A stretch of 64,000 bases of DNA from Caenorhabditis elegans. Lineage: Eukaryota > Nematoda > Chromadorea > Rhabditida > Rhabditidae. The notes below the pieces were generated by a model. The model was given only the letters and a program-made list of their open reading frames with translations, was not told where the DNA came from and made no database searches. Positions 1 to 64,000 of this stretch are shown piece by piece; the first letter of the stretch is position 1, and each line of letters starts with the position of its first letter. The stretch covers positions 868,001 to 932,000 of the forward strand of contig NC_003280.10 of NCBI RefSeq assembly GCF_000002985.6, in the 5' to 3' direction. Both the position numbers and the translations under genes were made by a program.

Positions 1-830
1 AAACACGGCAAATGTTGTAAACAACATATTAGTATCAAGGTCAGATTTGGTCCAAACCAGCATGATTCTTGCCCCCCTCTACCCTAAAATAGTTTGTCAA
101 ATAGAAGCCTCAATTGATTTTTCACATGAAAATTTTTCAAATACCAACTTAAAAATATCATAACTCAGCTGAAAGTTGAGCTAGCAAAAAGTTTTCCACC
201 AACAAAATGTTTGAAAATTAATTTGAAATATTTTTGTAGTTGACAACTTTTCAATAGCTCAATTTTCAGCGGAGTTATGAGCTTTTGAACTAATTTTTCA
301 CAAAAAAAATCTATAGAATCTCTTTTATTCTAATTCTCCATTCACATCAAGTAGTCCGGGTACGTGTAGGCTCTCTATAGAGGACCGATGCTCAAGGTCA
401 ACAGAGATAAACATTCCCGCCCCGTCTGCGACAGATGGACAGAGGTCACCTAGTTATTTAGGGTAGTCTAATGGTCCCTATTGCCTCTCCAACGGGGGTA
501 TGTAATAGGGGGAAGACGGACAATTATTGGGTATTTTCCACAAGTTTTGAACTATTTTTTGGCTGTTTTGTCCGATTTCTGACAATTTTTGGACTATTTC
601 TAGCTATTTTTCGACTATTTTTTTATATTTTCGTTGAAATTTTGCTATTTTTGGCTACACTCTGGCAATATTTTACTACTTTCGAATGCAGCTTTACTAC
701 TTTTTGGAAATTTGTTTACTAGATCATAGTCATTTTTTGTCAGTTTTTCACAATTTTCTCGTTTCTTTCAACGTTTTTCTCACTTTTCGCACCAATTTCC
801 CACTTTTTTACAGGTAATAAATACCTACAT
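1..830. other. AT-rich intergenic flank with imperfect inverted repeat
   Basis: No coding exon is supported here. Positions 159-207 and 238-280 form an imperfect inverted repeat (left arm begins cataactcagctgaaagt, right arm ends ttttcagcggagttatg). The same arm type recurs near 3840-3910 and 4990-5040. The rest is T-rich with scattered short frames that show no family resemblance. Confidence 0.5.
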
Positions 831-3599
831 ATGAGCTTAACACCACTCCCATATGAGTGCCAGAAATGTGTACTACAGTTCTTTGAAGCTAATAGGAGGT
901 ATGCTTTTATTTTTTTTTGGAATTCTGATTGTAGAGCTGAAAAAAGTTTTTGAAAAGCTATTAAAGTTTAAAAAGAGTTTGGAATATATTTTAGTAGGTT
1001 ACTTTTTCAGAGCAAAAGTTGATAAATTTACAGTCGATGCATCATGTTTTCCTCAACTTTAACAGCTCAAAATTCAATTTTCTTTGTGTAAAAATTTATT
1101 AAAACGGGCTTCGGTAGAAGTATAATAACTTAAGCAATTTTCTGTCGATGAACCATGTTTTGCTCAAATTTTGAGCCGTTCCTAGAAGTGGGGCAGCTAC
1201 CAATATTATTTTTACTTTTAAACACCTATCAACCTACTTAAAATATTCCAGATTTAAATTAGTGGAACGATGTGACTCCCTAAAAGCAGCCGACAAAGCT
1301 GCTCCCCTCCACATCTACAAGCTCTACATGAATCCCCGTGTCATCCGAATCAACCGACATAGGTACACGTTAGGACTGCTCCGCCACCTACCGAAAGACC
1401 ATGTCTACTATAGTCCATATATCAACAATGTGAACTTAGATGGAGGTGCTGCCTATGATATGGATCAGTATGGGCTTAAGGATCCCCGCTGCAATGAGGT
1501 TTTGAGCCCTGGAGATTTGAAAGTTGAAAGCAAGGAAAAAATTAATAATATGGAGGATATGACAATGGAGATGTTGCAATTTGCAATGCGGGATTTTATA
1601 AGACCACAGGGGCGGATGCAGGTGCAGCAGAGGGAAGGTAGGTGATAAGGAGTCCAGTGATATGTCGGCTGCTGTTTAAGAAAATTTAGAGCACTATCTC
1701 AGTTGACAAATTTGTGATAGCTTGATTTCTAGCTGAAATATGATAGCTTAAAGTGTTTCGGCGGCCAATTTTTGTTTCGGAAAATCTCAAAAATATATTT
1801 TTCAGACCCTGAAAGCTCTTCCGAAGATGATGAGGATGAAGCAGAAGATCTTCCAGCAGAAGGATCAGATGATGAAGACGATGACCCCCAGGAAGCTCAG
1901 ATCCGGCGTATCCTCGGCGACGCTTACCTCCCAAGAGCACGCTATTCATCTTCAGAATCCGAAGCATCTGAATCCGAAGACGAGCCAGACATAGATCCAG
2001 CAGTCACCGACCAACTCGAAGCATACACGAATCCATACAGCTGGCGAGAGGAAAATGAACCAGCTCCATACAGATTTGGCATCAGATTCCAAAGGATGAA
2101 CTTAGACTTCAGGCGGGACAGGGAGACTTTCCATGGGATCATTGAGTATCTGGATTATAACAAGAAAATGTATGATGCGATGAAGTATATCACAGAGAAG
2201 TTGTTCGGAAAAAGAGCTCACCCAATTGTGATAAAGACCCTGGAGCTTGGTGATGCAGGTGGGGTCTACCGACTCCCCGAGAATTTTAAAGTGAAAGTTT
2301 CCAATATGAGATTTGGTACGGAGTTCGGACTGCTTTGGGATGGTCTGAACAGTATTTTCCACGAGAGCACTCTGCCTTTCAAGAGCTTGCATATGCCTCT
2401 AGAGCACGACCACCCAGTTATCCATGCCACCCAGCGTCTGGTTATCGGAACTGAGAAAATGTTTGGGGAGAACTTTGCCTGGATCCCTTTCCTACTGAAG
2501 CTTCCACAGAAGAATGTCTACATGCTTCATAGTCCACTGTTCCATCATGACTATGTGCAGCTGATTGATAATTGGATCGAGACACCGAAGAGTATTGGGA
2601 CCTGCTTTACGTTTGGTGTTAAGCAGTATCACGCCACCCAATCCACATTGAACTTGCTCGGGGATCATCCGATGGTTGTGAGCAAGAGGATGGAGGGAGT
2701 AGAGTAAGTTCGCAAAATTCAGGATGCATCGATGCACCAGCTGGAAATTTGGAGCTCCGATGCACCATGTTTTTAGGGAAAAGTCGACAAAAAATCTTCA
2801 TTTAGTTTTTATTTGAACATTGCACTGATATGTAATACATCGAAATTTGAGTTTGAGGCTCTTTAAATAGATACAAACTACCTCACTTGTGCTTTTTCGA
2901 ACTTTTCAAAAGCCCGTGAAGTGTCGGCCGCTGTAACTTTTCTCCTGGTAGAGCTAGTGGAAAGTTGTCAACTACAAGATTGTAGATGCTATTATTTGCA
3001 ACGGTTTTGCAGTTGAGCAATTTTATGAAAGTAGTTGGGTTTTTGAGTTATGCTCTTTCGAAATTAGTTGTTTTTTTTTTGCAAAATTATCCAAAAACTA
3101 AAACTCAAATTTCTAACAACTTTTACAAAAACTTTCGTGTTGCAAATGCGTTGCAAAAATTCTGACTTACAATTTCAAATTTTTCTGTGGCAGAACCTGT
3201 TCTGCGGCGCGCAGGTTCGATTTTATGCAAAAATTTTTTTTTGAAGTTTAGCATTACACCTCAACTATGGAGGCTTATATCTTGATGGAAAATTGTTTAC
3301 TGGCAAAATAATAAATATTACTTTCACTATAATTTTTTATTAAATATTCTAAAATTATCTAATGTACATACTAGTTTATAAACTTCCAAAGTTGGACTCT
3401 TCCCAAATTTTCCTTTTTTTCCAGCTGCACCGAATTCCCTCACTGCTTCAACATCCCGCTGACCTATGAATCCGAGCTTAATGTCTACGGTAAGAAGAGA
3501 ACTGAAAACTTGGACCCTTTGGAGTTTATGCCACATGTCAGTTGGTGCCTGGTCTTCGAAGTGATGCCAATTGGAAGCGCTTTACCATTGGAGGACTGA
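831..3599 (+). CDS. DUF3557 / F-box-C-like protein, long acidic member
   Basis: Four exons join in frame: 831-898, 1252-1637, 1806-2703 and 3425-3599, giving about 508 residues. The start ATG at 831 gives MSLTPLPYECQKCVLQFFEA, the usual family first exon, ending AG|A across the intron like its paralogues further right. Family landmarks follow: a DMDQYG version of the DLDEFG motif in exon 2 and EKLFGKR (usual KLFCGR) in exon 3. A strongly acidic low-complexity insert (ESSSEDDEDEAED, then several further D/E/S runs) opens exon 3 and is absent from the other members seen here, which makes this copy about 100 residues longer. An AATAAA lies at 3681. DUF3557/fbxc proteins are a nematode-expanded family with no established biochemical activity. 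Family assignment is from recalled motif patterns and internal comparison; exon joins are inferred. Confidence 0.8.
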
Positions 3600-3978
3600 T
3601 TTTTCAATTTGCTAATTTTTTTTTTCAATTATGTCTTGTTGTCGTGTTTTTGATAATCTGAAATTTGTTGCGTGGATTTTAATAAAATGTTTTTTTGGTA
3701 CTAAAAATGTTCCTAAATTTTTCTATATTTTGCTAGTTACCGGCTCAACGAAGGTGGTATATTTTAAAATCTGAATATCTGTAAATCTACAAAAGTTAGC
3801 AAAAGATTGTCAATTAACAAAATAATCTACGCAAATTGTTCTATAAGTTGTTAATTTACAAATTTTTTGTAGCTCAACTTTGAGCATAGTTATGATAGCT
3901 CTAAGTAGGGACAGGTTACCTGATTTTTATCAATTTTAAAACTTAAATATCTCCAAAAGCATCAAAGCTAATAAAAAA
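3600..3978. other. Intergenic, 3' flank and inverted-repeat-like DNA
   Basis: This contains the polyadenylation signal AATAAA at 3681-3686 of the preceding gene. Low-complexity sequence with the 'gttatgagc / gctcaactt' arm type follows. The LTR element inserts at its right edge. No gene is seen. Confidence 0.5.
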
Positions 3979-4134
3979 TGTTGGGTATCTACGTGTACCT
4001 TACCCTTAACGTGGATATGAAGATCGTGTAACGTGAACTCATTATCTATGTATACTAACTTTCTATTTATTCCTTAGTTATGTAATAATAAACTACTCGT
4101 CTTCGCCTCCTTGTTCGGCCTCGAATATATAACA
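3979..4134 (+). repeat. 5' LTR
   Basis: This is a 156-bp terminal repeat with TG...CA ends. It contains a possible promoter/poly(A) region (aataataaac near 4085-4093) and one difference from the 3' LTR. Confidence 0.85.
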
Positions 4135-4788
4135 TTGGCGATCAGGATCTTTCGGGCTCACTGCACCACTGACTTCATGCACATGTCTACTTAGAAGAAA
4201 AGACCTCTGAGGTATTGTTTTGATCTACACATGTCTACTGGGAAGAAAAGACCTCTGAGGTGGATCAGGTCAGCTTTGGGAAGAGGCACCTGCCGTGCTC
4301 TCTGCAGTTGCAGTCAAGGTGGACAGGAGCGGCTTCTGGTTTGAAGTCGAAAAGAAGAAGGAATCATTGCTCAACTCTTTTGAAGATGCGAGTGAAGGCC
4401 ACCTATGCGTTTCAAATGCTCAGTCATTGGACGATTGCACAAATTGTTATTGGTCATAACATGATCCACAACCAGGAACTGGGATACAACAGGTTGATGG
4501 TGGAACAGGCGGAATCAGTGTGGATGATTCAAGGTTGGGTCTAATATTCAGGCAGCAACGTTTTTTTAGTCTGTTGGTGAAGGGTGGATAGACATCAAAA
4601 ATATTTCGATTGGTACGGGAAGTGTGGCTAACTTGGAACCCGCAATTGGAGGATGTGAACACCGAAGTACCGTGTGCAAAGGATTGGCAATATCGACGGT
4701 CACACTGGAGGGTGGTCCGTGAGAACCTCAGAAGACATTCGTGGATGGCTCCTCACCAAAGCTCTCGTTTGTCATTGAAGAGGGGAGA

Positions 4789-4944
4789 TGTTGGGTATCT
4801 ACGTGTACCTAACCCTTAACGTGGATATGAAGATCGTGTAACGTGAACTCATTATCTATGTATACTAACTTTCTATTTATTCCTTAGTTATGTAATAATA
4901 AACTACTCGTCTTCGCCTCCTTGTTCGGCCTCGAATATATAACA
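4789..4944 (+). repeat. 3' LTR
   Basis: This is a 156-bp terminal repeat preceded directly by the purine tract GAAGAGGGGAGA (4777-4788) and followed by AAAAA. Confidence 0.85.
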
Positions 4945-6149
4945 AAAAATTAATAACAGGCAAAATGATTTACACAACTTTCTCTATATTTTCTTAGTTG
5001 ACAACTTTTTAATATCTCAACTTACCGCAGAGTTATGACGGCTCAAACTAACCTTGGCTCGCTGCCAATTTTCCCACGTTCCTCCTCCTCCTCCCCCTAC
5101 CCGAACAGTCTGCCCCCAAAACTGTGTCTGCGTCTCCTTATCGCGTCCCGTCATCTAACACTCCCAACGGACCGTCTTCCCACCTGTCAATTTCCCTGTT
5201 TCTCTGCGTCTATGTTCCCTCTGCCTGTACACAATGGTCCTAGACTTGGAAAATTATCGATTTTCGGTTAGTGGTCCGAGATTACCCGCGCGCGCGCATT
5301 TTTGAGAGGCCAGCTGTGTTGGTCAATCGTTTTTCTTGCGATTAGGGGGTTTCTCTTTTCATTTTCTCAGTTTTAAAAATAGTTTTCATTTTTAATTTTG
5401 ATTTTTCTCATTAAAACTTTAAAAAGCTTAAAGTTTTCTCTAATTTATTAAGTTTAACATTTAGAAAATAAGATTTTCAACCCAAATTTCCATATGAAAA
5501 TCGAAATTTTATCCCCTATACAATTCAAATTCCCCACGCTCCCCAACCCTTTTCTAATTGAGTTTTGGGGTGCATCGAAAAACACGCCAGTGCACCGAAA
5601 GTGCGCCAGCTAGCCCGTTGACGGCATTCCTTCCCCCGAGGGAACACCCGCTTTCGCAATGACTTTTGAAGCCGATTTTGGAGGTCTAAACTAGTTTTTT
5701 TGAGATTTTAACTAGAAATTCGAAAAATTCAGTTTAAATTCTATATAGATCTTAGGTTTTTTGAGGAATCTAGGTAAATTTTGGATTTACCAATTGGTAT
5801 AGTAAAGTTAGTGTGGTTTTTTAGATTTTTGAAGTTCTCAGCAAATTTTCCTTTAATTTTGCCAAAATTTTCTATATTTTCCACAGCGAACTTTCAATTT
5901 TAAAATACTCTGAACAAATTTACTAAATAAAATCGAAAATTTTTTGGCATTTTATCGATTTTTCTCAAGTTGCCAACTATGTAATAACCTCTATGATTTC
6001 AGAGAGATTTTTGATTTTTCCCACTTAAGTATGTCTGCACTTTAAACCAAAAATTATGGGGTTTCATGCTTAAAGTTCACATTTTTTCTGTGTCTGGGTG
6101 TGCTGCTCCGTTTTGTTCTTTTTCGTGCAGCTTCTCATTATCAAATAAA
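4945..6149. other. Upstream region of alg-2
   Basis: No coding exon is certain. A pyrimidine-rich, C-rich stretch (5050-5240) and a CGCGCGCGC run near 5288 stand out from the AT-rich surroundings and may belong to the alg-2 promoter or an alternative 5' exon. The rest is AT-rich outron-like sequence leading to the splice acceptor at 6153-6159. Confidence 0.4.
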
Positions 6150-6161
6150 ATGTTTTCAGAA
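6150..6161 (+). promoter_or_regulatory. Probable trans-splice acceptor before alg-2 start
   Basis: The sequence atgTTTTCAGaa directly precedes ATGCCCGGC. TTTTCAG is the C. elegans acceptor consensus and lies two bases before the chosen start, as expected for SL1 addition. An in-frame ATG at 6150 would be removed by this splice, which is why 6162 is taken as the start. Confidence 0.6.
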
Positions 6162-9100
6162 ATGCCCGGCGATTCGCTGACATCGTCGTCTTTCATGCCA
6201 GATGGTGGCGCAGAAACGTCGAGCTCTTCACAGTTGGGCGGCTCGGCTCACGGAGCAATTGGGTAAGGTTTTGAATTTTGTGCAAAAGTTTTGACTTAAA
6301 TCTGAGTTTGGCTCGATGTGGAGCAGGAAGTCTAAGCTTCTGGGCTTGTTAGAGCTGGATTTTGGGCCCAAAAACTATATTTGGAGCCCAGAACTGGGAA
6401 ACTTAAACCAGAGCCTCTAATAACTTGAATCTAGTGAAAAATCTGACACTTACAAAAAAAACTGAAGTTACTTCAGACTTGGACTTTAAATTTAGAATGT
6501 GAGCTCACATTGGCTGAGCTTCAAGTTTTTAGAATTTTGGGCTTTAGCTATAATTCTATTAAAATTTTTAGAGAATGTCCGGAAATTTCAGTCCAAGCTT
6601 AAGCTTAAGCCTAGACCTAAGCCTAAACTCACACCTAAGCCTAAGCCTAAACCTACGCCATCAAATTTAAGCCTAAGGTAAATACCACCCGACTAAACCA
6701 AAGCCAACTCTTGAGCCTAAATCAAATTCCGACCTTCAGCGTCTGTTGAAGCTTTCAATTTAGACTTAGCCTAGGCAAGCCCAGAAACTTTAGCTCCAGG
6801 CCTGATTTTTATTTAGTCTTCCTGTAAGATTCCTGAATCTCTAATTTTCCAATTTTCAGCACAAAACCCGACGCAGGCGTCCAATTCCAGTGCCCAGTCC
6901 GTCCGAACCATGGAGTCGAGGGCCGATCCATCCTCCTGCGAGCCAATCATTTTGCAGTACGGATCCCCGGAGGTTCAGTCCAACATTATCAAATTGACGT
7001 CTTTCCGGACAAGTGCCCAAGACGGGTTAATCGGTAAGTACTTTTTCTATTGATTCGGGGTTCCCTTCAAAACTTCAGCTCTGAAATTTTAATCATTTTC
7101 AGCGAGGTAATCGGCTGCCTGATCTCCTCCTTCTCAAAATATTTCACCAATATTCGACCAGTCTACGATGGAAAGCGTAACATGTACACGCGGGAGCCCC
7201 TACCAATTGGCACGGAGCCCATGAACTTTGAGGTGACGCTGCCTGGAGATTCAGCAGTGGAACGGAAGTTCTCAGTGACGATGAAGTGGATCGGTCAGGT
7301 CTGTCTGTCAGCTCTGGACGATGCCATGGAAGGTAGAGTGCGGCAGGTTCCACATGAAGCCGTTCAGTCGATCGATGTGATTCTTCGCCACTTGCCAAGT
7401 TTGAAGTACACCCCGGTTGGAAGGTCGTTTTTCACACCTCCAGGTAAGATCTCAAGTTGCTTGGTTAAGGATCTAGGACCTAGGATTTAGGATCTAGAGT
7501 ATAGGATCTACGATCTAGGGTCTAGGATCTAGGATCTAGGATCTAGGATCTAGGATCTAGGATCTAGGGTCTAGGGTCTAGGATCTGGGATCTAGGATCT
7601 AGGGTGTAGGATCTAGGATCTAGGATCCAGAATCTAGAATCTAGGATCTAGGCTCTGGGATCTAGGCTCTAGGATCTAGGCTCTAGGCTCCTACGCTCCC
7701 AGACAAACTTCAATACTCCAACTATATCTTTTAGGCGTCATGAAGCCCGGCATGCAAATGCACCAGGAGAGCAAACTCGGTGGAGGCCGCGAAGTATGGT
7801 TTGGATTCCATCAATCCGTCCGACCATCCCAATGGAAGATGATGCTCAACATTGACGTCTCCGCCACGGCCTTTTACCGCGCGATGCCAGTCATCGAATT
7901 CGTCGCCGAGGTGCTCGAGCTCCCAGTCCAAGCTCTCGCCGAGCGTCGGGCCCTCTCCGATGCTCAACGCGTCAAATTCACCAAAGAGATCCGTGGACTC
8001 AAGATTGAGATCACCCATTGTGGAGCCGTGCGCCGGAAGTACAGAGTTTGCAACGTCACACGCCGCCCGGCCCAGACCCAGACCTTCCCATTGCAACTGG
8101 AGACTGGCCAAACTATTGAGTGTACTGTAGCCAAGTACTTCTTTGACAAGTACCGTATCCAGCTGAAGTACCCCCACCTTCCATGCCTCCAAGTCGGTCA
8201 GGAGCAGAAGCATACGTACCTGCCACCAGAGGTCTGCGATATTGTTCCAGGACAGCGTTGTCTGAAGAAGCTCACCGATGTGCAGACGTCCACCATGATC
8301 AAGGCCACGGCTCGTTCCGCTCCAGAGCGTGAGCGTGAGATTTGTAAGCTAGTAAGCAAGGCTGAGCTCTCCGCGGATCCATTTGCTCATGAATTCGGAA
8401 TCACTATCAATCCAGCAATGACTGAAGTCAAGGGACGTGTGCTCTCGGCTCCGAAGCTTCTCTATGGAGGTCGTCATCGTGCCACAACTGCCCTTCCGAA
8501 CCAGGGAGTCTGGGATATGCGCGGGAAGCAGTTCCACACTGGAATGGAAGTCCGTACCTGGGCGATTGCATGCTTTGCTCAGCAATCTCATGTCAAGGAA
8601 AATGATCTCAGGATGTTCACGACTCAATTGCAAAGGATCTCTACCGACGCTGGAATGCCAATCATCGGTACCCCTATGTTCTGCAAATATGCTTCTGGAG
8701 TGGAGCAGGTGGAGCCGATGTTCAAGTACTTGAAGCAGACCTATTCGGCGATTCAGTTGATTGTGGTGGTGCTGCCAGGAAAGACTCCGATCTATGGTAA
8801 GTTGATTAATTGTAGGTGAAAGTTCTAGGGTGTTGGTGTAAGCTTTACGCTCCTAGGTTCCAAGGATCTAGATCTTAGATCATGGAGTCCTGGGATCCTA
8901 AGCTGCTAGGCTCTTGGAATCCTAGGTTCCAAGGATCTATGGCCTAGATCATTGGGCTCTGAATCTTGGGACCAAGATCATCTATATCCTTACCTCTTCA
9001 ACCCCATCTGAAGCTCTATATTTTCAGCCGAAGTGAAACGCGTCGGAGACACCGTCCTCGGAATCGCCACCCAGTGCGTCCAGGCCAAGAACGCCATCCG

Positions 9101-10476
9101 AACCACCCCGCAGACACTCTCCAACCTCTGTCTCAAGATGAATGTGAAGCTTGGTGGAGTCAACAGCATCCTCCTGCCAAACGTGCGTCCACGGATCTTC
9201 AACGAGCCCGTCATCTTCCTGGGTTGCGACATCACCCATCCAGCAGCCGGTGATACCCGTAAGCCATCCATCGCCGCAGTGGTAGGATCTATGGATGCTC
9301 ACCCGAGTAGATATGCGGCAACAGTTCGGGTCCAGCAGCACCGTCAGGAGATCATTACGGATCTGACATATATGGTTCGAGAGTTGCTTGTCCAGTTCTA
9401 CCGTAACACGAGGTTCAAGCCAGCCCGAATTGTGGTCTACAGAGATGGAGTGTCTGAGGGTCAACTCTTCAATGTGCTCCAATATGAGCTCCGCGCAATT
9501 CGTGAAGCTTGTGTGATGCTTGAGAGTGGATACCAGCCAGGAATCACATTTATCGCTGTGCAAAAGAGACATCACACAAGGCTCTTCGCCGCGGATAAAG
9601 CTGATCAAGTAGGAAAAGCATTCAACATCCCACCAGGAACAACTGTAGATGTGGGAATCACGCATCCAACGGAATTCGACTTCTTCCTCTGCTCCCACGC
9701 TGGTATCCAAGGAACATCCCGACCATCTCACTACCATGTGCTCTGGGATGACAATGATCTGACGGCCGACGAGCTTCAACAGTTGACCTACCAAATGTGT
9801 CATACCTATGTAAGATGCACGAGGTCTGTGTCGATCCCGGCGCCGGCGTACTATGCACATCTGGTGGCGTTCCGTGCTCGTTATCACTTGGTCGATAGGG
9901 ATCATGGATCCGGAGAGGAAGGATCACAACCTTCGGGGACGTCGTCGGAGGATACAACATTGTCAAGCATGGCCAAGGCCGTACAGGTGAGCATTGTTTG
10001 GATTTTGAGATAGAGTGTAGGCAGAAGCATAGAGCTAGGATCTGGGCCTAGATTATTTATCTAGACTGAGATCAGGATCTGGGCTGAGGCTTGAGGCATA
10101 GGAGCCTAGGAGTCTAGAAGCGCAGTCCTTGAAGCATAGACCAAGACCCAGACCTAGACCTAGACCTATACCGAGAACTAGACCTAGACCTAGACCTAGA
10201 CCTGGACCTAGACCTAGACCTAGACCTAGACCTAGACCTAGACCTAGACCTAGACCTAGACCTAAACCTAGACCTAGACCTAGACCTAGACCTAAACCTA
10301 GAACTAGACCTAAACCTTGATCTAGACCTTGATCTAGACCTAGACCTAGACCTAGACCTACACCTACACCTACACCTACACCTACACCTACACCTATACC
10401 CACGCTTTCCTAACCTACTAATTTCAACTTTTTCCAGGTTCATCCCGACTCGAACAACGTCATGTATTTTGCCTAA
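6162..10476 (+). CDS. alg-2: Argonaute of the microRNA pathway (ALG-2)
   Basis: Six exons join in frame: 6162-6262, 6860-7033, 7103-7443, 7735-8796, 9028-9986 and 10438-10476, about 891 residues. ALG-2 is a cytoplasmic AGO-clade Argonaute that binds microRNAs in the miRNA-induced silencing complex, overlapping with ALG-1. Layout: short Ser/Gly-rich leader (1-33), ArgoN/L1 to about 205, PAZ about 250-390, MID about 430-540, PIWI about 545-870, and the AGO-type C terminus ending MYFA. The slicer tetrad appears complete: D in FLGCDITHP (~627), E in QQHRQE (~667), D in VYRDGVSEG (~699) and H in PAPAYYAHL (~837). The short leader without a long Gln-rich stretch favours alg-2 over alg-1. All introns have GT-AG ends. 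Four introns hold TAGG-type repeats. Longer isoforms from upstream exons are possible and not resolved. Confidence 0.93.
6590..6690 (+). repeat. Degenerate GCCTAA (telomere-like) repeats in alg-2 intron 1
   Basis: The run cttaagcttaagcctag followed by cctaagcctaaacc resembles the nematode telomere hexamer TTAGGC read on the other strand, with interruptions. Confidence 0.7.
7483..7695 (+). repeat. (GGATCTA)n minisatellite in alg-2 intron 3
   Basis: About 25 tandem copies of the heptamer-like unit ggatcta/gggtcta fill most of the 291-bp intron. Sparser copies of related words (aggatcta, aggttcc) occur in intron 4 at 8830-8990. Confidence 0.85.
10135..10395 (+). repeat. (CCTAGA)n hexamer array in alg-2 intron 5
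   Basis: Some 40 copies of CCTAGA with variants (CCTACA, CCTAAA) run through the last intron, just before the exon encoding the final 12 residues. The period of six makes all frames open and gives spurious Arg-Pro and Gly-Leu reading frames. Confidence 0.9.
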
Positions 10477-11280
10477 GTCTCCAACTACGGATTCTCTGCC
10501 ATTTCACAGCCACTTGTTATCTATGCATCTCGATTTTCATTTTTCCCGTTTCCTCTGCCCCCTGAGATTTTCATGTTTTTCCTTCCCCTAATTATCAATA
10601 TCAATCAATACTTTAATATCTTTCAAGCCCAGGTTTATAATATTTCCAATTATGTTAGGTGTTTAATTTTCACCAAGTTTTTTTTCCATTTTTTTCCAAA
10701 TTTCTTGAGCCATTTTCCATACTAGCCACACAATGCTTTTTCGATCCTCCAAATACTTTCCATTTGTGTCTTTATCCCCCTCTGCTCTAATTAAATACGA
10801 CCTTATCACTCAATTGGTACACTTTGTTGTAAACTGTCTTTCTCTTAGTATCTGAAAAAAAACCTCATGATTGTCCTGTTTTTCAACCCACCCCCACCCA
10901 CAATGCCTTTTTGTGTTTCCCAATGGCAAGTCCAACAGAATAAAGTGATATTTTGGAACCCACAGGATGTCCGCTGCTATTAGGGGGCCCGTAAGATGGG
11001 CGCTGTTTCTGTACGCCAGTGAGATGTCCGCTGCTTCTAGAACACCATTAGATGTCGGCTGCTCTATTGGGCTCGGGGCATGTCCGCTGCTTTAGCAAAC
11101 GCTGCTCTATTAAGCCCGTATGATGTCCGCTGCTATTAGGGAACCTGTGGGATGTCCACTGCTTCTAAAAGCCTGATTGTCTCCTACTTTGCACCAGTGA
11201 TCCCGTAAGATGCCCGCTGCTTCTGAGAACCCATAAGATGTCTGCTGCTGTTCAATATGCCCGTAAAACAGGATCTCAAC
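10477..11280. other. alg-2 3' UTR, then dispersed 'gatgtccgctgct' motif cluster
   Basis: A likely polyadenylation signal AATAAA at 10939-10944 implies a 3' UTR of roughly 480 nt, where regulation could act. From 10967 to 11255 about nine copies of a degenerate unit with core gatgtccgctgct (variants gatgtcggctgct, gatgcccgctgct) are spaced about 25-45 bp apart. No gene is seen in the motif cluster. Confidence 0.65.
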
Positions 11281-11292
11281 GTCTTTATTTTG

Positions 11293-11553
11293 TTATACCA
11301 CGTTACTATTTTCCAAGTTAGATGTACTGCTTTCTTCTCTCGACCTCTGCTGTCTCACATTCCTGCCTCTCCTCCCATGAAATCCTCTTCCGCGTTGGTC
11401 GTATAGAGGATCATATCCACCTCCGTAATAGATTCCGTTACCAATACGACAACAGAATCGAACTCCCATGTATATGAAGCCAACGCAGATTGTCACAACA
11501 ACCACTACCGTTAAAATTGTACCGAAGCCATCCATATCGTCGCCATGACTCAT
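11293..11553 (-). CDS. Small single-pass membrane protein (86 aa)
   Basis: This single-exon frame starts MSHGDDMDGF. It contains one strong hydrophobic helix (about residues 13-33, rich in V/I, ending in CCR). After it comes a Gly/Tyr- and Arg-rich tail (GGGYDP..., RGRGFHGRRGR) that should be cytoplasmic by the positive-inside rule. On the minus strand AATAAA (plus-strand tttatt 11284-11289) lies four bases past the stop, giving a very short 3' UTR. That signal and the clean composition support a real gene. No family is recognised. Its upstream side contains a short duplicated block (cttttctattgtcgttcccc, twice, 11584-11630). Confidence 0.6.
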   Translation of the reverse strand: MSHGDDMDGFGTILTVVVVVTICVGFIYMGVRFCCRIGNGIYYGGGYDPLYDQRGRGFHGRRGRNVRQQRSREESSTSNLENSNVV

Positions 11554-12985
11554 TTGCTTGACTCGATGCGAGATGTCTTTTCTTCTTTTCTATTGTCGTT
11601 CCCCTTCTTTTCTATTGTCGTTCCCCTTTGGAACAGTATAGTTCACAATGTATCAACATTCCTTTCCCCCTCCCAGGTTATGAACCTCATAAACCAACAA
11701 ATCTCATTTTTTTAAATTTCTCGTTGATTTATCCTCTTCTGTCAAATAGTATTTACTTTTCATACTTAAGATGGACTCTGACGGGTCTTTCTTATTTTAT
11801 GTGTTATTCGATTTTCCCCGTTGATCTTCTATGTATTACATTTTGTTACTATTTATCAAATTTCGAATAAACAAACAAAACAATTTTATAGGTATATATG
11901 GTATATATAGGTATAGGTATATATAGGTATATATTGTGGGCAGAAAATTGCCTGCCTACCTTGTGCCTACCTATCACCAATTTTCCTAGAAAATGTCGGA
12001 CTATAAAAAACAAGAGCGAGTCGCTGACAGCACCAGGCAGGCACGTAGGCAGGCAAGCCAACTTGATGGAAAACCGCAACTCACCATTTTCACCATTTCG
12101 CAGACCGATTGTAATTTAGAAATAAAAATCAAAGCTTTTTTTAGTTCTTCTCAAGCTGGCAGATTTTCTACTACAATTTATAAAAATCTCCAGAAAATCA
12201 ACAGAAAATCTCGGCTTCAAACTGGGTTTTATTCTTGAAATACTGACAAAAAAATCTGATGGCTTGCAAATTGTGAACGTCAAGTTTTATTGGACTGATG
12301 TTTTGGGTCTGTCTCGCATTAAAACATGTAATTCCGCATTGCAATCATGTCGGAAGATGTCACTGCTTTTTTATGACCTGAACATTATAGATTTATAGTA
12401 CAGACAAGTCTTTTAACATTCTATGGTTTTTGGACACAGAACAGAAGCCGGAAAAAAAGACTTTGAATGGTTTTTTTAAACAATTGAGCCTTGTTAAGAT
12501 ATAACTTGCCAACCCTGTTGCGGACATGGTGCATCGACAAATTTTTTATCAAGCTATTTGCATCCGAGATACAAGCTGTTCAAAGCTCTGGAGCATGGTG
12601 CATCGACTTGAAACTGCTATGCCAATTTTGACAGCTCATTTCGAAGGTTCTGTTTTTGAGTTATACAAACATTTTCACTTCCAGCCATAAACTTCGCATT
12701 TCCTCAATTTCATATATTGAATAGAGAGCCAACAAAGTGGCGTCCCGTTGTACTCCTCCGGAACTGATATGATTCTTATCAAATTTATAGGCCATCTACA
12801 CTATTGCAACGTCTAGAAAATCAAAAAATCAAAACGCAGTTGGAGAACAAAACGCAACATGTGGGTACCCCTTGATAATTCTTGTTAACATGTCAATAAC
12901 CTGGAATTAAGTAATGCTCGTGTCGTTTCCCCATAATATGTCGGCTGCTCCAAATGACCAACACGTTACAAGTCTGTGCTATAAG
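11554..12985. other. Intergenic; duplicated upstream block of the LicD array
   Basis: An ATAGGTATAT-type simple repeat covers 11889-11936. Positions 12245-12420 resemble 19160-19330. Positions 12590-12830 (starting catggtgcatcgacttgaaa) resemble 15885-16080, 16270-16490 and 19825-20080, showing that the LicD unit was duplicated together with its upstream DNA. No coding exon is supported. Confidence 0.6.
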
Positions 12986-13704
12986 ATGTCGGCCGCTAAC
13001 TCAAACAGTTTTCTCAGGATTTGCAAACGCAAAAAGACTTTATTTTTCCTCTTTCTTGTTTTAATATTATTTCTACTACATATTTGCTTCCAAAAGTCGA
13101 GAAAACAAAAGTTTACATATTCGCAAAATGTGACACTACTGCCAAACAATACTCGGGTTCCAATTTACGTGAGCAACATTTTTCCTACACATACAGATGT
13201 TTTAAATTTTATTTCAGCATCCTACCTGCATTTCCATCCTGAGCCAGATGAAGCTCCCGGTGCCATTTTTAATTATTGATATTGATTTTTTAAAAATGTT
13301 GGATAATAATGTTTGCAAATGGAGTTCAGAGAGGGTTATAAAAGTTGAAATTTTCTTAAATTTCGATTTAAAAAATTATTATTTCAGGTCGCTGTAAATT
13401 TAAATCACTCTCCCATAACATACTTAAATTCAAAATTGGACATAATTTTCTACGAAAACGACCCTCTCAGGGATTACTTGGATCTAAAATCAGAAGTTCG
13501 GAGGCTGATTCCTAAGTAATTTATTTTTGAAATCCTAAATAATTTTGGAAATTTTTTTTCAGAAAATTTCAGACTCACTGGGTTGACAATATAGAAATTC
13601 CGACGAATATCAAGCAGTTCTCTGAATTTTGGAAGCGCTCAAAGTTTATTGATTGTTTGAAATTAAAAGTTCCACGAGAAGAATCTTATGTAAGTGAAAC
13701 GGAA

Positions 13705-13900
13705 TTACGTACCTACCTCATGCCTGCCAGCGTACGTCCATAATTTATGTTGATCTGTTTGCCTCAAGCCTACCTACGTGCCTACCTCATGCATGTTTAC
13801 CTGCGTGCCAACCTTGTGTTGTCTGCCTATCACATGCCTACCTACGTACCTACCTGAGTCTTTACCTCATGCCTATCTACTTACATATCTCACGAAAAAG
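13705..13900 (+). repeat. Tetranucleotide-rich 'cctacctcatgcctg' minisatellite
   Basis: Degenerate units such as gcctacctcatgcctgcc and cctacctacgtgcc fill the intron before the LicD core exon. The intact copy carries a longer version at 21215-21745. Confidence 0.75.
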
Positions 13901-14577
13901 TTATAGATCTTCAGGTCTTCATGCCAGCGGAAGCAGCTGTAAATGAGCTCGCGCAGCTCCGCGACGAGCTCATCGAGTTCGAAATGTACCCATTTCTCAG
14001 CGGCGGGACATTTCTCGGCTGGTACCGTGAGTGCTCAATCATTCCGCACACTACCGACATGGATTTAATGGTTTTTGTGGAGGATTATAATCCAAGCTAC
14101 GTGGAATTGTTGCAGCGTCCCAGGAACCCGTCTAGTTTCAGATTGTCAAGACATTTCGGGATGGTAGTTTTGAGAGAAATTTGGAAATGGGAAGAAAATC
14201 GATAAATTTCAGATCGAGGACTCGTTAGAGTTTACTGCACGTCCGAAGGACTTGCTGGAGTACCCAATTGATATTACTTGATATTTATTACTTGATATTA
14301 ATTGATATTAATTGATATAATTGATAGTACACTGACTCATCATTGGGTTGGAGGACTCAGCCGTGAGTTACTGTAGGGGTACTGTAGGGGTACTGTAGGG
14401 GTACTGTAGGGGTACTCTAGGAGTAATTTGGAAATGAACAGAAAGGATGGTATTGTAGGGGTACTGTAGGCCTATCTTGGGAGCAGAGAAGGAGTATTGT
14501 AAGGGTTCATACTATAAAGGTTTTGTAGGGGTACTGTTGGGCCACTGCAGAGGTACTAAAGAAGTACTGTAAAATAC

Positions 14578-15480
14578 TATTAGGTCTCCAAATAAGTTCC
14601 GGGTCAAAAATCATAACTTTGTTCGCTGCTTATCGATTTTTATGAAACTGTATGAATTTACGTTATCAATCATGATCTTTCATTTGACAATAGTCACAAA
14701 ATTTTTTGACCGTCCGAAGTGCCCTAACTCGGAGCCAATTTTTTCAGACATGTTTCAGATCTCGGTTCTTTTCAGGTTTCAATTGAGGTTTGTGTGCGGA
14801 TTTTGCTAAGTTACAATGTAAGAAAACAAAAAAAGTTTGGAAAAAAATCCGTCCAAAAAAATTGTTTTCGTCGGTCGTCAAAAAATCTTCAAAAAAAATT
14901 TTGCCGAAAATTCTTGATTTTTAACACAAAAATGATGTAACCATGTGCAAACTATTTTTACACGTACAAAACATTTAAGTTTAACATTTGGATCTTGAGA
15001 AATACTCCAAAAACTCAAAAATATTTCAAAAAAGCTATGTTTTCTGTTATTATTTCAGTGTGACGCACTAAATTGAAATGTTTTGTATGTGTAAAAATAG
15101 TTTGCACATGGTTACATCATTTTTGTATAAAAAATCAAGAATTTTCGGCAAAATTTTTTTTGAAGATTTTTTGACGACCGACGAAAAAATTTTTTTTGGA
15201 CGGATTTTTTTCCAAACTTTTTTTGTTTTCTTACATTGTGTACTAAACTTAGCAAAATCCGCACACAAACCTCAATTGAAACCTGAAAAGAAGCGAGATC
15301 TGAAAAATGTCTGAAAAAATTGGCTCCGAGTTAGGGCACTTCGGACGACCAAAAAATTTTGTGACTATTGTCAAATGAAAGATCATGGTTGATAACGTAA
15401 ATTCCCACAGTTCCATAAAAATCGATACGCAGCGAACAAAGTTATGATTTTTGATCCGGAACTTATTTGGAGACCTAATA
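14578..15480. mobile_element. Mariner-type fold-back element (about 900 bp palindrome)
   Basis: The ends are TTAGGTCTCCAAATAAGTTC at 14580 and its exact reverse complement finishing at 15478, flanked by TA on both sides (14578-14579, 15479-15480). The arms are complementary over nearly their whole length: the sequence from 14580 to about 14965 pairs with about 15070 to 15478. TTAGGTnnnCnnATAAGT ends plus TA duplication are typical of mariner-like elements. No transposase frame is present, so it is a non-autonomous fold-back MITE. It lies in a LicD pseudogene intron. Confidence 0.85.
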
Positions 15481-15806
15481 TTTTTATCAAATTCCAGCTG
15501 ACGGCACCAAATACAAGTACACCTACCCTATCTACGATCCCTGGTGTGCTGCAGACTTTAACGGTCATATTTTCTGGGTCTCTTGCATTCCGCTGGAGAA
15601 ACTTGTGGTAGGTTTGGAGACTCAAATGTCCTTGCAAAATGAACGTTTTGATGTTTTTTCAGGCAGAATACGGAGAGTTTTGGAATTTGGACCACCAGTC
15701 ATCTGAATTCGAGTGGAATTTGTCGCACAAGAATGTGAAAAACAATGGAAAATTTACAAAGGAACAGATGAAGACGGTTTATAAAATGTTTGAGAAAAAT
15801 TTTTAA

Positions 15807-16630
15807 ATTTCCTGTTTAATTTGAAACGTTTAAATTTCAAGAAAAACTCATTCTAAAACAGGAATTCAAAACATTTGCAACATGGTGCATCGACCTGAAA
15901 CTGCTCTCCCCAATTTTCAAAGCACACTTTGATTGTTCTGTTTTTGAGTTACATGTACAGTTTTATATTTTGTAAAGATAAATTAACGACGGAATTGATG
16001 CAATTTTTATCAAAATTTATATGCAGAGGGAAACACCAACTACACTATCTAAAAGTTTAGAAAATCAGAAGATCACAGCTGGGAAACACGAAACGCAACA
16101 TTTGAGTACCCCTTGATAATTCTTGTTAACATTTTATTAACCTGAAATTGAGCATTTAGCGAAATGTTCTTGTAATTTTCCCATAAAATGTCGGCGGCTC
16201 CAGTTGACCAACACTGTACGAGTCTGTCCCATAAGACGTCGGCCGCTAATTCAAATAGTTTTCTCAGAACTTTCTCTCCCCAATTTTCAAAACCCATTTG
16301 AATGTTCTGGTTTTGAGTTACACAAACATATTCACTTTCTTCAGAAAGTCATAAACTTGGTATTTCCTCAGTGTTTTGAGAAAAATAAGTCAACAAACGG
16401 GCGGTCTCGTAGTACACCTCCGGAACTGATATGATTCTTATCAAATTTATAGGCAGACGGGGGAAACGTCAACTACACTATTCTAACAGTTTAAATATCT
16501 TTTTCGTATTTTCTAACTAATCAAAAGTTCAAAAGACCCCATACGGTGGTACGTAAGCTTCTGGTCAACTGGCATAATGTTAATGTAAGTTTCCCATAAA
16601 ATTAACCTGCGCGGCCGACAATTTACGAGC
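15807..16630. other. Intergenic; two tandem copies of the LicD upstream block
   Basis: Positions 15885-16080 and 16270-16490 both contain the block starting near gtgcatcgacctgaaactgc or its continuation (ccggaactgatatgattctt). The motif tgtcggcggctcc / gtcggccgct occurs at 16188-16242. No exon is supported here. Confidence 0.55.
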
Positions 16631-16639
16631 CTAACCCAT

Positions 16640-18149
16640 ACATTGTCCGCTGCTAATTTCTAACAGTTTTTTTTAGTATTTTTCGGCGCAGAAGGTCCAT
16701 ATTCCTCTTTCTTCTCATTCTAGTTCTAATTTTATAAATTTGCTCCCGCATACATTTTTGCATACATTTTTATCTCATGACGCGGACATGCCACAAATGT
16801 CTAGTTAGGCTTGTTCAAAAGATACAAAATTTATCTACACATCTACAAGTTAAACTTGCAACTTAGTTAACCAAATTCAAAAGTTATGAGCCGGGGAACT
16901 ATAATAACCAACGTTTCACACTAAAAAAGCCCAAAAAAATTCGAAAATCATTTTTATCTCATGACGCGGACAAGCTACAAATGTCTAGTTAGGCTTGTTC
17001 AAAAGATACAAAATTTATCTACACATCTACAAGTTAAACTTGCAACTTAGTTAACCAAATTCAAAAGTTATGAGCCGGGGAACTATAATAACCAACGTTT
17101 CACACTAAAAAAGCCCAAAAAAATTCGAAAATCATTTTTATCTCATGACGCGGACAAGCTACAAATGTCTAGTTAGGCTTGTTCAAAAGATACAAAATTT
17201 ATCTACACATCTACAAGTTAAACTTGCAACTTAGTTAACCAAATTCAAAAGTTATGAGCCGGGGAACTATAATAACCAACGTTTCACACTAAAAAAGCCC
17301 AAAAAAATTCGAAAATCATTTTTATCTCATGACGCGGACAAGCTACAAATGTCTAGTTAGGCTTGTTCAAAAGATACAAAATTTCTCTACACATCTACAA
17401 GTTAAACTTACGACTTAGTTACCAACGTTTCACACTAAAAATCATTCCGCAATCATTCCGGTAATTTTGAGAGAAGTTTGGAAATGAAAAAAAAAATCAA
17501 TAAATTTCAGATAGAGGACTCGTTAGAGTTTACTGCACGTCCGAAGGACTTGCCGGAGTACCCAATTGATGTTTTTATGATGTATAAGGGAGTAGAAAAC
17601 GGTACACTGACCCATCATTGGGTTGGAGGGCTCAGCCGTGAGTTACTGTAGAGCACTATCGGGGTACTGTAGGCCTACGTTGGGATTAGTGAATGACTAT
17701 TGTAGAGGTACTATAGAGGTTCAGTAGGAGTACTATAGAAATACTTTAATTTCACTGTGAGGGCTATTGCAGAAATTTACTGTAGGGGTACTGAATGGTA
17801 CTTTATCGGTACCGCAAAATACTTTTTAAATTGAATTCCAGCGGATGGCACCAAATACAAGTACACCTACCCTATCTACGGCCCCTGGTGTGCTGCAGAC
17901 CTTAACGGTCATATTTTCTGGGTCTCCTGCACTCCGCTGGAAAAACTTGTGGTAGGTTTGGAGACTACATGGATAAGCTTTTTCTTTTCTTAAAAGTCCT
18001 TTCAGGCAGAATACGGAGAGTTTTGGTATTTGGACCGCCATTCGTCTAAATTCGAGTGGAATTCCTCGCACAATAATGTGAAAGAGAATGGGAAATTTAA
18101 AAAGGAACAGATGAAGACGGTTTATAAAATGTTTGAGAATAATTTATAG
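16640..18149 (+). pseudogene. LicD/fukutin-like transferase, copy 2 (core deleted)
   Basis: The anchor-encoding start is recognisable at 16670-16760 (ttttcggcgcagaagg, then a Leu/Phe-rich stretch) but is followed by a 184-bp satellite instead of the middle exons. After 17432 a scrap of the core exon (attccgcaatcattccg) leads into the later exons: 17511-17637, about 17840-17950 and 18006-18149 (stop TAG 18147-18149). The GGTFLGW/DMD core is missing, so no active enzyme can be made. The late exons remain clean and match copies 1 and 3, so the loss looks recent. Confidence 0.8.
16767..17432. repeat. 184-bp tandem repeat, about 3.6 copies
   Basis: The word tatctcatgacgcggaca recurs at 16771, 16955, 17139 and 17323, exactly 184 bp apart, and the units are nearly identical. 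The array replaces the middle exons of LicD copy 2. Confidence 0.95.
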
Positions 18150-18555
18150 CTTTTCTTTGTAATTTGAACAATTCTGATCTCTGCATTTTTTTGTTTTTGA
18201 GTTACAAAAACAGGTTCACTTCTTTCAGACAGAAAAAAATTCGTCATAAACAATTTCATATTTTGTAGAGAAAAATGAACAAATTATAAAATTCGTATCA
18301 AAATTTATATGCAGAGGGAGGGAACAATCAACTACACGATTGAAAAGTTAAAACACAGTTGGAGAACATAAAACACGACATGAACCTCATTTTCATCTCT
18401 CCAGTTTTGATCACATCAAGGATCGTGGAACTAGCTGGAATATATCAGGAAATAATTTTTGAAAAGTTCAAAAAGTTCATTCACGATCACCTTTGCAGAT
18501 AACTTTAACACTATATAATATCGTATACTCCACGACAAAGACAAGATCCTAAAAA
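18150..18555 (+). promoter_or_regulatory. Intergenic with GATA/TATA promoter cassette A
   Basis: Positions 18465-18557 contain aaaagttcattcacgatcac, then cctttgcagataac, then a TATA-like ctatataata and cgtatactccac just before an ATG. The same order of elements occurs at 22938-23010 and 24140-24232. The cagataac word matches a GATA-factor site, as used by intestinal ELT factors. The rest (18150-18460) is AT-rich with no exon. Confidence 0.55.
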
Positions 18556-19030
18556 ATGGCCAAAAAACTTCTGATGATCGGAGTCTTCTCCGTTTTCTAT
18601 TTTCTATTCGCAAGGATCTGCTCAAAGTCCCCCTCCAGTCATCATTGTCGGACGACCCCCAGGACATATTCCTCCTACGGAAGTCATTCCAAGAAGTGGA
18701 GGTGTAGTTGGAATGTCGAACCTAGGCGAAGGATCTACAGCTCCTCCATATCTCAAGTTCCCACCAGTTGTTGGACCACCAATCTCCCCACCTCCAAGGC
18801 ATTTTCCTCCCCCGGTAATCATTGGAGGAGGCGAAGTTGTGATTGGAAAGCCATACCCAGGCGACGCATCTACACCACCTCCATATCCCAAATTCCCACC
18901 AGTTGTTGGAAGAAATATTCCTCTCCCGGTAAACTTTCCAAGAGGCGAAGTTGTGATTGGAAAGGGAAGCCTAGGGGAAGCATCTACACCTCCTCCATAT
19001 TCCGAATTCCCACCATGTCTAGAAATATAA
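18556..19030 (+). pseudogene. Small secreted Pro/Gly-rich protein, frame broken after signal peptide
   Basis: The ATG at 18556 opens MAKKLLMIGVFSVFYFLF, a convincing signal peptide. In that frame the rest is Ser/Arg-rich and unlike a real protein. The neighbouring frame from about 18617 is open to TAA 19028-19030 and encodes QSPPPVIIVGRPPGH..., with three imperfect repeats of the type YPKFPPVVG / GGEVVIG. No plausible intron links them: the frame change falls at ttcgcaaggatctgctcaa, where two extra bases would restore it. AATAAA follows at 19047. It is either a recent pseudogene or a sequence error. Its promoter cassette matches that of the gene at 24233. Confidence 0.6.
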
Positions 19031-20470
19031 ACTTGGGATGATTTGAAATAAAGTGATTTGAAAAGTCCCGATTTTTGTTGTTAATTTTATCTCACACCGA
19101 ACCATTTCCTAGTTGTCTCAGAAAGTGCGGCCAGAACTTCAGCTGGCAATACTTATTATTGAAATTTATGAAAAATTCTGATGGCTTGCGAATTGTGATT
19201 GGTAAGGTTTTTTGAACTAATTTTTTAGGACCTGTCTCGCAGAAAACATGAAATTCCACATTGCCATCAATTCGGAAGATGCCACTGTGTTTGGATGGCC
19301 TGAAAATTATAGATTTTCAGTACAGAGTCAAAGGAATAAGTGAAATAAGATAACAATTTTTTAATCTTAATGAGCTTTTGATCTCAATAATTTCTCAATC
19401 TATGTTTCGTCTGTCAATCTATTTTTGTCTGTCAATCTATTTTCTGGTATGCCAATCTATTTTTCGTGTAACAATCTATTTTTCGGTATGCCAATCTATT
19501 TTTTGGTATGACAATCTATTTTTTGGTATGACAATCTATTTTTTGGTATGTCAATCTATTTTTTGGTATGTCAATCTATTTTTTGGTATTATTTGGTATT
19601 ATTGTTCATTAATTTCTCCATTCAAATTAAACGTGATTTACATTTTCTCTTTTTAGGCTTAAGTTAGAAATTGCTATTTCCTAAGCCTAAAAATGCAAAA
19701 GTGTGGTTCACGTTTTTATTTCACATAACTTAAAAAATTACTATTAAAATGAGGGCATGTAATACACAAGTGACCTTTTTTAATCAAACCAACTGCAACC
19801 GAGGTACTGCCACAACTCTGGAACATGACATGGTGCATCGATTTAAAACTACTTTTCCAATTTTGACAGCTCTTTTTGAAGGTTCTGTTTTTGAGTTATA
19901 CAAACATTTTCACTTCCTTCAGACAGCCATAAACTTGGTATTTCCTCAATTTTATATATTGGAGCAAGTCAACAAACTGGCGTCCTCCGGAACTGATATG
20001 ACTCTCATCAAATTTACAGCCCAACTACACTATTGCAATGTCTAGGAAATCAAAACTCAAAAAATAAAAACACAAAAATTCAAACATTTTGCAACATGGT
20101 GCATCAACCTGAAACCGCTATCCTAAATTTCAAAACCCTATTTTGAATGTTCTGTTTTTTAGTTACACAAACATTTTCACTTTCTTCTGAAAGTCATAAA
20201 CTCGATATTTGCTCAAGCCTGTTGACTAGTCAAGGCGACCTTGGTGCACTCCTCCACAACTGATAAGATACTCTACATATGTATAAGATTTTTATCAAAT
20301 GTCTAGGCGGTGGAGAGAAAGAGCCCACAAACTAACGTTTTTGTCGATTTGTCTCGTAGCAAATTTCCAGACTTTTAAGAAACCTCCTTTGCCTCTTTTA
20401 TTTAGAAATTAATATTAATATTTTATTAAAATGGCAGTGTCTTCTTGAGTAATGTTAATGTAAGTCTCCC
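19031..20470. other. Intergenic with simple and duplicated repeats
   Basis: Positions 19160-19330 duplicate 12245-12420. Positions 19395-19592 are a roughly 19-bp tandem repeat (tcaatctattttttggtatg). Positions 19622-19790 match 27935-28085. Positions 19825-20330 hold two copies of the LicD upstream block with gacatggtgcatcgat and aacatggtgcatcaac. No gene is seen. Confidence 0.6.
19395..19592 (+). repeat. 19-bp tandem repeat, about 10 copies
   Basis: The unit is tcaatctattttttggtatg with small variants (ttttcgtgtaa). It is open in one frame, which makes a spurious Cys/Ile/Phe-rich frame. Confidence 0.9.
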
Positions 20471-22684
20471 ATGCAGTGTCGGCTGCTAATTTCTAAAATT
20501 TTTAGGATTTTCCGACGTAGAAGGTATACCATATTCCTTTTTCTTCTCATTCTAGTTCTAATTTTATACATTTGCTCCCGCAAACCCAGAAAGCCTAAAT
20601 ACGGGAGGTTTGCCGGTTTGCAAAATGAGACACTACTGCCAAACTCTGCTCGGGTCCCAATTTACGTAAGTAAAAATTATCTGAAATTGCGGAGTTTCAA
20701 TTTCAATTTTCACATTTTTTTTCCAGCACACAAACTGCATTTCCATCCTGAACCAGATGAAGCTCCCCGTGCCATTTTTGATTATTGATATCGATTTTTT
20801 GAAAATGTTGGATAAAAATTATTGCAAATGGAGTTCGGATGAGGTTTTAAAAGTTTGAAATGATTTTTTTGAGTTATTTCTATTGAAAAAATTTTCAGGT
20901 TGCTGTAAATTCAAAATACTCTCCTATAAACTATTCAAATTCAAAATTGGACATAATTTTCTACGAAAACGACTCTGCAAAGGACTACTTGGATTTAAAA
21001 TCAGAAGTTCGAAGATTAATACCAAAGTAATCTATTTTTGAAATACTAAACAATTTTCGTAATATTTTTTTTCCAGAAAATTCCAGACTCACTGGGTTGA
21101 GAATATAGAAATTCCCACAAATATCAAACAGTTCACCGAGTTTTGGAAGCGCTCAAAGTTTATTGATTGTTTGAAACTAGAAGTTCCGAGAGATAAATCT
21201 TATGTGAGTGAAATGGAACTATGTATCTACCTCATGCCTGCCTGCGTGCCTACCCCATATCTTACACTTATACCTATACCTTATACCTCCTACTTGCCTA
21301 TGTGCTAGCTTTTGGTCTGTTTTTTTCAGGTCTACCTACGTGCCTAGTTTCTGCCTGTCTGCTTATCACATGACTACCTACATATGTGCCTACTTCAGGC
21401 CTACCTCATACCTGTGCCTGCCTACTTGCCTATATGCCTGCCCGCACACATCCATAATTCATGATGGTCTGTCTACCTCAAGCTACCTACGTACCTACCT
21501 TGTGGTGCCTACTACAAACATGCCTAGTTGCGTGCCTGCCTTGTGCCTGTCTGACTATCACATGCCTACCTATATGCTTACATCTAGTCTACCTTCTTAC
21601 CTACCTCATTTCTGCCAAGCATTTTCTGTCAGCCTACATGGCTACTTCATGTCTACCCTACACCATGCCGACCTACTTGCCTACCTTTCACCTACCTAAT
21701 TGCCTACCTTCGTTCCTATTTCAAGCCTATCTACTTGCCTATCTCCAAAAAAATTCTGATCTTCAGGTCTTCATGCCAGCTGAACCAGCTGTCGAGGAGC
21801 TCGCCCAGCTCCGCGATGAGCTCATCGAGTTTGACATGTACCCATTCCTTAACGGCGGAACATTTCTCGGCTGGTACCGTGAGTGCTCTATCATTCCGCA
21901 CACTACCGACATGGATTTATCGGTCTTTGCGAAGGATTATAACCCAATCTACGTGGAATTACTTCACAGCTACTGGAATCCGTCTAGTTTCGAAGTTTGG
22001 CGAATGCTGGGCATGGTATGGCTTTCGAAAAAAGTTGAAAACGAAAAAATCAAAGAATTTAGGTTGAGGATTCTTTCGAGATCACTATACAAACGAAAAA
22101 GTGGTTCGAGTACCCAATTGACTTGTTTCTAATGTATGAAGGAATCGAAAATGGGAAACTTACCCATCATTGGGTGGGCGGAATTGCCAGTGAGTTACTG
22201 TAGGGGGTACTGTACAAGATACTGTAGGGGGTAGGGTACGATAGAGGTACTGTGGGGTAACTATAAGGTTACTGTACAAGATCTTGTGAGGGTACTGTAG
22301 ACGTACTGTAAATTTCAATTTTGTCAAATTCCAGCCGACGGCACCAAATACAAGTTCACCTACCCTATCTACGATCCTTGGTGTGCAGCGGATCTTCACG
22401 GTCATATTTTCTGGGTCTCCTGTAATCCACTGGAGAAAATTTTGGTAACTTTTTTCAGGGAAGTTTTTGATTAATCTTCGAATTTCCAGGCAGAGTATGG
22501 AGAAGACTGGAAAAAGGATCACCTCTCATCCGAGTACAGATGGAATTATTCGCAGAAAAATGTGCAAACAAACGGGAAATATACAGCGGAGCAGATGAAG
22601 ATGCTTTATAGAAAGGCTACAATCGGGTTCCGTGCTGTACACAGAGCTTTAAACTCATTTATTTCTAGGATTCCTATTTTATAA
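20471..22684 (+). CDS. LicD/fukutin-like type II membrane transferase, copy 3 (intact)
   Basis: Eight exons join in frame: 20471-20665, 20727-20843, 20899-21026, 21077-21203, 21767-22015, 22063-22189, 22335-22444 and 22490-22684; about 415 residues. A short basic N terminus (FRRRR) precedes a membrane anchor (IFLFLLILVLILYIC, about 22-37), so the protein should be type II, with its catalytic part in the Golgi/ER lumen. The stem domain contains VPFLIIDIDFL. The catalytic LicD-type core is GGTFLGWYRECSIIPHTTDM (from about residue 219) with the metal-binding-like DMD (~239). Family: fukutin/FKRP and bacterial LicD phosphotransferases; donor and acceptor here are unknown. The second intron has a slightly unusual GTTTTA donor. 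The start lies inside a copy of the dispersed tgtcggctgct motif, so an earlier start or trans-splice site cannot be excluded. AATAAA at 22689. Confidence 0.8.
21215..21745 (+). repeat. 'ctacctacgtgcctg' minisatellite in LicD intron
   Basis: About 530 bp of degenerate units (cctacctac, gtgcctgcc, tacctcatgcc) fill the intron before the core exon. It is homologous to 13705-13900 in copy 1. Confidence 0.8.
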
Positions 22685-23321
22685 AATGAATAAATTTTTT
22701 GGAAGCAGCGGACATTTTACGGGTCTCAGCAAGCACTTAAAAAATATCAGAGAGCAGCGGACGTCCTACGGGTTTCAGAAAGCAGCGGACAACTTCCTGT
22801 CTTTGGAAAGCAGCTGACATCTTATGGGCTCGGGAAACGATTGCTTACCTGATTTCTAATATCTGGAGTATTGGTCTTGAAAATGTCTAGCCCGGAAAAA
22901 TGCAAAATTTGCACCAAAAAATGAATTCCCAAAAGTTTAAAAAGTTCATTCCCGATCACCTTTGCAGATCATCTTTGCTGATAACTAATGCAGTATATAA
23001 CAGCATATCCTAAGTCCCCGACCACTTTTTAAAAATTCTGGAACTTTCTGAAAACTCATTAATATAGCTGCCAATAATTAATTACTCAAAATTCTAAAAA
23101 AAATTATTTTCTTCAACCACAAACACCCAAATTTTTTTAAAACTTTACAGATTTACTCATTCATGTCTGAAAAATAATAGAAACACAAAAAATCAATACT
23201 CACTGTTTGAAATTGAACTGAAATTCTAGTTTTAATATAAGCACAGCTGCAAATAATTATTTACTCATAATTCTGAAAAAAAAAACTTCTTCAACTACAA
23301 TCACCTAAATTCTTTAAAATG
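22685..23321. promoter_or_regulatory. Dispersed motif cluster and orphan promoter cassette B
   Basis: Positions 22705-22830 contain four gcagcggacat/gcagctgacat units on the strand opposite to those at 10967. Positions 22938-23010 repeat the GATA/TATA cassette (aaaaagttcattcccgatca, gctgataactaatg, agtatataacagcatat), but no signal-peptide gene follows. The remaining DNA to 23321 is AT-rich without exons. Confidence 0.6.
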
Positions 23322-24035
23322 GAGAACTATGGAAAATATGGTGTTCCAAATGAGCAATGGTTTTCAAATTTTTTTAAACTGAGAATTATGGAAAATATGG
23401 ATTTTTAAATGTGCACTGGTTTTCAAATTTTTTTAAACTGAGAATTATGGAAAATATGGATTTTTAAATGTGAACTGGTTTTCAAATTTTTTTAAACTGA
23501 GAATTATGGAAAATATGGATTTTTAAATGTGAACTGGTTTTCAAATTTTTTTAAACTGAGAATTATGGAAAATATGGATTTTTAAATGTGCACTGGTTTT
23601 CAAATTTTTTTAAACTGAGAATTATGGAAAATATGGATTTTTAAATGTGAACTGGTTTTCAAATTTTTTTAAACTGAGAATTATGGAAAATATGGATTTT
23701 TAAATGTGCACTGGTTTTCAAATTTTTTTAAACTGAGAATTATGGAAAATATGGATTTTTAAATGTGAACTGGTTTTCAAATTTTTTTAAACTGAGAATT
23801 ATGGAAAATATGGATTTTTAAATGTGAACTGGTTTTCAAATTTTTTTAAACTGAGAATTATGGAAAATATGGATTTTTAAATGTGAACTGGTTTTCAAAT
23901 TTTTTTAAACTGAGAATTATGGAAAATATGGATTTTTAAATGTGCACTGGTTTTCAAATTTTTTTAAACTGAGAATTATGGAAAATATGGATTTTTAAAT
24001 GTGCACTGGTTTTCAAATTTTTTTAAACTGACAAT
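23322..24035 (+). repeat. 59-bp satellite, about 12 copies
   Basis: The unit gagaattatggaaaatatgg ... ttttcaaatttttttaaact recurs every 59 bp from 23381 (for example 23440, 23499). A diverged first copy lies at 23322. Copies differ mainly at gtgcactgg versus gtgaactgg. Confidence 0.95.
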
Positions 24036-24139
24036 AAGCTTTCAAATTAAAAAATTTCATTAAAAAAATTGCAAAAAGTTCAAAAGTGTCAAAAAGTTCA
24101 TTCTAAAAAAATTTGAAACGAATTGAAAAACAGTTTACA

Positions 24140-24232
24140 AAAGTTCAAAAAGTTTATTCCCGATCACTTTTGCTGGTAACTGATACAGTATATAACAGCA
24201 CATACTCCACTCCAAAGTCACAATCCACAAAA
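24140..24232 (+). promoter_or_regulatory. GATA/TATA promoter cassette C
   Basis: Elements in order: aaaagtttattcccgatcac, tttgctggtaactgata, cagtatataacagcac, catactccactcc. They lie immediately before the ATG at 24233. Spacing and order match cassettes A and B. Confidence 0.55.
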
Positions 24233-24551
24233 ATGGACAAAAAAAAAGCCGCTGGCAATCGGAGGCATCATTTGTGCGTGTTGTTGCTGTCTTCTGATCT
24301 TGATGATCATCATTGGAGCAGCAACATCAAGTGATGACCCCGTGACAACAACCCTGGCTCCTACAAAACTGCTTCCAACGCCTGAACCTACAACTCCGAC
24401 TACGCCAAAACCTACAACAACGACCACTCCACCTCCGCCTCCACGTCGGCAACCTCCACCTCAGCCGCCTGTAAACAGGGGAAATTCTCGAGGAACTGTT
24501 GGAGGAAACACTCCTCCAGCAGTAGTTCCTCCAACTATTTACATAGGATGA
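24233..24551 (+). pseudogene. Small secreted/membrane Thr-Pro-rich protein, A-run frame problem
   Basis: The ATG at 24233 is followed by GAC and nine A residues. Read from the ATG, the frame gives no sensible protein. In the adjacent frame, after the A-run, there is PLAIGGIICACCCCLLILMI (a perfect hydrophobic helix) and then a mucin-like tail TTTLAPTKLLPTPEPTTPTT with PPPPPRR, ending at TAG-free sequence up to TGA 24549-24551. With eight A residues (one fewer) ATG and helix would be in frame. So the sequence has one base too many, as a mutation, population variant or sequencing error; slippage during expression is also conceivable. AATAAA follows at 24559. It shares its promoter with the gene at 18556. 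Confidence 0.6.
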
Positions 24552-25513
24552 TTTGAAAAATAAAAAAGTTTTGATGGTCCTGTTCTTTGTTTTCAAAATA
24601 TTGCATTGGCAACTAAACCTTTATTCTAAATACCAGAAAGTGTTCGGCGATTTACGAGTTTCATAAAAGCCGCCGACAACTTTTGAGCTTCAGAGAGCAT
24701 AAGTCGTTTTTTGAGTCACCTTTTGTCAATTTGAAAGCAGCGGACGTTTTCAGGATCTCGTGAAAGCACGAGAAAGCACGAGTCTCGTGAAAGCAGCAGC
24801 AGCCGACAACTTCTGAGTTTCGTGCTGTTTCATGGGTAATGTGAACACAAACATGTCAAAGCAGACAGCATGAACTCAATTTTTTTCTAGCACTTTTGTT
24901 TGCTGTAAAGGACTTCCAAGAAATCTATAAAACCTAGAAATTTTCTAAGAAGTTGCAGCGGACATTTAACGAGTTTCGAAGAAGCAGAGAACATATTTTG
25001 GGTCGCAGAAATCACAGTTTCCCACTGTAGCGTGTATTTGGGCAAATCTCAGTTAGTTTTGCAGCCGACGTTTCGCGGCTTCCATAGAAGCAGCCGACAA
25101 GTTTTGGAGGCGGTGGCGGTCAGGCAACGAGCTGGGCTCGTATAATTATAATTGATCTCCCCCGTTTGATCTACCCGCTAAATACTAATTTCTCGCCCCT
25201 TTACTATTTCGCAACCACCACCTAGCCTTTCGATTAAAATATTATTCACTTCTTCCACCAACCACACCTAGGAGGTGGTTGTATTCGGTTTATACACCGA
25301 TCCTATGACCCTTTCACCAACTCATGCTACTAATTACTCATCTTCCTTAATATTCACCACCACCGATCGATTATTCTAATAAATAACTATTGCGGAAAGC
25401 TAAGTGTTCGTCTTATTCTATCCGCATCACTGGGGAACAATCTAGCGAGATTATTCCACTCAGAGGAGCTGTATCGTAAATCGTCACCTTCAATAGGGTG
25501 AACGACACTCACT
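24552..25513. other. Motif cluster and possible LTR-like fragment
   Basis: Positions 24655-25100 contain about seven gcagcggac / gcagccgacaactt units. From about 25130 the base composition changes: pyrimidine-rich text, aataaataac at 25378, gttcgtcttattc, and then catcactggggaacaatc. This resembles the R-U5/primer-site end of an LTR, but no second copy is in the window. No exon is certain. Confidence 0.35.
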
Positions 25514-26135
25514 GTGTCAGCCTCAAATCCCAATGACACTGCCTTCCAACATGACGTTTTTCTCACTTCCCGAAAAGTAATATTGAATCTTTTCCCAATG
25601 GAAGTTCATTTTTGGGTTGATAGTTTGAATGCGAATCACAATGTTATTCAAAACTGCTCATTAGAGTTGGAAGAAATTCTACGTGTAGTCGACAAGCGGA
25701 CGAGGAACATAAATCCCGTAGGATCATCGTTGTTGGCATCAACTTTTTCATTTACACATGACTTCATCTCTATTCCTAGATTGTTGAGGGATCGAGGAGT
25801 CCAATTTGTGTAAGAATTTCATTATCTCAACGAAAAAACAACTTAAATTGAAAATATTTAGGATGTGCACCGAAAATGAGGCAAACTGCATACCGGTACA
25901 AGTAACGGAGCACACCCAAATCTGCATTACGCTGGAAACGTCTGAAGAAAAGAAGAAGGCAATAGCAGTAAAAGTTGTTCCGACTGTAGTGATAACAAAC
26001 ATGAGAGAATCAATTTATATTAGTATACGAGCTGAAGCAAGTATTTGTGAGAAGATCGTATCAAGCCAACAAGAAAGGCACAATCAGTATGGGGACCTGC
26101 CAAATGCCGGTCATTTCGGTCATTTACACACAATG
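25504..26135 (+). CDS. Unrecognised exon pair, partial gene
   Basis: Two exons join cleanly: about 25514-25809 (possible acceptor tgtgtcag near 25518) and 25862-26135, with GTAAGA and GTAAGA donors. Together they give about 190 residues with alternating hydrophobic/polar runs (VFLTSRKVILNLF, TQICITLETSEEKKKAIAVK, VVPTVVITNMRESIYISIRA) that look like a beta-rich domain. No family is recognised. No in-frame ATG exists before residue about 29, so an upstream exon is needed or the gene is broken. The next in-frame exon downstream is the thioesterase remnant at 28160, across an intron that holds Tc1. Confidence 0.4.
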
Positions 26136-26210
26136 GTAAGACCAATTGATTTAAGAATTTTTCCGTTACACATAAAAAAATCTTCTTGAAGAAAAGCTAA
26201 AGTATATCTA

Positions 26211-27821
26211 CAGTGCTGGCCAAAAAGATATCCACTTTTGGTTTTTTGTGTGTAACTTTTTTCTAAGTGGTTATTTTGTTTTGAAACTTCACCACAGTGT
26301 TCACAAAATCTAAAAACACAATATTCATCAAAAATGTTCAACAGATTTTGAAAAAACTTCAGAAAAATTCAAAAAAATCGAAAAACTAGAAATATTGAAA
26401 AAACCGAGGTTGCAAGGAAATGACAATTAAAGTACCGGAATATGAGCAATTGGATTTAAAAACAACATAATTATGCTTAATACTTTGTCGCGTATCCGTT
26501 TGCATCAATAACAGCTTGACAACGACGTGGCATCGAGTCGATCAGCTTGTGAATAACTGACATGGGGATAGCTTTCCAAGCGTTTTCCAACTGGTTGAAT
26601 TTGGCATCTGCATTTGAAGCCCGAATACCTCCAAGACGTCTTTCCAACTCTTCCCACAAATGCTCTATTGGATTCAAGTCCGGAGACTGACTTGGCCAAT
26701 CGAGCAAATGCACATGACGACGTTGAAACCAGGAACGCACATGAAGAGAAGTATGCTTAGGATCGTTATCCTGCTGAAACACGAAGCCACGGCCCACATT
26801 TTGAAGTGCCCAGGGTCGCATTGTAGTTTCAAAGATGTTTTCGTATTGAAAACGATCCATAATGCTTTGGATTCTCCTTAGTGGGCCCATGGAAGTGCTG
26901 GTGAAGCACCCCCACACCATGACGCTCCCACCTCCATGCTTAACGGTTGGGCATTGATACTTTGGAGAGTACCTAGAGCCAACAGGACGACGTACCCAGG
27001 AATTTCCATCACTCCCGAACAAATTGAACTTGCTTTCGTCAGACCAGATGTGTTTAGCCCATTCCTGACGTCCCCAACGAAGATGCGCTTTTGCCCACGC
27101 AACTCGAGCCATGCGATTTTTCTTACTGATGAACGGTTTCTTGACTGGCTTTCGTCCGTGTAGTCCTGCTTGCTGTAAACGTCGACGAACAGTTCGTTTA
27201 CTTGGTACAGGTTCATTTGGAGAACTTATAATCATTTGAATATCCGTGGCGGTCCTATGCGGATCTTCTCTTGCTGATCGGAGGATGTTGCGATCCATCC
27301 TATGGGTTGTCACTCGAGGCCTGCCGGGCGAGATTCTCAAAGCGACGGATTTCTAAACATTTATTATTAAAAAATAATATTTTTCGAACTCACCTCAGTT
27401 TGGTACTTCTTGATTACTTTCCAAATAGTCGACGGAGAACGTTGAATTTGCAGCGCGAGCATTTTCGTGGGTATTCCTTGTTCGAAGCCAGCTACAATGG
27501 CTTTCTTGACGTCCAAGGAAAGATTTTTACACCCAACAGATTTTACCATACCTTAAAAATAATTTATCAACCAAACAAATCCAGTGCAACAAACAGAGTG
27601 CGTTTTATTGATAATTCAAAAAAAATAATGAAAATTGGAAAAACGAAAAAATCAAAAAATTGAAATAAAATTCAGAAAAAATCGATAATCATGTAATGTT
27701 TGGTCCGCAAATTTGCGTAACATTTCGCTTTATGCACACGGAAAAATTCAAGTCAAATGGATGCTTGAGAAAAAAGTTACACACAAAAAACCAAAAGTGG
27801 ATATCTTTTTGGCCAGCACTG
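26211..27821 (-). mobile_element. Complete Tc1 transposon
   Basis: The element begins CAGTGCTGGCCAAAAAGATA and ends with its reverse complement. Inverted repeats are about 54 bp, with TA on both sides (26209-26210 and 27822-27823). The length of 1611 bp fits the known Tc1 length of about 1.61 kb. It is inserted in the intron between the unrecognised exons and the thioesterase remnant. It lies antisense to them, and the transposase frame is intact. Confidence 0.97.
26477..27549 (-). CDS. tc1a: Tc1 transposase (two exons)
   Basis: Exon 1 is 27394-27549 and exon 2 is 26477-27352; the join gives 343 residues, the known size of Tc1A. The N terminus carries the paired-like helix-turn-helix DNA-binding region (MVKSVGCKNLSLDVKKAI...). 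The GRPR hook follows at about residues 59-62. The catalytic DD34E triad is visible in WSDESKFN, QQDNDPKH and NPIEHLWEE. It cuts at the inverted repeats and inserts at TA. From memory the standard Tc1A has Lys where this copy reads Met in PTKMLALQI; if right, this is a missense change in the DNA-binding region. The frame shows no other damage. Confidence 0.96.
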
Positions 27822-28159
27822 TATATTGGCAGACGGTTTCTTATTTTGATAACTAAATAGTCGGCATTTGTGTATTATGCACATGTCCTCATTTTCAAAT
27901 CAAATTACATTTTCATCAATTTCTACAGCTAAATTAAACATGATATACATTTTTCCTTTTTAATCTTAGAAAATGTTATTTCCTAAGCTAAAAATGCTAA
28001 AATGTGGTTCACCTTTTTTATTTTTCACAACTTAAAAAATTACTATTAAAATGAGGGAATGTAACACGCAAGTAGCAAATAATCTTTTGTATGAAACATG
28101 TCGTAAACTTTCGACAAATAAAAAAACAAAAAAATTAATATATGTTTTAAAAATTTCAG
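27822..28159. repeat. Intron sequence with repeat shared with 19622-19790
   Basis: Positions 27935-28085 (for example ttatttcctaagctaaaaat, ttactattaaaatgaggg) match 19622-19790 with about 85-90% identity by eye. No exon is present. Confidence 0.6.
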
Positions 28160-29382
28160 TTTGTTATTCCTCCTTCTTCCGACGAACACACTGACTATTA
28201 CAATGTGTCAGGCTCAATAAGAAGTGGAAAGTTGATGGAAATCATTTGCCTGTGCGCAATGAAGGTGGCTTATGCATTTGTTAAAGAAAAGAACACACAT
28301 ACACAAGAAGAGCTTCTAGGAGTCGTTGTCATTACAAAAGTTGAAGCGATTCCATTTTATAAGTGAGTTTTACAAAATAAGTATTCATGATTTCATTTAT
28401 TATTAATAAAATTCAGTTTGAAAGTCGATGAAAAGTTGGATTTATAAATCTATGGGAAGATTAAAAAAGAAGTCGGCAATATCCTTCAAGTGCTAGTGAT
28501 GATGTTCCAAAAAGACTCGCAAGGAAATTTGATCGAATCAATGCACAGACTGACATTATAATTTCAACTTCACACAATAAAAGCATATCAAGCGTAGCCG
28601 AGAACAAAGCAGAAGAAAAATATGTTGCGCCAGCTTCTGAAATCATTACCGTAAATCAAAAATAAGAGAGACAAATGGAATCACTGGTTTGATTTTTTAT
28701 TTCAACTACCGAAAAAAAGTAAAATGGTTTATCAAATATGATATTGGATTCCATTAGCCCCAAAACTTTTGACCTAAAATCACTTCACACCAGTCGAAAA
28801 AATTTTGTTTAAATTAAAAAGTCACAAATAATGTTTAATTTAAGTAATTTTTCAGGCAAAAAGTCAAGGAGTAAAGCGGATGCTTGACACAAAAGTGAAG
28901 TTATCTGAAATTTTGTTGAAAGACCATCCGAACATAAATGGAACTATAATCGGAGGGTTTTTATTGCGGAAAGCTCTCGAGTTGGCCGAGGAGACGGCAA
29001 AACTGTTTTGCAGTGGCCCAGTCGCGACTCGATTAATGGATATAATTGAATTTCAAAATTCTGTGGACACTGGTTGCGTCCTGCACTTCGAATCCATGAT
29101 ACTCTATACTAATGGGAAATTTATGCAAATACGAGCGATCTCAAGTATCTTGTCTACTTCCGGAAAAAGTGTAAGTTTTGATAACAATGAATGTTCACAA
29201 AAAATGTTTGATTTCAGGAAAAGATCCATTATCATTTTTCTATTGAATCTCTTGAAACAAGGGTCCCCGAAGTATATCCAAAAGGAGATGAGGAAATTGC
29301 TATATACTTTGAAGGAGGGCAACGTCTTGCAGATGCCATGAATGTAATTGAAACGAACAGACTTTACTGTTTTTACTGATTT
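28160..29382 (+). pseudogene. Acyl-CoA thioesterase (ACOT9-like) decayed copy
   Basis: Four segments align in order with the intact gene at 30196-32728. 28160-28362 (FVIPPSSDEHTDYY..., first hotdog start). 28417 to about 28560 (GKIKKEVGNILQVLVMMFQK, with in-frame TAA at 28445-28447 and another near 28560). 28856-29170 (KLSEILLKDH...IIGGFLLRKALELAEETAKL, second hotdog). 29218-29379 (C-terminal exon, IESLETRVPEVYP, ends TGA). The stops in the second segment and the missing linker exon make a full enzyme impossible. The two 3' exons are open and joined by good splice sites, so a short single-hotdog product could still be made. Confidence 0.75.
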
Positions 29383-30195
29383 TTCTCCATATTCGATTTT
29401 GCCCAGCCTCACTTATTTGACTCAATAAACGTCAATTGAAACTATCAGTTTTGGCAATTCAGATAAGTTTTTTCTGGGTTAAAAGTTGTAATTGTAAACC
29501 ACTTGAAACTCCGCATTTGTCGTCTGCTTGTTCGCTGAGTTACCTATTAGTGTGAAGTGATTTTTTGTATTGTAGATTGTCTTTGCTCCATCAGGAATTT
29601 GCGGTCCAACCTTGAACCGCGTCTTTTTGGTGGTGACAATCTCGCCGGGCCAAGACTAATTCAGGTTCTGATTTCATCACTCTGAAAATATTTGTAAAGA
29701 TACATCATTGCAAAATTTTAAGTCAGCTCCTCATTTTTCACCGCTTTTGAGGCTTCTAGATTCACTCCAAATGCCGTGCTCGCACACCGTGAATGTCTTT
29801 AGAACGGTTTTAAAATTAGGTAACAAATTCTGAGAGACTTTTGAAAAATTGTAATTTTTTGGAAGTAAAAATGTGCACTGAAGGCATTTCAAATGGAAAT
29901 TTGAAGCACTGAGAGTAGAACTTTTCCTCTTAATATTTTGCATTGACAGATTCTTGGTGAATACTTTCAAATGACAAATGTCACGTTACGAAGTTTCGCT
30001 GTCAAATGAAAGTCTTTCCTTGTAAGCTTGAAAAAGAACAAAACTAGTACGTATCCTACGGTTTTTATTGAAGAGACAACAGGTTTTCTAGAAATACCTC
30101 GAGTTCTCTAAAGTAGAAAACAAGAACTTTTTTCTGATGATACATTCATGGTTCTCTAATATTAACAAAACAAGTTCAATGTTTTGAGAATAAGC
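29383..30195. other. Intergenic with relic thioesterase exon
   Basis: Apart from the relic at 29494-29655, this stretch is AT-rich with no supported exon. The frame at 29731-29970 on the minus strand has no signal peptide or family resemblance. Confidence 0.5.
29494..29655 (-). pseudogene. Relic of thioesterase linker exon
   Basis: The plus-strand words ccacttgaaactccgcattt, gtctgcttgttcgctgag and ccatcaggaatttgcggtc match the exon 31327-31548 of the intact gene, in the same order and orientation but with many changes. It is the only piece of this second degenerate copy found on the minus strand. Confidence 0.65.
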
Positions 30196-32728
30196 TTATT
30201 TCACAATTCTTTTCAGCGTATTGTTCAGCAGCCGACGTCCTTCCAGGTAGCTTGTGGTGTGCACATAGTGCTTTGGAACCACACGGAGCACATTCGGATT
30301 CTCGACGCTTTCCATCGTGAAGTTGAACACATTTGTGTTGACGCGAGCCTACAAAATCATACAAATCGGAAACTTGAGTCTTTAAGCTCTTCAAGCTTCT
30401 CCTCACCTCTTCACCGAGCGTCGGATGATTCAACTTGGCGAGCTCGGGGAGCTTGTGCTGATCCGAAATCGTCGCCGCTACCTTCACCTGCACATATTTT
30501 CCATCGGTGTATGTGACGAATGAGTCAAAGTGCAGGACATGCCCAATTTCCACAGGCTTCTGGAACTCAATCTGATCCATGGATCGGATGGCAACACGAC
30601 CTTTGCAGTAGAGCTTGGCGTTCGTGTGAGCCAGCTCCAAGGCTTTTCGCATCAAGAAACCGCCGAAAATCTTTCCGTACATGTTTTGGTATTCTGGGAA
30701 GCAGATTTCAGTGACCGAGAGGTTTGTCTTGTGCATCCACATTTCAGTGTTCTGGAAGTTGCATGATTACAAAGATTCTGTGGGGGATCCTGTAGATTTA
30801 CGGGAGGATCTGTGTGGATTTACGGAAAGCTTGTGTAGATTTACGGGAAACTGGTGTAGATTTACGGGGAACTAATCTAGATTCATGGAGTATCTATTGT
30901 AGATCTACGGAGTATCTAGTGTAGATTTACGAGATTCTGGTGTAGATTTACAGGGTGTCTAGTGTAGATTTACGGATTATCTAGAGTAGATTTACGGGAT
31001 TTCTGGTGTAGATTTACAGGGTGTCTGGTGTAGATTTACGGAGTATCTAGTGTAGATTTACTGGAGGATCTGTGTGGATTTACGGAAAGCTTATGTATAT
31101 TTACGGGAATCTAATGTAGATTTACGAGGGAGCTCGTGTAGATTTACGGGAAGCCAATGTAGATTTACAAACAACTTTTGTAGATTCGCTGAACAATTGT
31201 ATTGCTCTACAAGACGCTAATGTAAATTCACGAGGATCTAGTTGTGGACTTTCGGGGATTCTATGTAGATTTACGAGGATCTATGTGTAATTTTACCTAT
31301 CGTTTTGTGTAGTTTTACAAACTCACTGAAAGTACCGCCACATCGTGCACCATGCTTCTGCCAACGAGCTCACTATACATGTTGTGAATCACTTGAAACT
31401 CCTCATTTGTCGGCTGCTTGTTCGTCGAGCTGCCCATCCGCCTAAAGTGCTCCTTTGTCTTGTTAATAGTTTCGGCTTCATCCGGAGTTTTTGCTGTCAA
31501 ACCGTGAACTCGCACCTTCTTGGAAGCGTCCAGAGGATCCCGCGAGACCTGAAAACTTACATAAAGCTTGTGAGATTTTTGCAGAAGCTCACCATAATGA
31601 ATTCCGCTTTGAGCAGCTGATTCAAATTCCCAATCTCATCATTCTGGAACAATCTGAGGCAGACTTGCATGCTGCTCGTTCCAGCATAGGTCACTTGCCC
31701 ATCAATGATAACGTCACGGGATGGGTGCATTTCGATGCTGAAAATTGAACAGAAGTAGCAAAAAACAGCTATGGAGCCCCGTAAATCTACACTAGCCACC
31801 GTAAATCCACACGCACTCATGAAAATCGATACGCTTCACCGACGCCGTCACAATTGTTCTGGGCAGTGTCATTGGCTCGTCGAGGGTCCCGTTGTCCGAA
31901 TTGTGCACGTATGCCACGTGGACGGCCATGTGGTCCAGGTCTTCCAGAATTTTGCCAAGACGAACACTTCTTGCGGCGCTCAGGTACTGCTTCTGCTTGT
32001 TGGTGTCCGTGCTGAGCGGGATGACAAACTGGAACAATTGTTGGTTAGCGGGAGAATCTGTGTAGGTTTACGTGAGGTTCTGTGTGGATTTATGGGAGGT
32101 TCTGTGTAGATTTACGGGGAATGCTAATGAAGATTCACAGAGAGCTTAGGTGAATTTACGGTAGGCGCTGGGTGGATTAACGGGGATGCTTGTGTGGATT
32201 TACATGGAGCTATTGGATTTACGGAAAAGTCGCGTAGATTTATGGGAAACTTATTGTAGAATTACGGAAAGTTCTGTGTAGATTTACGCAAAGATTTGTG
32301 TAGATTTAAAGGAAACTAATTGTAGAACTACGGGAGGTTCTATGTAGATTTACGAGAAGTTTTTGTAGTAATAGAGGACGCTGGTGTAGATTTACGGTAA
32401 TCTTATTTGGATATACGAGCTTCTACTTACCTTCCGATAACTGTGAGAAATGGTCCGTGGCTCCAGCTTCTTGCTATTCTTTTCCTCCTCACTAAAACTG
32501 TCCGGCTGACATTTTGCCACGTGACAGAACGTGGAAGACACCATCTTGTCGACTAACGAATCGGGGTCTGTGGAGAAGGGTCTTGAAGCGATGGATACTG
32601 TAGTCTTTGGAAATATCTGAATTTTTCTAAAATGAAAACTTGTAGAAATTGGAAGAAATCCTTACAGTCCTAAGGCTTCTGGTCTGCGAAAACCGAGAAA
32701 TCCGATTTGCAATGTGGCGAGCGATCAT
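30196..32728 (-). CDS. Mitochondrial acyl-CoA thioesterase, ACOT9-like
   Basis: Seven exons, 5' to 3' on the minus strand: 32666-32728, 32431-32616, 31817-32028, 31593-31737, 31327-31548, 30407-30751 and 30196-30348, giving 441 residues, close to human ACOT9 (about 439). The N terminus (MIARHIANRISRFSQTRSLR) is basic, Ser/Arg-rich and lacks acidic residues, as in mitochondrial targeting peptides. Two hotdog domains follow: the first from about residue 84 (FVIPLSTD..., ARSVRLGKILEDLDHMAV), the second from about residue 276 (IFGGFLMRKALELAHTNAKL). These enzymes hydrolyse fatty acyl-CoA to free acid and CoA in the matrix. All junctions are in phase with GT-AG ends. Two introns are filled by a 'tgtagatttacggg' minisatellite. 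From memory this matches the C. elegans ACOT9 orthologue near alg-2. Confidence 0.92.
30775..31320 (-). repeat. 'tgtagatttacggg' minisatellite in thioesterase intron
   Basis: About 22 degenerate units of roughly 20-28 bp with core tgtagatttacgg(g) fill this intron. The same unit fills 32045-32420 in another intron of the gene and recurs upstream at 33230-33470. Confidence 0.9.
32045..32420 (-). repeat. 'tgtagatttacggg' minisatellite, second intron array
   Basis: About 15 degenerate units of the same core (gtgtagatttacgggg, gtaggtttacgtgagg) lie in the intron 32029-32430. Confidence 0.85.
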
Positions 32729-33931
32729 TTTTTGTCTGAAAATTAGAAAGTTTGTCTGAAAATCAAAGAAATTTGGAGATTTTTAAACGGAAAATGGCAA
32801 AAAAAAAGTAGTTTTTAAAGCAAAAAATCAAATGATTCAAATATCACAAATGATTCCGAGTACTTACATTGATAAGGATGGATTTCTTATCTTATCAGTG
32901 ACTTATTTTTGATCTTGAGACCAGAAAAATGGGAAAAATGACGAAATTTTGAGGAACAGTTTTATATACGCCAAAAAAAAATATAAAGTTCACGTGAAAA
33001 AGCGTCTCAAAAGCCATATTTGTAACTGCAAAACCAGATTTTCATCCAAAAAATAACTTGAAAAAACCTTTAAAAGTGCACAGAAATCGATGAGAACCCG
33101 CAGGCAATTGAGAGAAATAGACGGTTAGGCGGCAGTGTAGATAACGATCAAAGTAACAGTTTTTGGCGGTGGCGGGCAAGGGAGAGAAGGAGGTCACTAT
33201 GGAAAAATTTTTGATCTACCAGTTTTGGGGAGCATGTAGATTTACGGGGAGTCTGGAGTACATTTACGGGGGGGGGGGGGTTATAGTAAAGATTTGAGTA
33301 GATCATTCTGTGTAGGTTTACATGGTTTCTAGTGCAATGTAGATTTACGGAAGTTGTTGTAGATTCACGAGATTTCTAGTGTAGAATTACATGGTTGTCT
33401 AGTGTAGATTTACGACTTTTCTAGTGTAGATTTACGGAGTTTTCAGAGGTAATTTTACAGGGTTCTACTGTGAATCTGAGTGAGTTTTCAATGGACCTAC
33501 ATTTGAGAATGCTTGTTAGCTAAGAAAAAACTACATAGCTGAAAACAAATAATGTTTCTAGGACAACCAGACAACAGAGTAGTAGTCAGAGAGACCTAAA
33601 CGAGCAACGACAAATGTTTTGTGCAAAATGCAGGGGGGGAGCTCAACACATGGCCTTTGAAAGTTCATATTTTTTCTTTCGTAGTTTCTAGACATGTTCC
33701 CAATTCATTGAACTTTGATGCACATTATAATCAAACAACATACATTATTCGGTGCATTCCAATTTTTGTGTTACTATGGTAAAAACTAGCGCATTCGGAA
33801 TGTCGTAATTTTTTCATTTTATATGTCTTCATTTTTTGAGAGTTTTATCCTTTTTGTTCTCAATTTTTATTGCTTCTGGAAGAACATGAAACTTTGGAAT
33901 TATTCCATTAATGCACCTAATTTCAGAACAA
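32729..33931. other. Intergenic; upstream of thioesterase and of the PAN/lectin gene
   Basis: A third array of the tgtagatttacgg unit is at 33230-33470, including a run of ten G at 33269. A TTTCAG acceptor at 33922-33927, a few bases before the next start, is a likely trans-splice site. No other gene is seen. Confidence 0.6.
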
Positions 33932-35476
33932 ATGCTCACTTCCATAGTCTTCCTGAGCCTATTTCCTTTGACAAACTCCCTGCAAATGGTAGTAGTCTAC
34001 GGAGAACCATCAGATATGTCTGAATCTCAAGAATATCAAGGATTGTCACTGGATGACTGCATTGCTACTTGCTATTGGGATAACAATTGTTTTGTGAGAT
34101 CCATTTAGACTTTAAATTCATTTTTATAAGTTTCCAGCTAGCATACTACTCAAGTGTATGCCATCTATTTGAATATGGAAATATGTCTGTAAAATCTAGC
34201 AAGAGTGTAGTTGCTTTCAAAACCAGAAATTACGAATGCCCGTCTGCAAATAGTTCATTTCCGGAATTTTCAACCACAGACCGCTGGATTGAAAACGATG
34301 TTGGATATGAAAATGAAATCTCTCCCGTCGGAGAAATCTCATGGAAAATTTCTTTCAGTATTTTTCAATGCTCAAACAACTCGAAAATATTCTTAAGAGA
34401 TACCATCTTTGTTTGTATCGGGGTCCGTTTCTTCCCTAACATTACCTGTGGAAATCACAACAGTGCCATTGAATTTTGCAAAACTGATGGATGGTCAAGC
34501 ATCACAGGCCCCAATAATTTGGAAGAGCTGGCTTTTTTAAATGGCAAATTTTCAAATTTATAAAGTTACAAATACTTTGGCTTTGCAGGCGACATAGAAA
34601 GAGAAAATCTGGTTTCGAAAAAATATGGAAACTATTTATCTCTTGTGTGGATTGATGGTAATTTGGGAGGGTTTCTAGATGAAACTCATGGTGACTATAC
34701 AAGTACGAAATGCTATGACCTACCTTCAAATGCATGTCTGTATATTGGACACAATCAGTGCACTAAAGTTGCTTATTTCTCAGAGTAAGTCATCTTTAGT
34801 TTGTAGTTTGTAGTGTTTGTAGTTTGTAGTCTACCTAAACCAAGCTCATATTTATTATTGTACCTCACTATTACAAAACCAACTTCCAAGTTTTAAAGCA
34901 TACACATAACTTCACTATTAGTTTGTAGTTTGTAGTATTTGTAGTTTTCAGTGCATTCCTAATGTAGTTTGTAGTGTTTGTAGTTTGAAGTTTACCTAAA
35001 CCACGCTCATAGTTATTATTGTATATACATTACTATTTCAAAAACAACTTACAAGTTTTAATTCATACACATTACTACTGTTGTATCCTAACTATTATTT
35101 TGTAGTTTGTAGTATTTGTAGTTTGTAGTGCATTCCTAATGTAGTCATCTTTAGTTTGTAGTTTGTAGTCTACCTAAACCAAGCTCATAGTTATTATTGT
35201 ATATACACACGTACATTAATAGTTTAAAACCAAGTTCTAAACCAAAACAAAACCTACCAACTACTACTATTGTTTATATCCTAACTATGTTGTAGTTTGT
35301 AGTATTTGTAGTTTGTAGTGCATGCGTATGGTGGTACGGTGCGGTATGGTGCGTGGTGGTACGATATACTAGATTAATTTTATAAAAATTATTTCAGTTG
35401 TAATACCGATAAAATGTCACCGTATTATTGCTGGAGAGGAGTTGCTTGTCGAAAAGAAGCTGATAGAATCAATTAA
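33932..35476 (+). CDS. Secreted PAN/CW-domain plus C-type-lectin-like protein
   Basis: Four exons: 33932-34093, 34138-34543, 34589-34784 and 35398-35476, 280 residues. The start gives a signal peptide (MLTSIVFLSLFPLTNS). Next comes a nematode CW/PAN-3 type domain (VVVYGEPSDM...SLDDCIATCYWDNNC, LAYYSSVCHLFEYG, to about 100). A short C-type-lectin-like domain follows (CKTDGWSSITGPNNLEELA..., SLVWIDGNLGG, CYDLPSNACLYIGHNQC, CWRGVACRKE). The protein is probably extracellular, and its ligand is unknown. The second intron is unusual: a 45-bp GC-AG intron (34544-34588, ATG|GCAAAT...TTTGCAG) removes an in-frame TAA and restores a perfect lectin sequence (FLNGDIEREN). Without that splice the protein ends at 34563. 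TTTCAG just upstream of the ATG suggests trans-splicing. Confidence 0.72.
34790..35335 (+). repeat. 'tttgtagtgtttgtagtttg' repeats in intron
   Basis: Blocks of ttgtagt units alternate with copies of a longer unit (aaccaagctcatagttatta) about 150-180 bp apart, filling the intron before the last exon. Confidence 0.75.
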
Positions 35477-36424
35477 TGTGCAAATTTCTATTTTTTTTGT
35501 TGTTTTGTACCCAGTAAAAACCACAGTGTCTATACATTTTATATATGCCAAACATTCGCATTTTGAATTTCAGAGGATTCAGAAAACGGAAGTTTCCAGT
35601 CACGGTTTTTCATAGCACATTATTCCAAACAACATATACAAAATTTTGGCACATTCCAATTGTGTTTCTATGGTTTCTCCGAATTAAAAAAATTCCGAAT
35701 AATGAGATTTTCATTTTATGTTTTGAAAAATGTAGTTTGTTCAGTTTTTTAAATTTATTTTCAATCTCACAAATTGCCGGTTTGCCGATTTGCCGGAAAT
35801 TTTCATTTTTGGCAATCTGCCGGTTTGCCGATTTGCCGGAAATGTTCAAATCCGGCATATTGCCGATTTACCGTTCGCCGGATATCAGATTTGCCGGAAA
35901 TGTTTGAAGGGTTTTTTTATAAGACGGAAACACTTAAAACTGTGTCTTTTTGAATGTTTTTTCCCGTTTTTTAAAGATAATTTTCATAAAATTTGCTTAC
36001 TTTTCAAAATAGATGTAGGAACAGGCATCGGATGTGTTTAGTTTTGCTATTTGAAATTAAAATCCTGAAATTTCCAACTAATAAGTGCGAAACCACAATT
36101 TGTCGAAAATTTTCGGCAAATTCGGCAAATCGGCAACAATCGATTTGCCGGAAATTTTCAAATTTCGGCAATTTACCAATTTGCCGGAAAAATCGTTTGC
36201 CGCCCACCCCTGGAATGAAATGCGGCGAGACACTCATTTGATCTACTCTGTCTAGTCGTCTCGCACTCTCTCGTCGGACCCTCTTTCATCATCATTTCTT
36301 CGATTTGTGTCGCCTGTTTTGCTCACACTTTTGTCTCCCGCTTACTTTGTTCCTTGCTGTATTTTTAAACAAATTTCTTGTTCACTTTTCTTTAATTGTA
36401 TCGTTTTTTCAGACAATCTCTCAA
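35477..36424. repeat. Inverted 'ttgccgatttgccggaaat' repeat element and 5' flank
   Basis: The words tttgccggtttgccgatttg and gatttgccggaaatg are clustered at 35775-35900. Their complements (cggcaaattcggcaaatcgg) lie at 36105-36200, giving a fold-back layout about 430 bp long. A likely trans-splice acceptor gttttttcag lies at 36403-36412 before the next start. Confidence 0.7.
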
Positions 36425-38039
36425 ATGTCGGCTTCATTGCGCAAAAACGAGCAAATTATCCGGGCATGCATTCTGTACGAGGCTCTCGACAAGCTACCAC
36501 TTCAGGATGCCTATGAGAACTTCTGCAAACACGTTGGAAAGGACGCTATTCCACAAAAGGAGTTCGACTACTGGTATTATCGATAATGTGATTAATAAAA
36601 GACAATGTGATTAATAAAATCGTAGACAACCTGGAATTCGTCGAAACGTGAGGAATTGCAAAAAATAGTAGTTGCACAAATAATTTAAAAAATTATTGCA
36701 GATTTGCTCTGGCAAAAGTCTCGAAAAAGTACCGCCAAGTCGTGATGAGCCAAGAAGTTGAAATCAACGATCTCTCAATCACACACAATTATTTGAATGA
36801 TGCCGATGAGGATGAGAATTGTGACAATTACTCAACGATCGAGTACGATGGCTATGTAATCACATACAAACCTGAAAATGGAGGGTGCATGGTCTCATTT
36901 GCTGAAAGTGACGACACTGAACCGACGTGGGAGAAATTCATCGAAGGAGGCAAATCTATTCAGTTGTGCAACAATGATTTGAAGCTCGTTCTGGAAAATC
37001 GAAGAGTGACACTGGGTTGTCACGGTATCAGGTTATATATTCCGGAGAAAGAGTTGCGCGACCAATGCTTTACTGAAACCTCGAGCATGCTCAACTCCAC
37101 GAGAAGCATTCGAACAAATGCCTTTACTGCAAGCTATCTCTCGTTACGCGAATTTTCTTCACTGTTGGAAATCTTCCCTGCTGGAGAATTGAGAGCGCTT
37201 CAATTTTATTCGCACACTTTCGACCGCCAGGAACACAGAGGAAGCGAGTGGGAGCATCTTGTGAACATGGATCAATGGAGGATGGCTAAGACGTTTGATG
37301 GTGGATTCCGTGTGAAAGTCGCACTTGAACACTTATCACACTTTAGACGAATTGATGTCTTGCTAGTGAAGTTCACCGGAGCAGATGCCGTCAAACTTCG
37401 TGATGTGAGTTTATTGAATATTAGAGGTGGAGTAGGGCTTCCACGAGATCGCCGCATTTATAGTGCGGCGCGGAACCTCGAACGTGTCGGCCGCTTTCAA
37501 TTAACTACCTTTTCGCACTACGTTGCGCACACACCAAGCTGCGGAACCCGGATCGTGTCGGCCGCTTCCAATAAAAACCTTTTGCACTTCATTGCACACA
37601 CACACAGCGGCTTCGGCTTGAGGCCGGCCGGCGAGAGGCCCGCATTTTGCGCCTCACTTAGCTGGGAGCCCTAGAGTAGAGGCAAACAGTAAAAATTTAG
37701 ATTTTACTCCACTTTTAAATCAGTATTATTTAAATTAAAAATTGAAAAATACCTGAAATTCAGATATTTCCAAAAAAAAAACCCAATGAAATTGGTAAAT
37801 TTTTGAAACATTTTAAATTAATTATCATTTTTATTCCACGGAAAAGTAATCGAAATTAAAGACCAAAAAAAACGCAACATTTTCAGATGATTGAAGGATC
37901 GACCAATTTCGAATCTGCAGTACTCACTTGCGAAGGAATGAATAAACGTCGTGTCGCAAGAGCTTTCGGAATTCGTGCTGATTTTGATGACGATAATGAA
38001 CAAACGTTCGACAACGTCTCGCCAGACAATGTGAAGTAA
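36425..38039 (+). pseudogene. F-box-A-like gene (HTH, F-box, DUF38/FTH), disrupted
   Basis: Segments are 36425-36647, 36702-37404 and 37887-38039. The start gives a helical N-terminal domain (KNEQIIRACILYEALDKLPL ... KEFDYWYYR), like the Mos1-transposase-type HTH found at the front of C. elegans fbxa proteins. The F-box remnant is DNVINKIVDNLEFVET|FALAKVSKKYRQVV, and the DUF38/FTH-like part follows to the end. HTH and F-box are in different frames: after YWYYR comes TAA (36584-36586), and a 19-bp direct duplication (gacaatgtgattaataaaa, 36582-36600 and 36601-36619) lies at the break. The linker normally present between HTH and F-box is missing. F-box proteins recruit substrates to SCF ubiquitin ligases. 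The downstream part (from 36702) is fully open, so a truncated protein may exist. Confidence 0.65.
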
Positions 38040-39279
38040 ATTGTTACTTTCGGAAAAGATCAGATATCAGGCCGAACATTCAAGATCAAACAGTCCGAAA
38101 AATTGCAGGATAATTGAAATATAATTTTTTATTCGACTGTAAATATTATTCCGAATTTAGTTGTGAATGTTATTTTAGTTTATAGCTTATATTGTTATGC
38201 CATCTTTTCTGCCGTCCTACTAATCTTTTTAACCTAAAAATCTCAGATGTTCCCATGTGATACCTCTCTCGTTTTGCTCATTTCTTTCTTGGTTTCCCAA
38301 TGCTCATTGATACATGAATTATTTTTACTACTAATATCAAAGGCCTCTTGAAATATATGCAGATTATGTGTTATGCGTTTTGGCATTTTATTAAAATTTT
38401 GAGCCCGGCAGCCGTTCAGGCATGGGTCTGATGAAAAAATAGGGTCGTTATGGCCGAAACTGACTGAGTTATAATAATTTGAAAATTATCTCATTTTCGG
38501 GTAACACTCGAATATGCTTACGGTTTTCCAATGCTTCAACATGTATTCGGACCTGCGGCCGTCAGCCTGAATTATTGGGCTTACAATTATTCAGTTGTCT
38601 AACGATTTTACGCATATTTGGTCCTTCGGGCCTCACCACATTGAAGTAATAAAGTACGAGTTTATTCAATCATTATATTGAGTTAATTATGCTTTTACTT
38701 TTTTTATTGATGAAAATTAAAATTCAAACAATTCTGCCTTGTTGCACTATCAACTTGACATCCAACCTGTTGTCTCGATTTTGAATCTCTTCGCAAATGA
38801 TGAGAAGCTCGGTATCTCCTTTCATCCAAAAAATTTTAGATTTCTCATAATTTCCGGCCAAAGTTTTGGCAAATTGCCAAAATGATCAAAAATACGAGCT
38901 TTTGAGGAAATTTAAAGAAATGTCGCATGGTTTCACTCCTACAATGTTTTAATACAATTAATTTAAATAAAATTAAAACATAAAAAATGTAGGAAAAAAG
39001 TTTTTTTTTGGTCGACTTCCAAAATTATGAGTGGCAAAAACTGAGTAATTGCCACTTTTTGACAGGTAGTAGAAAATTTTCAAAAATTTTTTGAAATGTT
39101 TTATCATGATATTTGGTCATTTTGGGACCGAAGGAGTGGATTTTAACATTTTCCCCACTGGCGCTACTCCACCTTTAATAGGAAATTCTTTTCAAAAGTC
39201 GATGCACCATGTTTAAAACAATAGCAAGTTTCTGAGAAAAAAACGCTTGTTAATTTCTATTAAAATTAGTTAAACTCAC
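38040..39279. other. Intergenic, no gene seen
   Basis: AT-rich sequence. A local cluster of agcccggcagccgttcagg / cctgcggccgtcagcctg words covers 38402-38635, with short self-complementary segments. A copy of the dispersed gtcgatgcaccatgttt motif is at 39198. No exon with family resemblance is present. Confidence 0.5.
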
Positions 39280-39338
39280 CGCAAGTTAGGCTCCAAATAC
39301 AAGAGCACACTTCTCAAACTTTGGTAAGAAAAAGTCAT
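39280..39338 (-). pseudogene. Orphan first exon of a DUF3557/F-box-C-like gene
   Basis: Read on the minus strand this is ATG plus 57 nt, ending in a good GTGAG donor. It encodes MTFSYQSLRSVLLYLEPNLR, the family's first exon with correct phase (AG/CG before the splice). No second exon follows in about 1.2 kb downstream on the minus strand, so this is a leftover of a lost gene. Confidence 0.75.
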
Positions 39339-39534
39339 TTTCAAATAACAGCGAACTAAGAATTGTGAGAACCTAGGAGCCTATAGAGGCTCCTACTGCA
39401 GTAATAACCCTCACCCGCAGCTGCTGGAGCAAAGTGTAACTTTGAGCATTTGGTAGAAATTAAGTTTATTTATTACAAAGACTCGGCGAAGAGTCAGGAA
39501 ATTAGCAACAATTACGTAGATTTATTTAATTGAA

Positions 39535-41631
39535 TTATTGAACTTGGAACTTCATTTTCATCCTCCCGACATTGTCTCTTGCAGGGTCATAACTGATGTA
39601 AAGCTCCGTGGAATTGTCCATCCGAAGTTTGACATGAAGTTCAGCTCTGTAAAGTTTTTTTTGTAAGAATTAGGCGCTGAAAACTGAACCTACTCATCGA
39701 CAATTCTATCCGCATTGGACTCCTTCATCTCATCCAAAAATAAAATTATTTGATCCTCGTTACTGATGTCAAATGTGTACTCCGTACCAATCTCTTGCCT
39801 ATTTTCGAGCCAACTCTTTACACTTGGAGGAAGTTGCTTCAATGCGTCGAAGATATTAACATGAACTTTTCGATGGAAATTTTGAAGTTTTAACAACTTT
39901 TCTATCTTACAACCACCGGGAAAATATAAAACTCCACAAGTTTTAAGAATAGGGTCAAGAGAATCCCATTTTCCATAGACTTCGATAGATTCCAGTGGGA
40001 AGCTTGAAACGTGAAGTAGAGGACGAATCGCGTTGAGATCTTCGTCAAAATTATTGCAACTGAGACTTAAATGTTTAACTTTGAACTGCATATTCTTGGG
40101 AATACAAACTATAAAACAAGAATCAATGAACAAGCTCTTCACACAAATTGTGGGTCTTCCAACGAATAGTTTCTCCAGAAGGCTTCTCTGTGCTTCATGG
40201 ATCTTCTTGTTATAGGCAAGATGTTCTTCATAAAGAGGGACTCTATCCGGCGAATTGATACTGAATCTAATGTGCTGATCAAGTGGCTCACGAGCAATTG
40301 ATATTTGAGATTTGATGCCCATTTCGCGAGCCATCAATTTTAGATATTTGAATTGATATCGGGTTTTCCGTTTTTCCAGCGCCTCCCGAGCCTTAGCTAG
40401 TCCTTCAATATCCTCAATTCCATCATTTCCGTTTAGACCTTCAATTCTGTCATATTCGTTCTGTAGTAATTGGAGCTCATAGCTTAGTTCAAGATGCATG
40501 TTGGAGGGGTCTCGATTATCTAATAGAATTGTATCGGGATTCTGATCCACGACAAGATCGTAGTCTATCATACCAAATTCGTCAACGTCAAAGGTTTGGT
40601 CAATCTCTTCGTCGGTCTTAACTTGAAATGCGTAGCTAGTGCGATTAATTTCAACGCCAAATTCGCTTATATCCAATCGCTCAATATGCATGGGAACTTC
40701 TAGTTCGATATTTTGAAGGGCTGGGCATTGATTCGAGAGTTGGAATCTGAAAAATTCAAGGTTTCCAAATGATCTATGCATAGTCAGTTTCAAGTAAGTC
40801 ACAGCTTTGCTAAAGTTCCAAAAAATTTCTAGTAACTCCTAGAAAATTTCAAAAGGTTGTAGTTATATCTATGTGCATTCAATATTCCAGAACACTTGAG
40901 AAATTTTATAAACAGTTTCAGAAAGTTCCAAAAAATTCTAGAAACTCTGAGAATCAACGAGAAAAGTTGCAAAAGGCGTGGTGCTAGGCTGCCCCATTAC
41001 GGTTTGATTTACAAAAAATGCGGGAATTTTATTTTCTAGTTTGTGCTCCAGTTTTTGGAGCCCAACTTGAGGAGAGTTGAAATTTGATGAATTTTATAAG
41101 GTTTAAGCTCGAACAATTTAGATTTTCCATTTCCTCGCGATGCCCATCAAAAAAAAATTTTTTCCCAAAAACATATGACGTCAGCACGTTTTTAATCATG
41201 CGAAATCAGTTAAAAACTCTGAGTCTCTTCTCCCGCATTTTTTGTTGACCTACGTAGACCAAACTGAAATGAGACAGTCTGACACCACGTGAAAAGACGT
41301 GGTGCCAGGCCGTCCCATGACGGTTTGATCTACTAAAAATGCGGGAATTTTTCGCCCAAAAAAAGTGACGTCAGCACGTTCTTAACCATGCAAAATCGGT
41401 TGAAAACTCTGAGTCTCTTCTCTCGCATTTTTTGTAGATCTATGTATACCACTTGGCAAAATATTCTAAATAGTTCTGAAACATAGATCATCTAATTTAT
41501 GTGCAGCCGACATCTCACAGACCTAATTTCAAGCATGTGGGGGTTTAAGGTAGAACTTACCTCAACCTAGGCTCCAAATATTGCAGCAAACTTTTAGAGC
41601 TTCCATCTGATAGTTGAAGGCTTGTAGACAT
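39535..41631 (-). CDS. DUF3557 / F-box-C-like protein (411 aa)
   Basis: Exons on the minus strand are 41561-41631, 39694-40746 and 39535-39646. The first exon encodes MSTSLQLSDGSSKSLLQYLE-PRLR, then FQLSNQCPALQ. DVDEFGMIDYD is the acidic motif (about residues 76-86), and EKLFVGR is its version of KLFCGR. The last exon supplies the conserved ending ELHVKLRMDNSTELYIS. All parts are in frame and intact. Its 814-bp first intron contains two copies of a palindromic MITE and a 109-bp fragment of the neighbouring gene. It is divergent from the next gene with only 166 bp between the two start codons, so the two may share a promoter. Confidence 0.85.
40973..41293. mobile_element. Palindromic MITE carrying a captured gene fragment
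   Basis: The outer ends are gtggtgctaggctgccccat (40979) and the complementary agtctgacaccacgtg (ends about 41293). Subterminal parts (gatttacaaaaaatgcggga and tcccgcattttttgttgacc) also pair. The family is recognisable from copies at 41297-41462 and 55497-55680. Between the left arm and the middle sits 109 bp (41041-41149) identical to 41838-41946 of the adjacent gene. Confidence 0.8.
41041..41149 (+). repeat. 109-bp copy of exon 1 end/intron/exon 2 start of the next gene
   Basis: From ttgtgctccagtttttggag to tcgcgatgcccatca the sequence is identical to 41838-41946, including the mutated splice donor (TTGAG|GAGAG). It lies in direct orientation, 797 bp away. Confidence 0.95.
41297..41465. 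mobile_element. Second copy of the palindromic MITE
   Basis: It contains gtggtgccaggccgtcccat, gatctactaaaaatgcggga, gtgacgtcagcacgttctta and the right arm tcgcattttttgtagatcta, without the inserted fragment. It directly follows the first copy. Confidence 0.75.
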
Positions 41632-41797
41632 TATTTTCGTAGCAAAACAATCCGAAAAGTGAGAGTTCGACGCGTAATAGAGTTTGGCTGGGTTCCAAGA
41701 GGGGCCTACTGCTGACCCTGCACAGCTGTTGCGCACACCTTTTTTTTACAACACTTGCAGACTGCCGTCCAGACCGGTATATGTATTCCAATTACAA

Positions 41798-43592
41798 ATG
41801 CCTACTACTGTCCCCCTGACCTATCTGAGCTCCAAACTTGTGCTCCAGTTTTTGGAGCCCAACTTGAGGAGAGTTGAAATTTGATGAATTTTATAAGGTT
41901 TAAGCTCGAACAATTTAGATTTTCCATTTCCTCGCGATGCCCATCACTCCAGCTTCTAGAAAAACATGCTCCTCTGAAAATCAAAAAATTGAAAATCAAC
42001 GAATGCAGTGTGACTATCAACAAAACCTCCTACACCATTGGAATCCGAAATTCCTTGCAAACCGCCGAAGATCTTGCATCTGGTGTTGACCTTGATCAGT
42101 TTGGAGGTAGGGCTTTGGAGCAAGTTCTTGTGCAGGAACCGGATGAGTTCCTGATAAGGGGTATAGACTATTTTGATTTTCAATATAAGGCGGAAAAAAT
42201 GAGGATTAAAGAAGAAAATGAGAAGATTACCAAGATGGATGATAGTGAGGAGAAGAAAAGGGCTCGGGGCGTACTTGTAAGACGTTTTGCAATGTATCAA
42301 GTGAACTGTCTTCAAAGTCTTGCTCAAAAAACCAAAAGCCGTGAGCCAATTTCAATGGTTCAAATTCCTTTCTCTCAATTTCTACACTTTCAAACCACTG
42401 ACCATCTAGAAGTGCTCTATTACCACAGAAAAACTCACGAAGCTCTCAAATACTTGCTCATAAAGTTGCTCGGCGGACGTGGTCAAATCGCGGTCAACAA
42501 ATTCCACATCAGCGCTAAGGGGATTCTTCGGATCCCTAGGCTTAAATTGAAAATGTTGAATCTCAAAATTGGAGGCAACAAAATTGACGAAATTTTTGCG
42601 ACTCTCCTGGAGAACGGAATCATAGACGTTTCGAGTTTCCCACTGCAATCTTTCCATACTGATGGGTGCACCTATCGCCGATATCCGGAAATGCGATCTG
42701 CAAAAATGATCATTCTCGAGTGTACTTATTTTGGACCTCGTTTGCTATGGTCAGGAGCCGACGCTCACCCAAGAGTTCATTACACCAAAATGTCTGAAAA
42801 CGCCTACAATGGAGTTACGAGGCTTGCAACTGATTGGATTCTGAACGCCCCGCCAATTGGAACCATCGTTTCGTTTGGATATTCAGCATGGAATTTTTGT
42901 AATTTGCAAATTAAGAAAATCAAGAAAATTGAAGGTGCTATCGTTGCTAAGTGAGTTCATTTTAATTTTTGATTTTTAGATATCAATTTCTAGTAGTTTT
43001 AGAAGTTTCAGAGTTCTAGAAAAAGTCTAGAAAATACCAGAAAAACTTTTTAAAGTCTTTTGAAAACTTAATATTCTTTTCTAAATAGCTTAAGACCGTT
43101 CCAGAGAGCTGTGGATTGCTCTGAAGTTTTCATTAATTTTTAGCAAGTTCTAAGAAAAGTTTCAAATGCTTAATATACGTAAATTAAGTTAAAAACATTT
43201 TAGAATTTATTTTGAATATTCTAGAGAGTTCTACAAACTTTTACATAGGTTTTAAAATATACAGAAAAATCAAGGTTGATACAGAAAATAGTACATTTTT
43301 TGGCTACATCTACTATATAGTTACTACATTTCAACGTTTTTAGAAAGTTCGAAACCGCCTGGATAGTTCCAGATAGTCCCAAAAAAATTTGCATCCTTTT
43401 GAAATTTATTTAAAACCTAAGAAGCTTTCTTTGATAGCGCCGAAGTTCAATGTTTTCAGGCAACCGGAGCTCGGTGTCATTTTTCGAATCAATGACACTA
43501 CGGAACTTCATGTTTTCCACGAGAAAAACCCAAAAAAAGCAGATCATTGGAATTTGGTGCTCACAATTCGCAAGCCTTCACAATTGCAATAA
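41798..43592 (+). CDS. DUF3557 / F-box-C-like protein with lost splice donor
   Basis: Family exons are 41798-41868, 41919-42950 and 43460-43592. Exon 1 encodes MPTTVPLTYLSSKLVLQFLE-PNLR. Exon 2 starts FSISSRCPSLQLLEKHAPL and carries DLDQFG and KLLGGR motifs. Exon 3 ends with the usual FRINDTTELHVF segment. The donor after exon 1, GT in every paralogue here, reads GA (TTGAG|GAGAGTTG). The spliced frame then stops (RRVEI*). Exon 2 is also open upstream across the intron to ATG 41884 (MNFIRFKLEQF), so a protein of about 400 residues can start there without exon 1, possibly with the same downstream sequence. Whether the gene uses this start, a rare GA-AG splice, or is dying cannot be decided. AATAAA near 43721. 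Confidence 0.7.
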
Positions 43593-44005
43593 GTTGTATA
43601 TTTTTTAAATGTCACTTTTTTATTTTCAAATTTTTAAAAAAAAGCTAAAAAAAATTTATTTTAATGTATTTTTAAATGCATTTTGCATTTAATAATTTTA
43701 TTTTGCTATGAAAATATCAATAAATGTTCATTTTAACTTTATGTATATTTTTCAGACCAGTTTCAGATCCGGAAGGCTCAAAAAACATTTGCTTCGTAGT
43801 TTAGCAGATATATTTCACATGGTACATACATTCCAAACTTAGTAGGTCCAGGGGAGGAGATCTCGTGGCAAAACGTCAAACTTCCAATCGATACTGTGCC
43901 AAATTGACCTTCGATCTACTCCCCTAGTCTGTTGCGATTACTACTCACACTTTTCTATATCATTTTATTTCTAGTGTTTTTTATACCACAAGTTTCTGAA
44001 TAAAA
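43593..44005. other. Intergenic, no gene seen
   Basis: AT-rich 3' flank with aataaatgtt at about 43721, then the promoter side of the next gene. No exon is present. Confidence 0.5.
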
Positions 44006-44985
44006 ATGTCTTATTCGAAGCCGCTTGCCTACCCAAGTCAAAAATGTGTCATCAAGCATATGGAGGTTAATTCGAGGTATGTTTTGTTAGAAAATTTGGA
44101 AAAAAAGGCCTTATTCATATTTTTCAGATTCAAGCTTTCCCATCAATCCCCATCAATCCGGAAAATCGAAAAATCAACTCCTCTAAGAATCGACAGCTTG
44201 ACTTTGAAACTGGATCAGTGTAGTGTCAAGATCAACAATATATTACACACTTTCCGCAAAGAGAAGCTTCCCAAAAATATGCAGCTCCCCCAAGCATTCA
44301 TGTGCTTGATGTCCAAGCTGTTCTGTGGTAGACGGGATCCTATTCAAGTGAAAACGCTGTCGATTGAGTGTAAAGGGTCTCTACAGCTTCCTGCAGGCCT
44401 CTGCTTGAAAGTGAGCCATTTGGAAATCCTGGGCTCTGGAGTGGATAAAATTGCTGATGACTTACAACCACTACTCAGAGGATCCAAATTACAATCCATC
44501 ACTGTTAACAACGACTTTAACATACATCATCCTATATTCAAAACCGCCCATCTCCTAATCCTCAAAAACCCTAATAAGAACTTGTTCCGAGCGACTGCTG
44601 CGAGCAATGTTATGGTGAAAAGTACTTGTCAGTTCTTAGATCTCTTCGACAAAATTGTAGAACTTATCAGAAACTGGCAATCTTATGGACAAAAAATCGG
44701 AGCAATCTGGAATTTTTCGATGCGTCAGGAACAGTTTGCTCTGTTAAGTTTAGTGCAACTCCGGAAACTGCCTGGCGCCAGCTATAAAGGACATGAAAAG
44801 TGAGTTGGCTTGTCAGCTCATGGGGTTTCTAGAGGATCCTAAAATGAATTTTACCTTGCAGATTTTCGGAATCTGGTCGCAGTATCATAATTCCAATCGA
44901 CAACTCCGCCGAAGTCCATGCTTTTGTCAAGAAGGAGCAAGATGATTGCAATTTGAATGTGATTGTTCGTCGGAGGCAATTTTAA
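44006..44985 (+). CDS. DUF3557 / F-box-C-like protein, short form (288 aa)
   Basis: Exons 44006-44076, 44128-44799 and 44862-44985 are in frame. It is most similar to the gene at 45667: shared LSIECKGSLQLPAGL, KVSHLEILGSGVDKI and WNFSMRQEQ. Relative to that gene, about 97 residues are absent between INNILHTFR and KEKLPKNMQLP, including the whole DLDQFGAIDLD acidic motif. The reading frame is kept, so this is an in-frame internal deletion after tandem duplication. It may make a stable shortened protein or be on its way to loss. Confidence 0.8.
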
Positions 44986-45666
44986 TTATTTTCTTTTAAT
45001 GTTCAGTTTAATTTAATTCAACTCAAATAATTTAATAAATACATCTAATTAATATCTAAGTAAATCATAACAGAACGAAAATTCCAAAATTTCATAGTTC
45101 AAAAAAGGACGGCATATCGACTTTGCTTTTGGATTAGTAGAGGCTAAAATTGGTTTTATTGAATATTAATTATCAAATAAAAAACTCCTATTGTTTCTCT
45201 TTTTGGACCTCGGCTCCATACTCGTTTCGAAAAAAAAAACAATTTTTTCTGTGAAAAATTCAAATTCTTGATTTTTCTTTTTTACCCATTCTGAAAAAAA
45301 AATCAATACATAATTTAATTGCCTATTTAGTTCAAAAACGCTGCCTATCCGCAAAATGAGTAAGACTCGAAAAAAAGACAAGAACACCAGTTTTTCCTGT
45401 CTGCGTCTCCAATCGTTTTCCCCTAGCAGTAGAGCGCGTTTACATTCTGATTTAAATAAAGGCAATATACAAGATAGCTCACAAGTCCTGGTGCTAAAGG
45501 ACAAGGCAAAACGCTTGAATTTTAATCGATTTTTTAGGGAATTTATACCATCTCACTCTCGCCATCCATAATCTTGCCATATTCATGAGTTTCTCCTATT
45601 TTTATTTATTTTGTTAATATTTACTATTTTTTCTCAGAAAAAAAACCCAAACACTGAATTAACAAT
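44986..45666. other. Intergenic, no gene seen
   Basis: A polyadenylation-like aataaataca is at about 45031. The rest is T-rich with an imperfect reading frame on each strand that lacks any family signature. Confidence 0.5.
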
Positions 45667-47174
45667 ATGGCTTTCAGAAGTAAAATGCCGCCGCTCACCC
45701 ATCAAAGTTTAAAATGTGTCATTAAGCATTTGGAAGCTAATGCGAGGTACGTTATTTAAAAAACTATCAGTTCATGAGAATGCCTACTTTTTGGCGCGAA
45801 AAAAAGCGGCAGCGAAAGAGCATTCGGCAATGAGAGAATTAGTTCCCTAAGATATTTGCGCCCAAAAACGGTAGGCATTTTTATAATCTGATTGTTTTTA
45901 CTAGAGCTTTAAAAAATTTATTTGTCTACCCCATCACTTTTGAGAATGCTCAGACACTGTAAATGTTCTAAAAAAGTGGTGAGCTAGCCCAAAAATTACC
46001 AAAATTTTGGATTTCACCACCAAAGCCCAAAATTCATATTTCCAGAATTCAGCTCTCCCAAAGATGCCCCTCACTCCACAAGACCGAAAAATTGATTCCC
46101 CTCACAATCTATAACTTGGAACTTGATCAGTGTAGTGTGAAAATCAACAACACAGACTATTCCCTGACACTTACCAGCAATAACTTCTCGAGTCCCTTCG
46201 ATTTAGATCAATTTGGAGCTATTGATCTCGACGAAGTGGATGTGGATGGAAATGATGTTCTAGTTGATAATCGGAGTTTTAAGGAAGAGAAGAATCGACT
46301 TCTCAGGATGAGAATCGAGATACGGAAAATGCCAGATGGAGTCGAAAAACAAGAGGCTACGGCTGCAGTGGTGGCTTTGGAGCAACTAGAAGACAACCGA
46401 TGGTTACGTCGTGAGCCAACTTCAAGCTCGATGATGAATTTGTCAATCAACAGTCAATTCATCATATTCCGCGGGGAAAAGCTCTGCTACAATATGAAGC
46501 TTCACCAAGCGTTTAGGTACTTGGTAGCCAAGCTGTTCAGTGGAAGACGGTGCCCAATTCAAGTGAAAAAGCTGTCAGTTGAGTGTAAAGGGATTCTACG
46601 GGTTCCTGCAGACCTCCGCTTTAAAGTGAGCCATCTGGAAATCCTGGGCTCTGGAGTGGATAAGATAGTTGAAGCTTTCAAGCCGCTCATAGGAAGGATC
46701 CAAACAATCACTGTCAACGACGACTTTAACATCAGTCATCCTATATTCCAAACCGCCCTAATCCTCAAGAACCCAAATGAAAACTTGTTTGGCGCAGCTT
46801 CTGCAAGCAATGTTAGAGTGGAAAATAACGAGCAGTTCTCAAGTCTTTCCGAAAGAGTCGTAGATCTTATCAGAATCTGGCAATCTCATGGCCACAAAAT
46901 CGGAACAATCTGGAACTTTTCGATGCGGTCGCAAGAACAAGCTCTGGATAGTATAATGTACCTCCGAAGACAGCTTGGCGCCAGCTTTAGTGGACATAAA
47001 AAGTGAGTTGCTATTCGGAAAAAATATAACTTATGTTACTGTTACAGCCTCTCACAGTATGGTCGTAGTGCTGCAATTTCGTTGAACAATTCGGATGAGA
47101 TTTACGTTTCGTTCAAACAGCAACAGATTAAGGTTTGGAATTTGAAAGTGGTTGTTCGGAGGAAGCGGCTTTAA
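45667..47174 (+). CDS. DUF3557 / F-box-C-like protein (387 aa)
   Basis: Exons 45667-45746, 46046-47002 and 47048-47174 join in frame. Exon 1 reads MAFRSKMPPLTHQSLKCVIK-HLEANAR; exon 2 begins IQLSQRCPSLHKTEKLIPL. FDLDQFGAIDLDEVD lies at about residue 63, KLFSGRRCPIQVKKLSVECK at about 180, and the final exon is short and basic (VVVRRKRL). It is the full-length sister of the short gene at 44006. No damage is visible. Confidence 0.88.
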
Positions 47175-48079
47175 TAATTTTTCTCTGATAGTTTTCAATT
47201 TAATAAATTTGTTTTTTTTAATCTTGCACTCTGTATTATCAAAGCTCTTTTTTTGTTGATAAAATTAAAGGCAACCTAGATATAAGCTGCCAAAGTTTGT
47301 CAAATTTACAGGGCCAGTTTGAGGTCAGTTTTTGTGATTTAATCGTTTCGCTGATAACTTTGTTGACTTTTGGTTATCAAAAACTCACAGCTGATAACAT
47401 TTTCGTTATCTATTTTTCTCCAGTTTTGTGTTGAATTTTTTTTGATAATGCCAAAATTGATCGTGTTATCAGCTATCAACACAAATATCAGGCACCAATA
47501 TTTTATCAAATTTCCGCTATGAAATTTCCGCGCGTTATCAACTAAAATGTTTGACTAGTCCCTGAATCCAACTCTCTGTATGACAACTGTAGCGGTACTG
47601 TAGGATTACTGTAGAAGTCCTGTATGACAACTATAGTGGTACTGTAGGATTACTGTAGAGGACTTCTATGGCAACTGTAGCGGTACTGTAGGATTACTGT
47701 AGTTTTCTTGTAGAGACACTATAGCTGTATCGTGTAGGAGAATCGTTTAAGATTACTGCAGAAAGATCTTATAGGAGTAGTACGGTGGAAAAAATAAAAG
47801 TTCCGTGGATTCGAAAAAAAAACACTAATATTTTTTAGAAGCATTTGTCTCGGACAGTTCTACAAAAATTGTGAATTTACGATTTTTGTTGATAATTCTG
47901 GTTTCTTTTGTTGAAATATCAAACGATCTTTTCTTCTAGTATACATACATTGTAAGACCACCCCGCAATAAACCCGGCGGGCTAATTTGGACCACCTGGC
48001 GACCCCAAAGAGTCCAATGTGCATCTTGGCAATCTAGATAGTCATCTTCTCCCATTTTTCTCTTCGCTCTGGTTACAAG
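47175..48079. repeat. Intergenic with 'ctgtaggattactgtag' repeats
   Basis: Positions 47575-47790 consist of units such as agcggtactgtaggattact and gtcctgtatgacaactgtag. The same unit fills an intron at 50860-51200, and a GC-richer version (gtactgtaggggtactgtag) occurs in the LicD genes. The rest has no gene. Confidence 0.7.
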
Positions 48080-49408
48080 ATGACTCCGCTCTCCTATCTA
48101 GCACAACAACCTGTGCTCCAGTATTTGGAGCCAAATTTGAGGTAATTTATTAACTATAATATAAGTTTTATATTTTTGAACAAAAATAAATCAATTTTAG
48201 AATTCTCCTTTCTCACCGATGCCCTTTGATTCCCGAAAAACTCGTTCCGATCTTCATCGAAAACCTGCAAATCGAGCACAACAGCATAATAATCAATAAG
48301 ACTATGTATGACTTCACTATTCACAAGGATATTACACCTATTGGAAGGCCCGACCACTATGACCTAGACGAGTTTGGTGCGGTGGATCTGGACTCTGTAG
48401 TGGAGCCGCACAACGATGAAATTCTGATTGATACACGAAATGTGTTTTCTGAGCAAGTGAGAATTAGCGGAGAGATGCGGGATATTACATTAGAATCTCG
48501 GCGAATCGCAAAGATTCAAGATGACGATCAGCGAGCTCTTCAACAGAAAAACCTTGATCAAAGGGTTCTGATGCACGGAGTCAATGCTCTTCGGCTAATT
48601 GCTCGGGAGTGTCAAACAGAACTCACTGGCTTTCCAGTCCCGGCAGTTTATTCCATGAAGTTTGGAATTAATAAACTTGAACCTAGACGACACGTGATTC
48701 ATGGAGAGCTTCTGACTTACAAAAGAAAAATACATGATGCTATGAAACACCTGATTGTGAAGCTATTTTGTGGAAGATCGAGCTTCAAGGTAAAAAATCT
48801 GAAAATTGATTCCAGGGGTATTCTTCGAATCCCCAAATCTTTGAACCTCAAAGTTCAGCATCTACTGATACCAAGTGAAGAATTGGATAAGATCCTTGAA
48901 GCCATCCGCCCTAATTTAAGTTCCTTGGAATCCTTGGAATCATTGACTATAGAAAAGACCTATGAATTTCAAAATCCGATGGTTCAAGCTATTCCCCTAA
49001 TTATTCTTAAATATGGCTATGGATATCATACTCTTTTGAGAATCAACACCGGATACCCTAGAATTCATGTCACGCACTCTATTAACAGAATATCAGAGAC
49101 TATTCGAATATGGTTGGAGGAGGGCCGGGAAATTGGAACTTGCTGGACGTTTGAATCTGAACGAAAAGCCGAAGGAAAAGTTTTCATGGCGGATTTGAAG
49201 AAAGATACTCGAGGCACGACTTTGGAGGGGTAAGGACTCTTACAATAGTTCAAAGTTAAATCACTTATTTTTCAGGCCACCAGGATCCTTCCCTACTATC
49301 ATTTTTCGAATGAGTGACTCTACGGAGCTCCGCGTAACTTACGAGTTCAGCAAAATAATCAATACCGTCTGGAATATTGCCCTTACAATTCATGCGAGCA
49401 GTCAATGA
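48080..49408 (+). CDS. DUF3557 / F-box-C-like protein (407 aa), reference copy
   Basis: Exons 48080-48141, 48201-49229 and 49276-49408 are in frame with good splice sites, and the ends match the family plan closely. Landmarks: PLSYLAQQPVLQYLEPNLR (to residue 20), LLSHRCPLIPE, YDLDEFGAVDLDSV (about 74-87), a Lys/Glu/Gln-rich likely coiled segment (about 105-145), KLFCGRSSFKVKNLKIDSRG (about 208), ILRIPKSLNLKVQHL, GTCWTF, and a last exon with FRMSDSTELRVTYEF. It is undamaged and is the best yardstick for the broken copies in this window. Confidence 0.9.
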
Positions 49409-49623
49409 AGCCAGAAAACTTGTTCAGTATATTTTTTTGAAAACTCGTTTAAATAAATAATTCCATACAAGACTTTTTAAATTCTGGCAGCCAAACTTCC
49501 CATAGAATGCACCTAGGTTTCCTTCCTACTGACCTAATTTCCCAGTTACACGGAGCGAGCCCTGACCAGTCGATACATTTGCGTCGACGTCTCCTCGCAT
49601 TCCACCCTTTTTGCCACTCAAAA

Positions 49624-51417
49624 ATGTCTACTGCAAACCCGCTATCCTACTCGAGTCTGAAATGTGTTATTGGATGGTTGGAGTTCAATTTAAGGTGAGA
49701 TCTTTGTCTTCTGGTTTTCCGGTTTTCTATTTTTCAAAAAATGCTTTTAATGTTCAGAATCCAACTCTCCCTACGCTGTCCAGACCTACGGTGTGCGGAA
49801 AAATCCGCGAATCTGCATCTCAAAAATCTCGAACTGTCCCAAAACAGTGTGATAGTCAATGGAACGATTTATCGATTTTTTGTGATCAACTCAACATGCA
49901 AAGATAAACTTCCATATGACCTCGATGAGTTCGGTGCGATGGATTTTGGAGCAATCGCAAACGATTCTTCGGAAGTTTTATTTGATAGTAGAGAAGAGCA
50001 CACTGAGCGTTCCAGAGTGGCTAGCAAATTGTACAGTTTGAAGCGAGAACCAGAGAGAATCGCTCAAATAGAGGATGAAGAAGTTCGAGCTGCAGAGCAG
50101 GAAAAATTCAATGAAAAAGTACTTGCTCACCAGGCAAATGCTCTTCGTTCTATCGCTCGCTTGAGTAAAAGCCAAGTTCCACTTGAAATACAGGAGGCTG
50201 AGCCACTCACCCAGTATCTAAAATTAGAGTCTGGAGTACTACATCCACGGCAGCTCTGGTTTTCAGCGCCACCGATTCTTGGAGAGAAACGGGTGGAGGT
50301 TTTGAAATATTCTAGACGGCTTCACAGCGCTGTGAAGTATCTGGTGGAAAACTTGATCGGCGGTAGAGCTCAAGTAAACATTCAAAAACTGTCTATCAAG
50401 CCACAAGGAGTACTTCGGTTACCGAAAACTTTAAAGTTCAAAATCTCGGAACTAGATATAGGATGTTGGGAAACCGAGAAGTTGCTCAACACAATCAAGC
50501 CGCTGCTCACATTCTCCAGCTTCCCACTGAAATCCCTGTCCATTTACGGAGACTCTCATTTTGCGGACCCCATTATTCAAATTTCCCGGCAACTTTGCAT
50601 CAGCACACAGGTCGCAATTGCTAGGTTAGCTAATCTGCGATATGGCCATCGAAATGTTTTCGTGAAGAAAATGAGCAAATATATGATTAATGATTTTTTG
50701 AAGTTGACCAAAAGTTTCGTGGAAAATGGACGGGATCTTGGATCGGTATATAGTTTTACCTTTACAAAGGAGTAATTAGCCAAAGTTTGTTTTGAGGATG
50801 CTCGAGATTTTGCGGAGAGTTCTGGCAAATTGAGAAGGTAAGCTTATTAGTTTTAATACGGTAGTGGTACTGTAGAACCACTCTAGTGGATCTGTAGTAT
50901 TACTGTAGTGGCACTGCAGAATTACTTTAGTGGAACTGTACATAAGATTACTGTAGAGTTCCTGTATGACAACTGTAGCGGTACTGTAAGATTACTGTAG
51001 AGGTCCTGTAAAGCAATACTGTAGGATTACTGTAGGTGTCCTGTATGATAACTGTAGTGGCATTGTAAAATTACTGTGGAGATCCTGTGTGATATCTGTA
51101 GTGGTACTATAGGACTACTGTAGTAGCACTGCAGGTTCAATCTAGTTGAACTGTAGGATTACTGTAGCTGCACTGTAAAATAACTCTAGAAGTTATGTTG
51201 CTGTAGAAATACTGTTCCTGCAGGATTGATGTGCACATTTCTCACGATTCCTTGTTTGATTTTCAGATCGGAACCATCCCTGATCGTTGTTCGAATGAAG
51301 AACACTGCGGAACTCCTTATAACTCTACAAGCAGAGGAAAACCAGGAGAATCATTGGATTGTGAAGTTGGAGGTTCAAGAAATCAGTGGTGGCAATAATA
51401 AAAATCCACTGGAGTAA
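49624..51417 (+). pseudogene. DUF3557 / F-box-C-like protein with premature stop before last exon
   Basis: Exon 1 is 49624-49694, exon 2 49758-50837 and exon 3 51267-51417. Exon 1 (LSYSSLKCVIGWLEFNLR), DLDEFGAMDF and LIGGRAQVNIQKLS are typical. Near the end of exon 2, TFTKE is followed by TAA (50773-50775), but the same frame continues open for another 62 nt (LAKVCFEDARDFAESSGKLR) to a normal donor and then into a proper third exon (SEPSLIVVRMKNTAELLI). A single nonsense change therefore removes about 70 residues. The truncated product would be about 367 residues and lack the conserved terminal segment. Confidence 0.8.
50850..51215 (+). repeat. 'gtaggattactgtag' minisatellite in last intron
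   Basis: About 15 degenerate units (tactgtaggattactgtag, gtcctgtatgacaactgtag) fill the 429-bp intron of the preceding gene. Confidence 0.85.
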
Positions 51418-51574
51418 TGCTTGTTTTTAAGACAATAAAGTGTTTTTGTTTACTGCAGTGGAAAAATTTTAAATTGCTCAATTTTAGAATAAAATATTTA
51501 GTGTAAACTTTTTGAATGGTACTGTGGAAGTTCTGTAAGTTAGTCTGCAAATTTATTGTAAAATAAGATAAAAA

Positions 51575-52476
51575 TTAATCCAGATCACTTCTATAATCCG
51601 CTGCATATCTGTAACCATCAGAATTACACGGATTGCACTGGAAGGACACTTTCAGCACGTTAGTATACGAACTGTAGTACTTATAAACGTCATCGTTAGT
51701 AAGTATTGCGAATGGGCCGACGTCATCAATTGCTCCGTAGAGCATCATTTTCAAATTAGAAGAGTCCATGATCAGATCCGTGAATCGAATTTCAGGAATG
51801 GAGTTTTGTGGTGCAACAATTATGTAGGTGCAAGGAATAGGAGTTCCATAGTGTTTGTGCGCTATGAACTGAAACCAAATTTCCTAGTTTACTAATATTT
51901 CGACACGCCAAATTTGCATCTTGGAAGAGCATCGGTGTATTGAGCAACTGAAAATTCAAATTTAAATTTTAGAAATCATTCAAACAACTCACCTTAACAC
52001 AAGTTGCATTATTATTGATACTCGTGAACCCATCGCGACAACGTGCTGGACTACGTGGAGTTGTAGTTGTACTTCTTATGTAGGTGGTGGTGATAGTTTC
52101 AATAGTTACGGTACTACTCGGTAAGGGAACTTGACATATATATCCCAACAGCGCGTTTTGATTAGACACCCATTTTCCAGCGAAACTTCCCGATTGCAAC
52201 AGAGATACATGTTGTCTGACGCTCACATCGGGGTTGCCTGAAGTTTAAGTTTTACAACTTTACAACTTTTTATCTGTGTTCACCTGAAACTCGAATTCAA
52301 TCTTAGAAATGAGTACACCTACTAATTTGCACACAAGTTTGATCATTCAATAGAGAGAAGCCACTGGGGCAGCCAGAATAGTCACGAGTAGTTGTGGTTG
52401 GTGTTGTTTACCAATCAAAAAGCTTTGAGGGAGAAATTGCCCCGAATTGCAGAAGAAATAATACGAAAAACTTCAT
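51575..52476 (-). pseudogene. C-type lectin + CUB gene, heavily deleted copy
   Basis: Compared with the neighbour at 52859-54906, the signal-peptide exon (MKFFVLFLLQFGA, near 52470) has an in-frame TAA after KLFDW. Its donor reads AATTAG instead of GGTTAG. The next recognisable exon (ends at 52240; GNPDVSVRQHVSLLQSGSFA to ATCVK) lacks the two preceding lectin exons. The exon starting LLNTPMLFQDANLACRN (51910s) runs directly into the CUB part (GTPIPCTYIIVAPQNS... to SDLD, stop 51575), with a frame change at the junction and with the second lectin exon deleted. Parts of the CUB region remain conserved, so decay is fairly recent. Confidence 0.8.
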
Positions 52477-52858
52477 CTCGCGACTTCTTTTTCAGAAATC
52501 AAATGGCTTTTACGCAAATTTTCAACAAGTCATAAGCCTCTTAACTATGATTATCAGCTTCTGATAACGATTCTTTCGAAATATCTAAATTTTGATGTGG
52601 AACCGGACTATGAAGAGAATCGAATGATCAGTGTGTTGAAATATGTAATACTGTATGATTAGAACTGAAACTATGTAGTACTACTGTAATATTACTGTAC
52701 TTGAATTGAAATTTACAAATTAAAGGTTCCCAGGAATACATATTACTGGATTGTGAACTTGGATGTTCATGAAAATCAGTGGTGGCAATCTAAATTCTCT
52801 GGAGTGTTTCTGTGGAATATCGCTACAGCTTGCATAATCATTCATTCAGAAAATCAAC
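52477..52858 (-). promoter_or_regulatory. Upstream region of the broken lectin gene, conserved with its paralogue
   Basis: Plus-strand words cataagcctcttaac, cagcttctgataacgattct, gaaccggactatgaag and gaatcgaatgatcag match 54957-55060, upstream of the intact paralogue, in the same order. The ctgataac word is a GATA-type site on the plus strand (gttatcag on the gene strand). Confidence 0.55.
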
Positions 52859-54906
52859 TCAAGAAAGATCAGTTCCATAGTTTACTGCCCAAATGTAATT
52901 GTCAATAGTAGTTAACGGACAGTTGAACACGACTCTAAGCACGTTTGTAGTAGAGCTATAGACCTCGAAAGTGTTTTCGGTAACTATAGCAAGTGGCTTT
53001 GTTTCATCTATTCCTGAGTAGAGAACTATTGTCCGTCCCAATGGAAGGTGTAGCTCCGCGAATCGAAGCTGAGCAATGGTTCCTGGAGGCTCAGTGATTA
53101 GGTAGGTGCACGGATTTGGGTAGCCGGAAAAGCCATAAGAGTAGTTCGGAGAGTAGAACTGCAGTTGCGTGTATTTTGAAGTGTCATAGAGGTCTGATTT
53201 CACTCACCGTTCCTTTTCCAGATAAAAACTGAGTTTCATTACATTGCCCAGAGACATAAGGTGCTGGCGTTGAAAAATGCTTTGGATGCTTGCAGATAAA
53301 TGGAATCTTATTGCTACAGTCATTGCTCAACCATTGCCCCTTCGAAACCACACTCCCACTCATCGACAGGCTTGAGCATTTTCCGAGGTTTGTGCCAAAA
53401 TACCCAAAGTTGGAATAATCGAAGAAGCTCCCGTCAACCCAATATTTTCCTACTCCATCAGTAGCAGCTCCAGTTCTAAACTCATCAATCACCGTATTGC
53501 TGATCAAGGACTGGATGAAGTCGTTCTCAGCCTGGGAGTGAATTGACACCAAGTCTTCTGAAAGGCTCAGGCAGAATTCCCGGGCGTCAGGTTCACTGAG
53601 CAAGTATGTGTTTACTGAGTAGCAAAAGTGAAAAATCAAAATTAGCGGAGTTTCAGCAGCCGACACATTACTTGATTTGGGCACTTCGCAAAAGAAGCTG
53701 TGAGTGGAGTAGTCTTCATCCGACGAGAACCACTTCCCTATATCACTTCCCAAGGCCCACATGTAGCCGCGCGGTCCTCTAACAGGTTTTGGATATCCGC
53801 TAGTAAAGTTGTTATAGTTGCTAGTTGTTCCAGAGCCATCAGTCCATTCGCAGGAGGAAGGTGACGGAGATTGGCAGGTCAAGCCGAGCCAAATTGTTTT
53901 GGTCTTATTGTTGAGGGCAGCAAGGTTCAAGAGCGCCGTGTTGTCCTGAAATTGGAAATTGAAGATTAACACTTAAGTCCATACTTTAAAAATAATTACC
54001 TCTGCACTATGAATTGAAACCAAGTTGCCTCCGCCACTAATATTCCTACACACAAGGTTTGCACCCTGGAAGATCATCGGCGTATCGAATAACTAAAAAA
54101 TGTTTTATTAATTTGATCAGAAGCCTCTGTGAAACCTACCTTAACACAAGTAATGTCATTGAGACTTGAGGATCCCGCTGGACAACGTCCTGGAGCTTCG
54201 GGCGTCGTTGCAGGTGCTCTGGTGGATATGGCGGCGGTGGTCGCTGTAAATTTTTTTTTCAGATTTTCAGATGGTTCTACAGATAAATTCTTACTCTGCA
54301 ACTTCACAAATATATCTAAACTGCGAAAAATCATCAGCGGACACCCACTTTCCAGCCGCGCTGCCCGATTGCGCCATCAACGTGTAATTTCCGGCATACA
54401 AATTCGGGTTTCCTGGAATATTTTTTTTTCTAATTTCAGCATCCATTTCTAGCTGTCACATTTTACCTGCATCAAAGTTGTTATAGTTGGAGGTGTCGGA
54501 ACTATGGTCCGTCCAGTTGCATGGCTTGTTGGCGTCACTGCAGATCAGCCCGATCCATTTAGGATCGTATGAGATTGAAGATTGAACAAGTGCTCTGTTG
54601 TCCTGAAAAGATGATATACCGGATGCTAGCAGCAGACATCTAGCGGGTTGCTCAACTTACAATCGAATTATGAATTGACACCAAACTCCCACCGGAGAAC
54701 ATTTGACATGCGGCCAATGCATCTACGAACTTTTTTTATTTGCGCTCACCTTAACAAGGACCAACTATATTACAGAAAATAATAGACCTACTAACCTGTA
54801 TACAGGTGTAACCATTGAGTTCGGTAAACCCATCCGGGCAAAAGGAATAGCTGGAAGTCTGTGTAAAGTGCAGGAGAAAAAATGAAAATAAAATGAAAAA
54901 CTTCAT
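52859..54906 (-). CDS. Secreted C-type lectin with CUB domain
   Basis: Exons on the minus strand: 54796-54906, about 54661-54764, 54467-54602, 54295-54412, about 54140-54243, 54000-54092, 53672-53945, 53208-53614 and 52859-53158; about 545 residues. The signal peptide MKFFILFSFFLLHFTQTSS leads to two or three CLECT regions (ACQMFSGGSLVSIHN...WIGLIC...WTDHSSDTSNYNN; ANLVCRNISGGGNLVSIHS...CEWTDGSG; FCLSLSEDLVSIHSQAEND). After these comes a CUB domain (FYSPNYSYGFSGYPNPCTYL to the end). CLECT-CUB proteins of this kind are secreted and often intestinal in C. elegans, with proposed roles in defence. Two junctions are uncertain: exon 2 is one base short in an A-run (about 54742), and the 54295/54243 join is one base long; alternative sites could bypass both. 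So it may be intact with unusual splicing or a young pseudogene. Confidence 0.72.
53615..53671 (-). other. 57-nt intron with no stop, multiple of three
   Basis: GTAATG...CTACTCAG has canonical ends. Retained, it adds 19 in-frame residues (NVSAAETPLILIFHFCYSV); spliced, it gives KSINTYLL, which fits the lectin fold better. It also contains a gtcggctgct motif like the dispersed repeat. Confidence 0.6.
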
Positions 54907-55887
54907 CCTGTGATTGCTTGTTCAGTCAGCGAATGACTTTTACGCAATTTTTCGCGAGTGATAAGCCTCTTATTCATTTTTAATCAGTTTTTGATAACGA
55001 TTCTTCCGAAGAAATTTGAAATTTGATGCGGAGTCGAACTATAAAGAAAATCAAATGATCAATGTTCAGAAACGTTTTTTTTCTTCAAAATTAACTTTTT
55101 GATCGAGAAAAAATGGTATTATAAAGACGGATGAAAATTGAACTATTCAGCTGAATCCCTCACAGTTTGACGTCCAAAAATTGCGGGAAACTTTTTCGTG
55201 AGGCCTATTGCATGACGTCATCTTTATTGTGTGCACGGGTTTATTGCTTTTCCTAGTGCCCGCGAAATCGAGATTCGAATTTTTATCGGGGAAGACAAAT
55301 TCAACAGTGAAAACCTAGGGCCCCCAGCCACGACGGCACGCTCTTTTCAATGTGCTCTTTTTCTCAGCGCATACCACTCTCCACGTCTTTTCCACTCTTC
55401 AAGAATGCATTAGGGCGCGATTGCTATCGCCCGTGCGGGAAAAAATTTGACGGGGGAAATAATTAGCCCGTGCGTGTGACTGGTATGAATGTGACACGTG
55501 GTGTCAGGCTGTCCCATTACGGTTTGATCTACAAAAAATGCGGAAATTTTTCGCCCAAAAAAATGTGACGTCAACACGTTCTTAACCATGCGAAATCAGT
55601 TTAAAACTCTGCGTCTCTTCTACCACATTTTTTGTAGATCTACGAGGATCTAACCGTGATGGGACACCCTGACACCACTGTGCTTGGCCTCTTCCCTGTT
55701 TCCCCCTCTTCCCGGCTCGGCTGGAAACGCGCACAGAACGTATAAATGGACCCTAAAAATCAATAAGTAGGTAGCTAGCGCGTTATACATGTTCTATTCT
55801 TGTTTCTCTCATTCTTTTCTCTGTACAATCCCTGGATTTCTTACGTTCCCCACTGGATTCTCTATGCAATAATTTTTGTTTCAGATT
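54907..55887. other. Lectin promoter, MITE and upstream region of the next gene
   Basis: Positions 54957-55060 hold the GATA-type words (gtgataagcctctta, gtttttgataacgattct) shared with 52520-52640. Positions 55497-55680 are a MITE. A TTTCAG at 55879-55884 precedes the next ATG by three bases and is a likely trans-splice site. No exon is present. Confidence 0.6.
55497..55680. mobile_element. Palindromic MITE, third copy
   Basis: The left end is gtggtgtcaggctgtcccat and the right end gggacaccctgacaccac. Inner arms gatctacaaaaaatgcgg and cacattttttgtagatctac pair. The middle (gtgacgtcaacacgttctta) matches the copies at 40973 and 41297. Confidence 0.8.
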
Positions 55888-57148
55888 ATGCTGCTCGCTT
55901 ATCAATCTGTCATAGCCTCTATCACTTATTTGAATCCAAATATCAGGTTTATTTTTTTCGATTTTCAACCACTTACAAAAATAATTTTTCAGATTCCAAC
56001 TGTCCCGTCGTTGCCCATCACTAAAGTCTGCAGAAAAATCAGCACCTCTTTTTATCAACAAGCTGAAATTGTGTACAAACAGCGTAGTTGTTAACGATAT
56101 CAGCTATGAGGTTGATGTCTACAAAACCTCGGAAGCGGTATTGCTGACGTATAATACAGATTTGGATGTGTTTGGTTCCATCGATTTTGATCTGGAAATT
56201 GAGGAACAAAATGAAATATTACTGGATCACAGAACGTACATGGCTGAGAGAATGAGATTGGAAAGAGAAGTTCTAGGTTTGATGACACACTCTCGAAATC
56301 CGAATGCCGATTTGAGCCGACTAATGGAGATTAATAGATTGAACAAAATTCGAATTCAAGCTCGGGAGGACAGAAGGGAAGTACCCAACACTCCACCGGA
56401 GCCTCCACTTGTACAGGTCATTGAGTTTGCAGTCATGGAGACGGATAATTATGGCGACTGTTTAGAAAATGAGCAGCTTACCTATGATCGAAAACTTCAT
56501 GATGCTGTTAAGTATATCATGGAGAAGCTTTTCTGTGGCCGAAAGACTCCGGTTCACCTATCTACTTTATCAATCAATAGTTTTGGAATTCTACGGATTC
56601 CATTAAACATGAGATTCAAGATCCGACATCTGAAGCTGGTATCTGGTCATGCAAATGAAATCGCAAGCAAAATTCGGCCGATCATTGAAGACTCGAGTTT
56701 CCCGTTGAAATCTATAATAATCAAGGATCCAGTCGAGTTTGACGATCCGATCTACCACTCCACACAACTCCTCGTTCTTAGACATCAGCTTGAGAACCGA
56801 TCACCAAGGTTTCTAAACGTCAAAGTTCTGCCAAATCAATTGTATGTTACGACTAAAATATTGAATTGGGTACAACAAGCCCGGCCAGTTGGGACATGTT
56901 GGGAATTTGTTGGAATTGATAAGAACTCAAAAAGGCAGTGCGTTCAAAAACTCATGCAAATACCTGGCGCGATGCGTGCATTGCACACAAAGTAAGTTTT
57001 TGCTTACTTTTAATATTCCAGTTGTAAAATTTATTTCAGGTTATGTTGGATCATTCTACCAGCAAACGACGATTCGGAAATCCACGTCACTGTCGCTCAA
57101 GATAAGATAAATTCGAAGCAATTCAGCATAAAGTTAACCGTTTATTGA
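55888..57148 (+). CDS. DUF3557 / F-box-C-like protein (388 aa)
   Basis: Exons 55888-55946, 55993-56991 and 57040-57148 join in frame. Exon 1 is MLLAYQSVIASITYLNPNIR; exon 2 begins FQLSRRCPSLKSAEKSAPLF. TDLDVFGSIDFDLEI is the acidic motif and EKLFCGRKTPVHLSTLSINS the central one. The third exon is ILPANDDSEIHVTVAQ. The start is set by a TTTCAG acceptor three bases before ATG. The gene is undamaged. Its 3' half was copied to 62605-62985. Confidence 0.88.
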
Positions 57149-58530
57149 AGATTTGTTGAAATTTCAAGTTCTAATAAAATTTCTGAATTTCTAAAATTTT
57201 TGTGCTAGGGTTTCACGACTTTCGAAACAGTTGGTGTAGCCTATGATCTGTAAGCCGAATCGATGTTACCTCGTGTTATTTTGGAATAATTTTTTTAATA
57301 CGTCAACACAAAAGTTAGAACACAAATACAATGCAATAGACTGACATCTGAAACTAAATGACATTTGACAACGTTAGGAGCTATCTGAACGTTGAATGAA
57401 TTAAACGGTAAGGGCCGGCTGGGGTTCTACATTCATTTATTGGTACAAATAGGAAAGATAAATAATACAATATTGGAGATGGTATATATAGGTAGGAAAA
57501 ATAGGCGGAGCCAAGATGCTGTGGTGTTAGGGATAAGAGAGTTTGATGGGGACAGAAAAAGGTGGGAGGAAAGTCGGCGTACATCAAAGGATGATTGTTT
57601 TTGACTTAGACGTTATTAACAATTAAAACAATAAATAAAAATATAATTCAATTATTAATCCATTATTAAATTCCTTGGCTTTTGCTTGATTGAGGTATGA
57701 ATCATGCAATGATTTCATACATTGAACGTTAAACACAAAATTGGGAAAAATTCTACAATATATTTGACTACATAGGAACTGCCGAACATTTTACGCAACT
57801 TTATAGGACATGGGGAATCAATTAGTAGTGTTTATAGACAAGAGTGTTTATATGAAAAAGGCAAGTGAGCTAACAGACGAGTTGCACAGTTATTCCGAAA
57901 ACTTTCCATTGGAGCACTTAGAAGCTGGTGGTCTTTTTTTACCGGATATTGCGTTTGAACTAAAACTGGAATATTCGTACATTCAAAAGGATATGTTGCA
58001 TGCAATTGTGGTTTAAACAATAGGAATACTCATCAAGGAAAACGGAACTTTTAAAATTAATATTTTGTCTTCACGAGTTGGTTCAAGATGATTGTTTTGA
58101 CAAGCCACATGTTGGTGAAATCCTCGATGATTTTTTGCCGTTCCAATGATTTTTGGTCTGTATCAAACCGATCGAGATTTACAAAACCGCATAGAAACTT
58201 CTGAAACCATTTAGTCTTTTTTTGTAGACTTTTCGAGAAAAAATTCAAAAAATTCAAACAATGAGGATCATAAGAGTTCTTGAATAAAGTGTAACTTATG
58301 TGGTTTTTTGAAACTTTGTGAAATCATGGAAAAGAAATTTCGAAGAATTCAAGTCTTCAAGATTATTCCCAAGTTATCCGTAGATTCCTGGAAAATTTCG
58401 AAGTGTTCTTAAAAGCTTCCCAATTAGCGAACAAAGTCAAGACCCTCCATGGAGTGTTCAAACGGCTGCTTGTATGAAATAAAAGACAAAAAACACAATT
58501 CACACAATTCATTTCAAGACATGGGACACT
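57149..58530. other. Intergenic, no gene seen
   Basis: A polyadenylation-like aataaaattt is at about 57172. The rest is AT-rich. The frame at 57810-58016 has no signal peptide or recognisable domain and no splice context, so it is not called. Confidence 0.5.
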
Positions 58531-59404
58531 TTACAAGAAGAAGAAAGAAAGAATGGGCATCAAGAGAGCAATGGTGGAGAACGAAGTATTTGCTTCCGAT
58601 TTAGCTTCGATTTCGGCAGCTTCAGCTTTACCCGCTTTGAAATCATCGGATGATTTATAGTCAGAAGCCTTGATTTCTTCACTGAAAAACACTATTATTA
58701 TTTTTTGCCTTAAGTATGTCTTCCTCACTTTGGGCCAAGGAGGCAAATAACTATATACTCAGCGGCACACTTCTTAATAGAGCACCCAAGTTGAGTTTGA
58801 ACCGGGTTGATCCAGTGAAAACAATTAAACTAGAATTAGAACATCTATGTATGTTTCTTGTTGTTAAACTAACCATATAAGCTCTCTCTTTTTCGTCCAT
58901 TTTGTCAAAGTCCATACCAAACAAAGCAAGAATTTTTGCAACTCAGAAGCATGTTTTTTTGAGTTGGTTAAGTAAAAGTTTCCGCGGTCCTCGCATGACA
59001 TCTTATCTGATTTCGCTCTGAGCGATTCATCGATAGTCTTAATTTCAATAACAGTTATTTTTTTCAATTAATAACAAACCAAGTTTTGCACATTAGTGAG
59101 CTTGAATACACTTTTAATGTTGTCTCGAAAATCTTTGACGTGTTGTTCCACCATTGTGGGAGTGGTCTTCTCATTCAACTCGATTTTCACCCCGAACCCC
59201 TTACTCATCTCCTCCATTGATTTCTTCGATTGTTCCTGCATTTCTTTCATCTTCGCGTCCATGTCACCGCCAGCCTTCAATTCTTCAGCGGAAGATGCAA
59301 CTGTAATAGAAAATGAGAGAAGCCAACTTCTTTGACCGCAAACCACAAAGCATGACAAGAAGAAATGTGCTTGGAAGCATTTTGATGGCAGTAGACATCG
59401 GCAT
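58531..59404 (-). CDS. Small secreted, probably GPI-anchored protein; frame one base short
   Basis: Exons on the minus strand: 59344-59404, 59080-59300, 58874-59037, 58729-58829 and 58531-58681, about 232 residues. The start gives a signal peptide (MPMSTAIKMLPSTFLLVMLC-VASSA). A Lys/Glu/Met-rich helical part follows (KMKEMQEQSKKSMEEMSKGF), then Cys-containing segments (KMSCEDRG; FNCFHWINPVQTQLGCSIKK-C), and a hydrophobic tail (TSFSTIALLMPILSFFFL) with no charged end, as in GPI-anchored proteins. No family is recognised. The third exon is one base short: ttgcaaaaattcttgc has five A where six would keep LQKILALFGMDFDKMDEKER in frame with the next exons. Either a young pseudogene or a sequence error. 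Introns are 42-50 nt, typical of worm. Confidence 0.6.
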
Positions 59405-61005
59405 CTGCGTGTTCTCTTGATTGAGAAGACTGATTTGTTTCTGTGTTTAGCCTGCTTATATAGCAAAAATTTTCTGATCTTATCTTTTTGACCTTCTAGA
59501 AGGTCAAAAATAAAAAATAATAATTCAGCTCGTTTTGTTTATTTTTTTTAGAACACGTGAAACTGTGAAGTATTTTCTTGCTGTTTTTTATAATTCTATG
59601 TTGAAATAAATAATTCGGTTTGCTAATGAGCTTCAAGGCTTGAAAACTACAGGCCTTGACCTGGCTGTGGTTCTTAATGTGGTTCTGAGGGATCATAATT
59701 AAAAAGCTTCACGCATTTTTAACTATAATAACAAAACATATCACTATGAGGAAAATTTATGTATTTTTTCTTAATTTTCGCATTTTTTGTATTCTTGTTT
59801 GAATTTTGGCTTGAATTTTTGGAATTCATTTTTGGATAAATTGAAATATTTTTGTACATAGAGAAGGATCGACGAATTTGGCGAGATAAACGAATTTCGC
59901 AATGAAACTTTTCAAAAATATTTATGGCGGAAAAATAACCCCAATTTTAGCTAAAATTCTGAACTTTGCCAGCTTTTCTGGGTCGCAGCGATCCTTTATT
60001 GCTTAGTTTGGTAGTATATCTCTTTTTTTTCGTTGATTGAAGTACATATAAAGACGATATAAAACCAAAATCATTGAAATTGGTTACCTATATTTATTAA
60101 ATGTAATCTTATCAACGAAATAATGCGAGAAAAATTACCACACTATGAAATAAAATATGATCATTTAAAAAACGTCAATCTCGGTCCGCTGCGACACAGA
60201 AAAGTGGGCAAAATTCAGAGTTTTGGCTAAAATTAGCGTATGTTTGTTCATAAATGTGGAACGTTCGTAATCGTACTAGCCTTCAGACCTCCTTTAACTC
60301 ACTGCCGGAAACATCGTCTAGGTCAAACTTTGGAAACAAGTTTGAAAGCCTGATTTTCAAACTAAATTTTGACTGAAAACTTGAAATACTTTGAAACTTC
60401 AATATCTTTCGACTGTGAGTATTTCGAGAGTCAAAAGAATTTGGCTACATTGCCTGCTACCGTAAAACTGTAATTTCTTCCACTTTTGCTTGAACGCAAG
60501 GTTTTTTAACACAGCTAAGGCATGGGTAAATCGGTGGGAGTAGAGAATTTACTTGCCCTGTAAGATCTGGTCATTTATTTCTGCAGAAAGAATTGTTTCC
60601 CAATTCCCATTTTAATCAAATTTTAAAAATTTTAAATTTATTTTAATAAAATAATAAAATCTTGATATTCCACGTGAAGGTCAAGCAAAAAATTAAATAA
60701 AAGTCGATGAGACCAGAATAGTTTTGAATAAATTCAGTTCTTGTTTTAATCAAGACATCTTCGGCCGTCGTCTCCATTGCATCAACAAACACAGCTTCTG
60801 ATGCCACCTTCTACCGCAAGCTTCAGCACCAGATGCACTTGTTTATTAAGCCACATGCCCAGAAAGTAGCAGCTTCAGCTGCAGATGCTCCACACACCTG
60901 CTCGTGAAGTTGTACAACCAACGCACCAATCTGCGAACTTGTTTTGGTTTGTAATAAAATTGTTTTTTTATAAAAAAAAAAAATTAAAAAAAAGACATGG
61001 CTGTC
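59405..61005. other. Intergenic with inverted repeat and an orphan exon-like segment
   Basis: An imperfect inverted repeat has arms at 59930-60000 (ctgggtcgcagcgatcc) and 60177-60240 (ggtccgctgcgacacag). Positions 60755-60906 are GC-richer than their surroundings and open in one frame (KTSSAVVSIAS...ASDATFYRKLQHQMHLFIKP), ending TGA with AATAAA at about 60953. They look like a final exon, but no partner exon is found. Nothing else is supported. Confidence 0.4.
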
Positions 61006-61380
61006 TATGTCTCCTGAAAACTCACAGTCTCTTGCCGTGACCTCTTCAAAATATGTTCTATATGAGAGGCCCCTTTGTTATAGTGACGTCATTTCTGTAC
61101 TTCTCTAGGTTCTCTTCCTCTTTTGCTCGCCCCAGACAGTGTGCTCCATATCATATTTGAGATTGAAATCTGTGCTGAAATATTTTGAGACAAACCTTAG
61201 ATGCCATAGATCTTTAAATAGGAGCCAAATTATAAACCGATGCACTTCCTTCAGGTTCGAACTATCCGTGCGATGCCCTTTATTTCCTAGTTTGTCATAA
61301 AATCTGCTTACTACAAATCCAAAAGCTTTATTGGGTCAAATTATAATAAGTCTGCAAATCATATTTGAGTTGAAATTGTT
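61006..61380 (+). pseudogene. Decayed relic of the 63001-63420 promoter/exon 1/exon 2 region
   Basis: Words gtctatgtctcctgaaaact, gtgacctcttcaa, acagtgtgctcc, attgaaatctgtgctgaaat, ccgtgcgatgccc and ccaaaagctttattggg match 63001-63390 in order. The start codon region and splice sites are lost. It is an old copy of the divergent pair to its right. Confidence 0.7.
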
Positions 61381-61484
61381 ATAAAACAATTTTATGTGAA
61401 TTCAGTTTTTCCTAAAATTTTACTTTTTGTCTTATACATAAACTTGAAAAGAAAAACTGAAAAAACACAGAAGAAATAGAGTTA

Positions 61485-62529
61485 TTAAAAATCTTCTCTG
61501 GGCTGTACTTTGAAGTTCAATCTCCATTCCTCTTGAAATTCCTCGTAGTCGATGGCGAGCTCAGAGAAATTGTCGATGTTCATGGCAACACTTGGTGGCT
61601 CCATTAACCTGTAAAAAAATAAAATTCACCGTTCTTTAACAAACCAGTACATTTTCTACACTAAAATACGTGAAACCCAGCTAGAAATTGCAAAAAAAAA
61701 GCTCACCGCCTCGATATTGCCGGTCCGAAATACTTCAATAGCCGGGCAGAACTCGCTTTTACATCGTCTTTAGACCAATACGGTCCAACCGAAAAATGGG
61801 TTCCAACTTCTTTTCCATGCTCCAGCAATGATGAATGAACTTGAAGGTCTCTCCGATATCAAAGTATCGTGCATGTACCCTTTTATTAAAGACCAGACGC
61901 ATGCTTTTAATATCCGGAACAACCAAGAGCAGGACATTTTGGATTATTGGGTGTTTGATATGTAGATTTCTCAATATTCTCAAAGCTTTCAATGGGAAGG
62001 TTGAAGGGTGGAAGATCGAGGGGAGAGATTCCAGTGTTTCGCGTAAATTTCCAGTGTAAATCTCCAAAGTATCGGTGACAAGATTCCTTGCGTTTTGGAA
62101 AGCATCAATATCCATTCTAATGCAAGTATGCTTTGCGATAATTTTCCTATCTCCCAGAATCTTTTTCAGCACATATGATGGCATCACTTTCCCGAAAGTC
62201 GTATTTAAAGCCACTCGTTCAGTACTAGTACGACCATCAATTTCTAGCCCTAGGAGAACATATTCTTGACTTGATTTTCTCGCCTTCCTAGTAGTTTTAG
62301 TTGTCTTGTAGTAAGTCTCATTGATTTTAAGATTTTCTTGGTTCCAACATAGCTCTCGAATATGTAATGGAGAGGTTTTCTCACAAAGTTGGAGAGATGG
62401 GCATCGCATGGATAATTGAATTCTTAAGAAAGTTTAGCGGTTTATAAAATGCACAAAACTTTTGTCTCACCTTAAATTTGGCTCCAAATATTTCAGTACA
62501 GATTTCAAATTCAAATAGGAGAGTTGCAT
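61485..62529 (-). pseudogene. DUF3557/F-box-C-like gene, left arm of inverted pair, frameshifted
   Basis: Exons on the minus strand: 62471-62529, 61707-62422 and 61485-61608. The first exon reads MQLSYLNLKSVLKYLEPNLR, identical to the right-arm gene at 63184. Exon 2 (SMRCPSLQLCEKTSPLHIR...) lacks the acidic DLDEFG motif. Close to its end the frame is lost at cattgctggagcatgg, where the right-arm gene has aaatggctggatgatgg: one G is missing. As a result the protein ends at 61759, while the proper continuation (HGKEVGTHFSVGPYWSKDDV) and the third exon (NIDNFSELAIDYEEFQEEW) lie in another frame. Without the deletion it would be about 299 residues. Confidence 0.75.
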
Positions 62530-62604
62530 GGTGAGTCGATATGATTTGTGGAGGACACTGTCTGTGGGTGGAGCAGAAAAGAGCAAACTGTCAGCAGCGA
62601 GCAA

Positions 62605-62985
62605 AGTTCTGCCAAATCAATTGTATGTTACGACTAAAATATTGAATTGGGTACATTGATAAGAAGTCAAAAAGGCAGTGCGTTCAAAAACTCATGCAAA
62701 TACCTGGCGCGATGCGTGCATTGCACACAAAGTAAGTTTTTGCTTACTTTTAATATTCCAGTTGTAAAATTTATTTCAGACCATGTTGGATCATCCTACC
62801 AGCAAGCGACGATTTGGAAATCCATGTCACTGTCACTCAAGATAAGATAAATTCGAAGCAATTCAGCATAAAGTTAACCGTTTATTGAATATTTACTGGA
62901 TTTTCAAATTCTAATAAAATTTCTAAATAATTCTTACTGGGGTTTCACGTCTTCTCTGAACAGTTGGTGTGGCCTATGTAAAACT
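62605..62985 (+). pseudogene. Copied 3' fragment of the gene at 55888
   Basis: From aaagttctgccaaatcaatt through the third exon to gaacagttggtgtggcctat it matches 56821-57243 at high identity, including the intron, minus a roughly 40-bp deletion after gaattgggtac. It sits exactly in the spacer of the inverted pair and cannot encode a protein on its own. Confidence 0.85.
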
Positions 62986-63183
62986 CTGTGAAAGATTTGT
63001 TGTCTATGTCTCCTGAAAACACACAGTCTTTTGACGTGACCTCTTCAATGTTGTGTGCACGTCGTCTGAGAGACATTTGACGGCACTTCTGTTTACCTTC
63101 AGGCTCTCTTGCTCGCTGCTGACAGTTTGCTCTTTTCTGCTCCACCCACAGACAGTGTCCTCCACAAATCATATCGACTCACC
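62986..63183 (+). promoter_or_regulatory. Right-arm promoter region, mirror of 62530-62604
   Basis: ttgctcgctgctgacagttt and the following 70 bp up to the ATG are the reverse complement of 62530-62604. The two divergent copies therefore share identical proximal promoters. The part before 63109 has no counterpart in the left arm. Confidence 0.7.
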
Positions 63184-64000
63184 ATGCAACTCTCCTATTT
63201 GAATTTGAAATCTGTACTGAAATATTTGGAGCCAAATTTGAGGTGAGACAAAAATTTTGTGTATTCTATAAACCACTAAACTTTTTTAAGAATTCAATTA
63301 TCCATGCGATGCCCCTCTATCCAATTTTGTGAGAAAACCTCCCCATTACATATCCAAGAGCTTTGTTGGACCAAGACAAGTCTGAAAATTAATGAGACTT
63401 ACTACAAGACAACTAAAGCTATTTGGAAGGCGAAAGAATCAAGTCAAGAATATGTTCTCCTAGGTCTAGAAATTGGTGGTAGTACTGAACGAGCAGTTTT
63501 TAATACGACGTTCGGGGAAGTTATGAATTATATCCTGAAACAGATGCTGGGAGGCCGGCAGGTTATCGCAACACATACTTGCATTGGAATGGATACTGAT
63601 GCTTTTCAAAATGGGAGGAATCTTGTCACCGATACTTTGGAGATTTACACAGGAGATTTACGCAAAACTCTTGACACTCTCTCCTCAATATTTCACCCGT
63701 CAAGTTTCCCATTGAAATCTTTGAGAATACTTGACAATGCAGACTTCAAGCACCCTATAATCCAAGGTTCCCTGCTCCTGGTTGTTCCGAATACTGAGAA
63801 CATGCATCTGATATCTAATAAAAGAGTACACGCGCGATATTTTTACTACAAAGATGACGTCGACTTTATTATTAATAAATGGCTGGATGATGGAAAAGAA
63901 GCTGGAACCCATTTTTCTATTGGAATGTTTTTGACTGAAGACCATGTAAAAGAGAAGTATGAAGAGTTTTTGAGCACGTTTGAAGAGAGAGTTTCGTGGA
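63184..64000 (+). CDS. DUF3557/F-box-C-like protein, right arm of inverted pair, cut by window end
   Basis: Exon 1 is 63184-63242 and exon 2 starts at 63291 (acceptor tttttttaag) and is open to the last base. It encodes IQLSMRCPSIQFCEKTSPLH..., KQMLGGRQVIATHTC (family KLFCGR position), ILDNADFKHPIIQGSLLLVV and DDGKEAGTHFSIG. Like its mirror copy it lacks the DLDEFG segment, so the pair forms a shorter subfamily. About 292 residues are visible. The third exon should lie beyond the window. No damage is seen. Confidence 0.85.

Follow-up and report, generated by a model that had tools for sequence, protein, structure and literature searches.

A DUF3557 gene fragment inside an old MITE of Caenorhabditis elegans is likely a templated repair filler

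Introduction

In a 64,000 nt window of the C. elegans genome (868001-932000 of its contig, the whole stretch analysed here), an old resident MITE is interrupted by a 125 bp insert, most of which was copied from a neighbouring DUF3557 gene. We consider it likely that this insert is a templated repair filler copied from that gene, that is, a single-copy Pack-TIR, and on the best reading of the data transposition is not needed to explain it. The features of the locus, in window coordinates, are as follows.

39690-40746, minus strand: gene A exon 2, DUF3557, in one open frame with exon 1
40747-41560, minus strand: gene A intron 1, 814 bp, holding the MITE dimer and its insert; predicted from the open frame and homology
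40969-40974, no strand: left copy of the 6-bp repeat GCAAAA, taken to be the dimer's target duplication
40975-41291, plus strand: MITE copy A, a 186 bp element broken by the insert
41031-41155, plus strand: insert, 125 bp, of which 109 are copied from gene B, with AATTTT on either side
41041-41149, plus strand: copied gene B fragment, antisense to gene A, recognised by identity and genome search
41292-41295, no strand: AAAA, the joint between MITE copies A and B, from sequence
41296-41455, plus strand: MITE copy B, in tandem with A, 26 bp being deleted close to the right end; last seven bases CCACTTG
41456-41461, no strand: right 6-bp repeat GCAAAA, from sequence
41561-41631, minus strand: gene A exon 1, 71 nt from ATG, donor GTAAGTT; homology model
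41798-41868, plus strand: gene B exon 1, 71 nt from ATG, followed by GA in place of GT; homology model
41838-41946, plus strand: source of the copy, parts of gene B exon 1, intron and exon 2, recognised by sequence identity
41869-41918, plus strand: gene B intron 1, 50 nt, beginning with GA
41919-42954, plus strand: gene B exon 2, DUF3557, open frame to 42954

Results

An exon-intron-exon fragment of gene B lies antisense in a predicted intron of its paralogue

Genes A and B, the models of which rest on sequence and homology, are divergent DUF3557 paralogues with 71 coding nt before the first intron in each, and the exon 2 frame of gene B matches DUF3557 at 3.9e-39. Sequence comparison found window positions 41041-41149 and 41838-41946 identical at 109/109 nt, with copy and source on the same chromosome in the same (direct) orientation at a spacing of 797 bp. 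In the copied stretch, gene B exon 1 accounts for 31 nt, its intron for 50 nt and exon 2 for 28 nt. When the whole genome (100,286,401 bases in 7 contigs) was searched with the 109-nt sequence, two matches were obtained at E up to 10, namely the copy and its source (two candidates, two scored). With this identity, and with arms that belong to one element (see below), the original prediction of an exon-intron-exon fragment of the neighbouring DUF3557 gene within a MITE is borne out. It had missed that, on the gene models, the MITE dimer and insert appear to lie within intron 1 of gene A, the insert being antisense to that gene.

The donor dinucleotide is GT in gene A and at all 10 of the 29 other paralogue loci where the exon-1 motif matched (nine distinct places, with five near-identical tandem copies; the motif missed in 19/29); these loci came from 30 of the 59 matches of the gene B search, one of the 30 being gene B itself. 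Because GT is found in gene A and in the paralogues with the motif, gene B has probably lost its splice donor, and the copy would carry the loss. The copying therefore postdates the donor mutation, as had been proposed, unless copy and source were homogenised afterwards, and a splice-site mutation that travels with a copy in this way orders events in time. If intron 1 stays in the gene B transcript, the frame of an ATG at 41884, within what was the intron, continues in phase through to exon 2, and gene B might still make protein from this new start.

The insert interrupts one half of an old tandem MITE pair

A family consensus was made in this analysis rather than taken from a library, using 33 intact copies; 52 loci gave 36 full-length hits, of which three were duplicates, and partial hits were excluded. 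It is 187 bp long with CACGTG ends, and the family has 3728 arm matches when up to two mismatches are allowed. Exact 6-bp target duplications were found in 14/33 intact copies, the other 19 having none by exact match. Short, with TIRs, a uniform target duplication and many copies, the family has the features of a MITE; a 17-base word of the arm had no match in the open-licence literature searched. Bases 5-58 of the locus adjoin bases 184-319 in the intact copies listed, mostly with a 6 bp overlap, which indicates that the two arms are those of one element; the possibility, named beforehand as one that would refute the prediction, that they come from different elements did not hold. Copy A aligns to the two termini of the consensus, and the bounds first given, 40973-41293, located the MITE correctly, its exact ends being refined to 40975-41291.

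Copy A is half of a tandem dimer under one 6-bp repeat, which had been overlooked. A 6-mer match at the spacing of the two GCAAAA repeats has a chance probability of 0.0005 in the window, or 0.003 with a slack of ±2, and the pair probably arose by a single insertion followed by tandem duplication, or entered as a dimer. Copy A without the insert equals the consensus at 168/186 positions and copy B at 147/160, so both are 90-92% like it; the median identity of the 33 intact copies is 0.94, with 3/33 below copy A. Copies A and B agree at 137/158 positions, and since they differ at 21/158 the GCAAAA-bracketed pair is old. Another copy of the same family lies elsewhere in the window (55497-55673) and is 84% like copy A without the insert.

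These data bear on transposition-linked capture, in which transposition or excision repair would have brought the fragment into the element, and the resulting chimera would have moved here or been restored here. That reading would account for a TIR element with foreign DNA inside, in a family with 6-bp target duplications (14/33, as above), but neither the genome search nor the anchor survey described below found a second copy of the chimera, the source lies next door, the GCAAAA repeats bracket the pair A+B as a whole, whose divergence marks it as old, and the break is internal rather than at the element ends. We therefore regard it as quite improbable. The original claim of a capture by the element acting as a transposon is not upheld, given one copy only, a source 0.8 kb away and a MITE that is apparently much older.

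The insert is unlikely to derive from an RNA intermediate

From left to right, the insert consists of ATTTTCTAGT (10 nt), the 109-nt copy and a run of six A, which becomes eight extra A when the two A of the following AATTTT are included. AATTTT flanks the insert at 41025-41030 and 41156-41161. The right joint has 1 bp (A) of shared sequence and the left joint none. For ATTTTCTAGT, the left filler, no template was found nearby, and the left-joint sequence had no match in genome_contigs or viral_contigs (microbes and viruses), as expected. Folding of the consensus gives a long hairpin (z -10.8; 0/200 shuffles) and places the insertion site in an A/T mini-hairpin atop the main one, with bases 52-58 paired with 64-70.

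An A-run at the insert end and AATTTT on both sides could suggest retroposition, that is, reverse transcription of an unspliced gene B RNA fragment into the MITE with an A-tail and a short target duplication. The intron kept in the copy is no counter-argument: intron absence is the usual test for an RNA copy, but this test fails once the parent gene has lost its splice donor, and because gene B has lost its own, so that normal splicing of that intron is not possible, the kept intron is uninformative on a retroduplicate origin. Nevertheless, the fragment stops within exon 2 with no polyadenylation signal recognised by eye before its end, the surplus is just 6-8 A, the linker of this family being A-rich anyway, and 10 extra bases stand at the left end. 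On balance, retroposition appears very unlikely.

No other gene-fragment filler was seen among surveyed copies or in the window

A genome survey with exact anchors on either side of the linker, which samples a few hundred members of this large family, found linker gaps of 8-38 bases, the normal length, at 282 places, of 39-99 bases at none, and of 101-161 bases at one, which is the present locus. The normal linker is A-rich among the matches listed. No gene-fragment filler was recognised at the five places with longer gaps. Among the three with 161-221 bases, one continues into an inverted stretch of the same family and the other two are matching places in apparent duplicates of one tandem array; among the two with 223-283 bases, one joins neighbouring elements and the second has a normal linker, judged from its first letters alone. 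For the right half of the element, 215 places had 20-50 bases and one had 101-161; in the latter another inverted-repeat element is nested, apparently with a target duplication of its own, GTTCATAA (L088, around 1440-1581). The present locus is the only gene-fragment filler seen in this exact-anchor survey.

The window itself has 48 direct exact repeats of at least 40 bases (the best 40 of the 48 are listed) and 6 inverted ones, together with 13 rows of gapped matches of at least 90%. Among the repeats looked at, which were classified by eye, no second isolated gene-fragment copy was recognised in the window; the remaining ones were tandem arrays, an LTR-like pair, MITE-to-MITE matches, short repeats and palindromes. 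The gapped list at 90% or above is without two exact repeats over 110 bases, 56927/62667 and 62474/63109, both of which belong to longer diverged duplications.

One of these is a direct duplication, 56821-57245 / 62602-62978 (83% over 426 bp, with 113 exact bases inside). The other is inverted, 62001-62604 / 63109-63703 (88% over 605 bp, with 131 exact bases at 62474-62604/63109-63239); in its right copy (63109-63703), GTGAGAC follows what resembles a DUF3557 exon 1 end, and the two copies are possibly a further head-to-head paralogue pair with a conversion tract. The direct repeat 3978-4134 / 4788-4944 (157 bp, 99.4% identical, about 650 bp apart), with TGTTGG at or near the left end and AACA at the right end, has the look of paired LTRs from a very small LTR element. 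At 16765-17425 and 23307-24035 there are tandem arrays, their periods being about 184 and 59 bp, respectively.

The insert is probably younger than the MITE

The insert is 100% like its source while copy A is about 90% like the consensus; under equal divergence, the probability of zero differences in 109 positions is about 1e-5; for insert versus source, divergence is at most 2.7% (95% upper bound). This comparison suggests that the insert is probably younger than the element, and serves as a rough guide, as divergence from the consensus includes family history. Perfect identity and a common donor mutation would also result if an older capture had been held identical by gene conversion between copies 0.8 kb apart, and in a variant of this the donor mutation might have passed from the insert to gene B. 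Such a history requires an extra process of which nothing at the locus gives a sign, and we consider it very improbable. An assembly artefact is extremely unlikely: the check drew on a single assembly, but the repeat is short, both joints are clean, and the C. elegans reference is a finished genome.

Discussion

A probable templated repair filling of the linker

The reading that we favour, repair filling from gene B, starts from an old tandem MITE pair resident in gene A intron 1. A break or a stalled fork would have occurred in the linker of copy A, a hairpin-forming element, and synthesis would have switched to the paralogue B, 0.8 kb off in the same orientation, copied 109 nt across exon 1, intron and exon 2, and then switched back. 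Such events would have left AATTTT at each flank, 10 bases for which no template was found at the left joint, and at the right joint an A-run in which no more than 1 bp is shared. The polymerase activity may have been theta end joining or replication template switching. That the sequence is found at two places only, 797 bp apart in direct orientation, and that the consensus forms a hairpin with a mini-hairpin at the insert site, both argue for repair filling, while the scant joint homology (1 bp and none), the 10-nt left filler without a found template and the length of the copy argue against it. For theta-type inserts, both a length of 109 nt and a distance of 0.8 kb may be on the high side. 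The anchor survey and the lower divergence of the insert, rough as the age contrast is, speak for repair filling, as do the features of single-copy Pack-TIRs and of theta inserts given below.

Function and significance

The piece is most likely inert and would be removed with gene A intron 1. Masking of the gene A splice donor by the insert was considered and rejected, as folding of the gene A pre-mRNA at 20 and 37 degrees put the donor in the same local hairpin whether or not the insert was present. Paralogy of the two genes accounts for the complementarity between the insert and the gene A exon 1 end, which has a duplex value of -56.0 against a mean of -33.9 (sd 4.3) for 300 letter shuffles, 0 of which were as low. 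Rfam gave 0 matches in 39500-44500. Since the filler lies antisense in that intron, each A pre-mRNA would hold 109 nt complementary to intron-retaining B RNA, inside a MITE hairpin; that a single repair step thereby gave A an inbuilt means of regulating B through antisense or small RNA is highly unlikely. The significance of the locus lies in exemplifying cleanly how gene scraps can spread by repair rather than by transposition, and the general picture is unchanged by it.

Comparison with known systems

Tan et al. 2021 (PMC8277862) explain single-copy Pack-TIRs by gap filling: the source is near, the stretches of microhomology are short, the breakpoints are internal and the resident element is older. 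There, 56.9% of 281 single-copy Pack-TIRs lie within 15 kb of their source and 67.6% have microhomology at one or more breakpoints, with a median of 2 bp. Compared with the definitions given there, the present locus has two flanking TIR parts of one element, each with at least 10 bp of the consensus ends, and an internal sequence longer than 100 and shorter than 5000 bp, with at least 90% identity and a length ratio within 80-120% (125 vs 109 bp, or 115%, and 100% identity over 109, BLAT itself not being used). It also has a unique best parental hit, with one match besides itself, and, as for gap filling, a source in cis within 15 kb (797 bp). As to a TE within 100 bp of the parental copy, the present MITE family, the one family searched, has no match there. 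The locus thus resembles these Pack-TIRs (PMC8277862) in its foreign fragment between two parts of one TIR element, its single copy, its nearby source on the same chromosome, an element older than the filler and an internal breakpoint. It differs in that its 125-bp insert is barely above the 100-bp floor of that study, that its element is half of a tandem pair and that the host intron is that of a paralogue of the source gene. Four Pack-TIRs were counted in the worm reference (PMC8277862), and the present locus may be one of them; no mention of it was found in the open-licence literature.

It is fair to say, as the original remark does, that nematode cases of such captures are seldom mentioned, but captures of this kind were already known, from these four (PMC8277862) and from Turmoil-1 (PMC2572040). 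Like the present MITE, Turmoil-1 of C. elegans is a worm DNA element that carries gene fragments; these lie in the transposon inverted repeats (PMC2572040), whereas here one private insert was found. With the Pack-MULEs of plants, as presented in PMC8277862, the locus shares a gene fragment in a TIR element, but the searches found no second chimera, and transposition is not needed to explain it.

According to PMC4490562, 24% of Tc1-excision deletions in C. elegans have templated inserts from nearby DNA, and none were found at such deletions in polq-1 mutants. The present insert is similar to these polymerase theta inserts in that its filler was copied from DNA near the presumed break with little homology at the joints, and differs in being flanked by AATTTT instead of showing lost element bases (PMC4490562). 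Taken together, the locus looks like a real but ordinary case of a repair process already described in animals.
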